Source: Caulobacteraceae bacterium (GTDB lineage: Bacteria > Pseudomonadota > Alphaproteobacteria > Caulobacterales > Caulobacteraceae). From it: 61,980 bases of DNA. The position numbers and the translations under genes are program-made. Of the stretch, positions 1-61,980 are shown piece after piece. The first letter of the stretch is position 1; each line of letters begins with the position of its first letter. Under the pieces are notes generated by a model, which did not search any database, was not told where the DNA came from, and was given only the letters and a program-made list of their open reading frames with translations. Where the stretch lies: NCBI GenBank assembly GCA_025352085.1, contig JANXUA010000112.1, positions 1-61,980 on the forward strand. The letters are read 5' to 3'.

Positions 1-209
1 TCCTGGTCGGCGTGCAGGCCTTCATCAATGTGGCGGTCAATCTCGACCTGGTGCCGACCAAGGGCATGACGTTGCCGTTCATCTCCTATGGCGGCTCGTC
101 CATGCTGGCCATGGGCCTGACCCTCGGCTTCGCCTTGGCCCTGACCCGGCGGCGTCCCGGCGCCTACGCCGCCAGCGACAGCTTCGCCAAGGCCGGCTCA
201 TTTGGTTAG
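1..209 (+). CDS. ftsW: Lipid II polymerase / SEDS protein FtsW, C-terminal fragment
   Basis: Only the last 69 or so codons are present; the gene begins upstream of the window and is read in the frame starting at base 3. The visible end contains [13 protein letters not shown], the conserved SEDS-family signature near the last membrane segments, followed by a hydrophobic helix and a short polar tail ([15 protein letters not shown]). SEDS proteins polymerise lipid II in the cytoplasmic membrane; FtsW does so at the septum. The choice of FtsW over RodA rests on the neighbour: murG follows directly, with its start overlapping this stop codon, as in the division and cell wall cluster of many bacteria. 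Confidence 0.9.
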
Positions 210-1314
210 TCTTCCGGCCGCGCCGCGCAAGGTCGCCGTCATCGCCGCGGGCGGCACCGGCGGCCACCTCTTTCCCGCCCAGGCCCTCGCCGAAGCCCTG
301 ATCGCGCGCGGCTGGCGCATCATCCTGGCCACCGACGACCGGGTGCAGGGCCTAGCCCACGCCTTTCCCGCCGAGGAGATCGTCACCCTTGAAGCTGCCA
401 CGGCGCGACGCGGCGATCCGATCGGCGCGGTGCGCGCGGCCCTGACCATCCTGCGCGGCGTGGCGCAGGGACGCGGGGCGCTGCACCGTCTGAATCCGTC
501 GATCGTGGTCGGCTTCGGCGGCTATCCGTCCCTGCCGGCCCTGATCGGGGCCATCACCCAGGGCCGGCGCACCATTATCCATGAGCAGAACGCAGTGTCC
601 GGCCAGGCCAATCGCCTGCTCGCCCCCTATGTCACCGCCGTCGCCACGGCCTTTCCGATCCTGAAGAAGGCCAGCTCTGAGACCCGGGCGCGGGCCGTTG
701 TCGTAGGCAATCCGGTGCGGCCCGAGATCCGCAATCTGGCCGAGCTGGCCTACGAGCCCCCCGGCGTGGACGGCGAGGTGCGCCTCTTGATCACCGGCGG
801 CAGCCAGGGCGCGCGCCTGCTCTCCGAGCTCCTGCCCGCCGCCATTGCCAAACTGCCCGACGCCCTGCGGCTTCGCCTGCGCGTGGAACAACAGACCCGC
901 CCCGAATCCCTCGATAACGCCAAGCGGGTCTACGCCGACGCCATGGTCCAGGCCGAGATCGCGCCCTTTTTCCGCGACATGGCCGGACGCCTGGCCCGCG
1001 CGCATCTGGTGATCGGCCGCGCCGGCGCCTCGACGGTGAGCGAGGTGGCCGTGGCCGGCCGGCCGTCGATCCTCATCCCGCTCAAGGTCGCCCTCGACGA
1101 CGACCAGGGCGAGAACGCCCAGGTTCTGGCCGACGCCGGCGGCGCCGAAATCGCCCGCGAGGACGCCCTCACCCAACCGCAGATGACCCGCGCCCTGGAG
1201 ATCCTGCTCACCAACCCGCGTCGCCTGGCCAAGATGGCCTCCGCCGCCCGCGGCGTCGCCCGCCCCGACGCCGCCGAGCGCCTCGCCGACCTGGTCGAGG
1301 CGACGGCGAGGTAG
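202..1314 (+). CDS. murG: UDP-GlcNAc:undecaprenyl-PP-MurNAc-pentapeptide GlcNAc transferase MurG
   Basis: Converts lipid I to lipid II on the inner face of the cytoplasmic membrane. The 370-residue product has the N-terminal glycine-rich [10 protein letters not shown] loop (about residues 17-26), [13 protein letters not shown], the second-domain ITGGSQGA loop and the [10 protein letters not shown] nucleotide-sugar-binding segment, all typical of family GT28 MurG. The start is taken as TTG at 202, which overlaps the ftsW stop by 8 bases and implies coupled translation; no ATG lies near enough to the glycine loop to be a better choice. The gene ends 17 bases from the convergent DUF2474 gene, and murC, its usual next neighbour, is displaced about 5 kb downstream by the ars/cyd block. 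Confidence 0.95.
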
Positions 1315-1331
1315 GCGCGACAGGCGGCGCT

Positions 1332-1454
1332 CTACCCGATCAACGCCTTGATGCCGTAAGCGACGACGCCGAGCGCGGCGACGCTTGCCGCCCAGATGCC
1401 GACGAACCACGCCAGCCGGCGCCGCAACGATGCCGGATTCGGCGCGCGCATCAT
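1332..1454 (-). CDS. DUF2474-type small membrane subunit of a bd-type (CIO) oxidase operon
   Basis: A 40-residue peptide in the position where cyd/cio operons often carry a tiny single-pass membrane protein. The sequence has a basic amphipathic N-terminus (SLRRRLAWF) and one transmembrane helix with the motif WAASVAALGVVAYGIK, which closely fits the DUF2474 pattern. Its ATG (1452-1454) overlaps the cydB TGA (1451-1453), so it is translationally coupled to cydB. A second ATG follows directly, so the real start may be one codon later. By analogy with CydX/CydH it may stabilise the oxidase; this is inference. It is too short for most gene-calling cut-offs. Confidence 0.8.
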   Translation of the reverse strand: MMRAPNPASLRRRLAWFVGIWAASVAALGVVAYGIKALIG

Positions 1455-2458
1455 CGGTGATATCCGCCGGCGACATTCACCTTACCGCGAAACACCCAGT
1501 ACGAATAGGCGGTGTAGGCGAGAATGAGCGGGATCAGCACGCTCGCGCCGACCAGCAGAAACGCCAGGCTGCGGGCCGGCGCGGCGGCCTGCCAGATGGT
1601 GACGCTGTTGGGCACGATATGCGGATAAAAGCTGACCCCCAGGCCGACGAAGCACAGCACGAACAAGGCCTGTGACGCGAGAAACGGACTGGCCTCGCGC
1701 CGCTTGATCAAGCCTCGCATCAAAACGACGGCGGCGACCCCAACCAGGAAGGGCACGGGCGCGGTCAGCAGAACATTGGGCCAGGCGAACCAGCGGCGCC
1801 AGTACGCCGCGTTGAGAAAGGGCGTCCAGACGCTGACGACGCCGATCAAGGCCAGAGTCGCCGGGGCAAGCCACAAGGCCATCGCCCGGGCGCGATCCTG
1901 GACGTGATGCTCGGTCTTCCAGATCAGCCAGCCCGCGCCCAGCAAGGCGTAGCCGACCACCAGCGCGCGCCCTGTAAGAAGGCTGAAGGGCGTCAGCCAG
2001 TCCCACCAGCCGCCGGCATAGGCCCGGCCGGCCACCGGTATGCCCTGCACCAGGGCGCCCAGGGCGATCCCCTGCGCGAAGGCCGCGGCGGTTGAGCCGC
2101 CCGCGAAGGCCCAGTCCCACAGGAACTGACCGCGCCGGGTCTTCCAGCGAAACTCGAACGCCACGCCGCGGAAGATCAGCCCCAGCAGCATGACGATGAT
2201 CGGCGCATACAGCGCCGGCATAATGATGGCGAAGGCCAGCGGGAACACCGCCATGAGGCCGCCGCCGCCCATCACCAGCCAGGTCTCATTGCCGTCCCAA
2301 ACCGGGGCGACCGAGTTCATCATCTCGTCGCGATGCGCCTCGCCCTTCAGAAAGGGAAAAATTATGCCCACGCCCAGATCGAAGCCGTCCAGAATCACAT
2401 AGGCCAGAACCGCGAAGGCGATCAGCCCGGCCCAGATGAAGGGAAGATTGACGGTCAT
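1451..2458 (-). CDS. cydB: Cytochrome bd / cyanide-insensitive quinol oxidase subunit II
   Basis: A 335-residue polytopic membrane protein, the structural partner of CydA in the heterodimeric quinol oxidase that reduces oxygen to water. The N-terminus contains the CydB signature around ILDGFDLGVGIIFPFL and VWDGNETWLV; about eight or nine hydrophobic helices follow. ATG at 2456-2458 overlaps the cydA TGA (2455-2457), and the stop overlaps the start of the downstream DUF2474 peptide, so cydA-cydB-DUF2474 is one coupled operon. The reading frame is intact, unlike cydA upstream. Without a working CydA this subunit would have no haem-bearing partner. Confidence 0.95.
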   Translation of the reverse strand: MTVNLPFIWAGLIAFAVLAYVILDGFDLGVGIIFPFLKGEAHRDEMMNSVAPVWDGNETWLVMGGGGLMAVFPLAFAIIMPALYAPIIVMLLGLIFRGVAFEFRWKTRRGQFLWDWAFAGGSTAAAFAQGIALGALVQGIPVAGRAYAGGWWDWLTPFSLLTGRALVVGYALLGAGWLIWKTEHHVQDRARAMALWLAPATLALIGVVSVWTPFLNAAYWRRWFAWPNVLLTAPVPFLVGVAAVVLMRGLIKRREASPFLASQALFVLCFVGLGVSFYPHIVPNSVTIWQAAAPARSLAFLLVGASVLIPLILAYTAYSYWVFRGKVNVAGGYHR

Positions 2459-3900
2459 GGCCGCGCTCCCCCGTCCGTGGGGCTGAGGGCGCCTGCCGCA
2501 TCCATCGCCATGGCCGGCAGCAGGCCGCCCGCGCGGATGGGTTCGTCGGGCGAAAGTTCGGGTTCGTGCGGCCTGGGCGGCGTGTTCATCAGCCTTAAAA
2601 TGTAGAACGCACCGGCGCCGAACAGGGTGAAATAGACCACGATGAAGGCGATAAGCGACGCGCCCACGGCGGTCGCGGCGATCGGCGAGACGGACCGGGC
2701 CGTCGTGAGCAGGCCATAGACGGTATAGGGCTGACGACCGGCCTCGGTGGTAAGCCAGCCGGCGGGAACGGCCGCGAAACCCGCCGGGCCCATCGCCACG
2801 GCGGCGCGATGCAGCCAAGGGGCGTCGTAAAGCCGCCGACGCAACCGCGCCCAGAGGCTGCACAGACCCAGGCCCAGCATGGCCACGCCCAGCCCGACCA
2901 TGATGCGAAAACTCCAGAACACGATTGCGACCGGAGGCTGCCGATCCAGCGGTATGGTGTCGAGCCCGGCCAGCGGGGCGTTCAGGTCGTGCTTGAGGAT
3001 CAACGATGAAAGTTTGGGGACTTCGACAGCGAAGTCGATGCGCCGGCCCACCGAGTTGGGAACGCCGAACAGGATCAGCGGCGCGCCATGAGGGTGGCTT
3101 TGGTAGTGCCCTTCCATGGCCATCACCTTGGCCGGCTGATGCTCCAGGGTGTTGAGGCCGTGGGCGTCGCCGGCGGCGATCTGCAGCGGGGTGACCAGGA
3201 CCGTCATCCACATGGCCATGGAAAACATCACCCGGGCGGCGGGGTTTTTCCTGTCTCGCAAAAGGTGCCAGGCGCCGACGGCGCCGACCACGAACGCCGT
3301 CGTTAGATAGGCGGCCAGCACCATGTGCGTGAGCCGATAGGGGAAGGATGGGTTGAAGATCACCGCCCACCAATCGACCGGCGTAAATTGTCCGGCGGCG
3401 TTGACGCCATAGCCCGCCGGGGTCTGCATCCAGCTGTTGGCGGACAGGATCCAGAACGCTGAAAACAGCGTGCCGATAGCGACGATCAGCGTCGCCAGGA
3501 AATGCAGCTTTTCGCCGACGCGCTCGCGGCCGAACAGCATCACCCCCAAAAAGCCCGCCTCGAGAAAAAAGGCCGACAGCACTTCATAGCCCATCAAGGG
3601 CCCGATGACCGGGCCGACCTTGTCCGAAAACACGCTCCAGTTGGTGCCGAACTAGTAACTCATCACAATGCCGGAGACGACGCCCATGCCGAAGACGACG
3701 GCGAAGATCTTCTTCCAATAGTTGAACAGGTCGAAAAACACCGCCCGCCCCGTTTTGAGGTACAAGCCGTTGAGCGCCGCCAGATAGCTGGCCAACCCGA
3801 TCGAGAAGGCCGGGAAAATAATGTGAAAGCCCATGGTGAACGCAAATTGTGCGCGCGCCAAAATCAAGGGATCGAGCAGGTTCACGAACACTGCCTCCAT
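2455..3900 (-). pseudogene. cydA: Cytochrome bd / CIO-type quinol oxidase subunit I, interrupted by an in-frame amber codon
   Basis: Full length is 482 codons (ATG 3898-3900 to TGA 2455-2457), right for CydA. Codon 83 is TAG (3652-3654), in the strongly conserved stretch MSY-x-FGTNW where the family has Gln; TAG is one transition from CAG. The frame is otherwise open on both sides. Family landmarks are present: FHIIFP with a histidine near residue 26 (haem b595 ligand), RLTHMVLAAY (haem b558 histidine), FRIMVGLG (b558 methionine) and GRQPYTVYG in a short Q-loop, which with DUF2474 suggests the cyanide-insensitive subtype. Restart after the stop would lose the first membrane helices and a haem ligand. 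It is nonfunctional unless the stop is suppressed, or it is a sequencing error. Confidence 0.85.
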
Positions 3901-3962
3901 ATCGCCAAGTGCGCACCGGTTATCGCAAGACGGCGCGCAAAACGATATTGCGAAGAAAATTT

Positions 3963-4688
3963 TCAGCTCTGGGAGGGCTCGCCTGGTCCAAGACCGCTGG
4001 CGCGCGGTGCTCCCCGAGCCTGCAACAACCACCGGAACACCGCCACCGCCGCCAGGGCCCCGACGATCTGCGCGCCGATGAAGGCCGGCGCCGAGGTCGG
4101 CGCTATGCCGGCAAAGGTGTTGCTCAGGGCGCGAGCCAGCGTCACGGCGGGGTTGGCAAAGGAGGTCGAGGCGGTGAACCGATAGGCGGCGGTGATATAG
4201 AGCCCGACCATCGTCGCCGTGGCGTCGGGCCGAAACCGCACGCAGCCCAATATCGTCGCGATCAGGCCGAAGGTGGCGACGCCTTCGGAGAAGCCCTGGG
4301 CCGGACCGTCACGCAGCTTGGCGGATATCTGCAGCACCGGCTCGGCGAACATCAGATGCGCCGCCCATACGCCGAGGACCGCGCCGACGCACTGCACCGC
4401 GCCGTAGGCGAGCGCCGCGCCGGCGCCGATTTCTCGCTTGAGCGCGAACACCAGGGTGACCGCCGGGTTGAAGTGCGCGCCGGAGATCGGCCCGAAAATG
4501 GTGATCAGCACGGCCAGGCCGGCGCCGGTCGCCAAAGTGTTGCCCAGTAGGGCGATGGCCACGTTTCCCCCGGCCAGCCGCTCGCCAATGATCCCCGAGC
4601 CGATGACGACGGCCAGCAGGAGCGCCGTTCCCAGGGCCTCGGCGGTCAGGCGGCGGGCGAGATCGAACGCATGCGGGTCGTCGTTCAT
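3963..4688 (-). CDS. aqpS: MIP-family channel of an ars operon (AqpS-like, probable arsenite/metalloid channel)
   Basis: A 241-residue aquaglyceroporin with both half-membrane NPA loops: GAHFNPAVTL near residue 71 and SFANPAVTLAR in the second half, the latter with the selectivity-filter arginine. About six membrane helices are visible. It lies directly downstream of arsC with an ATGA overlap (start 4686-4688, arsC stop 4685-4687). In Sinorhizobium meliloti an aquaporin, AqpS, replaces the arsenite pump: arsenate is reduced inside the cell and arsenite leaves down its gradient. The operon context supports the same job here; a general water/glycerol channel is the alternative. cydA follows after 62 bases on the same strand. 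Confidence 0.85.
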   Translation of the reverse strand: MNDDPHAFDLARRLTAEALGTALLLAVVIGSGIIGERLAGGNVAIALLGNTLATGAGLAVLITIFGPISGAHFNPAVTLVFALKREIGAGAALAYGAVQCVGAVLGVWAAHLMFAEPVLQISAKLRDGPAQGFSEGVATFGLIATILGCVRFRPDATATMVGLYITAAYRFTASTSFANPAVTLARALSNTFAGIAPTSAPAFIGAQIVGALAAVAVFRWLLQARGAPRASGLGPGEPSQS

Positions 4689-5209
4689 TCGGCCGAGATC
4701 CCATCATCCGCACCGCTGATGGCGTCCAATCGTCGTTGCAGGGAAAGATGATCCAGGCTCGTGATCGGCAGGTTCACCAGCAGATTGATGCGATTATTCA
4801 GCCTACGGAACGCATCGGCGAAGGCCAATCCGATCTCGGCGTCGTTGCCAGTCGCGTCGGCGGGATCGGGGATGCCCCAACGCGCCGTCATCGGCTGACC
4901 CGGCCACACCGGACACATCTCAGCGGCGGCGTTATCGCAAACGGTGAAAACGAAATCGAGTTTCGGCGCGTCGGGACCGGAGAATTCCTCCCAGCTTTTC
5001 GATCGGTACGCGTCGGTCCTGAAATTTTTACTGGCGAGGAGGTCGAGGGCGTGGCGATTCACCTCGCCCTTTGGCAGGGAACCGGCCGAAAAAGCCTTGA
5101 ACCTGCCCATGCCGACGCGGTTCAGCAGCGCTTCAGCCATGATGGAGCGGGCGGAATTGCCGGTGCAGAGAAACAGAACATTGAACGGGGCGTGAGTTTG
5201 ATCGGGCAT
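4685..5209 (-). CDS. arsC: Arsenate reductase, low-molecular-weight phosphatase type
   Basis: A 174-residue cytoplasmic enzyme with the P-loop CTGNSAR (C15 to R21, the CX5R signature) directly after the first beta strand, as in thioredoxin-linked ArsC and low-molecular-weight protein tyrosine phosphatases. The DPAD region near residue 116 fits the catalytic acid loop. A strong ribosome-binding site (AGGAGG, five bases before ATG) overlaps the arsR stop codon. It lies between an ArsR-type repressor and an aquaporin, so reduction of arsenate to arsenite is the best call; tyrosine phosphatase activity is less likely. Confidence 0.88.
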   Translation of the reverse strand: MPDQTHAPFNVLFLCTGNSARSIMAEALLNRVGMGRFKAFSAGSLPKGEVNRHALDLLASKNFRTDAYRSKSWEEFSGPDAPKLDFVFTVCDNAAAEMCPVWPGQPMTARWGIPDPADATGNDAEIGLAFADAFRRLNNRINLLVNLPITSLDHLSLQRRLDAISGADDGISAE

Positions 5210-5218
5210 GGTCGCCTC

Positions 5219-5560
5219 CTATCTTGCGCACACGGCGCGACCAGCGACGTCCGCGAGGCCGGCGCAGACTTCTGGACGGCCCTGACAGCAATCCTCCGTC
5301 AGATAAATCAGGAGCGCGCTCATGGCGTCATAGTCGGCGGCGTAGATGATCGAGCGGCCGTCGCGGCGACTGGTCGCCAATCCGGCGTTGGTGAGGATGG
5401 TCAGCTGTGCCGACAGCGTGTTGGGCGTAATGCCGAGCGAGCGGGCGATGTCGCCGGCGGCGAGGCCTTCCTTGCCCGCCTTGACCAACTGCCGAAACAC
5501 CGCCAGACGGCTGTCCTGCGCCAGGGCGGCGAGACGCTTGATGGCATCTATTGATTCCAT
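5219..5560 (-). CDS. arsR: ArsR-family metalloregulatory transcriptional repressor
   Basis: A 113-residue winged-helix protein. The recognition region GDIARSLGITPNTLSAQLTIL and the wing RRDGRSIIYAAD are typical ArsR/SmtB features. Cysteines occur near the C-terminus (DCCQGRPEVC), so the arsenite-sensing site may use this C-terminal cluster rather than the CxC of the classic DNA-binding helix, where no cysteine is present. First gene of arsR-arsC-aqpS and possibly of cydAB as well. The ATG at 5558-5560 lies just downstream of a palindrome and a -10-like box, consistent with autoregulation. Confidence 0.88.
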   Translation of the reverse strand: MESIDAIKRLAALAQDSRLAVFRQLVKAGKEGLAAGDIARSLGITPNTLSAQLTILTNAGLATSRRDGRSIIYAADYDAMSALLIYLTEDCCQGRPEVCAGLADVAGRAVCAR

Positions 5561-5562
5561 AT

Positions 5563-5595
5563 TTCCATTATTATAGAATTATGGAATTGGATCAA
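5563..5595 (-). promoter_or_regulatory. Probable ArsR operator/promoter
   Basis: The inverted repeat TTCCAT-N12-ATGGAA (5563-5586) is AT-rich in a GC-rich neighbourhood and lies two bases upstream of arsR. Reading the minus strand, TATAAT (5570-5575) sits inside it. A TTGATC (5590-5595) could be the -35 box, but at only 14 bases spacing. The operator would cover the -10 box, a standard arrangement for an autoregulating repressor. Transcription starting about 7 bases after the -10 box would give an almost leaderless arsR message. Confidence 0.6.
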
Positions 5596-5636
5596 GGGTC
5601 CGGTCGGCTTTCAAGCTCGAACGGTGTGTCGGCCGC

Positions 5637-6194
5637 TCAGGACGCCTTGGCGAGGGCCGGCTCCGGTCCGTTGACGAGTTCGTCGAACAAGGTCCGGTAA
5701 TGGATCATCGCCTGGCGCAGGTCTTCGGTGCCCGCCTCGCCGCGCCCGTGCTTCAGCGCGACCTCATGCGCCGCCCGATAGTTCTGAACCACCACCGGGT
5801 GGTCGACCGAAAGATCGGCGGATCGCTGTTCGAAGTCGGTCACCGGATAGCCGCGGGTCGACATGACATCGCCGAGCAATTCGTCGGCGTGGGTCACCGC
5901 GCGCGCGGGGTCGTCGACGAATTCCTCCTGGGCCCTGCGCCACGAAACGCCGAAGCGTTCCTTGTCGCCGGCCCCAAGCGGCTTGATCGCGAAAGCGTCG
6001 ACGCGCTTTTCGCGATCCTGCAATTGAGCTTCGGCCTGCCCTCGACCGCCGCTTTGCTCAATTGTACGATCATATTCGGGTCCGAACCGGCCGCGCAGCT
6101 TGGTCGTCTTGCGATTTCTCATGATCAGCGTCAGCCCCACCGCCGCCAAAACGACGATGATCAGAACGACAAAAAGCTCAAGGTTGGTGTTCAT
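5637..6194 (-). CDS. Membrane-anchored protein of unknown function
   Basis: A 185-residue protein with one N-terminal transmembrane helix (residues about 6-26, LFVVLIIVVLAAVGLTLIM) followed by a charged soluble domain. The soluble part contains RFGPEYDRTIEQSGGRGQAE and, later, GYPVTDFEQRSADLSVDHP and VVQNYRAAHEVA, a pattern seen in uncharacterised proteins of actinobacteria and alphaproteobacteria; I do not know its function. It has its own start at 6194 and is separated from arsR by about 76 bases, so it probably has its own promoter, divergent from murC. Confidence 0.7.
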   Translation of the reverse strand: MNTNLELFVVLIIVVLAAVGLTLIMRNRKTTKLRGRFGPEYDRTIEQSGGRGQAEAQLQDREKRVDAFAIKPLGAGDKERFGVSWRRAQEEFVDDPARAVTHADELLGDVMSTRGYPVTDFEQRSADLSVDHPVVVQNYRAAHEVALKHGRGEAGTEDLRQAMIHYRTLFDELVNGPEPALAKAS

Positions 6195-6459
6195 GTCCGT
6201 CGCTCCCGCGAATTACGAGCGTGAAGGCCGGGCGCGTGGTTGCGACCGACATGGCGCGCGCGTCTCTGCGATAGGGTAACCGCTTGGACATCCGCTTGGC
6301 CACGAATCACCTAACCGGCCAGTTGAACCGAAGTTCCATCAAGCGGGTTGGGGGCGGATCACGCCGGATATGGCTGGGCTCCCGATTACGGTCATGATGA
6401 CAGGCGCCTCCACTATACCCCCTGTTTCCCCCTGGCCGCATTTGCGCTAGCTCCAGATC
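6195..6459. other. Intergenic region between the divergent DUF gene and murC
   Basis: 265 bases that should hold the promoters for murC (plus) and the membrane-anchored protein gene (minus). I see no tRNA, hairpin terminator or repeat-family copy here. In most relatives murC follows murG directly, so this promoter region must have arisen or been captured together with the inserted block. Confidence 0.5.
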
Positions 6460-7865
<1,406 letters not shown>

Positions 7866-7869
<4 letters not shown>

Positions 7870-8804
7870 GCTGGCGGAACGCCCTGCCCGCGGTTCGCGG
7901 CAAGCTGCTCATCGACGAACCTCTGGCGCCCTTCACCTGGCTTAGGGTCGGCGGGCCGGCGGAGGTTTTGTTTCTGCCGGCGGACGAGGACGACCTCGCC
8001 GCTTTCCTGAGCGCCCTTCGCACCGACATTCCCCTGACCGTTCTGGGCGTCGGCTCCAACGTCATCGTGCGCGACGGCGGGGTCGCGGGAGTGGTGGTGC
8101 GCCTGGCCGGGCGGGCCTTCGCGGGCGTCACTGTCGATGGCGGCGCCGGCGCGATCACTGTCGGGGCGGCAGCGCTCGACAGCGCCGTAGCGCGCGCCGC
8201 CGCCAAGGCCGGCATCGGCGGCCTGGAGTTCCTGGCCGGCATCCCTGGAACCGTCGGCGGAGCGGTGACCATGAACGCCGGATGCTATGGCGCCGAAACC
8301 GCCGGCGCCGTCACCGCCGTCTGGGGCGTCGACCGCGCGGGCGCCAGGCGGGTGTTCCAGGCCGCTGAGCTGGGCTACGCATATCGCCACAGCGACACCC
8401 CAGCGGGCCTCGTGTGGACCGGCGCCGCCTTCCACGGCCCGCGCGCCGATCCCGAAGTCCTCGGCCAGGCCATCGCCAACATCACCCAGCGCCGCGAGAC
8501 CACCCAGCCAATCCGCGAGAAGACCGGCGGATCGACGTTCAAGAACCCACCCGGCGACTCCGCCTGGCGCCTGATCGACGCCGCCGGCTGGCGCGGCAAA
8601 CCGTATGGCGGCGCCATGTTCTCGCCTCTGCACGCCAACTTCCTGATCAACACCGGCGAGGCGACCGCCGCCGATCTCGAAGACCTCGGCGAGGCGGTGC
8701 GAGCCGACGTCGCGGCCAAGTTCGGGGTGACCCTGGAGTGGGAAGTGAGGCGGGTGGGGAGAAAACGACGGGATGATCGTGACGAACCGAAAGATCGTGC
8801 TTAA
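7866..8804 (+). CDS. murB: UDP-N-acetylenolpyruvoylglucosamine reductase
   Basis: FAD- and NADPH-dependent reduction of UDP-GlcNAc-enolpyruvate to UDP-MurNAc. The 312-residue protein shows [26 protein letters not shown] (FAD binding), [18 protein letters not shown], and [18 protein letters not shown], which includes the active-site serine. GTG at 7866 overlaps the murC stop, indicating coupling. The last 15 residues are rich in Arg and Asp and may be a loosely conserved tail. In alphaproteobacteria ddl and ftsQAZ usually follow; here an unrelated secreted protein comes next. Confidence 0.96.
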
Positions 8805-8838
8805 GGTCGCGTGATAGCCTGATGGGGGAGCCGTTGTC

Positions 8839-9879
8839 ATGCGTCGGACCAGCCTTTCGATCCTGTTCCTGCTTGCCCTGGTCGTCGGAATGCACGCATC
8901 CACGCCGTCGGCGCGCGCGGCGGACGCCGCCCAGACGGTGAGCGGCGAGACCAAAGGCTGCAACGGCGGCGACGCGGTCAGCTGTTACAATCTGGCCGTC
9001 GACTACGACAACGGCGATGGCGTGGCCAAGGACACCGCGCGCGCGGCGACCTTCTACGCCAAGGGCTGCGACGGCGGCCACATGGGCAGCTGCTATAACC
9101 TTGCGGTGGACTACGACACCGGCGAGGGCGTGGCGAAAGATCTCGGCCGCGCCGCCAGTCTTTACGCCAAGGCCTGCGACGGCGGCCATAGTGGCGCGTG
9201 CTACAATCTGGCCCTGGACTATGACCACGGGGAGGGCGTGGCCAAGGACACCGCGCGCGCGGCGACCCTCTACGCCAAAGCCTGTGACGACGCCCACGCC
9301 AGCGCCTGCTTCAACCTGGCCGTCGACTACGATACCGGCGATGGCGTAACCCAGGACAAGGCGCATGGCGCCCAGCTCTATCAAACCTCCTGCGACGGGG
9401 CGGCCGGCGGCGACATGAAGGGCTGCTACAATCTGGCGCTTGACTATGACAACGGCGAAGGCGTGGCCAAAGACACCGCGCGCGCGGCGACGCTTTACGC
9501 CAAGGCCTGCGACGGCGGGCACGCCAAGAGCTGCCAGAACCTGGCGATTGACTATGACAACGGCGAGGGCGTGGGCAAGGATCTCGGCCACGCGGCCAAT
9601 CTCTACGCCAAGGCCTGCGATCTTGGCGACCTGAAGGGCTGCGTCAACCTCGGCGTCGACTACGACAACGGCGACGGGGTGGCGCGCGATCAGGCGCGCG
9701 CGGCGACCCTCTACGCCAAGGCCTGCGACGGCGGCAACGCCAAGGGCTGCTTCAACCTCGGCCTCGACTATGACAACGGCGAGGGCGTGGCGCAGGACAA
9801 GGCGCGCGCGGCGAGCCTCTACGCCAAGGCGTGCAATGGCGGCAACGCCAAGGCGTGCGACAAGACCGGGCGCAAATAG
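8839..9879 (+). CDS. Secreted cysteine-rich Sel1-like repeat protein
   Basis: 346 residues: a signal peptide (about 1-27, cleavage near ARA-AD), then eight near-identical repeats of 36 residues (the fifth is 39) and a ninth partial one. Each begins with a cysteine (CDGG), has a second cysteine eight residues on, then a YNLAVDYDNGDGVAKD-like stretch and a YAKA helix. The spacing of paired cysteines matches the Sel1-like repeats of Helicobacter cysteine-rich proteins, where each pair forms a disulfide, so a periplasmic or secreted alpha/alpha solenoid is likely. Unusually, the loop is acidic in every unit (DYDxGxG). A GGGGGAG ribosome-binding site precedes ATG 8839. Partner unknown. Confidence 0.82.
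   Translation: MRRTSLSILFLLALVVGMHASTPSARAADAAQTVSGETKGCNGGDAVSCYNLAVDYDNGDGVAKDTARAATFYAKGCDGGHMGSCYNLAVDYDTGEGVAKDLGRAASLYAKACDGGHSGACYNLALDYDHGEGVAKDTARAATLYAKACDDAHASACFNLAVDYDTGDGVTQDKAHGAQLYQTSCDGAAGGDMKGCYNLALDYDNGEGVAKDTARAATLYAKACDGGHAKSCQNLAIDYDNGEGVGKDLGHAANLYAKACDLGDLKGCVNLGVDYDNGDGVARDQARAATLYAKACDGGNAKGCFNLGLDYDNGEGVAQDKARAASLYAKACNGGNAKACDKTGRK
8953..9879 (+). repeat. Tandem 108-base coding repeats
   Basis: In-frame tandem repeats within the Sel1-like gene. Copies share long identical stretches at nucleotide level, for example the segment encoding GEGVAKDTARAATLYAKACD. The 5th unit carries a 9-base insertion. High DNA identity between units suggests recent duplication or gene conversion, and copy number may vary between strains. 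Confidence 0.85.
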
Positions 9880-10049
9880 CCAAACTGAGCGGCCCGCTTC
9901 CGAGTGAGTACATGCGAACAGCCGGTCAATCGTTCGGCTCCGTACCGCGCAACCCCCTGGTTCACAAGTCGTTCACACACGATGTCGGACGATGATGGTA
10001 TCCATACGCCGATGACTCGGGCGAAGCAGGACCTTAACCGGGAGCGGGC

Positions 10050-11420
10050 GTGGCACGCTTGAGCGATCAGATGCCGGATGGCGCGCGCGGGCCGATGACG
10101 GTCATCGCCCTGGCCGCCCTGCTGACCGCCTGCGCGTCCGCGCCCTCCGCGCCGTTGGCGCCAGACGTAGACGCAACCTTGCGCGGCCCCGATCTCGCGG
10201 CCGTGACGCGCGAGGCGGCGACTTTCAAACACCCCGTTCTCAAGCCCGTCGCGATCGATCTGACCCGGCCGCTCACGCCCGAAGCGCTGGGTCTGATCGC
10301 GGTGATCGCCAATCCCGACCTCAAGGCGGCGCGGGCCAAGGCCAAGGTCGCCGGCGCCCAGGCGTTTGACGCCGGCCTGCTGCCCGATCCGGTCATCACC
10401 CTTGGTTTTGACAAGCTGCTCTCCGGGCCCGACATGTTCAACGGCTTGACCGCCCAGATCGCCCAGGACCTGATCGCTCTGCGCGATCGGGCGGTGGTGC
10501 GGGCGCGGAACCAGGCGACGGCGCGGCAGGCGCGGCTCGATATCGCCTGGCAGGAATGGCAGACCGCCGGCCAGGCGCGCCTGCTGGCCGGACGGATCAG
10601 CGCGCTCACCCGGATCGTCGCGCTCGATGACGCGACGCGCGCCGCCAGCGACGCCATGCTCCAGCGCGTCCTCGCCGCCGCCCCGCGCGGCGACGTCAAG
10701 GCTGACGAGGTCGAGACCCGGCGCATCGCCGCCATCGACGCCGCCGACAAGGCCGTGACCGCCCGGCGCGATCTGGATACGGCCCGGCACGCCCTCAACG
10801 CCCTCCTGGGCCTCGCGCCGGAAACCACCGTCGCCATTGCGCCGCCGACCGCGGAAACGCCGACGCTTGACGCCGACGCCCTGTTTCAGCGCGCCCGCGA
10901 TCAGCGGCTCGATCTTCAGGCCCTGCAGGCCGGCTACGCCAGTCAGGACGCCAGCGTGCGCAAGGCGGTGATGGACCGCTTTAACAGCCTGCAGCTGACG
11001 ATCAGCCGGACGCGCGATACGGCGGGCAATCAGACGCTCGGCGGGCAGGTGGCGTTCGGTCTGCCCGCCTGGAACGCCGGTCGCGGCGGGATCGCCATCG
11101 CTCTGGCGACGCGCGATCAGTTGCGCGCGGAATACGCCGCGCGAGTGTTCGCCACGCGCGCCGACATTGCCGAACTGGTCTCGCAGCTGACCGTCGAATC
11201 GGCCGAGCGCGATCGGGTTTCAAGCCAGCTGGCCGCACTACAGCCGATCGTCGACGCCACCGAGGCTGCGGTCGCCCATGGCGATGTATCGCTTGCCGCT
11301 GGCGCCGCCGCGCGGCAAAGCGTGGCGGACAAGGCCCTGTTGCTCGCGACCCTGGACCAGACGATGGGCGAGCAGCGGGCGGCCTTGCTGATCGCCGTCG
11401 GCGGGCCGTTGAAGGATTGA
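10050..11420 (+). CDS. Outer-membrane efflux lipoprotein (TolC/OEP family)
   Basis: 456 residues with a lipoprotein-like start: MTVIALAALLTACASA, where LTAC is the lipobox, preceded by a 15-residue leader if the GTG at 10050 is used. ATG at 10071 or 10095 are possible starts closer to the signal peptide. The remainder is rich in Ala, Arg and Asp with long helical stretches and the PDLKAARAKAKVAGAQAFDAG segment that is typical of outer-membrane channel proteins; two homologous halves are expected. It is the first gene of a three-gene efflux operon, and its stop overlaps the next gene region. It would form the exit duct for the RND pump. Confidence 0.85.
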   Translation: MARLSDQMPDGARGPMTVIALAALLTACASAPSAPLAPDVDATLRGPDLAAVTREAATFKHPVLKPVAIDLTRPLTPEALGLIAVIANPDLKAARAKAKVAGAQAFDAGLLPDPVITLGFDKLLSGPDMFNGLTAQIAQDLIALRDRAVVRARNQATARQARLDIAWQEWQTAGQARLLAGRISALTRIVALDDATRAASDAMLQRVLAAAPRGDVKADEVETRRIAAIDAADKAVTARRDLDTARHALNALLGLAPETTVAIAPPTAETPTLDADALFQRARDQRLDLQALQAGYASQDASVRKAVMDRFNSLQLTISRTRDTAGNQTLGGQVAFGLPAWNAGRGGIAIALATRDQLRAEYAARVFATRADIAELVSQLTVESAERDRVSSQLAALQPIVDATEAAVAHGDVSLAAGAAARQSVADKALLLATLDQTMGEQRAALLIAVGGPLKD

Positions 11421-11431
11421 CCAGCTTGACG

Positions 11432-12454
11432 ATGAAGCGCCTCCTGATCCTCGCCTTCGCGCTCGGCGCCGCTTTGAGCGGCTGTCAGGGCAAGCCCGAT
11501 ACCGGGGACGTCAAGCCGACGGCCTTGGTGACGCTTGCGCCCGTCGCCGACGGCCCGGTCGGAGACACCATCACCGCCTATGGCGAAGTCACCTACGCGC
11601 CGCAGGGCGAGCGAGTCCTGGTCGCCCCGTTTGAATCGCGGGTGGTTCAGGTTCTGGCCCCCGCCGGACATCCGGTGCGCGCGGGGGAGGCGGTAGCCGT
11701 CCTCACGCCCACCCCCGCCGCCCAGGTCGACATCGCCAAAGCGACGCAGGACGCCATCGCGACTCAGGCGGCTTATCTGCGCGCGCAGCGGTTGCGCGCC
11801 ACCGGCTTGGTTTCCGACGCCGAGGTTGAAACCGCCCGCGCCGCCGCCGTGGTGGCGGCCAAGAGTCGCCAGCTTTTGGGCGGGCGTCTGGACGCCCTGA
11901 CCCTGCGCGCGCCGATCGCCGGCGTCGTCGAAAGCGTGACCGGCGCGCCGGGCGACCAGGTCGCCGCGGGCGCCAGCGTCGCCAAGATCGGCAGTCTCAC
12001 GACCGCGCGGGCGCGCCTGGGCGTGGAGCCGGGCGTCGCGAGCCGTATCGCCGTGGGCGCGACCGTGCATCTCGCGGCCCTCGCCGACAACGGCCGGGGC
12101 ATAGACGCGCGCATCGTGGCCGTGGACCCCCATGCCGATACGCAAACCCGTCTGGCGTCGGTCATCGCCGACGTACCCGGCGGCGCGATCGTTCCCGGCG
12201 TTCCGGTACGTGGGACCATCAGCCTCGCCGGCGGCCACGACGCCTTGGCCGTGCCGCGCGCGGCCCTCCTTTATGAAGGCGAGCAAACCTTTGTGTTTGT
12301 CGCCGCCGGCGGGGTTGCGCACCGGCGGGACGTCAAGATCGGCTCCGATGTCGGCGATCGCGTCGAAATCAGTTCGGGCGTCAAGGCCGGCGAGCAAGTG
12401 GTAATCGACGGCGCGGCCGCTCTGGATGACGGCATGGCCGTGCGCCTGAAATGA
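11432..12454 (+). CDS. RND efflux periplasmic adaptor (membrane fusion lipoprotein)
   Basis: About 340 residues with a lipoprotein signal MKRLLILAFALGAALSGCQ (LSGC lipobox). A barrel-sandwich (lipoyl-like) region is seen on both sides of a short hairpin: VLVAPFESRVVQVLAPAGHPVRAGE before it and LRAPIAGVVESVTGAPGDQVAAG after it, the standard adaptor layout; a beta-barrel and membrane-proximal domain follow. ATG at 11432 is preferred because it gives a clean signal peptide, but GAAGGA is better spaced for a TTG at 11426, and 11417 (TTG) would overlap the preceding stop. It links the inner-membrane pump to the outer-membrane lipoprotein. Confidence 0.88.
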   Translation: MKRLLILAFALGAALSGCQGKPDTGDVKPTALVTLAPVADGPVGDTITAYGEVTYAPQGERVLVAPFESRVVQVLAPAGHPVRAGEAVAVLTPTPAAQVDIAKATQDAIATQAAYLRAQRLRATGLVSDAEVETARAAAVVAAKSRQLLGGRLDALTLRAPIAGVVESVTGAPGDQVAAGASVAKIGSLTTARARLGVEPGVASRIAVGATVHLAALADNGRGIDARIVAVDPHADTQTRLASVIADVPGGAIVPGVPVRGTISLAGGHDALAVPRAALLYEGEQTFVFVAAGGVAHRRDVKIGSDVGDRVEISSGVKAGEQVVIDGAAALDDGMAVRLK

Positions 12455-15400
12455 CCCAGCGGCTGGCCGGCCACATCCGTTCGGTCCTGTTCGCTTTCGT
12501 CATCCTGACGTTGGCGGGGGTGGGCTCGGCGCTCAAGCTGCCGGTCAGCCTGTTTCCGCAAATCGATTTTCCCCGCGTGGTCGTGTCCGTCGACGCGGGC
12601 GACCGCGCCGCCGATCAGATGGCGGCGGAGGTGACCCGGCCGCTGGAAGAGGCCCTGCGCGGCGTGCCCGGCGTCACCAATATCCGCTCGACCACCAGTC
12701 GCGGGTCGGCGGACATCAGCCTGAGTTTCGCCTGGGGCCAGGACATGGTGGCGGCTCTGCTGCAGGCCCAGAGCGCGGTCAGCAGCGCCCTGCCCAATCT
12801 GCCGCCAGGCGTGGGCTTCCACGCCAAACGGCTGGACCCGACGGTCTTTCCCGTGCTGGGTCTTTCGGCGACGTCGGCGCGGCGTGATCCGATGGCTCTG
12901 CGAACCTTTGTCGATCAGCAGCTTCGACCGCTGATCGCCGCCACGCCAGGGGTGGCGGCGGTCGAGGTTCTGGGCGGCGGCGAGGCGGAGTATCAGGTGA
13001 TCCTCGATCCCGCGCGCACGCGGGCGCTCGGCCTGACCGTGGAAGACGTCGGCAAGGCGCTGGCGGCTAACAACACCCTGGTCGCCGCCGGACGACTGGA
13101 AGACCGGCACCGGCTCTACCTCACCCTCATCGACGATCGCCTCAAGGGCGTCGCGGACATCGGCCAGGTGGTGGTCAAGACCGGAACCACGGCGGGGGCG
13201 GGCGTCGTCCCGCTCTCCAGCATCGCCGAAATCCGTCTCGCGCCGGTGCAGAGCTGGACCCGCGTCACCGCCCAGGGTCGCGACTCGGTCCTGATCAACA
13301 TCCGCCAGGCGCCCGACGCCGACAGCGTGGCCCTGGTGAAGGCCGTGCGGGCGCGGCTCGCCCGGGCCCACGTTCCCGCCGACGTGAAGGTGGCGACCTT
13401 CTACGACCAATCCGAACTGGTGACCGGGGCGGCGACCAGCGTGCGCGACGCCATCCTGCTGGGCGCGATCCTCGCCGGCGCGGTCCTGTTTTTATTTCTG
13501 CGCAGTCTTAGGCTGATGGCGATCACGGCGATCATGTTGCCGGCGGTGTTGGCGGTCACCTGCCTGATACTGCTGGCCCTGCATATGAGCTTCAACATGA
13601 TGACCTTGGGCGGTATGGCCGCCGCCGTCGGCTTGGTGGTCGATGACGGGGTGGTGATGCTGGAACACCTGGTGCGCCGCCTGGAGAGCGAAACGGGCCG
13701 CTCGCCGGGCGAGACCAGGACCGCGCTTCTGGCCGCCGCCGGCGAGATGATCCGCCCCTTGATCGGCTCGTCGCTCTCCACCGTGGTGGTATTCGTGCCG
13801 CTCGCGTTTCTGACCGGCGTCACCGGCGGATTTTTCCGCGCCCTGGCGGTGACCATGGCGGCGGCCCTGCTGATCTCCCTGGCCTTTGCCCTGTTCATCG
13901 CCCCGGTTCTGGCCCGCGCCTGGTTGCGCGACGAGGATGTCGAGAAGGTCAGGCGCGCCGAAACCATGATGACGCGCCTGAGCGCTGGCTACCACCGCGC
14001 CGCCCAACGGTCCCTGGCGCGGCCGGGATTGACCGTCGCGGCGACGCTGGGCGTGTTCGTAATTGTCGGCGCCCTCGCCTATACGCAGCTCGGCTCGGGC
14101 TTCATGCCCCGGATGGACGAGGGCGGGTTCATCCTCGACTACAAGGCCAAGCCCGGCGCCGCTCTAAGCGAGACCGACCGTCTGCTGCGCCAGGTCGAGG
14201 CCATCATCCGGGCCACGCCGGACGTCGATACCTATTCGCGCCGCACCGGCGCCCAATTGGGCGGCGGCCTTACCGAGTCCGACGAGGGCGATTTTTTCAT
14301 CCACCTCAAAAAGAGCGGTCGGCGCGACATCGAGACGGTGATGGCCGACATTCGGGGCCAGGTTCAGGCCAAGGTTCCTGGCCTCACTATCGAGACGGCG
14401 CAGTTGATGGAGGATCTGATCGGCGATCTGACGGCCGTGCCGCAGCCGATCGAAATCAAGCTGTTCGGACCCAATCCCAAGGCCCTGAACGCCGCCGCCG
14501 GCCAGGTCGCGACGGCGATCGGCAAGACACGGGGCGTTGTCGAAGTGCGGGATGGTCTGCGGGTCGCCGGCGACGCCATTGTGGTCAAGGTGAACCGCCC
14601 GGCCGCCGCGCTGGAGGGACTGGACTCCGACGCCGTCACCCGCCAGGTGCAGGCCCTGATGGGCGCGGATGTGGTCACGCGGGTCCAGCGGAGCGGTATC
14701 CTGCTCGGCGTGCGGGTGATGGCCGATCCGGCTTCGCGCAACCGGGTCGAATCCCTGGCCGGCTTTGACCTCAAGGCGCCGGACGGTCACACGGTGCCGC
14801 TGGCGAACATCGCTCACGTTGCGGTCGAGCCGGGAAAGCAGCAAATCACCCGCGAGAACCTGCAGCCCTTCGTCGATGTCACCGGACGCCTGGAAGGTCG
14901 CGATCTGGGCGGGACGATGACCGACGTACGCCAGACCGTCCGCAAACTCCATCTCCCGGCCGAAATCCGAGTGGAGTATGGCGGCCTCTACGCCGAGCAG
15001 CAAAAGTCGTTCGCCGATCTGGCGGCGGTATTCGTCACCGCGTTGATGTTGGTGACCTTGCTGCTGTTGATCCTGTTCGAGCGCTGGGCGGTCGCGACGA
15101 GCGTGCTCATCGTGGTTTTGCTCGCGGCGGCGGCGGTTTTCGTCGGCCTGTGGGCGACGGGAACCGAACTCAACATTTCCGCCATGATGGGCCTGACAAT
15201 GGTGATCGGCATCGTCGGAGAACTGGCCATCTTCTATTTCGCCGAATTTCCCAGCACCGGCGACGTGGATCGCGCGACCTTGCTCGCGGCGGGCGAGGCG
15301 CGGCTGCGGCCTATCATCATGTCCGCCGTTATCGCCATCCTCGCCTTGTCGCCCCTCGCCTTTGGCCTGGGCGAAGGTTCGGCCCTGCAAAAGCCGTTGG

Positions 15401-15504
15401 CGATCGCCATCATTTCGGGCTTGATCGCCGGGGCGCCTTTGGTGCTGCTGGTCCTGCCGGCGCTGTATGCCGTGTTGTCGGGCAACCGCGAGGCGGCGGG
15501 TTAG
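12451..15504 (+). CDS. RND-family inner-membrane efflux permease
   Basis: 1017 residues in the AcrB/CusA superfamily: a first membrane helix, a large periplasmic porter domain, a block of helices, a second porter domain and a second helix block. Helix 4 has GLVVDDGVVMLEH with D398 and D399 as the likely proton-relay pair. Helix 10 has GIVGELAIFYFAEF (E924), where drug pumps usually carry a lysine-containing GIVxKNAIL, so the relay may be arranged differently. ATG at 12451 overlaps the adaptor stop (12452-12454). Substrate is not evident from sequence. The TAG stop lies inside the left arm of a 12-bp inverted repeat. Confidence 0.9.
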   Translation: MTQRLAGHIRSVLFAFVILTLAGVGSALKLPVSLFPQIDFPRVVVSVDAGDRAADQMAAEVTRPLEEALRGVPGVTNIRSTTSRGSADISLSFAWGQDMVAALLQAQSAVSSALPNLPPGVGFHAKRLDPTVFPVLGLSATSARRDPMALRTFVDQQLRPLIAATPGVAAVEVLGGGEAEYQVILDPARTRALGLTVEDVGKALAANNTLVAAGRLEDRHRLYLTLIDDRLKGVADIGQVVVKTGTTAGAGVVPLSSIAEIRLAPVQSWTRVTAQGRDSVLINIRQAPDADSVALVKAVRARLARAHVPADVKVATFYDQSELVTGAATSVRDAILLGAILAGAVLFLFLRSLRLMAITAIMLPAVLAVTCLILLALHMSFNMMTLGGMAAAVGLVVDDGVVMLEHLVRRLESETGRSPGETRTALLAAAGEMIRPLIGSSLSTVVVFVPLAFLTGVTGGFFRALAVTMAAALLISLAFALFIAPVLARAWLRDEDVEKVRRAETMMTRLSAGYHRAAQRSLARPGLTVAATLGVFVIVGALAYTQLGSGFMPRMDEGGFILDYKAKPGAALSETDRLLRQVEAIIRATPDVDTYSRRTGAQLGGGLTESDEGDFFIHLKKSGRRDIETVMADIRGQVQAKVPGLTIETAQLMEDLIGDLTAVPQPIEIKLFGPNPKALNAAAGQVATAIGKTRGVVEVRDGLRVAGDAIVVKVNRPAAALEGLDSDAVTRQVQALMGADVVTRVQRSGILLGVRVMADPASRNRVESLAGFDLKAPDGHTVPLANIAHVAVEPGKQQITRENLQPFVDVTGRLEGRDLGGTMTDVRQTVRKLHLPAEIRVEYGGLYAEQQKSFADLAAVFVTALMLVTLLLLILFERWAVATSVLIVVLLAAAAVFVGLWATGTELNISAMMGLTMVIGIVGELAIFYFAEFPSTGDVDRATLLAAGEARLRPIIMSAVIAILALSPLAFGLGEGSALQKPLAIAIISGLIAGAPLVLLVLPALYAVLSGNREAAG

Positions 15505-15553
15505 AGCAGGATGACTCCAAGCGGAGCCATCCGAAGTCTGAATCCTGCTCTAA
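15501..15553 (+). terminator. Hairpin repeat overlapping the RND permease stop
   Basis: Perfect 12-bp inverted repeat: TTAGAGCAGGAT (15501-15512) and ATCCTGCTCTAA (15542-15553), with a 29-base loop that itself contains CTCC/GGAG pairing. The RND permease stop codon TAG (15502-15504) is part of the left arm. There is no U-tract, so it may act as a termination or message-stabilising hairpin; it also resembles the dispersed palindromes common in alphaproteobacterial intergenic regions. Confidence 0.55.
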
Positions 15554-15567
15554 ATGTAAAAGCGTAC

Positions 15568-15614
15568 AGCCTGATTTAACCGTTCAGATCTGTTCCGTCT
15601 AAACGCATCAGGCT
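15568..15614. repeat. Second palindromic element downstream of the efflux operon
   Basis: Arms AGCCTGAT (15568-15575) and ATCAGGCT (15607-15614) enclose an AT-richer loop of 31 bases. Directly follows the 15501-15553 hairpin, so the gap between two convergent genes holds two stem-loops in tandem. Confidence 0.55.
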
Positions 15615-15625
15615 CTAGCGTCCGT

Positions 15626-16150
15626 CTATTCGTCGTCGTGCGTTCGCAGGCGCGCCAGGCGGCGGTTGGCGAGCAGAAGGCCGCGCACGGCCACGCCGAT
15701 CATGACAAATCCGACCAGGATCAGGGCCCAGGTCGCCGGCGCCGGAACTCCCTTCAGGGTCATTTTCTCAAGAAAGGCCCACGGACCGGTCGGTTCGGGG
15801 ACGGCGTTCGCGGCGCTCGGCGACAAGGGCCTGCCGCCGATGGTGTAGATTTCAGAGCTCGACCCGTCGATGCCCGGACCTTCGGACGCGAATCCGGCGG
15901 CGGCGTCAGAACCGCCCGTTGCGGAACCCATTGCGTTCAAGGCGCCGGGCGCGGTCGGATCGCCCTGGGCGCGCCAACTCCAACCGACGTGCGGCCCGGC
16001 CTCAACATCACTGCCCACGCCGTTCCAGACCCTAAGACCGGCGTCGCCGGCGGGTGGGCTTTGGGCCGTCGCCGCATTGGCGCGCGTGACCCCGCCGAGA
16101 ACCGCGAGGGCCAGAACCAATGCGGCGCAGGTCGGACGCCTGCCTCGCAT
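15626..16150 (-). CDS. PEP-CTERM-like sorting-signal protein, secreted, unknown function
   Basis: 174 residues. The start is taken at ATG 16148-16150, where an AGGAGG lies about 11 bases upstream and a signal peptide (MRGRRPTCAALVLALAVLGG...ANA) begins. The mature part is Gly/Ser/Ala-rich and low in complexity. The C-terminus has VPAPATWALILVGFVMIG, a single transmembrane helix, and a basic tail with RRLARLR: the PEP-CTERM layout, but with PAP in place of PEP. Such tails are recognised by exosortases in exopolysaccharide-linked sorting; no exosortase is seen in the window. A longer frame running to 16294 is open but would place the signal peptide internally, so it is rejected. Confidence 0.68.
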   Translation of the reverse strand: MRGRRPTCAALVLALAVLGGVTRANAATAQSPPAGDAGLRVWNGVGSDVEAGPHVGWSWRAQGDPTAPGALNAMGSATGGSDAAAGFASEGPGIDGSSSEIYTIGGRPLSPSAANAVPEPTGPWAFLEKMTLKGVPAPATWALILVGFVMIGVAVRGLLLANRRLARLRTHDDE

Positions 16151-16197
16151 GCCGTGAGCCTCCTTCATCGGCCTAGGGCGTGATGACATCGCATCGA

Positions 16198-16277
16198 CGT
16201 CTGAATCAAGCTCTACACTTTTAAGTCCGGAGCACGATTCAGACGCAAGGCGATTAGGCCTTGCGTCACCGTGCTCC
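16198..16277. repeat. Overlapping, mutually exclusive stem-loops
   Basis: Two strong hairpins share bases. One pairs CGTCTGAATC (16198-16207) with GATTCAGACG (16236-16245). The other pairs GGAGCACG (16229-16236) with CGTGCTCC (16270-16277), with an inner stem GACGCAAGGC (16242-16251) / GCCTTGCGTC (16258-16267). They lie between the hutC stop and the PEP-CTERM-like gene, both on the minus strand, so one may terminate hutC transcription. They also look like members of the dispersed palindromes of this genome. Confidence 0.55.
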
Positions 16278-16352
16278 AGAGCGCTCCGACTCATGGTCTT
16301 AAAGGCACCGAGAGTTCAAGATTAAAGTCGCCGCGGCGGCTTAATCCAAACA

Positions 16353-17087
16353 CTAAATCGTCGTTTTAGTTCCATCACTTCCGAACGCCGCCGGGGTGAA
16401 CCGCGCGACCAGATTATAGGCTTCGCCCGGGAAGGTCTGACGCATGGCGGTGATTCCCTCACCGCCGCGCCAGGTCCAGCGGGTCAGGCGCAGGCAGGCA
16501 TGGCCGGGCGCCACCGCCAAGAGGCCCGCCAAAACGGGGTCGGCGCCGAGCGCCGCGATACGATGTTCGGCCTCGCTCCACGCCACATGCGCCAGCAGCC
16601 AGGCGCCCGGCGCCGTCGCCGCGAAGTCCGCCGTCTCGGCGCTCGGCGCGGCCGCCAGGTTGATGACCCGCTCCTCCACCGTGAAGGGGCGCCCGTTGGC
16701 GCGGTGTCGGCAGATGAGCTGGAGCGCGGGCCCCTGGGCCTTGAGCCGGCCCTCGTCGCCTTCCGCCCGAGGCGGGCGCAGGCGGCGCGAAAGGAGCTCA
16801 TAGCCGTAGGCTTGGCCGCGCGCTTCGACCTCCGCCTGGATGTCGGCGATTTCCAGGATGGCGGCCTCGACGTGCGGCTGGGCCACAAACGAGCCGGCGC
16901 GACGCCGACGATCGACCAGTCCGGCGGCGGCGAGGGCCTCGACCGCCTTGCTGACCGTCGCCCGCGCGCAGCCATAGCGTGCGGTCAGTTCATGTTCGAA
17001 CGGGATGCGATAGCCGGGTGGCCATTCGCCGGAGCGGATCTTCGCGGCCAATTCGGCGCTGATGCGCAGATGAAGCGGCTGCCTCAT
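16353..17087 (-). CDS. hutC: Histidine utilisation repressor, GntR/HutC family
   Basis: 244 residues. N-terminal GntR winged helix: LAAKIRSGEWPPGYRIPFEHELTARYGCARATVSKAVEALA (about 13-52), with the second helix-turn-helix segment GCARATVSKAVEAL. The C-terminal UTRA effector domain (NGRPFTVEERVINL, AFGSDG end) binds urocanate in HutC homologues. ATG 17085-17087 overlaps the hutF stop TGA (17084-17086), so hutF-hutC is a coupled operon. It most likely binds the perfect palindrome at 18482-18499 between hutF and hutI. A longer frame upstream lies inside hutF and is a shadow. Confidence 0.93.
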   Translation of the reverse strand: MRQPLHLRISAELAAKIRSGEWPPGYRIPFEHELTARYGCARATVSKAVEALAAAGLVDRRRRAGSFVAQPHVEAAILEIADIQAEVEARGQAYGYELLSRRLRPPRAEGDEGRLKAQGPALQLICRHRANGRPFTVEERVINLAAAPSAETADFAATAPGAWLLAHVAWSEAEHRIAALGADPVLAGLLAVAPGHACLRLTRWTWRGGEGITAMRQTFPGEAYNLVARFTPAAFGSDGTKTTI

Positions 17088-18448
17088 GCCGCCAGCAGAC
17101 GACGCAGCACGCGGCGGTAACGTTCGGCGATCGCCGCCTTGTCCACGTGCCGCCCGCCTGAGACGACCTTGCGGCCAGCGCGCCACACGCCATCGATCGC
17201 CCCGCCGCGCGCGCCGAATATCCATCCGTCCAGCAGGGCGTCGCCGCGCCGGCCGATCAGGGAGAGGTGATCGGGATCCAGCGCCACCGCATCGAGCGGC
17301 GCGCCGACGCGGAAGCCCGCGTCTTCGACGCCCAACGCCTGGGCGCCCCCGGCCAACGCCGCGGCGAACAGGGTTCCGCCCACCGATGGGCGGTCTTCGC
17401 GCGCCAAGACATTGCGGGCGCGGGCGGTGAGGCGTTGACCATACTCCAACGCGCGCAGTTCCTGACCGGCGTCGATCAGCACGTTGGAGTCGGTGCCCAA
17501 TCCGAACCGGCCGCCCGCCGTCAGAAAAGACGCGGCCGGAAACACGCCGTCGCCGAGATTGGCTTCGGTGATCGGGCAAAGCCCCGCCACCGCGCCGGAT
17601 CGGATGATGCCAGCCACTTCCGTTTCGTCCACGTGCGTGGCGTGGATCAGGCACCAGCGGGCGTCAACATCGGCGTGATCGAGCAGCCAAGCCACCGGCC
17701 TTCGCCCGCTCCAGGCCTCGCAATCGCTGACTTCCCGGACCTGTTCGGCGACATGGATGTGGATCGGCTCGTCGCGCCCCAGCGCGACAACGGACGTCAG
17801 TTCATCGGGGGTCACGGCGCGCAGGCTGTGCGGCGCGACGCCGACGCGGCTGTCGGGGAGATCCACGACGGCGCGGCGGGCGCCCTCCACAAGGCCCGCG
17901 AACGCTTCGGTCGTGCTGAGGAACCGGCGCTGACCGGGCGACGGCGCCTCTCCGCCAAATCCGCCGTGGGCGTAGAACACCGGCAATAGCGTCAACGCGA
18001 TTCCGGTCTGGTCCGCCGCCGCCGCGACACGGATCGCCAGCTCCGCCGGATCGGCGTAGGCGCGACCGTCGGTGTCATTGTGCAGATAGTGAAACTCGCC
18101 GACCCGGGTGAAGCCGCCCTCCAGCATTTCGGTGAAGGCAAGCGCGGTGATGGCTTCGACATCGTCGGGGCCCAGCCGGTCGAGAAAGCGATACATCACC
18201 TCCCGCCAGGTCCAGAAATCATCGTCCGCCGGGCCGGAGGTTTCGGCCAGACCGGCCATGCCGCGCTGAAAGCCGTGGCTGTGGACATTGGCCAGTCCCG
18301 GAACACCGATGCCGGCGCATTCGTCGGTCGGCCGGGCGAGCGCGTCGGCGTCGACGCTCAATATTCGGCCCTCTTGATGAGGGATCCGCACGGCATCGCG
18401 CCATGTCCCGCCGACCAGGGCGGTCTCGAACCAAAGGGCGCTTTGCAT
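17084..18448 (-). CDS. hutF: Formimidoylglutamate deiminase
   Basis: Hydrolyses N-formimidoyl-L-glutamate to N-formylglutamate and ammonia, the third-stage branch of histidine breakdown used by pseudomonads and alphaproteobacteria. 454 residues in the amidohydrolase superfamily: PGLANVHSHGFQRGM holds the HxH zinc ligands, HIHVAEQ the next histidine, LIHATHVDETE the following one, and GTDSNVLID the metal-binding aspartate. ATG 18446-18448 is chosen because a GGAGG lies upstream and the start fits the family; an open frame runs further upstream across the operator. First gene of the hutFC operon, divergent from hutI. Confidence 0.94.
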   Translation of the reverse strand: MQSALWFETALVGGTWRDAVRIPHQEGRILSVDADALARPTDECAGIGVPGLANVHSHGFQRGMAGLAETSGPADDDFWTWREVMYRFLDRLGPDDVEAITALAFTEMLEGGFTRVGEFHYLHNDTDGRAYADPAELAIRVAAAADQTGIALTLLPVFYAHGGFGGEAPSPGQRRFLSTTEAFAGLVEGARRAVVDLPDSRVGVAPHSLRAVTPDELTSVVALGRDEPIHIHVAEQVREVSDCEAWSGRRPVAWLLDHADVDARWCLIHATHVDETEVAGIIRSGAVAGLCPITEANLGDGVFPAASFLTAGGRFGLGTDSNVLIDAGQELRALEYGQRLTARARNVLAREDRPSVGGTLFAAALAGGAQALGVEDAGFRVGAPLDAVALDPDHLSLIGRRGDALLDGWIFGARGGAIDGVWRAGRKVVSGGRHVDKAAIAERYRRVLRRLLAA

Positions 18449-18481
18449 GGGCCGCGAGCCTCCGCTCACCGTGGTGACTAA

Positions 18482-18499
18482 AATATGTCTAGACATATT
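18482..18499. promoter_or_regulatory. Perfect 18-bp palindrome, probable HutC operator
   Basis: AATATGTCTAGACATATT reads identically on both strands and lies in the 95-base gap between the divergent hutF and hutI starts (33 and 45 bases away). ATGTCTAGACAT-type palindromes suit a GntR-family dimer, and hutC is encoded next door. One operator here could control both the hutFC and hutIHGU transcripts, with urocanate as inducer (established for HutC in other bacteria; assignment here is inference). Confidence 0.8.
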
Positions 18500-18543
18500 A
18501 TCCAGATTGCGCAAGCATGGCCTCGGATGCGTAGAGGGCCCCC

Positions 18544-19749
18544 ATGCGCTGCGACACACTTTGGCGAAACGCGCGGCTCGCGACCCTGGCGCCGGACCTT
18601 CCGGGCCTGGGCGAAGTCGATGATGGTCTGATCGCGGCCGAAGATGGGCAGATCCTCTATGCGGGGCCGACCGCCCACGCGCCGGCGTTCGAGGCGGCGC
18701 GTATCGTCGATTGCGAAAGCCGCTGGATCACGCCCGGCCTGATCGATTGCCACACCCATCTGGTGTACGGCGCCGATCGGTCGGCCGAATTCGAGCAACG
18801 CCTCGCCGGCGTCAGCTATGAGGCGATCGCCCGCGCCGGCGGCGGCATCCTCTCGACCGTCAAGGCGACGCGCGCCGCGAGCCAGGACGTCCTCGTTGAA
18901 AGCGCCCTGACCCGGCTGGACGACCTGATCGCCGAGGGCCTGACCACCATCGAGATCAAGTCCGGCTACGGCCTCACGCTTGAGCATGAAATCAAGCAAT
19001 TGCGGGCCGCCCGCGCGCTGGCGACGCACCGAAACGTCGGCGTGACCACCACCTTCCTCGGCGCCCACGCCCTGCCGCCGGAATTCGCCGGCGACCCCGA
19101 TGGCTATATTGATCAGGTCCGCCAGGTGATGATCCCCGCCATCGCCGCCCAGGGTCTCGCCGACGCGGTGGACGTATTCTGCGAGGGCATAGGCTTTTCG
19201 CCTGCCCAGTGTCGCCGGGTGTTCGAGGCCGCACGCGCCTATGCTCTGCCAGTGAAGATCCACGCCGAGCAGCTCTCCAACCTCCACGGCGCAGCCCTCG
19301 CCGCTGAATTCAGCGCCTTGTCGGCCGACCACCTGGAATATCTCGATGACGGCGGGGTGCGCGCCCTCGCCGCCGCCGGAACCGTGGCCACGTTGCTGCC
19401 CGGCGCCTTCTACTTCGTGCGCGAGACCCGCCTGCCGCCGATCGCCGCCCTGCGCGCGGCGCGCGTTCCCGTTGCCCTGGCCACCGACTGCAATCCCGGC
19501 ACCTCGCCGCTGACGTCGTTGCTGCTGACAATGAACATGGCCGCGACCCTGTTTCACCTGACCGTTGAGGAATGCCTCGCCGGGGTCACCCGCAACGCCG
19601 CGCGCGCGCTCGGACGGCAAGCGCAAATCGGTACGCTCGAGGTCGGCAAACAGTGCGATCTGGCGATTTGGGACATCGAACGACCGGCGCAACTGGTCTA
19701 TCACATGGGCGCCAATCCCCTGCACGCCCGCGCTTGGAGAGGCCAATGA
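18544..19749 (+). CDS. hutI: Imidazolonepropionase
   Basis: Opens the imidazolone ring to give formimidoylglutamate, the substrate of HutF. 401 residues, amidohydrolase fold: [17 protein letters not shown] (HxH metal ligands), [29 protein letters not shown] and [12 protein letters not shown] (the metal aspartate) all match HutI and occur in order. First gene of the hutI-hutH-hutG-hutU operon; the last codons overlap the hutH ATG. The ATG at 18544 lies 45 bases from the putative HutC operator. Confidence 0.97.
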
Positions 19750-21284
19750 CCGCCATCACCCTGGTTCCCGGTCACGTCGCCCTGACGCAATGGCGGGACA
19801 TCTATCGCGGTGCGCCCGTCGCGCTCGATCCAGCCTGTGCGCCGGTCATCGCCGAGAGCGCGCGGGCGGTCGGACGCATCCTGGCCAAGGGCGAGCCGAT
19901 CTACGGCATCAACACCGGCTTTGGTAAGCTTGCGAGCGTGCGGATCGAGGCGGCGGATCTCAAACGGCTGCAGCGTAATATCGTCCTGTCGCACGCCGTT
20001 GGCGTTGGCGAGGCCATGCCCGTCTCGGTCTGCCGATTGATGATGGCGCTGAAGCTGGCGTCTCTGGCGCGCGGCGCGTCCGGCATCCGCCCCGAGACGA
20101 TCGCCTCGCTGCAAGCCCTGTTGGACAAGGGTCTGACCCCCGTCGTTCCCGCGCAGGGATCGGTCGGCGCGTCCGGCGATCTGGCCCCCCTCGCGCACAT
20201 GGCCGCGGCGATGATCGGCGTGGGCGAGATCTTCGTTGGCGAGACGCGCAAGACGGCGATGGAGGCCCTCGCCGGCGCTGGCCTCGCGCCCCTGATCCTT
20301 GGCCCCAAGGAAGGCCTGGCCCTCCTCAACGGCACCCAATTCTCCTGCGCCTACGCCCTGGCCGCCCTGTTCGACGCCGAGCGGGTGTTCGCCTGCGCCC
20401 TGGTCACCGGCGCGCTCTCCACCGAGGCGGCCAAGGGCTCCGACACGCCGTTCGATCCGCGCATCCACGTCCTGCGGGGTCACGTCGGCCAGCAGGAGAC
20501 GGCAGGGTCCTTACGCGCCCTGATGGCCGGCTCGGCGATCCGCGCCTCGCATTTGGCCGGCGACGCGCGCGTTCAGGACCCTTACTGCCTGCGCTGCCAG
20601 CCGCAGGTGATGGGCGCCGCCCTCGACATATTGCGTCAGGCCGCCGGAACTCTCGCCATCGAAGCCAATGGCGTCACCGACAATCCGCTAATTTTTCCGG
20701 GCACGGACGAAGCGCTGTCCGGCGGGAACTTCCACGCCGAGCCGGTCGCTTTCGCCGCCGACATCATCGCCCTGGCGGTGTGCGAGATCGGATCGCTGGC
20801 CGAACGGCGGATCGCCATGTTGGTGGACCCGGCGCTCTCGGCCCTGCCCGCCTTTCTGACCCCCCATCCCGGCCTCAACTCGGGACTGATGATGGCGCAG
20901 GTCACCGCCGCCGCCCTGGTGTCGGAAAACAAGCAGCGCGCCTATCCGGCCAGTGTCGATTCCATCCCCACTTCGGCCAATCAGGAAGACCATGTCTCCA
21001 TGGCCGCGCACGGCGCGCGCCGGCTGATGGGCATGATCGACAACGCCCGCGCCGTGATCGCCATCGAGCTCATCGCCGCGGTGCAGGGCTGCGACTTCCA
21101 CCGACCGCTGACGTCGAGCGCGACGCTGGAAACCGCCCGCGCGACCCTGCGCGCCAAGGTCGCCCATCTCGACGAAGACCGTCATCTGCACCCCGATATC
21201 GAAGCAGCCACGGCCCTGGTCCGCGACGGAGCCATCTTGCCGGCCCATGCCGTCCTCACCCTTCCCGGCGTGTGCGCCGCGTGA
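19746..21284 (+). CDS. hutH: Histidine ammonia-lyase
   Basis: Deaminates histidine to trans-urocanate, the entry step of the pathway. 512 residues; the tripeptide ASG in [14 protein letters not shown] (A142-S143-G144) is the precursor of the MIO electrophilic cofactor. [10 protein letters not shown] near the N-terminus, [24 protein letters not shown] and DNPLIFP are also typical of the family. The ATG at 19746 overlaps the hutI stop (19747-19749). An open frame continuing upstream into hutI is a shadow. Confidence 0.97.
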
Positions 21285-22114
21285 TGTCGAGCGACGGGCT
21301 CACGGTTCGACAGGGTTCGGCGCCGCTGATCGTCAGCATGCCGCACACCGGGACGGATATTCCGCCGGATATCGAGTCGCAGCTGACGTCGCCGTGGCTG
21401 GCGCGCAAGGACGCCGACTGGTGGATCGATCGGCTCTACGTCTTCGCCGCCGATCTGGACGCCACCATCGTGCGCACGACGATTTCGCGCACGGTCATCG
21501 ATGTCAATCGCGACCCGACCGGCATCCCGCTCTATCCCGGCGCCGCGACGACCGAGCTTTGCCCGACGACGACGTTCGACGGCGAGCCGCTCTATCGTCC
21601 CGGCCTTGAACCGGACGTCGCCGAGATTGCCCGCCGCCGCGGCCGGTATTTCGATCCCTATCATGAGGCCTTGATCGCCCAGATCACCCGCCTGCGCGAC
21701 GTCTACGGCGCCATTATTCTTTACGACGCCCACTCCATTCGCTCGCGCGTTCCGCGCCTGTTCGACGGCGAGCTGCCGCAGTTCAACATCGGCACGAACA
21801 GCGGCGCGAGTTGCGATCCGCGTCTGACCAGCAGCGTCGGGGCGATTTGCGCCGCGTCGGGCCTCACTCACGTCGTCAACGGCCGTTTCAAAGGCGGTTA
21901 CATTACCCGCCGCTACGGGAATCCGGTCGGCGGCGTCGACGCCATCCAGATGGAGTTGGCGTGCCGCGGTTATATGACCGATCCAACCGATCTGCCGACG
22001 CCCGAGACGTGGCCGGCGCCCTTCGATCCGCTCTCCGCCGCGCCGATGATCGCCGTCCTTAAACAGATCCTCACCGCTTGCCTGATCCACTCAAGAGAGC
22101 ATCGCCCCGCATGA
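21284..22114 (+). CDS. hutG: N-formylglutamate deformylase (amidohydrolase)
   Basis: Releases formate and glutamate from N-formylglutamate, completing the HutF branch. 276 residues of the FGase family: [16 protein letters not shown] at the N-terminus, the [10 protein letters not shown] and [19 protein letters not shown] segments, and [21 protein letters not shown] and [14 protein letters not shown] further on. ATG at 21284 shares its A with the hutH TGA (21282-21284). The longer open frame upstream is inside hutH. This pathway type needs HutF plus HutG rather than the one-step formimidoylglutamase. Confidence 0.93.
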
Positions 22115-23784
22115 CCCGTATCGACAACACCCGTGTCATCCGCAGCCCGCGTGGCACCACCCTCAGCGCCAAGAGCTGGCTGACCGAGGCGCCGCTGCGC
22201 ATGCTGATGAACAACCTCGATCCCGACGTCGCCGAACGCCCCGAGGAGTTGGTGGTCTACGGCGGGATCGGCCGCGCCGCGCGGGACTGGGAGAGTTTCG
22301 ACCAGATTGTCGCGTCCCTGCGCCGCCTGGATGACGATCAGACCCTGCTAATCCAGTCGGGCAAACCGGTCGGCGTCTTTCGCACCCACGTCGACGCGCC
22401 GCGGGTGCTGATCGCCAACTCCAATCTGGTGCCGCGCTGGGCGACGTGGGAACATTTCAACGAACTCGATCGCAAAGGCCTCGCCATGTACGGCCAGATG
22501 ACCGCCGGGTCATGGATCTATATCGGCGCCCAGGGCATTGTTCAGGGCACCTTCGAAACCTTCGCCGAAATGGGCCGCCAGCACTATGGCGGCGATCTTT
22601 CCGGACGCTGGATCCTGACCGGGGGCCTGGGGGGCATGGGGGGCGCCCAGCCGCTGGCGGCGGTGATGGCCGGCGCCTCGTGCCTGGCGGTGGAATGCCG
22701 CGCGTCGAGCATCGAAATGCGTCTGCGCACCGGCTATCTGGACGTGATGAGCCAGAACCTCGACGAGGCCCTGGCCCTGATCGAAAAATCCTGCGCCGAG
22801 AAGAAACCGCTTTCGGTCGGACTGCTGGCCAACGCCGCCGACGTATTTCCCGAGCTTTTGCGGCGCGGCGTCCGTCCGGACGCGGTCACCGATCAGACCT
22901 CGGCGCACGATCCGATCAACGGCTATTTGCCACGCGGCTGGAGCGTCGACGAGTGGACCGCCAAGCGCGAGAGCGATCCGCGGGCCGTTGAAAAGGCTGC
23001 CCGCGCCTCGATGGCCGAGCAGGTCCGTGCCATGCTGGGCTTCCACCGCGCCGGCGTGCCGACGGTCGATTACGGTAACAATATCCGTCAGATGGCTAAA
23101 GAGGAGGGCCTCGCCGACGCCTTTGATTTCCCCGGCTTCGTGCCGGCCTATATCCGCCCGCTATTTTGCCGGGGCGTCGGTCCGTTCCGCTGGGCCGCCC
23201 TGTCGGGCGATCCGGAGGATATCTACCGGACCGACGCCAAGGTGAAGGAACTGATGCCCGATGACGCCCACCTGCACGCCTGGCTCGACATGGCGCGGGA
23301 GAAGATCAAGTTTCAGGGCCTGCCGGCGCGCATCTGCTGGGTGGGTCTGGGCGATCGCCATCGGCTCGGGCTGGCGTTCAACGCCATGGTGGCGAGCGGG
23401 GAACTTAAAGCCCCCGTTGTGATCGGTCGCGACCATCTGGACTCAGGGTCTGTCGCCTCGCCCAACCGCGAGACCGAAGCCATGCGGGACGGCTCCGACG
23501 CCGTCTCCGACTGGCCCCTGCTCAACGCCCTTTTGAACTGCGCCGGCGGGGCGACGTGGGTGTCACTGCACCACGGCGGCGGGGTCGGCATGGGTTTTTC
23601 CCAGCACGCCGGCATGGTCATCGTGTGCGACGGCACGGACGCGGCGGCCAAGCGGATCGAACGGGTTCTGTGGAATGATCCGGCCACGGGCGTCATGCGT
23701 CATGCTGACGCGGGCTATGAACTCGCGCTTGACTGCGCCCGCGAACACGGGCTCGATCTACCGGGGATATTGGGCGAGCGCTAA
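22111..23784 (+). CDS. hutU: Urocanate hydratase
   Basis: Converts urocanate to imidazolonepropionate with tightly bound NAD+. 557 residues, normal for the family; [19 protein letters not shown] and [17 protein letters not shown] (glycine-rich dinucleotide loop), [24 protein letters not shown] and [16 protein letters not shown] (NAD-binding and catalytic regions) are visible in order. ATG at 22111 overlaps the hutG stop (22112-22114) and has an AAGAGAG upstream. It is the last gene of hutIHGU; no terminator-like hairpin follows. Confidence 0.97.
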
Positions 23785-23923
23785 TCGATGGTCGATCACA
23801 GGCGTCCGAATGCGACCCGTCCGCGACTCAAACCTGACTCTTGAACAGTGCAAAGATGGTATTCGTTAAGCTGCTGTTCATGGCGATCAGGAATGATGCT
23901 CGTCGACATCGGAGGAACCTAAA

Positions 23924-24154
23924 ATGATCTCCAGTCAGCTTCGGCTGCCGGTCATGGGTGTCGCCCTTATGGCGGGCGCCGGTTCTGTGAACGCAGCCTC
24001 GCTACTGTACGTCGGCGCGTCGACGCCGATCGTCAGGGCTTTGGCGATCATCGGGGCTCTGACGATCCTGATCGTCGGCGCCATAGGCTACACCGTTATG
24101 GCGCACCGTCGCCGGCGGCGTTCGACGATCGCCCGGCGATTGGACTTCCACTGA
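23924..24154 (+). CDS. Small membrane protein with signal peptide and arginine-rich tail
   Basis: 76 residues. A GGAGGA ribosome-binding site sits seven bases before ATG 23924. The N-terminus looks like a signal peptide (LPVMGVALMAGAGSVNA), then a single hydrophobic helix (ALAIIGALTILIVGAIGYTVM), then AHRRRRRST. The layout recalls protein-sorting tails (helix plus Arg cluster) but no PEP or equivalent motif precedes the helix. No function recognised; the strong ribosome-binding site is the main reason to accept it. Confidence 0.55.
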   Translation: MISSQLRLPVMGVALMAGAGSVNAASLLYVGASTPIVRALAIIGALTILIVGAIGYTVMAHRRRRRSTIARRLDFH

Positions 24155-24187
24155 TTCCCGGCCTGTTCCGCGCGAACGTATCAGATT

Positions 24188-24793
24188 CTAGGCCATCCAC
24201 TCCGCCGCCAGGGGGTATAACGACGCAATCAGAAGCGCCGCCATGGTGATGTTGAAGGCGCGCAACACCGCCGGCCGGTCGAGGAAGCGCCTCAGGCCGA
24301 CGCCGAAGCCGGTCCAGGTCAGCGCGCACGGCACGTTCACCGCCGCGAACACCGCGACGATGACCAGCACGGCCGGAACATAGCCCGTCTTTGGCGCATA
24401 GGTCGCAAAGGCGCTGACGCCGATCATCCACGCCTTTGGATTGATCCACTGGAACGCCAGCGCCTGCCGGAAGGTCTGTGGCCGGGCGCCAGAGCCGCCG
24501 CCGCCAACGCCCTTGGCGGTCGCGATTTTCCAGGCCAGATACAGCAGATACAGCGCACCGCCGACCTGCAGGACGCCCTGCAGAGCCGGCCAGGCGGCGA
24601 ACAGGCTGCCCAGGCCCAGGCCGATGCTCAGCAACAGCACCGCGAATCCCACCACGACGCCGAGCATGTGCGGCGCCGAGCGGACCAGGCCGAAATTGGC
24701 GCCGGACGCCATCAGCATGGTGTTGTTCGGCCCCGGCGTAAACGAGGCCACGATGGCGAACACCATGAGGGCGGCGAACAGATCAGGCGTCAC
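24188..24793 (-). CDS. LysE/RhtB-family amino acid exporter
   Basis: 201 residues, about six hydrophobic helices. FTPGPNNTMLMASGANFG near the N-terminus and FQWINPKAWMIGVSAF mid-protein are LysE-superfamily signatures. The start is a GTG at 24791-24793 overlapping the TGA of the upstream M16 peptidase gene (24790-24792), so the two are coupled. Members export lysine, homoserine, threonine or similar; pairing with a peptidase suggests removal of excess amino acids released from peptides (inference). Confidence 0.88.
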   Translation of the reverse strand: MTPDLFAALMVFAIVASFTPGPNNTMLMASGANFGLVRSAPHMLGVVVGFAVLLLSIGLGLGSLFAAWPALQGVLQVGGALYLLYLAWKIATAKGVGGGGSGARPQTFRQALAFQWINPKAWMIGVSAFATYAPKTGYVPAVLVIVAVFAAVNVPCALTWTGFGVGLRRFLDRPAVLRAFNITMAALLIASLYPLAAEWMA

Positions 24794-27603
24794 GGCGCCG
24801 ACTTCGCCTCGATCACCAGCCTCCACGCCCTGTCGTCCGTCAGCCAGGTCTTCGTCGCCGTTTGAATATCCGACGTGGTCACCTTTTCGTAGGCGGGGAA
24901 GGTGGTGCGGATCAGGTCCAGACGACGCGGGTCGGCGAGCGAGCCGCTCAGGTCGGCAAGCCAGTACTCATTGGTCATCTGCGCCTTGCGCAGATTGGCG
25001 ATACGCGGGTTGCGTGCCCGCAACAATTCGTCGGCTGTAACGCCCTTGTCGCGCATATCGGCGGTGATCGCCGAGATATCGGCGAAGAAGCCGGGGATCT
25101 TCTGCGGCGGCATTTCGACCTGGGCGTAGGCATAGCCATAACCGGTGAGGGTCTGCGACAGCTCGACCCGCGATTCGGGGCTATAGGTCGCGCCTTCGGC
25201 GATGCGCACCTTGTCGAGCAGGCGATTGTACAACACTTCGCCGGCCAACATCACCGCGCGGGATTTGCCCATGTCGGTGTAAAAATCGGTCAACGGCCAG
25301 GCCATGACGGCGATGGCCTGATCGGCCCGACCGGTGTGGGTCAGGCTGACCGGCGCGGCGGCGGGCGCCGGAAATTGCACGCCGGCCGGCGCGACGGGTA
25401 GCGGCGCGATGTCGGGTCGTTTGGCGAGGGCGCCGAAGGTCCCGGCCGTCAGGGCGATGGCTTGGTCAACACCGACGTCGCCGACGATGGTCACCTCAAC
25501 CGGTCCATGCGCCAGAGGCCCACCGAGGAGGGTCTTGAGGTCGTCGGGCTTGGCCCCTTCCAACTGCGCGCGGCTGGGAAAGACGAAACGCGGATCGTCG
25601 CGGGTGAACAGGCCGCCGGAGGCGCGCGCGAATACGCCGCCAGGCGTTGCGTCCAACTGCGGAAGCTCGGCGAGATAGGCGCCGCGCAAGCGCTCGAAGG
25701 CTTCAGGGCGGAAGCCGGGATCGGCCAGATAGGCGGCAATCACCTGCAGCTGGGCCGGCAGATCCTCCGGACGGGTGGCGCCGGTGAACGTGAAGGCACT
25801 GTCATCGACGCTGAAGTTGACCGACTGAACCTTGCCGGCCAGAGCGGTCTGGGCGTCTTCATAACTGACCTTGCCATAACCTTCATGTGCAAACGCCCGC
25901 GCCGCCCACGCCGCCGTGGCGTGGTCGTGCGGCAGATCGAGCCTTCCCGCCCCAACGTTCACCGCGACCAGCACCTGATCGGCGCGGAACTTGGTCGGCT
26001 TGACGGTCAGGCCGACGCCATTGGCGAAGCGTACGCGGATGATTCCCAAATCGGCCACTTCGCCGCGCGACTTGACCGCGCCGGCGGGACCGAAGTTCGC
26101 GTAGGGCCAGGCGATCGCCACCGCATCGCCCCGCGCCGCCACCGGCGCGGCAGCGGCCTTGGCGAAGACCTCCGCCACCGCCGCCTCTCCGACCGGGGTC
26201 GGCGTCTCCAGTTCGACCAGCGGACCGGCGCCGGCGAACACCGCCCGCCCGGCCTGCGTCACCGTATTGGCGGCGAGACCCTTAACCGTCGCTTCGAACA
26301 GGGCCAGATCCTCAGCCGGCGCGGAGAACACCTGATTGTCATTCACCGCATCAACCAGGCCCGACGCCAAGGTCGGCGTGGGCCGGGTTCCCGCGCCCGC
26401 GGCCGCGTTGCGCAGAGCCGCGCGCATTTCGCTGATTTCGCGATCCAGTTCGGCCTGGCTGACGCCATAAGTGGTGAAACGCCGCACCTCGATCTCGGCG
26501 GCGGTGACGGCCGGCGCCCAGGCGCCCGGCGTCGAGGTGGTGTCGATGACGGCGGGCTTGCCCGAATGCAACAGGTTCTGGAATCCGGCGTCGGCGGTGA
26601 GAAAGGGCGGATGCTCCCCCTGCGCCAGACGGATCAGGCGACGATTGAGAACGGCCAGGGCGAGGTTTTCGATCACCTCATGCTGCTCCTTGGCCGCCCG
26701 GTCGGGCGAATCGTCATAGGGCCGCGCCCAGGCGATCTGGGCCTCGGTCGACCCGCCCGGCAGGGAAACGACCTTCACCGTCAGCCCGCGCGCCTCGACC
26801 ACGCCGAGATCGGGCTCCGCCGTCGGCGCGCCGACACCCTTCCAGTCGGAGAAGCGCGCCTTGATCTTCGCCTCCATGACCGCGGGATCGAAATCGCCAA
26901 CCGCGATCAAGGTGGCGCGTTCAGGCCGGTAGTTGGCCTCGTAAAAGCTGCGGATCAGACTGACCGGCGCATTCTTGATCACATCGACCTTGCCGATGGG
27001 AAAACGCCGCGCGGCGCGCTGGCCGTGCAGGAAGAGATCAATCTGAGCGACCTCGGCGCGATATTCGGGCGTGTCGCGCAGACGCTCTTCCGACAACACC
27101 ACCCCGCGCTCGCCCGCCAGCGCTTTGTCGTCCAAGGTCAATTCGCCGGCTGTTTCTCGAAACAACATCAGCCCGGTATCGATGTCGTCCGCCTCGCTGT
27201 GCGGCAGGTCGAGCTTATAGACCGTCTGGGTCCATTCGGTTTCGGCATTCGTGTCGGCCCCAAAAGCCAGACCTTTGCGCTCGAGGATCTTGAGCATGTC
27301 CCCGGCCGGCACGTGGCGCGAACCCTTGAACGCCATGTGTTCCAGGACGTGGGCCAGCCCTCGCTGGGCGTCGCTCTCCTCAAGCGAGCCCGACCCGATG
27401 CGCAGCCGCAGCGACGTCTGGTGCGCGGGCGTCGCATTGCGCATCACCGCATAGCGCATGCCGTTGTCCAGGACGCCGAACTTCACCGCCGGGTCGGCGG
27501 GCAGATCGCTGGTGGTTTGCGGCCAGGAAGGCGCCGATACGGCGGGCGAGGCGAGGACCAACACAATGCCGCACGCCGCGGCCAACAAACCCGATCGAGT
27601 CAT
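24790..27603 (-). CDS. M16-family zinc metallopeptidase, periplasmic
   Basis: 937 residues with a signal peptide (about 1-24, SPAVSA). The inverted zinc motif HxxEH is present as HVLEH (residues 85-89) in RGLAHVLEHMAFKGS, and the distal glutamate lies in GERGVVLSEE. Two M16 half-domains follow (VNVGAGRLDLPHDHATAAW begins the second active-site-like region, and RPERATLIAVGDFDP is a typical M16 segment). Length fits the PqqL/insulinase-like periplasmic class. AAGGA precedes ATG 27603. Coupled to a LysE exporter downstream. Confidence 0.9.
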   Translation of the reverse strand: MTRSGLLAAACGIVLVLASPAVSAPSWPQTTSDLPADPAVKFGVLDNGMRYAVMRNATPAHQTSLRLRIGSGSLEESDAQRGLAHVLEHMAFKGSRHVPAGDMLKILERKGLAFGADTNAETEWTQTVYKLDLPHSEADDIDTGLMLFRETAGELTLDDKALAGERGVVLSEERLRDTPEYRAEVAQIDLFLHGQRAARRFPIGKVDVIKNAPVSLIRSFYEANYRPERATLIAVGDFDPAVMEAKIKARFSDWKGVGAPTAEPDLGVVEARGLTVKVVSLPGGSTEAQIAWARPYDDSPDRAAKEQHEVIENLALAVLNRRLIRLAQGEHPPFLTADAGFQNLLHSGKPAVIDTTSTPGAWAPAVTAAEIEVRRFTTYGVSQAELDREISEMRAALRNAAAGAGTRPTPTLASGLVDAVNDNQVFSAPAEDLALFEATVKGLAANTVTQAGRAVFAGAGPLVELETPTPVGEAAVAEVFAKAAAAPVAARGDAVAIAWPYANFGPAGAVKSRGEVADLGIIRVRFANGVGLTVKPTKFRADQVLVAVNVGAGRLDLPHDHATAAWAARAFAHEGYGKVSYEDAQTALAGKVQSVNFSVDDSAFTFTGATRPEDLPAQLQVIAAYLADPGFRPEAFERLRGAYLAELPQLDATPGGVFARASGGLFTRDDPRFVFPSRAQLEGAKPDDLKTLLGGPLAHGPVEVTIVGDVGVDQAIALTAGTFGALAKRPDIAPLPVAPAGVQFPAPAAAPVSLTHTGRADQAIAVMAWPLTDFYTDMGKSRAVMLAGEVLYNRLLDKVRIAEGATYSPESRVELSQTLTGYGYAYAQVEMPPQKIPGFFADISAITADMRDKGVTADELLRARNPRIANLRKAQMTNEYWLADLSGSLADPRRLDLIRTTFPAYEKVTTSDIQTATKTWLTDDRAWRLVIEAKSAP

Positions 27604-27618
27604 GGAAATCCTTACTGT

Positions 27619-27766
27619 CCTCCCTGCCCTTTATGGGGAGGGTCGAAACGAAGCAAAGCGAAGTCCGGGGTGAGGAGGTCACGATCATCACGCCCCGTTT
27701 GGGTGCTATGAGAGCTCCCCACCCGTCCCGCTGCGCGGTCTACCCTCCCCATAAAGGGGAGGGAAA
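27619..27766. repeat. Intergenic repeat family A, copy 1
   Basis: Element of about 148 bases with palindromic ends (CCTTTATGGGGAGGG ... CCTCCCCATAAAGGGGAGGG). Contains the family hallmarks GTCCGGGG and CCGTCCCGC..GCGGT. It has no open frame and lies just upstream of the M16 peptidase gene, where it would sit in the promoter region. Other copies: 42467-42596 (opposite orientation) and 55838-55966. Confidence 0.75.
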
Positions 27767-27788
27767 GGAATGTCGCGTTGCAAAATAT

Positions 27789-28952
27789 TCACGCCAAGCC
27801 CACCTCCGCCAACACCTCGGCGGTGTCGCGGCCCAGTTCGGGCGGGTCGCGGCGGATCGTCGCCGGCGTCTTCGAGAACCGAATTCCCGGCTTCATCGCG
27901 CGATAGGTCCCCTCGCCTTCCAGGGTTCGCAACTCGAACAGCGTCTCTCTCAGTTGCGGATCGTCCAGGATGTCCAGCGTTTGGTGGGCGATCATCAGCG
28001 GTATGGAGTGCTCCAAGCCCAGCTCCAGCCATTCGGCCGTGGTCCGTGTCGCCGCCGCCTCGGCCATCATCTCGTTGTAGACTTTGACTTTCCCGGCGGC
28101 GCCCGGGGCCGAAACAAACCGCTCGCTTTCATAGGCGCCCGGGATGCCCCCCAGCTCCAGATATCGCGCCGCCTGACGCGGATCGGCGGGCATGACCATG
28201 ATCCAGCCGTCGCGCGAGCGAAGCGGTTTGCGGTAGGGCGTAATCGCGCCGGTGTAGCCGATGTGCCCGACCGGGGGCACGAACGTCTCGCCATAGAGGT
28301 GTTCAGCCATCATGAAGCCGGTAAAGGTTTCCAGCATAGGCACGACGACAAACTGCCCCTCCCCGGTGCGTTCCTTGTGGCGCAGGGCGGCGAGCGAGGC
28401 GATGGCGGTGAACAGACCGCAGGTCTTGTCGGCGATCACCGAAGGAATGAACTGCAGCGGGGCGTCGGGATCGGTCAGAGCGGCGAGACCTGCGGTTCCG
28501 CTGGCGGCCTGGATCAAATCGTCAAAAGCCTGGCGACCGGCGTAGGGACCCTCGGGCGCATAACCCACCGCCTCGACATAGACGATATCCGGCTTGAGCG
28601 TCTTGACCGCGTCATAGGCGAAACCCAGCCGCGCCACCGATTCAGGCCGCATATTGTGAATGAAGATATCCGCGCCCTTGATCAGACGCGCGAGAGCCCG
28701 CCGCCCCGGTTCAGACTTCAGATCAAGGACCACCGAACGCTTGTTGCGATTAAAGCACACATACATCGGACCCATGGTCTTCGATTTGGGCGCCTTGGCC
28801 GCCTTGCGTTGACGATCACCGGTCGGCTCCTCGATCTTGATGATGTCGGCGCCCAGATCGCCGAGCGTCTGCGTCGCATAAGGGCCGAGCACAAATTGGG
28901 TAAGATCCACCACCCGCACGCCGTTCAGGGGCCCCGATGTTTGTTCCGTCAT
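27789..28952 (-). CDS. CaiB/BaiF-type class III CoA transferase
   Basis: 387 residues starting at ATG 28950-28952, which has GGAGA eight bases upstream. Characteristic features: N-terminal GVRVVDLTQFVLGPYATQTLGDLGADIIKIE, CFNRNKRSVVLDLK, NMRPESVARLGF and FDDLIQAASG, where D144 is the likely catalytic aspartate that forms the acyl-enzyme intermediate. The family moves CoA between organic acids (formyl-, carnitinyl-, succinyl-CoA and others); the substrate is not clear. No associated dehydrogenase or thiolase is nearby. An upstream in-frame extension of 16 codons (to 29000) is less likely. Confidence 0.88.
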   Translation of the reverse strand: MTEQTSGPLNGVRVVDLTQFVLGPYATQTLGDLGADIIKIEEPTGDRQRKAAKAPKSKTMGPMYVCFNRNKRSVVLDLKSEPGRRALARLIKGADIFIHNMRPESVARLGFAYDAVKTLKPDIVYVEAVGYAPEGPYAGRQAFDDLIQAASGTAGLAALTDPDAPLQFIPSVIADKTCGLFTAIASLAALRHKERTGEGQFVVVPMLETFTGFMMAEHLYGETFVPPVGHIGYTGAITPYRKPLRSRDGWIMVMPADPRQAARYLELGGIPGAYESERFVSAPGAAGKVKVYNEMMAEAAATRTTAEWLELGLEHSIPLMIAHQTLDILDDPQLRETLFELRTLEGEGTYRAMKPGIRFSKTPATIRRDPPELGRDTAEVLAEVGLA

Positions 28953-29030
28953 ATCGCAAGTCTCCAGCACTTCGGCCCGTCGGGGCTTAAACGTAATCAA
29001 GAAAACGAAACTGGCCCCATCCGCAAGAGA

Positions 29031-29924
29031 TCAAGCCTTGTCGAACTTGTCCCGTCGACGGTGGCCGAACAGCAGCCGATGTTCCAGACGCCCGCGCAGG
29101 GCGCCGTAATAGGCGGTTAGAAAGGCGACGTCGGTCTCGCCCGGCGCGGGCGCCCACCCGATCTTGCCCTGGATGCGCGAAGCCACGGCTTTCAGCGTGC
29201 GTGGATCGCGACGACGAAGGACGTCTTCAAGAATTTCCAACTCCTTGACCCCGTAGGCGTTCACCTGTTCGGGGGTGAAGGTGAAGGCCGGTGTAAACAC
29301 GCTTCGGTTGGCGGCCCCGGCCAGATCGGGCGCCAAGGCGAATCGCGGGGATTTCACCACCCAGGTGCCGGCGACGATATCGCCCATGCGCAACCGATCG
29401 CGGTTGAACAGCGGGAACAGCATGAAGGCGCCCGACCAGATCACCGCCATCAGGACGATCAGGCCGTCAATCGGATCGCCCGCCACCGACGAGGCCATAA
29501 GAAAGATCGGCGGCAGGAACACCTCGATTTCGCGCAGCGCATTGCGGGTGAAGACCGCTTCGGCCGTCAGCCGACCGCCGTCGCGGGCGACAACACGCAG
29601 GCCGAGCGCGCGCTTGCCGGGCGTCGCGGCGCGACTGGTCAATTCGAACAGCAGGAAATAACCGCTGCGCAGCACAAAGGCGCCCAGCAGCCAGATCATC
29701 TGCACAACCTCCTGGCTCTTGGCCTTCATCGTCGCCGCCGCCGCGACAGCCAGAATGGTCAGGACAATCAGCGCGACGACGATGATCACGAGATCCAGCA
29801 GGAGAGCCGCCGCCCGCTCGCCGGCGGACGCCAGGGTCAGGCGTAGATCGACGCCCTCCGGAGTCACCAGGGCGCGAACCAGCGACTTGGAGGCAGGCGA
29901 GGCCTGGGGATGGGACACGGTCAT
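29031..29924 (-). CDS. RDD-family membrane protein
   Basis: 297 residues. Two or three N-terminal helices (ALLLDLVIIVVALIVLTILAVAAA; LLGAFVLRSGYFLLFELT) followed by TPGKRALGLRVVARDGG, which is the RDD signature, then further hydrophobic segments. The C-terminal soluble region (VNAYGVKELEILEDVLRRRDP) is longer than in minimal RDD proteins. ATG 29922-29924 overlaps the SpoIIM-like stop (29921-29923), so it is the last gene of a MoxR-DUF58-SpoIIM-RDD operon. Function unknown; RDD proteins are often linked to transport or envelope maintenance. Confidence 0.82.
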   Translation of the reverse strand: MTVSHPQASPASKSLVRALVTPEGVDLRLTLASAGERAAALLLDLVIIVVALIVLTILAVAAAATMKAKSQEVVQMIWLLGAFVLRSGYFLLFELTSRAATPGKRALGLRVVARDGGRLTAEAVFTRNALREIEVFLPPIFLMASSVAGDPIDGLIVLMAVIWSGAFMLFPLFNRDRLRMGDIVAGTWVVKSPRFALAPDLAGAANRSVFTPAFTFTPEQVNAYGVKELEILEDVLRRRDPRTLKAVASRIQGKIGWAPAPGETDVAFLTAYYGALRGRLEHRLLFGHRRRDKFDKA

Positions 29925-30913
29925 GCCGTCTTCCCGCGCGGCAGATAGAAATAGGCCAGCCACAAAACGAGACTCACCCAGGCGATCGACCAACGCGCCC
30001 AATCGGCGGTGACGGTCTGGCGCCCCACGCCCTCGAGAATGCCGGCGAACACCAGCATCACCACCACCCCGGCCATCGCCGCGCCGGCGGTGCGACCGGC
30101 GGCCGAGGCGGCGTCAAGACGTGGCCGGTCGCCGGGAAAAATGACCGCCCAGCCGATTCTGAACCCCGCGGCGCCGGCGATGATCGTCGCCAGAAGCTCG
30201 GTTGCGCCATGGATGAAGAGCCAGCCGCCGACCTGAAACCCGAGACCCCGCGACGCGTAGAGCGCGAACAGCGCCCCCAAGCCGAGACCATTCTCGGCGA
30301 CCAGCAGGGCGGTGGGAATGCAGAAGGCGAACCCAAGGGCGAAGGCGAGAATCGACACCTGGGCATTGTGCGTGAACAGGAACGTCGCGAACGACGACAA
30401 CCCCTCATGGTGGTGGGTGTCATAGAGGATGGCCTTGAGGGCGGCGGTCGAGGCGGTCGGATCGCGACCCTGCTCCATGGCGCCGGGCATGATCGAGCCG
30501 TACCAATCGGGGTCGTGAATCACCAGAGCATAGCCGATCAGCGTCGCGGCTACGAAAATCACCGCCGAGACCAGCGTCTCGCGCCACAGGCCGCGCACCG
30601 CCATCGGCCAGTCATGCCGGAAAAAGCCGGTCACCTTCTGGAGGAGGCGCGTGCGCGTTCCATAGACGAAGAAGTAAGCGCGCGTGGCCAGGCTTTCGAG
30701 ATAGGCGATCAGGCTCGCGTCCAGCGCCGTCGCCCGCGCCACCGACAGCGACGACAGGGCGGCGCGGTAAAGCTGCGGTAGCTGCAGCAGCTCGCTGTCG
30801 CTAAGCCGGCCGGCGCGCCCGCGCTCGGCGCGCTTCAGCAGAGCCTCAAGCCGGCGCCAGTCAGCCTCACGCTCCGTGCGAAACCGCCCGCTGCGAAGGT
30901 CCAGACCGTTCAC
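29921..30913 (-). CDS. Stage II sporulation protein M-like membrane protein
   Basis: 330 residues: N-terminal helical soluble region, then about six membrane helices. Segments such as LFTHNAQVSILAFALGF, GLGLGALFALYASRG and GWLFIHGATELLATIIAGAAGFRIGWA match the SpoIIM/DUF95 superfamily. GTG at 30911-30913 overlaps the last bases of the DUF58 C-terminal frame (stop 30910-30912). In non-sporulating bacteria such genes sit in MoxR-DUF58-SpoIIM-RDD operons whose role is not settled. Confidence 0.85.
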   Translation of the reverse strand: MNGLDLRSGRFRTEREADWRRLEALLKRAERGRAGRLSDSELLQLPQLYRAALSSLSVARATALDASLIAYLESLATRAYFFVYGTRTRLLQKVTGFFRHDWPMAVRGLWRETLVSAVIFVAATLIGYALVIHDPDWYGSIMPGAMEQGRDPTASTAALKAILYDTHHHEGLSSFATFLFTHNAQVSILAFALGFAFCIPTALLVAENGLGLGALFALYASRGLGFQVGGWLFIHGATELLATIIAGAAGFRIGWAVIFPGDRPRLDAASAAGRTAGAAMAGVVVMLVFAGILEGVGRQTVTADWARWSIAWVSLVLWLAYFYLPRGKTA

Positions 30914-32214
30914 AACAGGTCCCTTCGCTTCAGGTCAAGATAGGCGCCGATCAGGGCCGATTCGATAGATAGGGCCGGCGCATCAACAACATGCACGCCC
31001 AGGCGCGCCAGGCGGGCGATCACCACGTCGCGGCTCTTGAGCAGGGCCCGCGCGGTCACGGCGCGCGACACGGCCGGGGCGTCGGTCGGCTCCGCGCGAG
31101 ATCGCCTCGAGTTCCTCATCGCGCATGACCACGAACAGAACCACATGCCGGCGCAGCAATCGGGTCAGGTTCTCCACCATCAATTCGGCGGTCGTCGAGT
31201 CGGCGAAATCGGTGAACACCACCACCAGCGAGCGGCGGCGTAGACTGACCCCCAGTTGCGTCAAGCCCAGGGTGTAGTTGGTCTCTTCGGGGCTATAGTC
31301 GAGCGCCGCCAACTGGCGTTGCAGGCGCGGAAACGCCGCCGGTCCCGAGACAATCCCCGAAAACCCGCGCGGCCGCGCGTCAAAGCCGAACACGCCCGCC
31401 GGATCGCCGGTCTTCAGGCTCACATAGGCCAGCAGCAGGGCGGCGTTGATGGCGCGGTCCACGCGCGGCTGGCCGAGCAGGGGCTCGCACATGGCCCGTC
31501 CGGTATCGATGGCCAGAACCACCGGGTGATTGCGGTCGGTGCGGAATTCCTTGCCGAGCAAAGCACCGTGTCGCGCCGATTGTTTCCAGTCAATCACGCG
31601 CGGATCGGTGGCGCCGTCCACTTCGCGCAGGGCGTGGAATTCGGAGCCCTCGCCAGTGTCACGTTGTAGCTTGACCCCGTGTTGGGCGTCACGAGCGAAC
31701 AGGATCATGGCGCGGGTCTTCACCGCCTGAACGTCCGGGCCGATGATCACAACGCGGCCCGGCGTTTCGCGCACCTGCTTCCAGACCAGACCAAGCACGC
31801 CTTGCCAGCGCAGCCACAAGGTCGATATCTCGCCCTCGCCGCGCCGTACGGAGGCCAGTGTCACGTCGGCTTCGGCGGTCTTGCCGGCGAAGGTCACCGT
31901 GGCCGGGCCGGGCGCCAGCATCAGCCGCGCGTTGGTCTCGACGGTGATCTGCGCTTGCCGCGGAGGTGCGCGATCAAAGGCGGCGCGGAGCACCGCCGTT
32001 GTCTGGGCGCCCATCCCCAGAACGACCGGGGCCTCGACGCCCACCGTGGCGGCGGCCCGCGACGGCCCGACCAGGGCGTCCACCAGGATCAAGCCCCCGA
32101 CCAGGGTCAGCCACGCGCCGACCGCCATCCAGTACCCCGGCGCGATCAGCCCCACGAACAGAGACACCGGCGCCCCCACGGCCGCCAGAATGATCGCCCG
32201 GCGGGTGGGATAGA

Positions 32215-32218
<4 letters not shown>
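30910..32218 (-). pseudogene. DUF58 protein gene (MoxR-associated, vWA-like), frameshifted near its C-terminus
   Basis: Intact homologues are about 430 residues. Here the frame beginning at TTG 32216-32218 reads MIYPTRRAI, two N-terminal membrane helices, then DPRVIDWKQSARHG (DUF58 signature) and VVVFTDFADSTTAE, and loses phase at the GC-repeat 31093-31098. The rest (AEPTDAPAVSRAVTARALL ... DLKRRDLL) continues in another frame to the stop at 30910-30912, overlapping the SpoIIM-like GTG. One extra base or two missing bases would restore a single frame. Either a recent mutation or a sequencing error in a GC run. The TTG start overlaps the MoxR stop (32215-32217). Confidence 0.82.
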
Positions 32219-33222
<1,004 letters not shown>

Positions 33223-33454
33223 CGCCGGTCAAGCGGGAGATCGCAAACCCGGTCGCCGTCTGATCAGGCGCGAAGCCGCGACCCCCTCCTGTCGCTCGGG
33301 CATTTTGACGATCACGGCAGCCCCGCGCCAAGATGGGATTGAGAATCGGGTGAGTCCACTTAAAACCGGAACCTAATCCCGTCTGGGGCGTCTATGAAGT
33401 CTGTGAGACAGATGGTCTTGGCCTCTCCCAAGCGATGACGCGTAAGAGGTCGAT
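33223..33454. other. Divergent promoter region between MoxR operon and HiPIP gene
   Basis: 232 bases that must hold promoters for both directions. No repeat copy, tRNA or long palindrome seen; I do not identify a convincing -35/-10 pair on either strand. Confidence 0.4.
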
Positions 33455-33733
33455 GTGCCACACCTTCCCAAATTCAGCTCTGCGCGGGTCTCGCGACGCC
33501 GGGTGCTCACCGGCGCCGTATTGGCGGGGGGCGCGGCTCTAGCGCTGGCCGGCGCTCCGGCGGCCGCGGGGGCCAAGAAGAAGATGTCTCAGAGCGCCGC
33601 GAGCTATCAGGACAAACCCAAAGGCTCGGCCCGCTGCGATGGCTGCGCCCTGTTCCAGAAACCCGCCGCTTGCCAGACGGTCGCGGGCGTCATCAGCCCG
33701 GCGGGCTGGTGCGTTCTGTTCGCGGCAAAATAG
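33455..33733 (+). CDS. High-potential iron-sulfur protein (HiPIP)
   Basis: 92 residues. N-terminal Tat-type signal: SRRRVLTGAVLAGGAALALAG (twin arginine at 13-16). The mature domain has four cysteines: C61 and C64 in ARCDGCALF, C73 in PAACQ, C86 in GWCVLF, with Y51 near the start of the fold and the GVISPAGWC ending typical of HiPIPs. These bind one 4Fe-4S cluster and act as periplasmic one-electron carriers. GTG start at 33455 with AAGAGG five bases upstream. The cytochrome-porin gene starts 32 bases after the stop, so the two are probably one transcript. A shift to Iro/PioC-type roles is possible by context. Confidence 0.88.
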   Translation: MPHLPKFSSARVSRRRVLTGAVLAGGAALALAGAPAAAGAKKKMSQSAASYQDKPKGSARCDGCALFQKPAACQTVAGVISPAGWCVLFAAK

Positions 33734-33765
33734 CGACCTGCGCGGTGGGTCGTACGCCGTCAGCG

Positions 33766-35103
33766 ATGATCTCGGCGGTCCGCGCGGGGTTGTTGGCGAT
33801 GGCCTCAATCGTCGCTCTTGGTCTTACAGCCGGCGCCGCGCGCGCTCTCCCGTCTTTTGCGGTTCAGACCGGACAGCCCTGCAACGCCTGCCACGTTGGC
33901 GGATTCGGGCCCCAGCTCACGCCGTTCGGCCGCGAGTTCAAGATGGGCGGCTACACCCTGCGAACAAACAGCTTCAACGTGCCGTTTTCGGCGATGGTCG
34001 TGGCGTCCTATATCCACACCCTGAAGGATCAACCGGGTCCGCCGCCCCGCCACTACGCCGCCAATGACAACGCCACTCTTGACCAAGCAAGCCTGTTTCT
34101 CGCCGGCGGACTTGGCTCGCACCTGGGGGCGTTCATTCAGACGACCTACGACGGCGTGGCGCGGGGATTCCACTGGGACAATCTGGACGTGCGGGCGGTG
34201 ACCAAGACGAAAATCGCCGGCGCAAGCGTTATCCTGGGCGCGAGCGTGAACAATGCGCCCACGGTGCAGGATGCCTTCAACACCCTGCCAGCCTGGGGCT
34301 ATCCCTATACCAGTTCCAGTCTGGCGCCGGCCGGCCCCGCCGCCCCCCTTATCGGCGGGCTGGCCCAGAATACCATCGGCCTGACCGGCTATGTGTGGGT
34401 TAACGCCTCGATCTACGCCGAGTTCGGCGGCTACCAGTCGCCCGGCACGAGATTCCTCATCGCCACGGGCATCGACCCGCTGAGTCCGGGCGACATTCGC
34501 GGATCGGCTCCTTACGCCAGAGTGGCCTACCAAAAGAACTTTGGAACGAGCAATTTCGAGGTCGGCGCGTTCGGCCTGTGGGCGGACCTCTATCCGGGCC
34601 GTGATCGCAGCGCCGGCGTCACCGATCACTACGCCGATACCGGCGTGGATGCGTCGTACCAGTTGTTCCGGAAGAACAAGGACGTCTTCACCCTCAACAG
34701 CCGCTACACGCACGAGGCGCAGAGGCTCGGGGCGTCACAGGCGCTTGGACTGTCGCAAAACGGGGCCAACAGCCTTAATGATATCCGGATCGACGCGTCG
34801 TACTATTGGCGGAACAAGATCGGCGCCACGATCGGGGCCTTCGACACCTGGGGATCGGCCGACACCCTGCTTTACGGCGGCGACCGCACCTTCCAGCCGG
34901 ATACCTCCGGCTTGCTGTTTCAGATCGACGGCACGCCGTTCGGCGGCGCCGGTTCGCCCCTGGGCGCGCGCTTCAACGTCCGCGTCGGCGCTCAATACAC
35001 GCTCTACACCAAGTTCGGGGGGGCACAGCGCAACTTCGATGCGATGGGCCGCAACGCGTCCGACAACAACACCTTCAGGGTCTTCACCTGGATCGCTTAC
35101 TGA
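33766..35103 (+). CDS. Cytochrome c-porin fusion, Cyc2-like
   Basis: 445 residues from ATG 33766. Signal peptide 1-27 (ARA cleavage) is followed at once by PSFAVQTGQPCNACHVGG (C39, C42, H43: one c-type haem) and PQLTPFGREFKMGGYTL, a segment shared with Cyc2 of Fe(II)-oxidising bacteria. The remaining 370 or so residues lack hydrophobic helices, alternate polar and nonpolar stretches, are rich in Gly, Tyr and Asn, and end in TWIAY, as expected of a 16-strand outer-membrane barrel. Best reading: an outer-membrane electron conduit. Cluster-wide Cyc2 homology should be tested, as single-haem porins of unknown role are also common. A longer open frame from 33670 overlaps the HiPIP gene and is rejected. 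Confidence 0.8.
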   Translation: MISAVRAGLLAMASIVALGLTAGAARALPSFAVQTGQPCNACHVGGFGPQLTPFGREFKMGGYTLRTNSFNVPFSAMVVASYIHTLKDQPGPPPRHYAANDNATLDQASLFLAGGLGSHLGAFIQTTYDGVARGFHWDNLDVRAVTKTKIAGASVILGASVNNAPTVQDAFNTLPAWGYPYTSSSLAPAGPAAPLIGGLAQNTIGLTGYVWVNASIYAEFGGYQSPGTRFLIATGIDPLSPGDIRGSAPYARVAYQKNFGTSNFEVGAFGLWADLYPGRDRSAGVTDHYADTGVDASYQLFRKNKDVFTLNSRYTHEAQRLGASQALGLSQNGANSLNDIRIDASYYWRNKIGATIGAFDTWGSADTLLYGGDRTFQPDTSGLLFQIDGTPFGGAGSPLGARFNVRVGAQYTLYTKFGGAQRNFDAMGRNASDNNTFRVFTWIAY

Positions 35104-35268
35104 CGCGGCGTCAGCGGCGAACTCTGCGGTTCCCACGATCTCTCCAGCCGCTTTAGCGCCTTTGCGGTGATTAGATATCGCGTCGACCGATACCTAGATT
35201 GACGGCCTCGTTCGCCTGGGGTCCTATGCGTTGTCGGCGCGGTCACTCCCGCCGGTGGGGACGCCGTC

Positions 35269-38200
35269 ATGAACCGGTTGTGGGCTGCGGGGATCGCGTG
35301 TCTGAGCGTGGGGCTGGGGGCCGGTTTCCTGGTCGCCAAGGTTTCCGATGGCGCGTTCGGCGTGCGGCCCGTCGCATCGAGCGCCGCCGCGGACAGTTGG
35401 TCCCTGTTCGGCCACCCCCGCGCCGCCGGCGCGCCCCGTCCCGGCGCCCCCAAGCCTGATGGCTTCGCGGTGTGGAAGACCCGGCTCGACACCGCGTCGG
35501 GCCAGCCGCTCGCCTGCGTTGAGCTCACCCGCCCGTTGGATCCGGCCAAGCCCTACGCCGACTATGTGTTGATCTCGCCCGAGCTTGACCACAAGCCGGC
35601 GGTGACCGCGCGGGGCGACGAGGTGTGCGTCGGCGGGATCGGCTTCGCCGACCGGCGCATCACCCTGCTCAAGGGCCTGCCGGACAAGGCCGGCGACACG
35701 CTCGCCGACAATGCCGACGTCGAATTCGCCTTTGGCGACAAACCTCCCTATGTCGGTTTCGCCGGGTCGGGCGTGATCCTGCCGCGCGACGAATCCGATG
35801 GCGTCGGCATCGAAACCATCTATGTCAAAAAGCTCGCCATCGAGGTGTGGCGGGTGCCGGACCGCAATCTGGTGCGCAAGACGATCAGCGCCCCCTCTCC
35901 CACCGGCGAGGGCCAGTACGCCGACGACTACGGCGACAGCACAGCCGAGGACGAGGGCCGGATGGTGTGGAAGGGCGTCGTCGCGGTGAACGGCGATCCG
36001 GCGGCCAAGACGACGACCGTCTTTCCCTTGGGCGCGGTGCTGAAAACCATGTCGCCGGGCGGGTATCTGATCAAGGCGAAGGACGCGTCCGGCGGGCGCG
36101 ATCTGGTGGATAAGGGTGGCGGCGACAACCAGCCGGCCCAGGCGCGGCGATGGGTCATGTTCACCGACATGGCGCTGACCGCCTATAGCGGCGCGGATTC
36201 TCTGGACGTCGTGGTGCGTTCGCTGAAAACCGCCAAAACCTTGAGCGGCCTGCGCGTCGCCCTGGTGGCCAGGGACGGCGAGACCCTCGGCGAGACAAAT
36301 GCGGATGGGTCCGGACGGGCGGAGTTCGCCCACGCCTTGCTCGCCGGGGAGGGAGGAAGCGCGGCCAAGATGATCATGGCCTATGGCGCGCAGGGCGATC
36401 TGGCCGTGCTCGATCTGGACCGCTCGCCGCTGGATCTGTCCAAGCAAAGCGCGGGCGGGCGGGATGTGTCCGGCGCCCTGACCGGCCGCGCGCCGGGAAC
36501 GGCCGTCGACGGTTATGTCTACAGCGATCGGGGCATCTATCGGCCCGGCGAGCGGGTGCATTTGAGCGCCCTGGTGCGGGATCGCTCGAGCCGGGCGATA
36601 GGCGACCGCAAGGGCTATTTGTTGGTCAAGCGCCCGTCGGGCGTGGAGTTCCGGCGGTATCTGTTCGGCGACGCCGACGGGGGGGCGGTCGTCGCCGACG
36701 TCGATCTGCCGAGGAGCGCGCCGCGCGGGCATTGGACGGCGGAGCTGCACATCGACGGCTATGACGCCCCGGCCGGAAGTCTGTCGTTCTCCGTGGAGGA
36801 CTTCACGCCCCAGCGGCTGGCGGTCACGGCCACGGGGCGATCGGCCGCGCCGGTCGTCGCCGGCGAGTCCCGGGCGGTGGATGTCACGGCGCGCTTTTTG
36901 TATGGCGCGACGGGCTCGGGCCTGAAGACCCAGGGCGAGGCGCGCCTGAAGGTCGATCCGGATCCGTTTCCGCGGTTCGCCGGCTATGAATGGGGCGATC
37001 AGGTCAAGCCGTTCGACGAAAAGTTCGTCGAGCTGGGTTCGACCGTCACCGACGGGGCCGGGCACGCCGGTCTGACCTTGGCCGCGTCGGCGGCGGGCGA
37101 GACGGCCGATCCCCTGGTGGCGGCGGTGACGGCCTCGGTGTTCGAGCCGGGCGGGCGGCCGGTGCGCCAGGGTCTGGCCCTCAACGTGCGCACCAAACCG
37201 CTCTATCTGGGGGTGAAGGCGGACACCGGCGACGCGACCGGCGGACGCGATACGCCGGTCAGCTTGAGCATGATCGCCGTGGACGCCGCCGGCCATCGCA
37301 TCGCCGCGCCGGGCGCGACCTACAGCCTGATCCGCGAGAACTGGACCTATGACTGGTATCAGCAGGACGGCCGCTGGCAATGGCGCCGGACCAGCCACGA
37401 CGTGGTGATCGCCAAGGGTGTCCTGGACATCGCCGCCGACGCGCCCGCGCGGCTGAGCAAACGTCTCGGCTGGGGCGACTATCGCGTGGAACTGACCGGC
37501 CCGGGCGGGGCCCGAACCCTGCGACGCTTTTCCGCCGGCTGGGGCGCGCCATCCGAGGACGTCGAGGCGCCCGATCAGGTGCGCCTGAGCGTCGACTCAA
37601 ACACGCACGGCCAGGGCGACACCCTCACCGTCAACATCAAGGGGCCCTATGCCGGCGAGGCGCAGATCGCCGTCGCCACCGATCGCGTCATCGATTTCAA
37701 GACCGCGCGGATCGGCGCCGACGGCGGCGCGGTTCGCTTGAAGACCTCGGCGGCCTGGGGCGGCGGCGCCTATGTCATGGTGACCATCGTCCAGCCGCGC
37801 GATCCGGGCGTGACGCCCCAGCCGCGTCGGGCGCTCGGCCTGATCTGGGCGCCGCTCGATCCTAAAAGCCGCCGCCTGACGGTGGCGATCGGAACGCCGG
37901 TCAAGATCGACAGCCACGCGCCGGTGACCGTCCCCATTGAGGTCAAGGGTCTGGGTTTCGGCCAGTCGGCCTTTGTCACCGTCGCGGCGGTGGACGAGGG
38001 CATTCTCGCCCTGACCAAGTACGAGAGCCCCGATCCGGCGAAATGGTATTTCGGCAAGCGGGCGCTCACCGTCGAATACCGCGACGACTACGGCCGTTTG
38101 CTCGACGCCAATCTGGGGGCGCCGGCGGGGGTGAATTTCGGTGGCGACGAGCTGGGCGCGCAGGGCCTGACCGTCACCCCGGTCAAGACCGTCGCCCTGT

Positions 38201-40215
38201 GGTCGGGCGTGGTGAAGACGGGTCTCGACGGCCGCGCCACGGTCAAGCTGCCGCCGGGCGATTTCAACGGCCAGTTGCGCATCATGGCGGTGGCGTGGAC
38301 CGAAAAGGCGGTCGGGTCCGCCTCCCAGGCCATGACCGTGCGCGAGCCGGTGGTCGCCGATCTCAACCTGCCGCGCTTTTTGGCGCCCGGCGACACGCCG
38401 ATGGCCACACTCGAACTGCACAATCTCGAGGGGAAGGCCGGCGACTACGCCGTCCAGACCGGCGCCGGCGGCGGGCTGTGGGCGGTATTCAAGAAGACTC
38501 TGCACCTGATCGTCGGTCAGCGAATTGCTCAATTGTTCGCCTTCGCCGCCCCGACCCACACCGGGATCAGCAAGGTGGGCTTTCAGGTGAGCGGCCCCGG
38601 CTTCGCGACCGCCAAATCCTATGAAATTCAGACCCGCCTCGGCTGGGGGCCGATCACCCGGACGACCACGCAGCTGCAGCGTCCGGGCGAGGCGTTCACG
38701 CCCCCCGCCGCCCTGCTGGCCAGGCTAGCGGCCGGTGACGTCAATCTGCAGGTCAGCTATTCGCCGTTCCAGGGTTTCGATCCCGCGGCCGTGGCTTTGG
38801 CGCTGTCGCGCTATCCCTATGGTTGCACCGAGCAGCTGACCTCGGTGGGCTATCCCCTCTTGTATTCCGACGAACTGGGCGGCGATCCGGTGGCGAAGCG
38901 GGCCCTGGCCGACGCAGTCGGCAAGCTCCTGGACCGACAGAGCCTGGACGGCGCCTTTGGCCTGTGGCGGGTCGGCGACGGCGAGGCCGATCCGTGGCTG
39001 GGCGCCTACGCCGCCGATTTCCTGTGGGAGGCCAAGACGCGCGGCGCGCCGGTCACCGATGAGGCCATGGGCCGTTCGCTGGCCGCCCTGCGCCAGATCA
39101 GCCGACCGGACGGCTTCGCGTCGGTCTCCTACAAGATGAGCTATGACGCTGGCCCCGGACTCGCCAAGGCCGAGGCCGACGCCATGACCAAACGCCTGCG
39201 CTCGCGCGCCTCGGCGTACGCCCTCTATGTCCTGGCCAAGGCCGGGAAGGGCGATTTGCCGCGCCTGCGCTGGTGGCACGACGTGCAGATGAAGGACGAA
39301 AAATCGCCCCTCGCCATGGCGCAGGTCGGCGCCGGTCTCGCGGCCATGGGCGATCACGCCCGCGCCCGCTCGGCGCTGCATCAAGCGGCGGCGGCGTTGG
39401 GCTACAAGGACGCCAACGATTGGTATCAGAGCCCGCTGCGCGATCTCGCCGGTGTCATCGCCCTCAGCTATCAGGCCAGCGAAGTCGATATCGCCCGCAG
39501 CCTGCAAGGGCGCCTGGAGGGCGCGGTCAAAAACCCCGACCAGCTCAACACCCAGGAAGAGGCGCGCCTGCTCGAAGCGGCGCATTACATGCTGCGCGCC
39601 GCCGGTCCGATGCGCGTCACCGCGACCGGCGTGGTTCCCTTGGCGCGGGTCGGCGGGGCGCCGCGCTGGGCGGTCGGTCGCCTCGTCGACGCGCGCTTCG
39701 TCAATGCCGGAACCGGCGCGCTGTGGCGGACGGTGACGGTGCGCGGCACGCCGTTGGCCGCGCCGGGCGCCTCGGCGAACGGCCTCACGGTGGCCAAGAC
39801 GTTCTACAACCTCTCCGGGGCCCCAGTGAATCTGGCCGCCGTCCGTCAGGGCGACCGGATCATCGTGCGCATTTCGGGAAGCTCCGGGCAGGGGCGCACC
39901 ACACCCCTGGCGATCAACGACGCCCTGCCGGCCGGTTTTGAGATCGAGTCGACCCTGAACCCCGCGGACACGACCGACGGTCCCTTCAAATTCCTCGGCA
40001 AGCTAACCACCGCCAGCGCTCAGGAAAGCCGCGACGACCGCTATGTCGCGACGCTTTCGCTGCCGGGAAACCAGCCGTTCGCCTTCGCCTACATCGCTCG
40101 GGCCGTCACCCCCGGCGGATTCTTCCTGCCCGGCGCCGAGGTGTTCGACATGTACCATCCGGCGATTTCAGCACGCACCGCCGCCGGCCGGCTGGCGATC
40201 ACGCCGGCGGGGTGA
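35269..40215 (+). CDS. Bacterial alpha-2-macroglobulin family protein, YfhM type
   Basis: 1648 residues. Signal/anchor at the N-terminus (WAAGIACLSVGLGAGFLVA), then beta-rich macroglobulin domains (YSDRGIYRPGERVHLSALVRD is the MG2-like signature; VEDFTPQRLAVTA). The thioester CTEQ is intact (C1186, Q1189) in YPYGCTEQLTSVGYPLL, unlike many thioester-less bacterial homologues. A bait region, complement-like domain and C-terminal receptor-like domain should follow. Bacterial A2M traps invading proteases in the periplasm and is typically encoded beside pbpC, as here, so that envelope damage can be repaired. Confidence 0.92.
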   Translation: MNRLWAAGIACLSVGLGAGFLVAKVSDGAFGVRPVASSAAADSWSLFGHPRAAGAPRPGAPKPDGFAVWKTRLDTASGQPLACVELTRPLDPAKPYADYVLISPELDHKPAVTARGDEVCVGGIGFADRRITLLKGLPDKAGDTLADNADVEFAFGDKPPYVGFAGSGVILPRDESDGVGIETIYVKKLAIEVWRVPDRNLVRKTISAPSPTGEGQYADDYGDSTAEDEGRMVWKGVVAVNGDPAAKTTTVFPLGAVLKTMSPGGYLIKAKDASGGRDLVDKGGGDNQPAQARRWVMFTDMALTAYSGADSLDVVVRSLKTAKTLSGLRVALVARDGETLGETNADGSGRAEFAHALLAGEGGSAAKMIMAYGAQGDLAVLDLDRSPLDLSKQSAGGRDVSGALTGRAPGTAVDGYVYSDRGIYRPGERVHLSALVRDRSSRAIGDRKGYLLVKRPSGVEFRRYLFGDADGGAVVADVDLPRSAPRGHWTAELHIDGYDAPAGSLSFSVEDFTPQRLAVTATGRSAAPVVAGESRAVDVTARFLYGATGSGLKTQGEARLKVDPDPFPRFAGYEWGDQVKPFDEKFVELGSTVTDGAGHAGLTLAASAAGETADPLVAAVTASVFEPGGRPVRQGLALNVRTKPLYLGVKADTGDATGGRDTPVSLSMIAVDAAGHRIAAPGATYSLIRENWTYDWYQQDGRWQWRRTSHDVVIAKGVLDIAADAPARLSKRLGWGDYRVELTGPGGARTLRRFSAGWGAPSEDVEAPDQVRLSVDSNTHGQGDTLTVNIKGPYAGEAQIAVATDRVIDFKTARIGADGGAVRLKTSAAWGGGAYVMVTIVQPRDPGVTPQPRRALGLIWAPLDPKSRRLTVAIGTPVKIDSHAPVTVPIEVKGLGFGQSAFVTVAAVDEGILALTKYESPDPAKWYFGKRALTVEYRDDYGRLLDANLGAPAGVNFGGDELGAQGLTVTPVKTVALWSGVVKTGLDGRATVKLPPGDFNGQLRIMAVAWTEKAVGSASQAMTVREPVVADLNLPRFLAPGDTPMATLELHNLEGKAGDYAVQTGAGGGLWAVFKKTLHLIVGQRIAQLFAFAAPTHTGISKVGFQVSGPGFATAKSYEIQTRLGWGPITRTTTQLQRPGEAFTPPAALLARLAAGDVNLQVSYSPFQGFDPAAVALALSRYPYGCTEQLTSVGYPLLYSDELGGDPVAKRALADAVGKLLDRQSLDGAFGLWRVGDGEADPWLGAYAADFLWEAKTRGAPVTDEAMGRSLAALRQISRPDGFASVSYKMSYDAGPGLAKAEADAMTKRLRSRASAYALYVLAKAGKGDLPRLRWWHDVQMKDEKSPLAMAQVGAGLAAMGDHARARSALHQAAAALGYKDANDWYQSPLRDLAGVIALSYQASEVDIARSLQGRLEGAVKNPDQLNTQEEARLLEAAHYMLRAAGPMRVTATGVVPLARVGGAPRWAVGRLVDARFVNAGTGALWRTVTVRGTPLAAPGASANGLTVAKTFYNLSGAPVNLAAVRQGDRIIVRISGSSGQGRTTPLAINDALPAGFEIESTLNPADTTDGPFKFLGKLTTASAQESRDDRYVATLSLPGNQPFAFAYIARAVTPGGFFLPGAEVFDMYHPAISARTAAGRLAITPAG

Positions 40216-40240
40216 GAAAGATGCGGCTGCAAGCGTGGTT

Positions 40241-40394
40241 CGCCCCCTCCGTCTCGCGCAAGAGCGCGCGATCCACCTCCCCCGCCGCGCTGCGCTTGCA
40301 TGGGAGGAGCGATAATAATGCTGCTCCTCCCCTGTCCCGAAGAGGACGGGGGAGGTGGCGCGGCGCTCTCGTTTGCGCCGTGACGGAGGGGGCG
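40241..40394. repeat. Intergenic repeat family B, copy 1
   Basis: 154 bases with inverted termini CGCCCCCTCCGTC / GACGGAGGGGGCG and internal CACCTCCCCC...GGGGGAGGTGG arms, so the whole element can fold as a long hairpin. It fills the gap between the A2M gene and pbpC. The second copy at 56824-56987 has its inner part inverted. Confidence 0.78.
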
Positions 40395-40414
40395 AACGGC
40401 ATCGCCGGCAGAGC

Positions 40415-42448
40415 GTGATTCCCCGTATCGTCCGTGCACTGATCGCGCTCCTCGCGCTCGAAACCGCGCTTCTCACCCTCGATACGCTCTTTCCTCCGGA
40501 CCTGACGCGCGGCGAGCGATCTTCGCCGGTCGTGCTCGACCGTCACGGCGCCTGGCTGCGCGCCCTGCCGGTGGAGAACGGACGCTGGCGCATCCGCGCC
40601 GATCTTGACCGCATCGATCCGATCTATCTTGAGCGCCTCACGCGGATGGAGGATGGGCGGTTTGGCTGGCATGTCGGCGTGGACCCCATCGCGGTCGTCC
40701 GCGCGGTCGCCTCGGCGGCGGTTCATGGGCGCGTCACCTCGGGCGCCTCGACCCTGACCATGCAGACCGCGCGTCTGCTGGCGCCGCACCGCCGCAGCCT
40801 TGGCGACAAGGTCGTCGAAATGATCCGCGCCGTGCAGTTGGAGGCGCGCTATTCCAAGCCGCAGATCCTCGCCCTCTATCTGACCCTTGCCCCCTACGGC
40901 GGCAATCTGGAGGGCGTTCGCGCCGCCAGCCTGGCCTATTTCGGCCATGAGCCGAGCGCGCTGACCGACGGCGAGCAGGCCCTGCTGATCGCCATGCCGC
41001 AATCGCCCGAGGCGCGGCGGCCCGACCGTCGGCCAGGCGCGGCGCGCGCGGCGCGCGCGCGGGTGCTGGGGCGGATGGCGCGTAGCGGTCTGATCGAACC
41101 GGCGGCGGCGCGCGAGGCGATGGCCGAGGCCCTGCCCACCCGCGCGCCCTTCCCGGCGCTGGCCTGGCACGCCGCCGGGCAACTGGCTCGCGCGGCGCCC
41201 GCCGATCAGGCCTCGGTGGTCAGCACGCTCGACGCCGATCTGCAATCGCGCCTGGAACCCATGGCCGCCGCGGCCGCGCGGAGCCAGGGCGACAAGACCG
41301 TCGTCGCCGTCCTGGTGGTGGAGATCAAGAACCGCGCGGTGCGCGCCGCCATCGGCTCGGGCGGCCTGGGTCGACCGGGCGGCTGGATCGACATGACCCG
41401 CGCCCTTCGCTCGCCGGGCTCGGCGCTCAAGCCGTTGATCTACGCCTTCGCCTTCGACGATGGTCTGGCCGCCCCCGACACCCAGATCGACGACGCGCCG
41501 CGCCGGTTCGTCGACTATCAACCCGAGGATTTCGACCGCACCTTCCATGGCAAGGTGACCGCGCGCGAGGCGTTGATCTATTCGCTCAATGTTCCCGCCG
41601 TCACACTTCTGGGCAAGATCGGCGCGCCGGCCTTCGAGGCGCGGCTACAGGCGATGGGGGTGAAGCTGGTGCGCCCGAAGGCCGCGTTCAGCGACGCGGG
41701 CCTGGCCCTGGCCCTGGGCGGCGAGGGCATGTCCCTGCGCGATCTGGCCTTGCTCTACGCGGCGCTGGGAGATGACGGTGTGGTCAAGCCGCTGACGTGG
41801 ACCGAAGCCGACGCCGCGCGGATTGAACAATCGCCCGGGCGACGTCTTCTGCGACCGGCCGCCGCGACCCAGGTGCTCGACATCCTGCGCGAAGGGCCGG
41901 CGCCGAAAGGCCGCATCCCCGCCGCTCTCACCCAAGGCGGGCCGGGTCTGGCGTTCAAGACCGGCACATCCTACGCCTTTCGCGACGCGGTCGCCGTCGG
42001 CGTGGTCGGCGGCTATGTCATCGCGGTGTGGACGGGCCGGGCCGACGGCGGCGCGCGCGACGGCCTGACCGGGCGCGAAGCGGCCCTGCCGCTTCTCTTT
42101 GACGTCGCCGATCAAGTCGGCGCGCCACACGCGGCGCCGCATCCGCTTGGACCCAAGGGCGCCCCGAGCGCGCTCACCACTCTTGAGACCGACGCCCCCG
42201 GCCCGCGGCTGATTTTCCCGCCCAACGGCGCGACGGTGATGGCCGATGGCTTTGGCCCCGCGGCGCGTGGCCTGACCCTGGCGGCGCGCGGCGATCATCT
42301 CGACTGGTACGTCGACGGCGCCTTGATTGCGCCCGATCCGGTCAGCGGCCAGGCCGTCTGGCGCCCGTCGGGGCCCGGCTTCTTCCACGTCGTCGTGGTC
42401 GATGGAGACGGCCGCCGGGCGCACGCGCGGGTGCGGGTCAAAGGGTGA
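40415..42448 (+). CDS. pbpC: Bifunctional penicillin-binding protein 1C (PbpC)
   Basis: 677 residues from GTG 40415. One N-terminal helix, then the GT51 glycosyltransferase domain (RMEDGRFGWHVG with catalytic E79), the transpeptidase domain with SPGSALKP (S336 and K339), YSLNVPAVTL and KTGTS, and a C-terminal BiPBP domain (LIFPPNGATV). Builds or repairs peptidoglycan at the outer face of the inner membrane. The frame is open 20 codons upstream, but those codons come from repeat family B and contain no signal, so the GTG is preferred. The pair A2M-pbpC is conserved in many proteobacteria. Confidence 0.93.
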   Translation: MIPRIVRALIALLALETALLTLDTLFPPDLTRGERSSPVVLDRHGAWLRALPVENGRWRIRADLDRIDPIYLERLTRMEDGRFGWHVGVDPIAVVRAVASAAVHGRVTSGASTLTMQTARLLAPHRRSLGDKVVEMIRAVQLEARYSKPQILALYLTLAPYGGNLEGVRAASLAYFGHEPSALTDGEQALLIAMPQSPEARRPDRRPGAARAARARVLGRMARSGLIEPAAAREAMAEALPTRAPFPALAWHAAGQLARAAPADQASVVSTLDADLQSRLEPMAAAAARSQGDKTVVAVLVVEIKNRAVRAAIGSGGLGRPGGWIDMTRALRSPGSALKPLIYAFAFDDGLAAPDTQIDDAPRRFVDYQPEDFDRTFHGKVTAREALIYSLNVPAVTLLGKIGAPAFEARLQAMGVKLVRPKAAFSDAGLALALGGEGMSLRDLALLYAALGDDGVVKPLTWTEADAARIEQSPGRRLLRPAAATQVLDILREGPAPKGRIPAALTQGGPGLAFKTGTSYAFRDAVAVGVVGGYVIAVWTGRADGGARDGLTGREAALPLLFDVADQVGAPHAAPHPLGPKGAPSALTTLETDAPGPRLIFPPNGATVMADGFGPAARGLTLAARGDHLDWYVDGALIAPDPVSGQAVWRPSGPGFFHVVVVDGDGRRAHARVRVKG

Positions 42449-42466
42449 TTTTAGACCTTTACGCCG

Positions 42467-42596
42467 CCCTCCCCTTTGTGGGGAGGGCGACTCGCGGAGC
42501 GAGCGGGGTGGGGCCTTATCCATACCCCGGCCAGACTTCCCCACCCCGGACTAGGCTTCGCTCCGTCTCGACCCTCCCCATTTCGGGGGAGGGAGG
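42467..42596. repeat. Intergenic repeat family A, copy 2 (inverted)
   Basis: 130 bases with ends CCTCCCCTTTGTGGGGAGGG and CCTCCCCATTTCGGGGGAGGG. The inner parts match the other two copies only in the reverse orientation. It lies between the convergent pbpC and LLM oxidoreductase genes, where it may form a bidirectional termination hairpin. Confidence 0.75.
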
Positions 42597-42615
42597 AAAT
42601 ATGCCGTTTGTCGCC

Positions 42616-43848
42616 CTACCCCGCCTTTTCCTTCTGCAAATCCGGCGCATGCCCCGCCGGCATGGCGGTCGCGCCGGCCAGGGTGACCTTGAGCGCCTCG
42701 GCGGCGCGGTCGTTGTCCATGATTTTCTTCATAATCGCCTCGCCGGCGCGATCGAACGACTCGCGGTGCTCGATGACGTATTGTCGCGAGGAGCGATAGC
42801 CTTCGAGCAGGCCGTTGATCTCGGGGATGACGTGGCGGGCGACGAGGTCCCAGCTCCGCCCGGTGTTTTCGCGGTTGGCCCAGTCGTGGGCGAAGCCGAT
42901 CACCGTGCCGAAGCCGCCGCTGACCTCCATCAGATCGCGGATTGCCTTGATAAGGTCGTCCGGCGTGCCGACCACCCCGGCGGCCCCCTCGGCGAAGGCC
43001 GTCTGATCGACCGCGTCGTCCGGGCTGGCGAACGGCAGGGCGCCGGGCCGCATCAGGGTGCCGACATTGTATTCATTGTGCCACCGCATCAGGCCCTCGC
43101 CGGCCTGGGCGCGGGCCTCGGCGCGGGTTTCGGCGACGTGCCAGGCCATGACCACACGCCAGTTCTTGCGATCGACCGTGCGCCCGGCCTTGGCGGCGGC
43201 TTCCTCGGCGAAGCTCCACTGAGTGGGCAGGGCCATCAGGCCGGCGGTGGACATCGAGCCGATCGACAAAACCCCGGCGCCGTATTTTCCGGCCAGGGTC
43301 ATGCCCGACGGGCTGACCTGCGAAGCGACCGCGAACGGCAGATCTTCCTGCAGCGGGAACAGTTGCAGGCGGGCGTCGCGCAGGGTGAACCAGTCGCTTT
43401 CGTGGGTCACGCGCTCGCCGGCGAACAGGCGCTTGATCACGCCGATGGCCTCGTCCTGGCGGTCACGCTGAACCATCGGGTCGATGCCCAGCGTGTAGGC
43501 GTCCGACGGCAGGGCCCCCGGCCCGGAGCCGAAGATCACCCGTCCGCCGGTCATGTGGTCCAGTTGGACGATCCGCTGGGCGACGTTGAACGGATGGTGA
43601 TAGGGCAGCGACACCACCCCGGTGCCGAGCCGAATGCGGTGCGTGCGCTCTCCGGCGGCGGCGAGGAACATTTCCGGCGAGGCGATCACCTCCCAGCCGG
43701 TGGAGTGATGCTCGCCGCACCAGAATTCGTCATAGCCCAGGGCGTCGAGTTGGGCGGCGAAATCCAGATCGCCGCGAAATTGGAGCATGGGATGCTCGCC
43801 GATCGGATGGTGGGGGGCGAGAAAGGCTCCAAATTTCATTCGCGACAT
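42616..43848 (-). CDS. Luciferase-like (LLM-class) flavin-dependent monooxygenase
   Basis: 410 residues. An F420/FMN-dependent TIM-barrel fold is indicated by KFGAFLAPHHP, YDEFWCGEHHSTG, RLGTGVVSLPYHHPF, VIFGSGPGA and GVVGTPDDLIKA. CGGAGGATC sits upstream of ATG 43848. Members oxidise alkanes, terpenes or sulfonates, or are F420-linked reductases; the length and motifs suit the terpene/alkane-like branch, but the substrate is not known. Divergent from the MATE transporter gene. Confidence 0.85.
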   Translation of the reverse strand: MSRMKFGAFLAPHHPIGEHPMLQFRGDLDFAAQLDALGYDEFWCGEHHSTGWEVIASPEMFLAAAGERTHRIRLGTGVVSLPYHHPFNVAQRIVQLDHMTGGRVIFGSGPGALPSDAYTLGIDPMVQRDRQDEAIGVIKRLFAGERVTHESDWFTLRDARLQLFPLQEDLPFAVASQVSPSGMTLAGKYGAGVLSIGSMSTAGLMALPTQWSFAEEAAAKAGRTVDRKNWRVVMAWHVAETRAEARAQAGEGLMRWHNEYNVGTLMRPGALPFASPDDAVDQTAFAEGAAGVVGTPDDLIKAIRDLMEVSGGFGTVIGFAHDWANRENTGRSWDLVARHVIPEINGLLEGYRSSRQYVIEHRESFDRAGEAIMKKIMDNDRAAEALKVTLAGATAMPAGHAPDLQKEKAG

Positions 43849-43997
43849 GACGATCCTCCGTTGATTGAGCCAGCATGGCCTGCCCGCGCGGAGATTTCAA
43901 ACATTTGTTCGAGGCTGCTGACCAATGCGGCGGAATTCCGGCGCGCCCAGGATCAAATCAGCTTGACCACGCCCACGGCGCACCGCAGTGCGGCGCG

Positions 43998-45338
43998 ATG
44001 AGCGAGACCGTCACCCTCCCCGCGCCGGCCCTCAACCGCGCCATATTGGCCATCGCCCTGCCGTCGATGGCGACCAATGTCGCCACCGCCCTGTTCGGCC
44101 TGGCCGACATGTGGGTGATCGGGCGCCTCGGCGACGCGGCCGCTCAGGGCGGGGTGGAAGTTGGCGCCAAGCTCCTGATGACCGTGCTGATCGTGTTCAA
44201 CTTCCTGCGCTCGGGCACCGTCGCCCTGACCGCCCAGGCGGCGGGGCGGGACGACGAAGCCGGCCAGGCCGCCACTCTGGTGCGGGGCGTCGCCGCGGCC
44301 CTCGCCATTGGCGTCGTACTTTTGCTGGCCAAGGCCGCTGTCATCGAGTTGGGGCTGCGGATGCTCGGCGCGGGCGCGTCGGTGACCGCCCTGGCGCGGA
44401 CCTATGTCGGCATTCGTTATTGGGGTGGCGTCGCCTGGCTGGTCAACGCGGTGCTGGTCGGTTGGCTGATCGGGCGGCGGCGGATGCGCATGGTCCTGGC
44501 GGTCGAGGTGGCGGCGAACCTCGTCCACGTCGGGCTCGATCTCACCCTGGTGCTGGCCTTCCATCTCGGCGTCGCCGGGGTCGCCTTCGCCACCCTGTCG
44601 TCGGAGACCCTCAAGCTGGTGGCGCTCGTCGTGATGATCGCCCGCGAGGCGCCCGCCCGCCGCGCTCTGGGCCTGATCCGAGCGCGGACCACCTGGCGGG
44701 CGGAAGAGCTGGTCGCCCTGTTTCGCCTCAACCGCGATCTCTTGGGCCGCACCGCCCTTTTGATGACTGCAACCGTGCTGCTGACCCGCGCCGGGGCCCG
44801 TCAGGGCGCCGTCATCCTGGCCGCCAACGCCATCCTCTACCAGCTCTTCATGCTTTCGGCCCTGCTGCTCGACGGGTTCGAGAGCGCCGCTCAGGTGCTG
44901 TGCGGCGAGGCTCTCGGCGCGCGCGACCGCATCGGCTTTGGCCGGGTGGTGCGCGCGACATTGGCCTGGGCCGGCCTCGGCGCGGTCGTCGTCACGGTGG
45001 TTTACGGCCTGTTCGGCGCGCGCCTGGCCGCCGGTTTCAGCACCGACCCCGCCGTGATCGCAACCACCAGGACCTATGCCGTATGGGTGATCGCGCTGCC
45101 GCTGGCGGGCGTCGCGTCGTTTGTGTTTGACGGCGTGTTCATCGGATCGAGTTGGACCCGCGCCATGCTGATCAGCATGGCCGGCGCCCTGGCGGTGTTC
45201 GTGATCGGCCTGACCGCGTTCGCGCCGCTGGGAAATCACGGCCTCTGGCTCGCCTTCACCCTGTTCTTTATCGCCCGCGCGGTTGGACAGATGTGGATGG
45301 CGCCGGGGTTGACCCGACGCAGTTTCGTCCGCTCTTAG
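43998..45338 (+). CDS. MATE-family efflux transporter (DinF-like)
   Basis: 446 residues with about 12 helices. The start LPAPALNRAILAIALPSMATNVATAL, the LFGLADMWVIGRLGD segment and VALTAQAAGRDDEAG are MATE signatures, as is the mirrored second half (ANAILYQLFMLSALLLDGFESAAQVLCGEALG). ATG at 43998 begins the conserved region; the open frame continuing back to 43875 is less likely. Expected to export cationic compounds or act as a DinF-type exporter in exchange for Na+ or H+. Confidence 0.9.
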   Translation: MSETVTLPAPALNRAILAIALPSMATNVATALFGLADMWVIGRLGDAAAQGGVEVGAKLLMTVLIVFNFLRSGTVALTAQAAGRDDEAGQAATLVRGVAAALAIGVVLLLAKAAVIELGLRMLGAGASVTALARTYVGIRYWGGVAWLVNAVLVGWLIGRRRMRMVLAVEVAANLVHVGLDLTLVLAFHLGVAGVAFATLSSETLKLVALVVMIAREAPARRALGLIRARTTWRAEELVALFRLNRDLLGRTALLMTATVLLTRAGARQGAVILAANAILYQLFMLSALLLDGFESAAQVLCGEALGARDRIGFGRVVRATLAWAGLGAVVVTVVYGLFGARLAAGFSTDPAVIATTRTYAVWVIALPLAGVASFVFDGVFIGSSWTRAMLISMAGALAVFVIGLTAFAPLGNHGLWLAFTLFFIARAVGQMWMAPGLTRRSFVRS

Positions 45339-45398
45339 CGGTCCACAACGCGCGCCGTCACCGGCGCCGCGCGCCCGTCACAGTTGAGGAAACCACCG

Positions 45399-46322
45399 AT
45401 GGCCGCCGAACCAGAGTTCATCCTGCATCACTATGACACCTCGCCGTTTTCCGAGAAGGCGCGGTTGATGTTCGGGCTGAAATCACTGGCCTGGCGTTCG
45501 GTGCTCACACCCAACATGATGCCCAAGCCGGACCTCATCCCTCTCACCGGCGGTTATCGCCGGGCGCCGGTGATGCAGATCGGCGCCGACGTCTTCTGCG
45601 ACAGCCAGGTGATCCTGGCCGAGATCGAGCGCCGGGCGCCGGGCCCCGGGCGCCTTCGCGGCGTCGATCGGATGGTCAATCTTTGGGCGGATCGATTGTT
45701 CTTCCAGGCCTCGGTCGCGGTGATCTTCGGCGAATTGGGCGACAGCGTGCCGGCCGATTTCGTCAAGGATCGGGAAAAGCTTTCCGGCGGATCCTTCAAC
45801 GTCGCGGCGATGAAGGCCGCCGCCGTCCCCATGCGCGGCCAGTGGCGGGCCCACGCCGCCTGGATCGAGAGCGCCCTGGCCGCACGCGGCGACTTCCTCG
45901 CCGGCGAGGCGCCGAGCTTGATCGACATCGCCGCACACATGAATGTGTGGTTCCTGAGCCGGTTCACCCCGCACATCGCCGGCCCCCTGCTGGCCGGCCT
46001 CGATCGCGTGACCGCCTGGCGGGATCGTCTTGACGCCGTCGGTCACGGTCGACGCGAGGAAATGACCGGCGCGGAGGCCCTGGCCATCGCGCACGCCGCC
46101 GAACCCGATCATTTCACCCCCCACGACGACGCCGACCCGTCCGGCCTGGCGCCCGGCGCGGTGGTGGTGGTGATGGCCGATGATTATGGCCGCGACCCGA
46201 TCAACGGTGTCCTGGTGGCGGCGAACAGCGACCGCGTGGTCATCGAGCGCATCACCCCCGACCTTGGCCGCCTGCAGCTGCACTTTCCACGCGTGGGCTA
46301 TGTTTTGGCGGCGGCGGGCTAG
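45399..46322 (+). CDS. Glutathione S-transferase family protein
   Basis: 307 residues from ATG 45399, with GAGGAAA seven bases upstream. N-terminal thioredoxin-like domain (FILHHYDTSPFSEKARLMFGLK; serine in SPFSEK as the likely catalytic residue; RRAPVMQIG and CDSQVILAEIERR as glutathione-site features) and a helical C-terminal domain (GEAPSLIDIAAHMNVWFLSRF). The last 80 or so residues (PGAVVVVMADDYGRDPINGVL) exceed the usual GST length and may be an added C-terminal domain. Follows the MATE gene by 60 bases on the same strand. Confidence 0.82.
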   Translation: MAAEPEFILHHYDTSPFSEKARLMFGLKSLAWRSVLTPNMMPKPDLIPLTGGYRRAPVMQIGADVFCDSQVILAEIERRAPGPGRLRGVDRMVNLWADRLFFQASVAVIFGELGDSVPADFVKDREKLSGGSFNVAAMKAAAVPMRGQWRAHAAWIESALAARGDFLAGEAPSLIDIAAHMNVWFLSRFTPHIAGPLLAGLDRVTAWRDRLDAVGHGRREEMTGAEALAIAHAAEPDHFTPHDDADPSGLAPGAVVVVMADDYGRDPINGVLVAANSDRVVIERITPDLGRLQLHFPRVGYVLAAAG

Positions 46323-46329
46323 CTTCGGT

Positions 46330-47412
46330 CTAGCCGGCCAGCCCGGTCAGAGCCTGCCGCACGGCGATCAGGGACTGACCCGCCACCATGCCCTTCCAGT
46401 CATCGGCGTCGCCGTAGAAAGCGTCGCGCATCTGGGTCTTGATCGCCCGGCCCTGCGGCGAGCCGAGATCGCCGTGGGCGTGCAGCCAGGCGTCGGCGCG
46501 CAGGGCCAGCAGCACCTCCATGACCGTATGGGTGCCGAACTCCAGGGCCACGCCGGTCACCTCGGCGTGGCCGAGCAGCTTGGGCGCGGCCGCCAGCCCG
46601 TCGCCGCTGATATCGGCTGACGTCGAGCTCCCGCTCGACGGCGAGGTGATCGCCCCGCCGAACCAGGCCCTGGCGCGGGCGAATCCGGGGCTGCTCATCA
46701 CATCGGTGACGATCTGTTCGCCAAAGCCCCACGGCCCCAGACCGGTGTGATAGTCGATGACGCCGATCTTGCCCGCGCCGCCAAGATGGCCCTCAAAGAT
46801 CGCCGTCTGCGTGCGCCGCGACCAGGTCGGCGCGTCGCCGCCATAGAACACGCCCTGGGCATGGTGATATTGCCCGCCACTGATCGCTTGCTGCAGGGCC
46901 ATGAACCCGTGTTCGGCGGCATAGGCGCCGAGCGTATGCGCGGTGCGGGTCTGCGCCTCGTCGGACCACTCGGACGGACAGATGGCGTCGGCGAGGACCT
47001 GGTAGCCGGGATTGCCGGGGAGCGGGGCGGTAAAGTCGATCCAGTTGCGATTGAGGTCGACGTTCTCGTTGGTCACCCGCCGCAACCAGGCGAAACCATA
47101 CGGATTGATGGCGTGGATCATCAGCACCGCGACGCCGGCCGGCAGGCGCCCCGCCTCGCCGCGCCGCAGCCAGTCGACCTGGGCGCCCGAGCCGCAGAAG
47201 CCCTCGACGCCGTGGGTGGCGGAGATCATCACCAGGACCCGCTCGGCCGCGCGCGGACCAAACCAGGCGATGTCGGTCGCCAACGCCCCGCCATCCGGAC
47301 CACGCTCGGGGTGAACGATGGCGTCGAGCGCCCCGCCGGTGGCGCGCGCCGCCGCGAGAAATTTGGTCCGGGCCTGTTGGTAGTCGGCGCTGAAACTGTC
47401 GGCGCTGTTCAT
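46330..47412 (-). CDS. DUF2817 / M14-like zinc metallopeptidase
   Basis: 360 residues. ATHGVEGFCGSGAQ contains H67 and E70 as metal ligands, NVDLNRNW the substrate-binding arginine, and DYHTGLGPWG the third ligand H222; EFGTHT holds the likely catalytic glutamate. These positions match the M14 carboxypeptidase fold as found in DUF2817. No signal peptide, so cytoplasmic. Last gene of a four-gene operon with an iminopeptidase-like hydrolase and an MHS transporter, suggesting a role in small peptide or amide breakdown. Confidence 0.82.
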   Translation of the reverse strand: MNSADSFSADYQQARTKFLAAARATGGALDAIVHPERGPDGGALATDIAWFGPRAAERVLVMISATHGVEGFCGSGAQVDWLRRGEAGRLPAGVAVLMIHAINPYGFAWLRRVTNENVDLNRNWIDFTAPLPGNPGYQVLADAICPSEWSDEAQTRTAHTLGAYAAEHGFMALQQAISGGQYHHAQGVFYGGDAPTWSRRTQTAIFEGHLGGAGKIGVIDYHTGLGPWGFGEQIVTDVMSSPGFARARAWFGGAITSPSSGSSTSADISGDGLAAAPKLLGHAEVTGVALEFGTHTVMEVLLALRADAWLHAHGDLGSPQGRAIKTQMRDAFYGDADDWKGMVAGQSLIAVRQALTGLAG

Positions 47413-47416
47413 GGCT

Positions 47417-48265
47417 TCAGTCTTCCTTCAGGAAACGACGCAGGACCGCCTCGGCGCGGTCCGGCTCATCGCGATGGACCCCGTGGCCGGCGCCGCCAAA
47501 CACGTCCAGCGTAGCCAGGCCGGCAGGCAAGGCGCGATGAATCTCCTCGGCGCACGCCACCGGCGTGATCGGATCGAGGCCGCCGGCGAGCACCAGGGTC
47601 GGGCAGGCGACCTTGGCCAGATCGGCGACCATGTTCATGGTTCCCTGTTCGCCGGTGATGAAGTCAAACATCACCTCCAGGCGCATGATCGCGCGGGCGC
47701 GGGCCTGCTCCAGAGCCGGGTCCTTGGTCGGATTGTAAAGCGGCATGCACACGGCCATGTACTCGCCCGCCGCCTCGGCCGACGGATGGGTCCAGAAGGC
47801 GCGCGCGATGGTCTCGGCCCGCGCGCCGCCCAGCCGCGCCATCATGGCGTAGGTGGCGTCCAGATGCATCCGCGCCGCCGTCGATGACAGGATGAGCCGC
47901 GCCGGATGATCGGGATGTCGGGTGGCGTAGGACATCGCGACCATGCCGCCGAAGGAGAGGCCGTAAACCACCGGCTTTTCGATGCCGAGGATCTCGCAGA
48001 AATCGCGAATATCGTCGCCCCATTGCGGCAACCGCCAGGTTTCGCGCGCGCCGCCGGATCGACCGTTGCCCCTATGATCGAGGTAGATCACCTGATGGCT
48101 GTCGGCGAAGCGGTCGAAATAGGGCCGCATGAGCGAATGATCGAAACCCGGCCCGCCGTGCAGGACGATCAGGGTCGGACGCTCGACCATTTGCCCGCCG
48201 TCAACCGCGAGCTTTGAGCCCACGACATCGAAGAAGATCGGCGCGCCGTTGACGGTGACTTGCAT
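47417..48265 (-). CDS. Prolyl-iminopeptidase-like alpha/beta hydrolase
   Basis: 282 residues. Oxyanion-type HGGPG (36-40), the DHRGNGRS stretch, nucleophile elbow GLSFGG (S104), D232 and H262 give a complete triad in the usual order. HGGPG and DxRGxGRS are hallmarks of prolyl iminopeptidase and close relatives (family S33), which remove N-terminal proline; esterase relatives share them. It starts seven bases after the MHS transporter gene stop and ends four bases before the DUF2817 start, so the three are co-transcribed. Confidence 0.85.
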   Translation of the reverse strand: MQVTVNGAPIFFDVVGSKLAVDGGQMVERPTLIVLHGGPGFDHSLMRPYFDRFADSHQVIYLDHRGNGRSGGARETWRLPQWGDDIRDFCEILGIEKPVVYGLSFGGMVAMSYATRHPDHPARLILSSTAARMHLDATYAMMARLGGARAETIARAFWTHPSAEAAGEYMAVCMPLYNPTKDPALEQARARAIMRLEVMFDFITGEQGTMNMVADLAKVACPTLVLAGGLDPITPVACAEEIHRALPAGLATLDVFGGAGHGVHRDEPDRAEAVLRRFLKED

Positions 48266-48272
48266 GGTCGTT

Positions 48273-49559
48273 TCACTCCGCCGGCGCCAATCGCCAGTTT
48301 GCGACGTATTTGGGCGCCGTTTCCTTCGTCAAGACCGACGCGATTATGCCCATCACCATAAATCCCATGACATACCAGGCCGGCGCCAGCGGATCGCCGG
48401 TCCAGTGGATCAGGCTGGCGATAATCGGCTGGGTGGTGCCGCCGAAGATCGCCACCGACGCGGCGTAAATCGTGCCCAGGACCGCGCCGCGCAGCTCCTT
48501 GCGCAGGGATTCGGCCAGGCCGGCGTAAAGCGCCGCGCCGCTCAGGGCGAAAAGTCCCGAGAGCAGGGCGGTGACGCCGAGCAAGGCCGCGGCATTGTGC
48601 AGCCGCACCATCAGTGAGAAGGCCGGCAGGGCGGCGACGAGAAACGCCACCCGCGGCCAGATCAGCAAGGGCCGTCGCCCGAACCGATCGGTCAGCAAAC
48701 CGCCCGTCAGACTGAACACCAAGCCCGAGAGGCCCAGGACCAGGGTCGCCGCCAGGGACACGCCCGACGCCATGTGCAGGCTGGTCTGCGCGTAGGTGGT
48801 CATGAAGCTGAGCACATAGTTCGCCACCGTGCCCGACGCGATCAGGCCGAGTCCCAGGACAATGACGCGGGCATGGCCGATGAGGTCGGGACGCGTGGGC
48901 TGCACCGCCGACGGAGTTTCGTTATGGTGCAAGGTCTCGGGCAGGCTGAGACGCAACCAAAGGCCGAACGGCAGCACCGCCGCGCCGAGACCGAGCGCGA
49001 CGCGCCAGCCCCAGGTCTCCAGCCCAGCCGGTCCGGCGACCTTGGCCAGGATCACCCCGATGAGGCCGCCGGCGACGAAAGCCATGTTCTGACTGGCGCC
49101 CTGCCAGCACCCATAGAGGCCGCGCCTGGCCGGCGGCGAGGACTCGATCAGAAAGGCGGTGGTCGGCCCGACCTCGCCGCCGAGGGCGAAACCCTGCGCC
49201 AGCCGCCAGATCAGAGCCAGAATCGGCGCCGCCGGGCCGATCATGGCGTAGGACGGGGTCAGGGCCAGACCGAGAATGGCGACCCCCATCAGAGTCAGGC
49301 TGAACAACATGGCCGGCTTGCGCCCGACCTTGTCGGCGTAGCGCCCGATCAGCACCGCGCCCACGGGCCTCAAGGCGAAGCCGGCGCCGAAGGTCGCCAG
49401 CGACAGGATCAGCGAAATGAACGGCGAATGGCCGGGAAAAAAGGTCCGGCCGATCTGCACCGCGAAGGCGGCGTAGATGGTGAAGTCGTAGAACTCCAGG
49501 GCGTTGCCGGCCACGGCGGCGGCGACGTGGCGCTTGAGGATGGCGGGGGGGGCGGTCAC
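48273..49559 (-). CDS. MHS-family (MFS) metabolite:proton symporter
   Basis: 428 residues, 12 helices. The MHS signature AAVAGNALEFYDFTIYAAFA at the start, then RPVGAVLIGRYADKVGRKPAM and GEVGPTTAFLIESSPPARRG, matches the ProP/KgtP/ShiA group rather than drug exporters. Likely importer of a small organic acid, betaine or peptide-like compound. GTG at 49557-49559 starts the gene, six bases after the membrane-protein stop. Operon with two peptidase-like genes downstream. Confidence 0.88.
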   Translation of the reverse strand: MTAPPAILKRHVAAAVAGNALEFYDFTIYAAFAVQIGRTFFPGHSPFISLILSLATFGAGFALRPVGAVLIGRYADKVGRKPAMLFSLTLMGVAILGLALTPSYAMIGPAAPILALIWRLAQGFALGGEVGPTTAFLIESSPPARRGLYGCWQGASQNMAFVAGGLIGVILAKVAGPAGLETWGWRVALGLGAAVLPFGLWLRLSLPETLHHNETPSAVQPTRPDLIGHARVIVLGLGLIASGTVANYVLSFMTTYAQTSLHMASGVSLAATLVLGLSGLVFSLTGGLLTDRFGRRPLLIWPRVAFLVAALPAFSLMVRLHNAAALLGVTALLSGLFALSGAALYAGLAESLRKELRGAVLGTIYAASVAIFGGTTQPIIASLIHWTGDPLAPAWYVMGFMVMGIIASVLTKETAPKYVANWRLAPAE

Positions 49560-49565
49560 GGGCGG

Positions 49566-50462
49566 CTAGCTGAACGCGTCGGCGGCGCCGGCGCCGAAAC
49601 GACTGGAGAGCTGTTGGTAGATCGTCGGGGCGGGCGTGTACATCAGCGGCCAGAGCAGGGCCCCAAGGGCGCCGCTGACGATCAGGGTGACGATCCGCGC
49701 CGGCGTCATATAGGCGCCCAGCGAGCTCATATCCTGGTGCGCCAGCGCACCGGCGCCGCCGGCCAGCAGCGCGATCACGCCGATCACAATACCCGACAAC
49801 AGGCTGACCACGATCACCATCACGCCGGCGATGAGGTAGGTCCCGAGGATCGACCAGAACCGTCCCCTGGTCAGCGCCCAGGACCCGAACAGGTTCACCT
49901 TGGCGGTTTGAAACGTCAGGGCCGAAGCCAATGACAGTCTTACAAATACAAAAATCACAGCACACACCGCGGCCAGGGCGCCAAGCGCCGCCAACGGTTT
50001 GGCCACCGCCGCCAATAGGCCGGTCACGATGGTAAAGACCGTACCGCCGGCGAAAAACAGCAGACCGAGCAGGACCGCGAGGCCCAGTTGCCGCAATTCG
50101 TCGCCGCCGAGCCTGAAATAGCCGAATCTCTCTTCGGCGGGCCTCAGGACCACCCTGTTCATTGCGGCGGAGACGACGGCGCCGAGGGCGAGGCTGATCG
50201 GCAGGATCACAAGATAGGCCGGCAGAATCCCTTCATAGACCGACATGAATTTCTGCATATCGACGTGCCCCGGATCGGTCGCCGCGGATGCAAAGAACGC
50301 CGTGAGCTGCGTCATCGCCGGTCCGGCCATCCCGATCAGCACGCTCTGAATGACCAACTGCAAAATGACCGAGGCGGCCGCCCAGACCAGCAACGCCCTG
50401 GGATGCTCGCGCGCCACCCGAAAGCCGGTGAAGGCGGCGTCCTGAACTGAAAAATCCGCCAT
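49566..50462 (-). CDS. Multi-pass membrane protein of unknown function
   Basis: 298 residues with five or six helices (PRALLVWAAASVILQLVIQSVLIGM; LPAYLVILPISLALGAVVSAAM; GLAVLLGLLFFAGGTVFTIVTGLLAAVA; YLIAGVMVIVVSLLSGIVIGVIALLAGG). The overall shape resembles uncharacterised membrane proteins (DUF975/glycerophosphodiester-membrane-domain type) but no diagnostic motif is seen. An AGGAAA is upstream of ATG 50460-50462. First gene of the MHS/iminopeptidase/DUF2817 operon. Confidence 0.75.
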   Translation of the reverse strand: MADFSVQDAAFTGFRVAREHPRALLVWAAASVILQLVIQSVLIGMAGPAMTQLTAFFASAATDPGHVDMQKFMSVYEGILPAYLVILPISLALGAVVSAAMNRVVLRPAEERFGYFRLGGDELRQLGLAVLLGLLFFAGGTVFTIVTGLLAAVAKPLAALGALAAVCAVIFVFVRLSLASALTFQTAKVNLFGSWALTRGRFWSILGTYLIAGVMVIVVSLLSGIVIGVIALLAGGAGALAHQDMSSLGAYMTPARIVTLIVSGALGALLWPLMYTPAPTIYQQLSSRFGAGAADAFS

Positions 50463-50626
50463 ATCGTTTCCTGCGCGCCACTTACGCGCCGATAGTTACA
50501 GAAAGGCGCGGGCCGGAACAGCCCCCAGCGCCGCCGCCGTCCGCACATGACAGCAAATTCAAGATACAAGGCGTGTTTCGGCGGCTAGACTGCCCCAATT
50601 GTATCGGCGGATGGGAGAGGCGCTCA

Positions 50627-51298
50627 ATGCGACTGCTGATTGTTGAGGACGACACCGAGGCCTCCGGCGCGATGGTGACCGGTCTGGCGGAGGCCGGACA
50701 CGACTGCCTGTGCGCGCCCGACGGTGAGGCGGGCCTGGCGGCGGCGCGCGGAGGCGGCTTCGACGTGATGGTGGTGGACCGAATGATGCCCAAGCTGGAC
50801 GGCGTCGGCATGGTCGAAGCCCTGCGCCGCGACGGCGACCAGACGCCGGTGCTGTTTCTCTCGGCGCTGGGCGAAATCAATGACCGGGTTACCGGCCTGA
50901 ATGCCGGCGGCGACGATTATCTGGTCAAGCCCTACGCCCTGGCCGAACTGGTCGCCCGGGTCGAAGCCCTGTCGCGGCGGCGCGAGACGGGCTCGGTCCA
51001 GACCCTGCTGAAGCTCGGCGATCTGGAAATGGATTTGATCGGTCGCGAGGTCCGCCGGGCCGGCCGGGATATCGATCTGCAACCGCGCGAGTTTCAGTTG
51101 CTCGAATTTCTGATGCGTCACGGCGGCCAGTCGGTCACCCGCACCATGTTGCTTGAGGGCGTGTGGAACTATCATTTCGATCCGCAGACCAATGTGATCG
51201 ACGTGCATATCTCCCGCCTGCGCGCGAAGATCGACAAGGGGTTCGACAAGGCCATGCTGCAGACGGTTCGCGGCGCGGGCTATCGGCTGGAAGCGTGA
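50627..51298 (+). CDS. OmpR/PhoB-family response regulator
   Basis: 223 residues. Receiver domain: acidic D8/D9 in LLIVEDD, phosphorylation site D51 in VVDRMMPKLDG, and K in DDYLVKPY. C-terminal winged helix: DIDLQPREFQLLEFLMRHGGQSVTR, NVIDVHISRLRAKID and TVRGAGYRLEA. ATG 50627 with a GGGAGAGG upstream fits the receiver start. The partner histidine kinase begins 251 bases later; the gap is occupied by a repeat family C element. Neither stimulus nor target is evident. Confidence 0.93.
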   Translation: MRLLIVEDDTEASGAMVTGLAEAGHDCLCAPDGEAGLAAARGGGFDVMVVDRMMPKLDGVGMVEALRRDGDQTPVLFLSALGEINDRVTGLNAGGDDYLVKPYALAELVARVEALSRRRETGSVQTLLKLGDLEMDLIGREVRRAGRDIDLQPREFQLLEFLMRHGGQSVTRTMLLEGVWNYHFDPQTNVIDVHISRLRAKIDKGFDKAMLQTVRGAGYRLEA

Positions 51299-51342
51299 GG
51301 GCGGTCTTCGGCCCTTGACCCGCCTAGCGCCCCTTTCGCCCC

Positions 51343-51482
51343 CCGACCCTCCGTCATGGCCGACCGTCAGTGTCGGCCATCCATCGGGCGAGCGGGTGGG
51401 TGTGGCCGTGCGGCCGCACGGCCATCGAGAGGCCTCGCCGTATGGATCACCGGGACTTCCGCCCGGTGATGACGGTGGGGCG
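51343..51482. repeat. Intergenic repeat family C, copy 1
   Basis: 140 bases between a response regulator gene and its kinase gene. Left end CCCTCCGTCATGGCCGACCG, right end ATGACGGTGGGGCG, with core GGGCGAGCGGGTGGG and a central GCCGTGCGGCCGCACGGC palindrome. The other copies are 58969-59117 and, truncated by the window end, 61861-61980. Confidence 0.75.
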
Positions 51483-51549
51483 ATGATGGGAAACGCGCGT
51501 CGCGGCAACGTTTCGGCTTTAGTCAGTCAAGGTGAAAGGCCTTAGCTCC

Positions 51550-52953
51550 ATGCGCCTGCCGCGCCTGTTTCGCACCACGCCGTTTCGGCTGACCCTGCTG
51601 TTTCTGGCCCTGTTCGCCGCTTCGGCCAGCGCCTTCCTGGCCTATATCTATGTCGCCACGGCCGGCGAGGTCTCCAATCGCGCCGACGCCCGCGTCGCCC
51701 GCGAATTTCAATCCCTCGAGGCGGTGTACGCGCGCGGCGGCTTCCCCGCCCTGAACCAGGAGGTGATCGAGCGCACGACCAGCGATCGGCCCCTGCTGTA
51801 TCTTCTGATGAGCAAGACCGGCGCGCCGATCAGCGGCTCCATCGCCCGATCGCCGATACCGAATTTCGGCGGAACACGCGATTGGGCGAGCTTCACCCTG
51901 ACCGAGGTCGAAGTCGACGGCAGTCTGGTCAAACGACCGGCGCGGGGCCTGGAGGAACGGTTGAGCGGCGGAGAAATCCTGTTCGTCGGCGCCGATGTCA
52001 GCGAATCGGAAGCCTATGTGAACAAGATCCTGCGCGCCTTGTGGGGCGCGGGCGCCCTGATCGTCGTGCTGGGCCTCGCCGGCGGCGTGCTGGTCAGCCG
52101 CAATGTCAGCCGCAACATCGCCGGACTGACCGGGGTGATCGATCAGGCGCGGAGCGGGGATCTCGCCGCCCGCGCGCCGGTGCGCGGGACCGGCGACGAG
52201 TATGATGAATTGGCGGCGGGCCTCAACGACATGCTCGGGCGTCTGGAGCGGTCGATCGCCGGCATGCGCCACGCGGGCGACGCCATCGCCCACGACCTGC
52301 GCTCGCCGCTCACCCGCCTGCGCGCTCGCCTGGAGGCGGCGATGATCGAGGCGGACGCCGGACGGTCCGACGCCAAGCTCGCCCTGCACCAGGCCCTCGA
52401 GGACGCCGACGGCGTCTTGCGCACCTTCACCGCGGTCCTGGCCATCGCGCGGCTGGAAGCGGCGACCGACGCACCGTCGCAGGCGGTGTTTGATCCAGGC
52501 GAACTGGCCCGCGACGTGACCGAGCTTTACGAACCCCTGTGCGAAGACAAAGGTCTCGCCTTCGAGGCGGAGATCGCGCTCGGCCTGCGCCTGAAGGGCA
52601 GCCGCGAGATCATCGCCCAGGCCCTGGCCAACCTCCTGGACAATGCGGTGAAATACACCCCGGCCGGCGGCGCGATCATGCTGCGGGTTCGGCGCAGATC
52701 CTCCGGCGAAATCGAGTTTTCCGTCACCGACACCGGCCCCGGCATCGGGCCGGACGACCGCGACCGGGTCGTCGAGCGGTTCGTCCGCCTGGAGAACAGC
52801 CGCAATGCGCCTGGCGTCGGTCTCGGTCTTTCCCTCGTCGCCGCCGTGGCGCGCGCCCATCGCGGCCGGCTGGAGCTTGACGAAGGGCCGGGCTCGATCG
52901 ATGGCGGCGGCCCCGGACTGCGGGCGGCCCTGGTTTTCCCCGCGGGCGCATGA
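51550..52953 (+). CDS. Sensor histidine kinase
   Basis: 467 residues from ATG 51550 (GTG 51532 would add six codons). Two membrane helices (TLLFLALFAASASAFLAYIYV and IVVLGLAGGVLVS) flank a periplasmic region of about 130 residues; then HAMP (VSRNIAGLTGVIDQARSGDLAAR), dimerisation/phospho-acceptor HDLRSPLTRLR (H248), N-box LANLLDNAVKYTP, G1 DTGPGIG and G2 GVGLGLSL. The TGA stop (52951-52953) overlaps the glnE ATG. Paired with the upstream OmpR-type regulator. HDLRSPLTRL resembles the RstB/CusS-like HisKA group. Confidence 0.9.
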   Translation: MRLPRLFRTTPFRLTLLFLALFAASASAFLAYIYVATAGEVSNRADARVAREFQSLEAVYARGGFPALNQEVIERTTSDRPLLYLLMSKTGAPISGSIARSPIPNFGGTRDWASFTLTEVEVDGSLVKRPARGLEERLSGGEILFVGADVSESEAYVNKILRALWGAGALIVVLGLAGGVLVSRNVSRNIAGLTGVIDQARSGDLAARAPVRGTGDEYDELAAGLNDMLGRLERSIAGMRHAGDAIAHDLRSPLTRLRARLEAAMIEADAGRSDAKLALHQALEDADGVLRTFTAVLAIARLEAATDAPSQAVFDPGELARDVTELYEPLCEDKGLAFEAEIALGLRLKGSREIIAQALANLLDNAVKYTPAGGAIMLRVRRRSSGEIEFSVTDTGPGIGPDDRDRVVERFVRLENSRNAPGVGLGLSLVAAVARAHRGRLELDEGPGSIDGGGPGLRAALVFPAGA

Positions 52954-55829
52954 CGGCTCTCGCCCAATCCCTGCGGCCATGCGGGCCGGTCGTCGACGCG
53001 ACGGCCGCATTCCGCGCTCACGAGCCTCTGGCGGACAGTGCGGTGGCCGAAGGCTGGTCGGCGGTGCTGGAGACCGCCTGGCCGGCCTTGGCGCCGATGT
53101 TCGCGGCCTCGCCTTATCTCGCCGGCCTCGCCCGGCGCGCGCCGGACGCCCTGCGACTGATTTTGGAGGACGACCCGGACGCGCGCCTGGCCGCTGTCCT
53201 GGCGGCGACTGAAGCCGGCGCCGCCGACCCCGACATCGGTCACGCCGAACGGCGCCTGCGCGAGCTCAAAGCCGAGTTGCACCTGTTGACCGCGCTCGCC
53301 GATCTGGGCGGGGTCTGGGACCTGGAGCAGGTCACCGGCGCGCTTAGCCGCTTCGCCGACGCCGCCGTGCGCGTCGCCTTCGCGCTGGCCGGGCGGGAAG
53401 CGCTCGCCGCCGGCAAAATCGCCCGCCTCGGTGTTGGCGACGAAGGACCCCTCCCCGGCCTCTTCTGCATCGCCATGGGCAAGCACGGCGCATTCGAGCT
53501 GAACTATTCCAGCGATATCGATATCTCGTTTTTCCACGAGCCGGACGCGCTGGCGCTCGCGCCTGGCGTCGAGGCCCAGCCGTTCGCCGCCCGCATGGCC
53601 GATCGGATCGCCGACATCCTGCAGCGACGCACCGTCGAGGGCTATGTCTTCCGTGTCGATACGCGGCTGCGGCCCGATCCGTCGTCAACGCCGGTGTCGG
53701 TGTCGGTCCCGGCGGCGTTCAACTATTACGAGAGCGTCGGCCAGAACTGGGAGCGCGCCGCCTTCATCAAAGCTCGCGTCGCGGCGGGCGACAGGGTCCA
53801 CGGGCAGGCTTTCCTGGACGCCCTGCAGCCGTTCATCTGGCGGCGCAATCTCGACTTCGCGGCCATCGCCGACATCCATTCGATCAAGCGGCAGATCCAC
53901 GCGCACAAGGTCGACGATCGCCTCGACGCCGCCGGCGCCGATCTCAAGCTGGGCCGCGGCGGTATCCGCGAGGTGGAGTTCTTCGTCCAGACCCAGCAAC
54001 TGATCCTGGGCGGGCGCCAGGGGAGTCTGCGCTCGCCGCGCACCCTGGGCGCCCTCGCCGCCCTGGCGGAGGCCGGCCACGTCACGCCGGACGCCGCGAG
54101 CGAAATGACGGGCGCCTATCGCACGCTGCGGGCGATGGAACACCGCGTGCAGATGATCGCCGACGAGCAGACCCATCGCCTGCCGCGGTCCGACAAGGAC
54201 CGCCGCGCCGTCGCCGCCCTGGCCGGCTATCCGACGCTCGGACGGTTCGACGCGGCGGTGGGCAAGCTTCTCAGAGGCGTCAACCGCCGCTACGGTGCCC
54301 TGTTCGCCGGCGAGGAAGAGCTCTCGTCGCGCTTCGGCAGCCTGGTGTTCACCGGCGTGGAGGATGACGCCGAAACCCTGGCGACCCTGGGCCGGATGGG
54401 ATTTGCCGAGCCTGCAAGGATCAGCGGCGCGATCCGCGCCTGGCATCACGGCCACATCGGGGCCACGCGCACCGAGCGCGGCCGCGAGCTCTTCACCCGT
54501 CTGGCCCCGCGCCTTCTGGACGCCATCGCCGCCACTGGCGCGCCCGACACCGCCTTCGCCCGGTTCGGCGACTTCTTCGCCGCCCTGACCGCCGGCGTAC
54601 AGACCCAGTCGCTGTTTCTGGCCCAGCCGCGCCTGCTCGATCTGGTGGTGCGGGTGATGGCCTTCGCCCCCCGCTTTGCCCGCACTCTGGCGCGCCGACC
54701 GGCGGCGCTCGACGCCCTGCTCGACGCCAGTTTCTTCGACCCCGCCGCCCACGCGGTCGATATCGCGGCCCAGCTCGCGGCGGCCGCCGATTACGAGGGC
54801 GCGATGAATCTGGCCCGGCGGCTGTACGCCGAACACGCCTTTCGCATCGGCGCCCAGGTCTTGAGCGGCGTCGCCGACGCCAAGGCCTCGGGCCTGGCCT
54901 TCACCGACCTCGCCGACGACCTGATCGCGGGCCTCGCGGCGGCGTCTCTCATCGAAATCAAGCGTCAGGCCGGGGATTTTCCGGGCGGTGTCGCGGTCAT
55001 CGCGCTGGGCAAATGCGGGTCGCGCGAAATGACCGCCCGCTCGGACCTCGATCTGATGACGCTGTATCGATCGACCGCGCCCGATGGCGCGTCGACGATC
55101 AAGGGCTGGAGCGCCGACACCTTCTACGCCCGGTTCACCCAGCGTCTCGTCGCGGCCCTGTCCGCGCCGACCACCGAAGGGGGTCTCTATGAAGTCGATC
55201 TCAAGCTACGGCCGTCGGGAACCAAGGGCCCCGTGGCCGTAAGCTTCGCCGCCTTCGAGGCCTACTACGCCGGCGCCGCCGAGACCTGGGAGTTCCTGGC
55301 CCTGACCCGCGCCCGCGTTGTGTGGGCGACCACGCCCGCTTTTTCCGCCGCCGCGATGCGCGCCGTCGAAACCGCCCTGCGCCGTCCGCGTGACCCGGCC
55401 AGCACCGCCGCCGACGTCGCCGACATGCGTGATCTGATGAGTGAAGAGCGCCCCGCCGAAGGATTTTGGGACATGAAGTTGAGCGAAGGCGGTCTGGTCG
55501 ATATCGAGTTTTGCGCCCAATATCTGCAACTCCTCGGCGGCCCGTTGCACCAGAACACCGGCGCAGCGCTCGTCGCCCAGAGCGAGGCCGAGCCTGGTCG
55601 ACGACGGGACCTTGACGCCCTCCACCGCGCCTGGACCGTGCAGCAATCGCTGTCGCAACTTCTCAAAATCGCTTTGGAAGACGATGCCGATGTCGACGCC
55701 GAGCCGGCGGCGTTCAAGGCTCTGCTGGCGAAGGCGGGCGGGGCGCGCGGTTTCGCTGCGTTGAAGACCAAACTGGAAACCGCGCGGGCCGCGGCGCACG
55801 GAGTGTTTGAGAGAATGGTGCGGTCTTAG
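52950..55829 (+). CDS. glnE: Bifunctional glutamine synthetase adenylyltransferase/adenylyl-removing enzyme
   Basis: 959 residues. Two nucleotidyltransferase units: the N-terminal adenylyl-removing one with AMGKHGAFELNYSSDIDISFF near residue 170, and the C-terminal adenylating one with ALGKCGSREMTARSDLDLMTLY near 680, separated by LKLGRGGIREVEFFVQTQQ and followed by MKLSEGGLVDIEF. Adenylylates glutamine synthetase when nitrogen is plentiful and removes the AMP when it is scarce, under PII control. ATG 52950 overlaps the kinase stop, so the gene is translationally coupled to a two-component system. Confidence 0.96.
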   Translation: MTALAQSLRPCGPVVDATAAFRAHEPLADSAVAEGWSAVLETAWPALAPMFAASPYLAGLARRAPDALRLILEDDPDARLAAVLAATEAGAADPDIGHAERRLRELKAELHLLTALADLGGVWDLEQVTGALSRFADAAVRVAFALAGREALAAGKIARLGVGDEGPLPGLFCIAMGKHGAFELNYSSDIDISFFHEPDALALAPGVEAQPFAARMADRIADILQRRTVEGYVFRVDTRLRPDPSSTPVSVSVPAAFNYYESVGQNWERAAFIKARVAAGDRVHGQAFLDALQPFIWRRNLDFAAIADIHSIKRQIHAHKVDDRLDAAGADLKLGRGGIREVEFFVQTQQLILGGRQGSLRSPRTLGALAALAEAGHVTPDAASEMTGAYRTLRAMEHRVQMIADEQTHRLPRSDKDRRAVAALAGYPTLGRFDAAVGKLLRGVNRRYGALFAGEEELSSRFGSLVFTGVEDDAETLATLGRMGFAEPARISGAIRAWHHGHIGATRTERGRELFTRLAPRLLDAIAATGAPDTAFARFGDFFAALTAGVQTQSLFLAQPRLLDLVVRVMAFAPRFARTLARRPAALDALLDASFFDPAAHAVDIAAQLAAAADYEGAMNLARRLYAEHAFRIGAQVLSGVADAKASGLAFTDLADDLIAGLAAASLIEIKRQAGDFPGGVAVIALGKCGSREMTARSDLDLMTLYRSTAPDGASTIKGWSADTFYARFTQRLVAALSAPTTEGGLYEVDLKLRPSGTKGPVAVSFAAFEAYYAGAAETWEFLALTRARVVWATTPAFSAAAMRAVETALRRPRDPASTAADVADMRDLMSEERPAEGFWDMKLSEGGLVDIEFCAQYLQLLGGPLHQNTGAALVAQSEAEPGRRRDLDALHRAWTVQQSLSQLLKIALEDDADVDAEPAAFKALLAKAGGARGFAALKTKLETARAAAHGVFERMVRS

Positions 55830-55837
55830 GTTTGGGC

Positions 55838-55966
55838 TCCCTCCCCTTTATGGGGAGGGTCGAGACGGAGCGAAGCAAAGTCCGGGGTGGGGAACCGTCC
55901 GGGCTGATCGACACTTCCCCACCCGTCCCGCTTCGCGGTCCACCCTCCCCATGATGGGGAGGGAAA
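55838..55966. repeat. Intergenic repeat family A, copy 3
   Basis: 129 bases, same orientation as copy 1, with ends CTCCCTCCCCTTTATGGGGAGGG and CCTCCCCATGATGGGGAGGGA. It runs from 8 bases after glnE up to the open frame of the DUF1295 gene; its last GGGGAGGGA would act as a Shine-Dalgarno-like sequence for a possible ATG at 55970. Confidence 0.75.
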
Positions 55967-56005
55967 GCTATGCTGTTGACCAGAAACCGAAAGCCGGATC
56001 GACCC

Positions 56006-56800
56006 ATGACCATCGCCCACCTCCTGCTCACCAACTTCGCGATCTCCGCCGCGCTCTTCATCGGTCTGTGGCTGATCAATCTGCGCACCCGTGACCCGAG
56101 CTTCATCGACAGCTGGTGGGCGCTGGGGATGGTGGCGATCGCTTGGGCCAGCTTCATCGCCGAACCGAACCGGGGGCCGCACGCCGTCCTGCTCACCGCT
56201 CTATGCACCGCGTGGGGGCTGAGATTGGGGGTCTATCTGCTTTGGCGCTGGCGCAAACACGGACCGGACCGGCGCTACACAACCATGATGGCCCTGGCGC
56301 AAAGCGAACGGGGTTGGGGATACGCCAAAGCCTCGCTGCTCTTGGTGTTCGCCCTGCAGATGCCGTTGCAGTTTGTCGTCGGTCTGCCGGCGCAGCTGGG
56401 TCAATGGGGCGCCCCAATTGCGCTGGGTCCATGGGCGTGGGCGGGCGCCGCGCTGGCGATCATCGGCATTGTGTTCGAGAGCGTCGGCGATTTCCAGCTT
56501 GTCGCCTTCAAGGCCGATCCGGCCAACGCCGGCAAGGTATTGCAATCGGGCCTGTGGCGCTTCACCCGCCACCCCAACTATTTCGGCGACGCCTGCGTTT
56601 GGTGGGGTCTCTATCTGATCGCCGCCGAGACGGGGCTGGGCGCCTGGTCCCTGCCCGGCCCGGTTCTGATCACCGTCCTGCTCACCCGCTGGAGCGGCGT
56701 GCCGACGGTGGAGGGCCGGATGCGGCGCAAGAAGCCGGACTACGAGGCCTATGTGGCGCGCACGTCCGGCTTCATTCCGATGTGGCCGAAGAAGGACTGA
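56006..56800 (+). CDS. DUF1295 membrane protein (steroid 5-alpha-reductase-like / isoprenylcysteine methyltransferase-like)
   Basis: 264 residues (276 if ATG 55970 is used). About six helices: LLLTNFAISAALFIGLWLI, WWALGMVAIAWASFIA, TALCTAWGLRLGVYLLWRW and others. SFIDSWWALG and GLWRFTRHPNYFGDACVWWG match the DUF1295 pattern, in which RHPNYFG is the usual nucleotide-binding motif shared with sterol reductases and ICMT. The C-terminal EAYVARTSGFIPMWPKK is also typical. Probably a membrane oxidoreductase or methyltransferase; the substrate is not known. Confidence 0.82.
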   Translation: MTIAHLLLTNFAISAALFIGLWLINLRTRDPSFIDSWWALGMVAIAWASFIAEPNRGPHAVLLTALCTAWGLRLGVYLLWRWRKHGPDRRYTTMMALAQSERGWGYAKASLLLVFALQMPLQFVVGLPAQLGQWGAPIALGPWAWAGAALAIIGIVFESVGDFQLVAFKADPANAGKVLQSGLWRFTRHPNYFGDACVWWGLYLIAAETGLGAWSLPGPVLITVLLTRWSGVPTVEGRMRRKKPDYEAYVARTSGFIPMWPKKD

Positions 56801-57186
56801 GAGTCCGTTCGAGAATTTGCTGACGCCCGCTCCGTCTCGCGCAAGAGAGCGCGATCCACCTCCCCCGTCCTGTGCGGGACCGCCGACGAGGAGCAAGGCG
56901 CATTTACGTTCGCTCCTCCCATGCAAGCGAAGCGCAGCGGGGGAGGTGGCGCGCGATGCCATCTTGCATCGCGTGACGGAGGGGGCGCAAAGCGATTCAA
57001 TTCATCCGCCTATTGTTCCGGGCGCCCAAATCCCGGGCGTTGCGGCGCGCGGGCGCCAAATCGGCGGGCGCCGCGACGGAATTTCAAGCCGTCGGGCGTT
57101 TTACCGTCATCGTTCGACGAATCGGCCCGCACCCTGGCCCTCGCGGCCTGATCACGAACGCCGCCCTGCCACGAGGAGCGTCAGTC
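56801..57186. other. Intergenic region containing repeat family B copy 2
   Basis: 386 bases. Positions 56824-56987 are repeat family B. The remainder (56988-57186) carries no gene, tRNA or hairpin I can support, apart from the GAGGAG ribosome-binding site for the small gene that follows. Confidence 0.5.
56824..56987. repeat. Intergenic repeat family B, copy 2 (inner part inverted)
   Basis: 164 bases with termini CGCCCGCTCCGTC / GACGGAGGGGGCG like copy 1 (40241-40394), but the inner CTCCTCCCATGCAAGCGAAG segment is the reverse complement of the matching part of copy 1. Lies between the DUF1295 gene and the small gene at 57187. Confidence 0.75.
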
Positions 57187-57315
57187 ATGACCACGGTGCC
57201 CACGCACGAAGTCGCCCGCAAGGCCCCTTTGATGGATCGCCTGTTTCTGAGCGGGTGCACGCTGGCCTATATCGCTCTGATGGCGGCGGTGGCCTACGCC
57301 CTGCATCTGGGGTGA
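57187..57315 (+). CDS. Small single-pass membrane protein (42 residues)
   Basis: Short polar N-terminus (MTTVPTHEVARKAPLMDRLF) and one helix (LSGCTLAYIALMAAVAYALHLG) with a cysteine near its start. GAGGAG lies nine bases before ATG 57187. Precedes the ECF sigma factor operon by 149 bases. A longer frame from 57013 is open, but its first part looks like non-coding sequence; the short form with a ribosome-binding site is preferred. No function known. Confidence 0.5.
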   Translation: MTTVPTHEVARKAPLMDRLFLSGCTLAYIALMAAVAYALHLG

Positions 57316-57464
57316 CATCACCGTTTCGGCGAGGTTCGCCGTAAGCTTGGCGACGGAATTTCGTTCAGCCCGCGTTAAACCGGCGCGTGGGAACGATTGA
57401 CCGGACGCCTTTTGTCATTCGGTCCAATCCATGGACGGAGCATGACAGGTGAGCGGGGTGATGT

Positions 57465-58022
57465 GTGAGGCAGCCGGTCGCCGATCCGGACGACGCGCTC
57501 GTCCTCATGGCCGGACGCGGCGATCCGCGGGCCATTCGCGCCCTCGTGGCCGCGAAGCTGCCGCGGCTTCTGGCCTTGGCGCGGCGGATGCTGGGCGACT
57601 CGCCCGAAGCCGAGGATGTCGCGCAGGAAACCTTCATCAAAGCCTGGCGGTTCGCGCCCCGCTGGCGACCGGGAGCGGCGAAGTTCGACACCTGGCTGCA
57701 CCGCGTGGCGCTCAATCTCTGCTACGATCGCCTGCGACGACGCGCGCGAATGAGCGCCGGACCACCCCCCGATCAGGTGGACGAGGGTCCGGCGCCCGAC
57801 CGCAATCTGCACGCGGTGGATGTCGGTCGACGGGTCGACGGCGCCCTGGCGGCCCTGCCGGATCGACAGAGAGAGGCCATTGTTCTTTGCCATTATCAGG
57901 ATCTCGGGAATATCGAAGCGGCCGATCTGATGGGGGTGAGCGTCGAGGCGCTCGAGAGCCTGCTGTCGCGTGGTCGCCGAGCCTTGCGGACCGCATTGGC
58001 GGATATGGCGGCGGGGGGATGA
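57465..58022 (+). CDS. ECF-family RNA polymerase sigma factor
   Basis: 185 residues. Region 2 includes DSPEAEDVAQETFIKAWRF (core RNAP contact and -10 recognition) and region 4 ALPDRQREAIVLCHYQDLGNIEAADLMGVSVEALESLLSRGRRALR (-35 recognition helix). GTG start at 57465. It directs RNA polymerase to a small regulon. The next genes encode a membrane-anchored partner and a periplasmic protein, so control by an anti-sigma/sensor pair is likely. Confidence 0.92.
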   Translation: MRQPVADPDDALVLMAGRGDPRAIRALVAAKLPRLLALARRMLGDSPEAEDVAQETFIKAWRFAPRWRPGAAKFDTWLHRVALNLCYDRLRRRARMSAGPPPDQVDEGPAPDRNLHAVDVGRRVDGALAALPDRQREAIVLCHYQDLGNIEAADLMGVSVEALESLLSRGRRALRTALADMAAGG

Positions 58023-58026
58023 AAGC

Positions 58027-58482
58027 ATGCGGATTATGACCATGGACCTGAAACGATTTGCGGCCTTGGCCGACGCCTACGGCGGCGACCTGGGCCGTTG
58101 GCCGGCGGCGGAGCGTGACGCGGCGCGCCAGTTCGCCGACCTCAACAAGGACCAGACGGACCGCGCGCTCGCCGGCGCGACCGGGCTTGACGCCCTTCTG
58201 TCCGAATCGGTCGTTCCGCCCCCCGGCTTCGCGCTTCGCGAACGGGTCATTCTGGCGGCGCCAAAAACGTCAACCCTGTCGCCGGCGCTCCGCCGCGCGT
58301 GGCGTTGGCTGGTCGGCGCCGGAATCGGCGGCGTGCTGGCGACCGCCTGCGCCGCCGGACTGGCGACCGGCATCGCGGTCGCGCCCACCGCCCTGGCGCA
58401 AGCGCGCTGGATCAATGACGGCGACCCCGCCAATGAGGCGGCCCGGTTCCTGCGCGAACCGGCCGACTTATCGGAGGGATGA
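58027..58482 (+). CDS. Probable membrane-bound anti-sigma factor / ECF partner
   Basis: 151 residues from ATG 58027, four bases after the ECF sigma stop. N-terminal cytoplasmic portion MTMDLKRFAALADAYGGDLGRWPAAERDAA, an acidic-aromatic motif common in alphaproteobacterial proteins encoded next to ECF genes, one membrane helix (LVGAGIGGVLATACAAGLATGIAVA) and a short periplasmic tail. No zinc (ZAS) motif. Role as anti-sigma is inferred from position and layout, not from a recognised domain. Its stop overlaps the next ATG. Confidence 0.72.
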   Translation: MRIMTMDLKRFAALADAYGGDLGRWPAAERDAARQFADLNKDQTDRALAGATGLDALLSESVVPPPGFALRERVILAAPKTSTLSPALRRAWRWLVGAGIGGVLATACAAGLATGIAVAPTALAQARWINDGDPANEAARFLREPADLSEG

Positions 58483-58952
58483 TGCCCCGCGCCCCGGTCA
58501 TCGCGCTGATCGCCTCGGTCGCGCTCAACCTCTTTCTGATCGCCGCCGTCGGTGTGGTGATGTTTCTGGGCGCCGGACCCGGTCGGCGGATTCAGCAGCC
58601 GGTGCTGCGCCACGCGGCTCAGAGCCTGAACCCCGCCGACCGGGCCGCCTTCCTCACTATGCTGCGGACGCAGGGCCGCGCCGCCAAGCCCTCCAACCAA
58701 CGCGCCCGCGCGCTTCGCCTGGAGGGCTGGGGCTCCCTGGGAGACCCGACCTTTGATCCGACCGCCGCCAAGGCCAAACTCGCCGAGGCCCGCAACCTCA
58801 ATCTCGCCACGCGAAGCGCGGTCGAGGATGCTGTCGTCGACTTTGCCGCGAGTCTACCTCCCTCGGAACGCGTCGCCCTGGGCAAGGCCCTGCGCGCGAC
58901 CACCCTGCAGAACAACGGCCTGCCGGTCGCCAAGCCGGCGGGGAAACCGTAA
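58479..58952 (+). CDS. Periplasmic sensor-like protein (CnrX/Spy/heavy-metal-resistance type)
   Basis: 157 residues (ATG 58479 or 58482, the latter better spaced from GGAGGG). N-terminal signal anchor (VIALIASVALNLFLIAAVGVVMFLG), then a helical periplasmic domain with alternating basic residues (RHAAQSLNPADRAAFLTMLRTQGR). This is the layout of periplasmic metal-resistance proteins that sense metals for ECF systems such as CnrYXH; no histidine-rich motif is obvious, so the ligand is open. The third gene of the sigma-partner-sensor operon. Confidence 0.7.
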   Translation: MMPRAPVIALIASVALNLFLIAAVGVVMFLGAGPGRRIQQPVLRHAAQSLNPADRAAFLTMLRTQGRAAKPSNQRARALRLEGWGSLGDPTFDPTAAKAKLAEARNLNLATRSAVEDAVVDFAASLPPSERVALGKALRATTLQNNGLPVAKPAGKP

Positions 58953-58968
58953 GTTCCAAACTCAATCA

Positions 58969-59117
58969 CCCCCCAATTCCGTCATAGCCGGGCGTAAGTC
59001 CCGGCTACCCATTCGGCGAGCGGGTGGGGGTGGCCGTGCGCGCACACGGCCATGGCGAGGCATCGCCCAATGGATCGGCGGGACTGACGCCCGCCGATGA
59101 CGGTAGAAAGGGGGGTA
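58969..59117. repeat. Intergenic repeat family C, copy 2
   Basis: 149 bases starting CCCCAATTCCGTCATAGCCGG and ending GATGACGGTAGAAAGGGGGG. Shares the core ATTCGGCGAGCGGGTGGGGGTGG and CCGCCGATGACGG with copy 1. Lies between the convergent ECF operon and aminopeptidase N. Confidence 0.72.
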
Positions 59118-59175
59118 GTGGCGGCGAAATCCGCGCCGATCGGGTCCGATCCTCAAGCCGTGACCGGCCCCTCCA

Positions 59176-61767
59176 CTATCCCAGCGCCTTGCCCGCCAAC
59201 TCCAGCACATTCTTCGACAGTCCGGTCGTTGCGGCGATGCGCTCGAGCTGGGCGCGCATCAGGGCGCCGAGCTGCGGCGTATAGCGGGCCCAGCCGCCGA
59301 GGGGTTCGAGCAGGCGCGCCGCGGTCATCGGGTTGAACCCGTCGGTGATCAGAATCTGATCGGCGAGGAAGCGGTAACCGGCGCCGCTCGCATCATGGAA
59401 CCGGTCGGGATTGAAGCTCGCGAACACGCCGACCAGACTGCGCAGACGGTTGGGATTGCGCGGATCGAAGGCCGGATGGACGGTCAGACCCAGCACCCGC
59501 CCCAGCGCGCCCTCGGCCGGATCGCGCGCCTGAACGGCGAACCATTTGTCGATCACCAGCGGCTCGTCGCGCCATTTCTCGTAAAAGCCGGCCAGAGCGG
59601 TCTCGAAATCCTCGCCGCCCAGCAGCATCAGGGCGTTCAGGCCGCCCATGGCGTCGGTCATGTTGGCGGCGGCCTGAAAGTGGCCGAGCGCCCGCGCGCG
59701 ATTGAGCGGATGAGGGTCGGCGGCCAGCAGGTCGAGGGCGGCGTTGCGCAGGGCGCGGCGTCCGGCGGCGGCGGCGGCGGGCGAAAACTCGCCGGCCTCC
59801 TGCAGGCCGCCGTGCAGGCGTCGCAGAGCATCGCCCAGATGCAGCGACATGCGATGGCGAAGGGCCTCGCGCGCCATGTGAAGCGCGGCCGGATCGGCCG
59901 GCGCCATGGCCAGGGCGAGATCGGGCTCGGACGGCAGAGCGAGCAACAGCGCCTTGAACGCCGGCTCGGCGGCCTGATCGGCCAGGGCCCGGCCCATGGC
60001 TTCGGCGAACCGCTCTTCGCCGACGTCGTCGGGGGCCCCCGCCGCGCGAGTGAGGATCAGGCCCTGGGCCAGGGTCTGGCCGGCCTCCCAGCGATTGAAG
60101 AGATCCGGGTCGGCGGCGAGGCGAACATAGGCGTCGCGATCCGGGGCGTTGGTGGTCAAGGTCACCGGCGCGGAGAACCCGCGCAGGGCCGACAGCACCG
60201 GGCGCGATGCAATACCGTCCAGGCGCACATGCCGCGTCCCGCCCTCGAGCACGATCACCTCGGCGTCCCGCAGGCTCTCGCCGTCCTCGTCGAGCAGGCC
60301 GAGCGCCACCGGGATCGGCACCGCGGTCTTGGTCGGCTGTCCCGGCGTCGGCGCCGTGGTTTGGCTGAGGGTCAGATCCAGCGCCTGGGCCGCCTCGTCA
60401 TAGCTGGCGTCGATATGCACCGCCGGCGTGCCGGCCTGTTCGTACCAGGTGAAGAACCCGGTCAGATCGCGCCCGGACGCCTGCGCGAAACAGGCGATGA
60501 AGGCCTCCACCGTCGTCGCCTGCCCGTCCCAGCGGTCGAAATACAGGTCCATGCCGGCGCGGAAGGCAGTATCGCCGATGATCATCTTCAGCATACGGAT
60601 GATCTCGGCGCCCTTCTCATAGATGGTCGCGGTGTAGAAATTGTCGATCTTCAGATAGCTGGCCGGTCGCACCGAATGGGCCATCGGGCCGGCGTCTTCG
60701 GAAAACTGCCGGGCGCGCAGGGTCCTGACCTCCTTGATCCGCTGTACCGCGTGGCCGCGCTGGTCGGCGGAAAAGCTCTGGTCGCGGAACACCGTCAGGC
60801 CTTCCTTCAGGCACAGCTGGAACCAGTCGCGGCAGGTGATGCGATTGCCGGTCCAGTTGTGGAAATATTCGTGCGCCACCACCCCTTCGATCCGCTCGTA
60901 GTCGAAGTCGGTCGCCGTCGCCGGATCGGCCAGCAGCAGCGTGGAGTTGAAGATGTTGAGGCCCTTGTTCTCCATCGCCCCGAAATTGAAGTCGCGCACG
61001 GCGACGATCATGAACAGGTCCAGATCGTATTCCCGCCCGAACGCCGTCTCGTCCCAGGCCATCGATCGCTTGAGGCTATCCATCGCGTAGGCGGCGCGCG
61101 GGGCCATGCCCGGATCGACGAAGATGCGCAGCGCCACCGCGCGTCCGCTCATGGTGGTGAAGGAATCCTCCAGCACGTCCAGTTCGCCCGCCACCAGGGC
61201 GAACAGATAGCAGGGCTTGGGAAAGGGGTCTTCCCATTCGGCGAAATGCCGCCCGCCGGCCAGCCCGCCGGCCGCGATCAGATTGCCGTTGGACAAGAGG
61301 TGCGCGAAGGCCGCGCCCGCTTCGACGCGCACGGTAAAGCGCGCCAGGACATCGGGCCGGTCGAAATACCAGGTGATCTTGCGAAAGCCCTCGGCCTCGC
61401 ACTGGGTGCAGAAGCGCCCGCCGGACATGTAGAGCCCATCCAGAGTCGTGTTGGCGTCCGGATCGATCTCGACCTCGGTTTCCAACACGAAGGCGTCGGG
61501 CGCGTCGGGAACCGTCAGGCTCTCGTCGTCGATCGCATAGTCGGCGGGGCTAAGCGGGCGGCCGTCGATGGCGACGCTGATCGATTTCAGCCGCTCGCCG
61601 TTGAGGCGCAGCGGCTGCGCGTGCTCGCCGTTGCGCCGGATCGTCAGCCGCGCCTTTACCCGCGTGGCGGCGGGCGCCAGATTGAATTCGAGCCGGACCT
61701 CGTCGATCAGGAATTCGGGCGGAGTATAGTCGGCGAGGCGGACGGGAGCGGGAGTTTCGGTGCGCAT
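59176..61767 (-). CDS. pepN: Aminopeptidase N (M1 family)
   Basis: 863 residues, cytoplasmic (no signal peptide). GAMEN exopeptidase motif at 263-267 and zinc-binding HEYFHNWTGN with H299, E300, H303 and the distal E322 in KEGLTVFRDQ, exactly as in M1 enzymes. N-terminal beta domain, catalytic thermolysin-like domain, and a C-terminal helical domain (LDLTLSQTTAPTPGQPTK onwards) match E. coli-type PepN. Releases neutral and basic residues from peptides. The stop lies just past repeat family C copy 2, and copy 3 lies upstream of the start. Confidence 0.96.
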   Translation of the reverse strand: MRTETPAPVRLADYTPPEFLIDEVRLEFNLAPAATRVKARLTIRRNGEHAQPLRLNGERLKSISVAIDGRPLSPADYAIDDESLTVPDAPDAFVLETEVEIDPDANTTLDGLYMSGGRFCTQCEAEGFRKITWYFDRPDVLARFTVRVEAGAAFAHLLSNGNLIAAGGLAGGRHFAEWEDPFPKPCYLFALVAGELDVLEDSFTTMSGRAVALRIFVDPGMAPRAAYAMDSLKRSMAWDETAFGREYDLDLFMIVAVRDFNFGAMENKGLNIFNSTLLLADPATATDFDYERIEGVVAHEYFHNWTGNRITCRDWFQLCLKEGLTVFRDQSFSADQRGHAVQRIKEVRTLRARQFSEDAGPMAHSVRPASYLKIDNFYTATIYEKGAEIIRMLKMIIGDTAFRAGMDLYFDRWDGQATTVEAFIACFAQASGRDLTGFFTWYEQAGTPAVHIDASYDEAAQALDLTLSQTTAPTPGQPTKTAVPIPVALGLLDEDGESLRDAEVIVLEGGTRHVRLDGIASRPVLSALRGFSAPVTLTTNAPDRDAYVRLAADPDLFNRWEAGQTLAQGLILTRAAGAPDDVGEERFAEAMGRALADQAAEPAFKALLLALPSEPDLALAMAPADPAALHMAREALRHRMSLHLGDALRRLHGGLQEAGEFSPAAAAAGRRALRNAALDLLAADPHPLNRARALGHFQAAANMTDAMGGLNALMLLGGEDFETALAGFYEKWRDEPLVIDKWFAVQARDPAEGALGRVLGLTVHPAFDPRNPNRLRSLVGVFASFNPDRFHDASGAGYRFLADQILITDGFNPMTAARLLEPLGGWARYTPQLGALMRAQLERIAATTGLSKNVLELAGKALG

Positions 61768-61860
61768 GCCGCCCGTTTAGCGCCACGCGGCGGGCGGGGC
61801 TAGGGCGGACCAGCCGGCATCGCTCTTCTCAGTGCGATTGAGAGACCCTGATTTCCGCCT

Positions 61861-61980
61861 ACCCCTCCGTCATCGCCGGGCGGAAGTCCCGGCAATCCAT
61901 TGTGCGAGGCCCCTCCATGGTCGTGCGCGCGCACCAGCACACCCACCCGCTCGCCCAATGGATGGCCGACACTGACGGTC
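61861..61980. repeat. Intergenic repeat family C, copy 3 (truncated, inverted)
   Basis: Only part is in the window. The segment CCCACCCGCTCGCCCAATGG and the final GATGGCCGACACTGACGGTC are the reverse complement of the first half of copy 1, so this copy runs the other way. It lies upstream of aminopeptidase N and probably continues past the window end. Confidence 0.75.

Follow-up and report, generated by a model that had tools for sequence, protein, structure and literature searches.

On the forward strand of a contig from a soil-type Caulobacteraceae bacterium we found the gene of a Tat-type HiPIP just upstream of the gene of a monohaem cytochrome-porin, and we consider, with a probability of roughly 60%, that the two constitute an electron-uptake module for a donor of the Fe(II) type, serving its host in an auxiliary role. 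The initial annotation of the window (the whole stretch of DNA analysed, 61,980 nucleotides of contig JANXUA010000112.1) had suggested a two-gene electron module of HiPIP and Cyc2-like haem-porin in an alphaproteobacterium, a proposal that is now supported by the homology to Cyc2 and by the conserved pairing. At the level of sequence, the comparisons presented here establish the homology of the haem-porin to Cyc2, the conservation and adjacency of the pair, and the repeated exchange of the HiPIP for a cytochrome c.

The HiPIP gene

The following features were assigned to the upstream gene:

33444..33449, + strand: Shine-Dalgarno-like AAGAGG, 5 nt before the GTG start of the HiPIP gene (sequence)
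33455..33733, + strand: HiPIP gene, 92 aa, PioC-like, mature part about 53 aa (PioC 6xyv match, alignment A2)
33491..33502, + strand: twin-arginine motif SRRR in the Tat signal (R14, R15 invariant)
33635..33712, + strand: [4Fe-4S] cluster-binding region, C61-x2-C64-x8-C73-x12-C86 (alignment A2)

The description given earlier, of a Tat-type HiPIP with a four-cysteine cluster followed 32 nt on (HiPIP stop to the porin ATG at 33766) by a haem-porin with a CNACH site, is borne out by the sequence and by the homologues. The twin-arginine signal, SRRRVL, lies at the N-terminus, and its arginines R14 and R15 are invariant in 10 of 10 aligned HiPIPs (alignment A2); C61, C64, C73, C86, Y51 and W85 are likewise invariant in this alignment, and F67 is also present beside Y51 and W85. 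Four cysteines at HiPIP spacing, the GWC motif and similarity to solved HiPIPs were all found, the best solved match being PioC of R. palustris (6xyv; E 1.1e-10, phmmer against solved chains). Pfam HIPIP (PF01355) scored 18.1 bits, under its gathering cut-off of 22, which is a library threshold and no structural feature, and NCBIfam Iro (NF041615) scored 61.6 bits (6.5e-17), under its equivalog cut-off of 100. Because neither curated cut-off was reached, the protein is classified from its sequence as a PioC-like HiPIP and not as an Iro. Its predicted structure was poor (pLDDT 49) and was left out of the analysis.

The cytochrome-porin gene and its predicted barrel

The downstream gene carries the features listed here:

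33766..35103, + strand: cytochrome-porin gene, 445 aa; start uncertain, with GTG 33745 and ATG 33799 also in frame (translation, homologues)
33766..33846, + strand: predicted Sec-type signal peptide, residues 1-27 (..AARA/LPSF; sequence, model helix 2-21)
33844..33870, + strand: ALPSFAVQT, at the place of the Cyc2 motif AxPxFAR[QK][TY], with Val for Arg (motif comparison with PMC8406198)
33880..33894, + strand: CNACH haem-attachment site, residues 39-43 (C39, C42 and H43 invariant in alignment A1)
33985..35097, + strand: 16-stranded beta-barrel, residues 74-444 (AlphaFold model m8fa5d5cf803b, fold matches)
34252..34374, + strand: long loop between strands 5 and 6 at the porin L3 position, beginning NAPTVQDAFNTLPAWGYPY (second N of NNAPTVQD; AlphaFold strand limits)

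The protein contains a single CxxCH and ends in WIAY, its terminal residue being aromatic. It is the sole CxxCH protein that a simple gene caller yielded in the window, and the gene is single-copy in the 3.0 Mb genome, which is rated 100% complete. No matching family was found in Pfam or NCBIfam, nor any sequence match among solved structures, profile search included. Candidates for the distal haem ligand are K59 (invariant) and M77 (mostly conserved); no second histidine is conserved family-wide, and H119 of the porin is invariant in Caulobacteraceae only. A promoter scan gave nothing above chance, and terminator-like sites were in slight excess (4 versus 1.6 in shuffles), most of them inside the genes.

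The structure prediction proposed as a check in the initial annotation came out in favour of a porin: AlphaFold2, with 26 homologues in the alignment, predicts exactly 16 strands over residues 74-444 (pLDDT 82, pTM 0.82), and the best fold matches are the 16-strand porins OmpC and OmpF (Z about 22-23; Foldseek, VIA-align 2). OprO/OprP, the porins that Keffer et al. matched for Cyc2 (PMC8406198), are also among the fold matches. Conservation within the barrel is highest in the L3-position loop, which opens with the motif NNAPTVQD and is shared by the Cyc2 of the rusticyanin operon.

An outer-membrane location of the haem-porin is what we infer, and by analogy with Cyc2, whose haem domain Keffer et al. 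2021 argued to be a plug at the periplasmic side (PMC8406198), the haem domain would face the periplasm. Such an orientation had been put forward as grounds for rejecting the module; this was mistaken, since for Cyc2 itself the haem plug has been placed on the periplasmic side (PMC8406198). The extracellular donor that had been envisaged is narrowed by the same geometry, which is better suited to a donor that enters the pore in solution than to an electrode or a mineral.

Relation to Cyc2

The Cyc2 references in our tree comprised the rows of the rusticyanin operon, located via a TIGR03095 search, and the family f38. A family-profile match over the full length (1.8e-106) connects the window protein with the haem-porin of genome G885, which stands 7 kb from rusticyanin in an operon of the cyc2-coxBACD-ctaAB-rus type (loci L107, L109). 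This Acidithiobacillus-type Cyc2 (G885, L107) shares with the window protein the predicted signal peptide, the one CxxCH, the PxL motif, the FGR-FK-GYT haem domain, a porin of the 16-strand type and the NNxPxxxD loop. It differs in the Arg of AxPxFAR, which is Val here, and in the genes around it: the carrier here is a HiPIP and not rusticyanin, and coxBACD does not adjoin. The f38 family, which presumably represents the Cluster 1 Cyc2 of the Mariprofundus PV-1 type, matched in the haem domain and the first strands (E about 1e-22); it differs by a very long branch, a barely alignable barrel, a retained Arg and a four-residue loop before PxL. Proteins of the form AIPAFARQTG..CLSCHFQSFP.L occur in nearly all f38 genomes, which appear to be Zetaproteobacteria.

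Cyc2 has been defined by a test motif that precedes the haem site, AxPxFAR[QK][TY] (PMC8406198). As the haem-porin reads ALPSFAVQT at this place, with Val for Arg, it is Cyc2-related by sequence and not Cyc2 sensu stricto by the published motif. PQL follows CxxCH after 5 residues, against 4 in the Cyc2 definition and 3 in the rusticyanin-operon homologue. Other elements of the definition were found in the protein, namely the single CxxCH and, where at least 365 aa and a 16-strand porin are asked for, 445 aa and 16 predicted strands. In the IQ-TREE phylogeny the window protein falls into a Caulobacteraceae clade of its own (100/100), far from the Zetaproteobacteria-like branch and in a part of the tree that also holds the rusticyanin-operon rows. 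The Cyc2-like identity assigned earlier stands as to full-length homology and falls short as to the strict motif, in which Val replaces Arg; the PxL spacing also departs from the published one, and the protein sits in a clade of its own. The published Cyc2 tree left out sequences without the motif (PMC8406198), and the Caulobacteraceae clade would therefore have been excluded from it.

None of the 27 Caulobacteraceae rows has the motif Arg, although they keep the other motif positions; every Zetaproteobacteria-like and every rusticyanin-operon row has it. The state of this Arg changes 5 times on the tree, with losses outside Caulobacteraceae too. Absence across the clade means that function may have drifted, which counts against the uptake module. 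The Arg-less clade might then have another substrate and work as a redox sensor or detoxifying oxidase, or admit electrons from a different small molecule (Mn, phenols, sulfur species), with only the architecture remaining Cyc2-like. We regard this as unlikely on balance. The recurrent loss of Arg from an otherwise kept motif agrees with it, as does the functional uncertainty of many distant homologues according to Keffer et al. (PMC8406198); however, the clade has lost neither the haem domain nor the L3-position loop nor its redox-carrier neighbour, so that electron transfer itself has probably been kept too.

Additionally, an Arg-less haem-porin with a c-type cytochrome downstream was seen on an A. 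ferrooxidans plasmid (L062, CP084173.1); on a plasmid of Acidiphilium cryptum (NC_009469.1) such an Arg-less haem-porin shows the same degree of identity to the query. Several Zetaproteobacteria-like genomes hold at least 2 Cyc2-type genes, some of them 2-3 kb apart (G437:C314, G521:C23).

Conserved pairing and exchange of the carrier

Homologues of the HiPIP and the porin, 40-67% identical, keep the same gene order in many genomes, so the pair is not a product of chance. The porin is present in 37 of 249 genomes of the family Caulobacteraceae and, within the window's genus, in all listed genomes except two. A clear HiPIP of the window type occurs in 28 of the 249, and both genes together in 24, matches weaker than about 1e-5 being excluded from the HiPIP counts (Fisher 3.5e-20 for co-occurrence, with the kinship of genomes ignored). 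At 14 sites in 12 family genomes the HiPIP lies 24-110 nt upstream of the porin on the same strand. Outside the family, a HiPIP also precedes Arg-type homologues at loci L025, L064 (Caballeronia), L069 and L071; in Caballeronia the HiPIP stands before the haem-porin and a cytochrome c after it. At L069 and L071, which belong to another alphaproteobacterial family, two tandem HiPIP genes lie upstream of the Arg-type haem-porin.

Several porin-bearing Caulobacteraceae have no HiPIP neighbour, which counts against the uptake module as proposed. Where the HiPIP is missing, a monohaem cytochrome c (PF00034) usually follows directly downstream, mostly overlapping the porin end. In a hand count of the 33 distinct sites in Caulobacteraceae that are flanked by at least 1.4 kb on each side, the neighbour of the porin is a HiPIP at 11, a cytochrome c at 19, both at 1 and neither at 2 (Fisher 4e-6 for the alternation, kinship ignored). 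The carrier changes 6 times on the tree in 868 of 1000 bootstrap trees, 5 times in 130 and 4 times in 2, and two genomes (G070, G110) have one site of each kind. Changes repeated 4-6 times point to a dedicated, exchangeable periplasmic partner, and this repeated exchange is the strongest evidence for regarding HiPIP and cytochrome c as putative redox partners that can stand in for each other beside the haem-porin. For Zetaproteobacteria, carriers that are interchangeable have already been described (PMC7029218).

It is very improbable that the two genes are accidental neighbours and that the HiPIP works in ordinary periplasmic electron transfer from the bc1 complex to an oxidase. HiPIPs do occur at sites other than next to the porin, and in four genomes of the family a clear HiPIP stands without any porin, but the recurrent adjacency, the near-exclusive alternation with cytochrome c and the repeated exchange on the tree all speak for a functional pair. 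The repeated exchange beside the same haem-porin is an experiment of nature that points to the likely periplasmic partner of Cyc2-type proteins, and the carrier-swapped relatives offer material on which that partner can be tested.

Host genome and proposed electron flow

Searches of the genome found neither RuBisCO nor a photosynthetic reaction centre nor any member of the TIGR03507 decahaem family; elsewhere in it, two COX1-type genes for subunit I of an oxidase and three proteins related to the partner cytochrome c were found. On these grounds the host is probably an aerobic heterotroph in which the module is auxiliary. Photoferrotrophy was dropped because a photosynthetic reaction centre was sought in the genome and not found; autotrophy through the CBB cycle was dropped because RuBisCO was not found, and its absence makes RuBisCO-based lithoautotrophy unlikely.

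In the uptake module that we favour, the cytochrome-porin would form a 16-strand barrel in the outer membrane, closed at its periplasmic end by the N-terminal monohaem domain. The haem would be reduced by a small reductant that enters the pore in solution, the likeliest being Fe(II), either free or in a complex; the HiPIP, which the Tat route would export in the folded state, would receive the electron in the periplasm and pass it, directly or through another c-type cytochrome, to a terminal oxidase of aerobic respiration. At the sister loci a monohaem cytochrome c would take the HiPIP's role. The published potentials, +450 mV for PioC (PMC10879576) and +208 mV for the Cyc2 of PV-1 (PMC8406198), fit an inward flow. 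Inward direction, Fe(II) as donor, and an auxiliary and not autotrophic role together make up the reading that we infer.

The reverse route, in which electrons derived from quinol would reach the haem-porin by way of HiPIP or cytochrome c, there to reduce Fe(III) or humics in the pore, seems to us improbable. A reverse use of Cyc2 and Hip-dependent Fe(III) reduction (Cyc2B/Hip) have been proposed for anaerobic Acidithiobacillus (PMC8790237), and bogs, where Fe(III) and humics are plausible acceptors, have yielded relatives of the window genome. In view of its high potential, however, a HiPIP would be ill suited to reducing Fe(III) at a pH close to neutral: besides the +450 mV of PioC, values of +510 to +633 mV are given for Hip and Iro (PMC10879576).

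More broadly, and at somewhat less than even odds, the Arg-less clade derived from Cyc2 and its exchangeable carriers may represent a widespread route of extracellular electron uptake (lithoheterotrophy) in non-phototrophic Caulobacteraceae lacking RuBisCO, lying outside the published Cyc2 markers. If this were true, the uptake of electrons from iron or other extracellular donors would extend to common soil and freshwater heterotrophs, which are not counted as iron oxidisers and which escape the standard Cyc2 motif filter.

Comparison with known systems

PioC of Rhodopseudomonas palustris TIE-1 resembles the HiPIP in 24 of 51 aligned residues (hand count), in size, in cysteine pattern and in the Trp before the last Cys, and it serves an outer-membrane conduit, as is proposed here. 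In contrast, its partners are the decahaem PioA and the 26-strand-type PioB, and the partner here is a monohaem porin; pioA and pioB beside pioC, which define PioABC, have no counterpart, as the simple gene caller yielded no multihaem gene in the window.

A chain of Cyc2, HiPIP-41 and cytochrome c4 has been proposed for Ferrovum (PMC10879576, PMC4725956), which likewise unites a Cyc2-type haem-porin and a high-potential HiPIP; Ferrovum, however, is an acidophilic iron oxidiser, and the two genes there (FERRO_13930, FERRO_02670) are, to judge from the locus tags, apparently not neighbours. According to the portion of PMC10715153 drawn on here, Cyc2 homologues of Acetobacteraceae, alphaproteobacterial too, often adjoin a mono- or dihaem cytochrome c; that portion reports no HiPIP neighbour, and Caulobacteraceae lie outside its scope. 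Among the titles and abstracts of open-licence papers, nothing on the pair was found for Caulobacter or Caulobacteraceae together with Cyc2 or extracellular electron transfer, and in the open-licence papers searched, neither the Caulobacteraceae clade nor HiPIP genes adjoining the porin nor the repeated exchange was found to be reported. What is new is the pairing of HiPIP and porin genes, the carrier swap and the Arg-less clade, the Cyc2-plus-HiPIP chain itself having already been proposed for Ferrovum.

As for the surroundings of the pair, a row of genes for a MoxR-type AAA ATPase, DUF58, SpoIIM and RDD proteins (29031-33222, - strand) lies directly upstream and divergent from it, and on the other side follow a bacterial alpha-2-macroglobulin and then a penicillin-binding protein with a PBP C-terminal domain (35269-42448, + strand).
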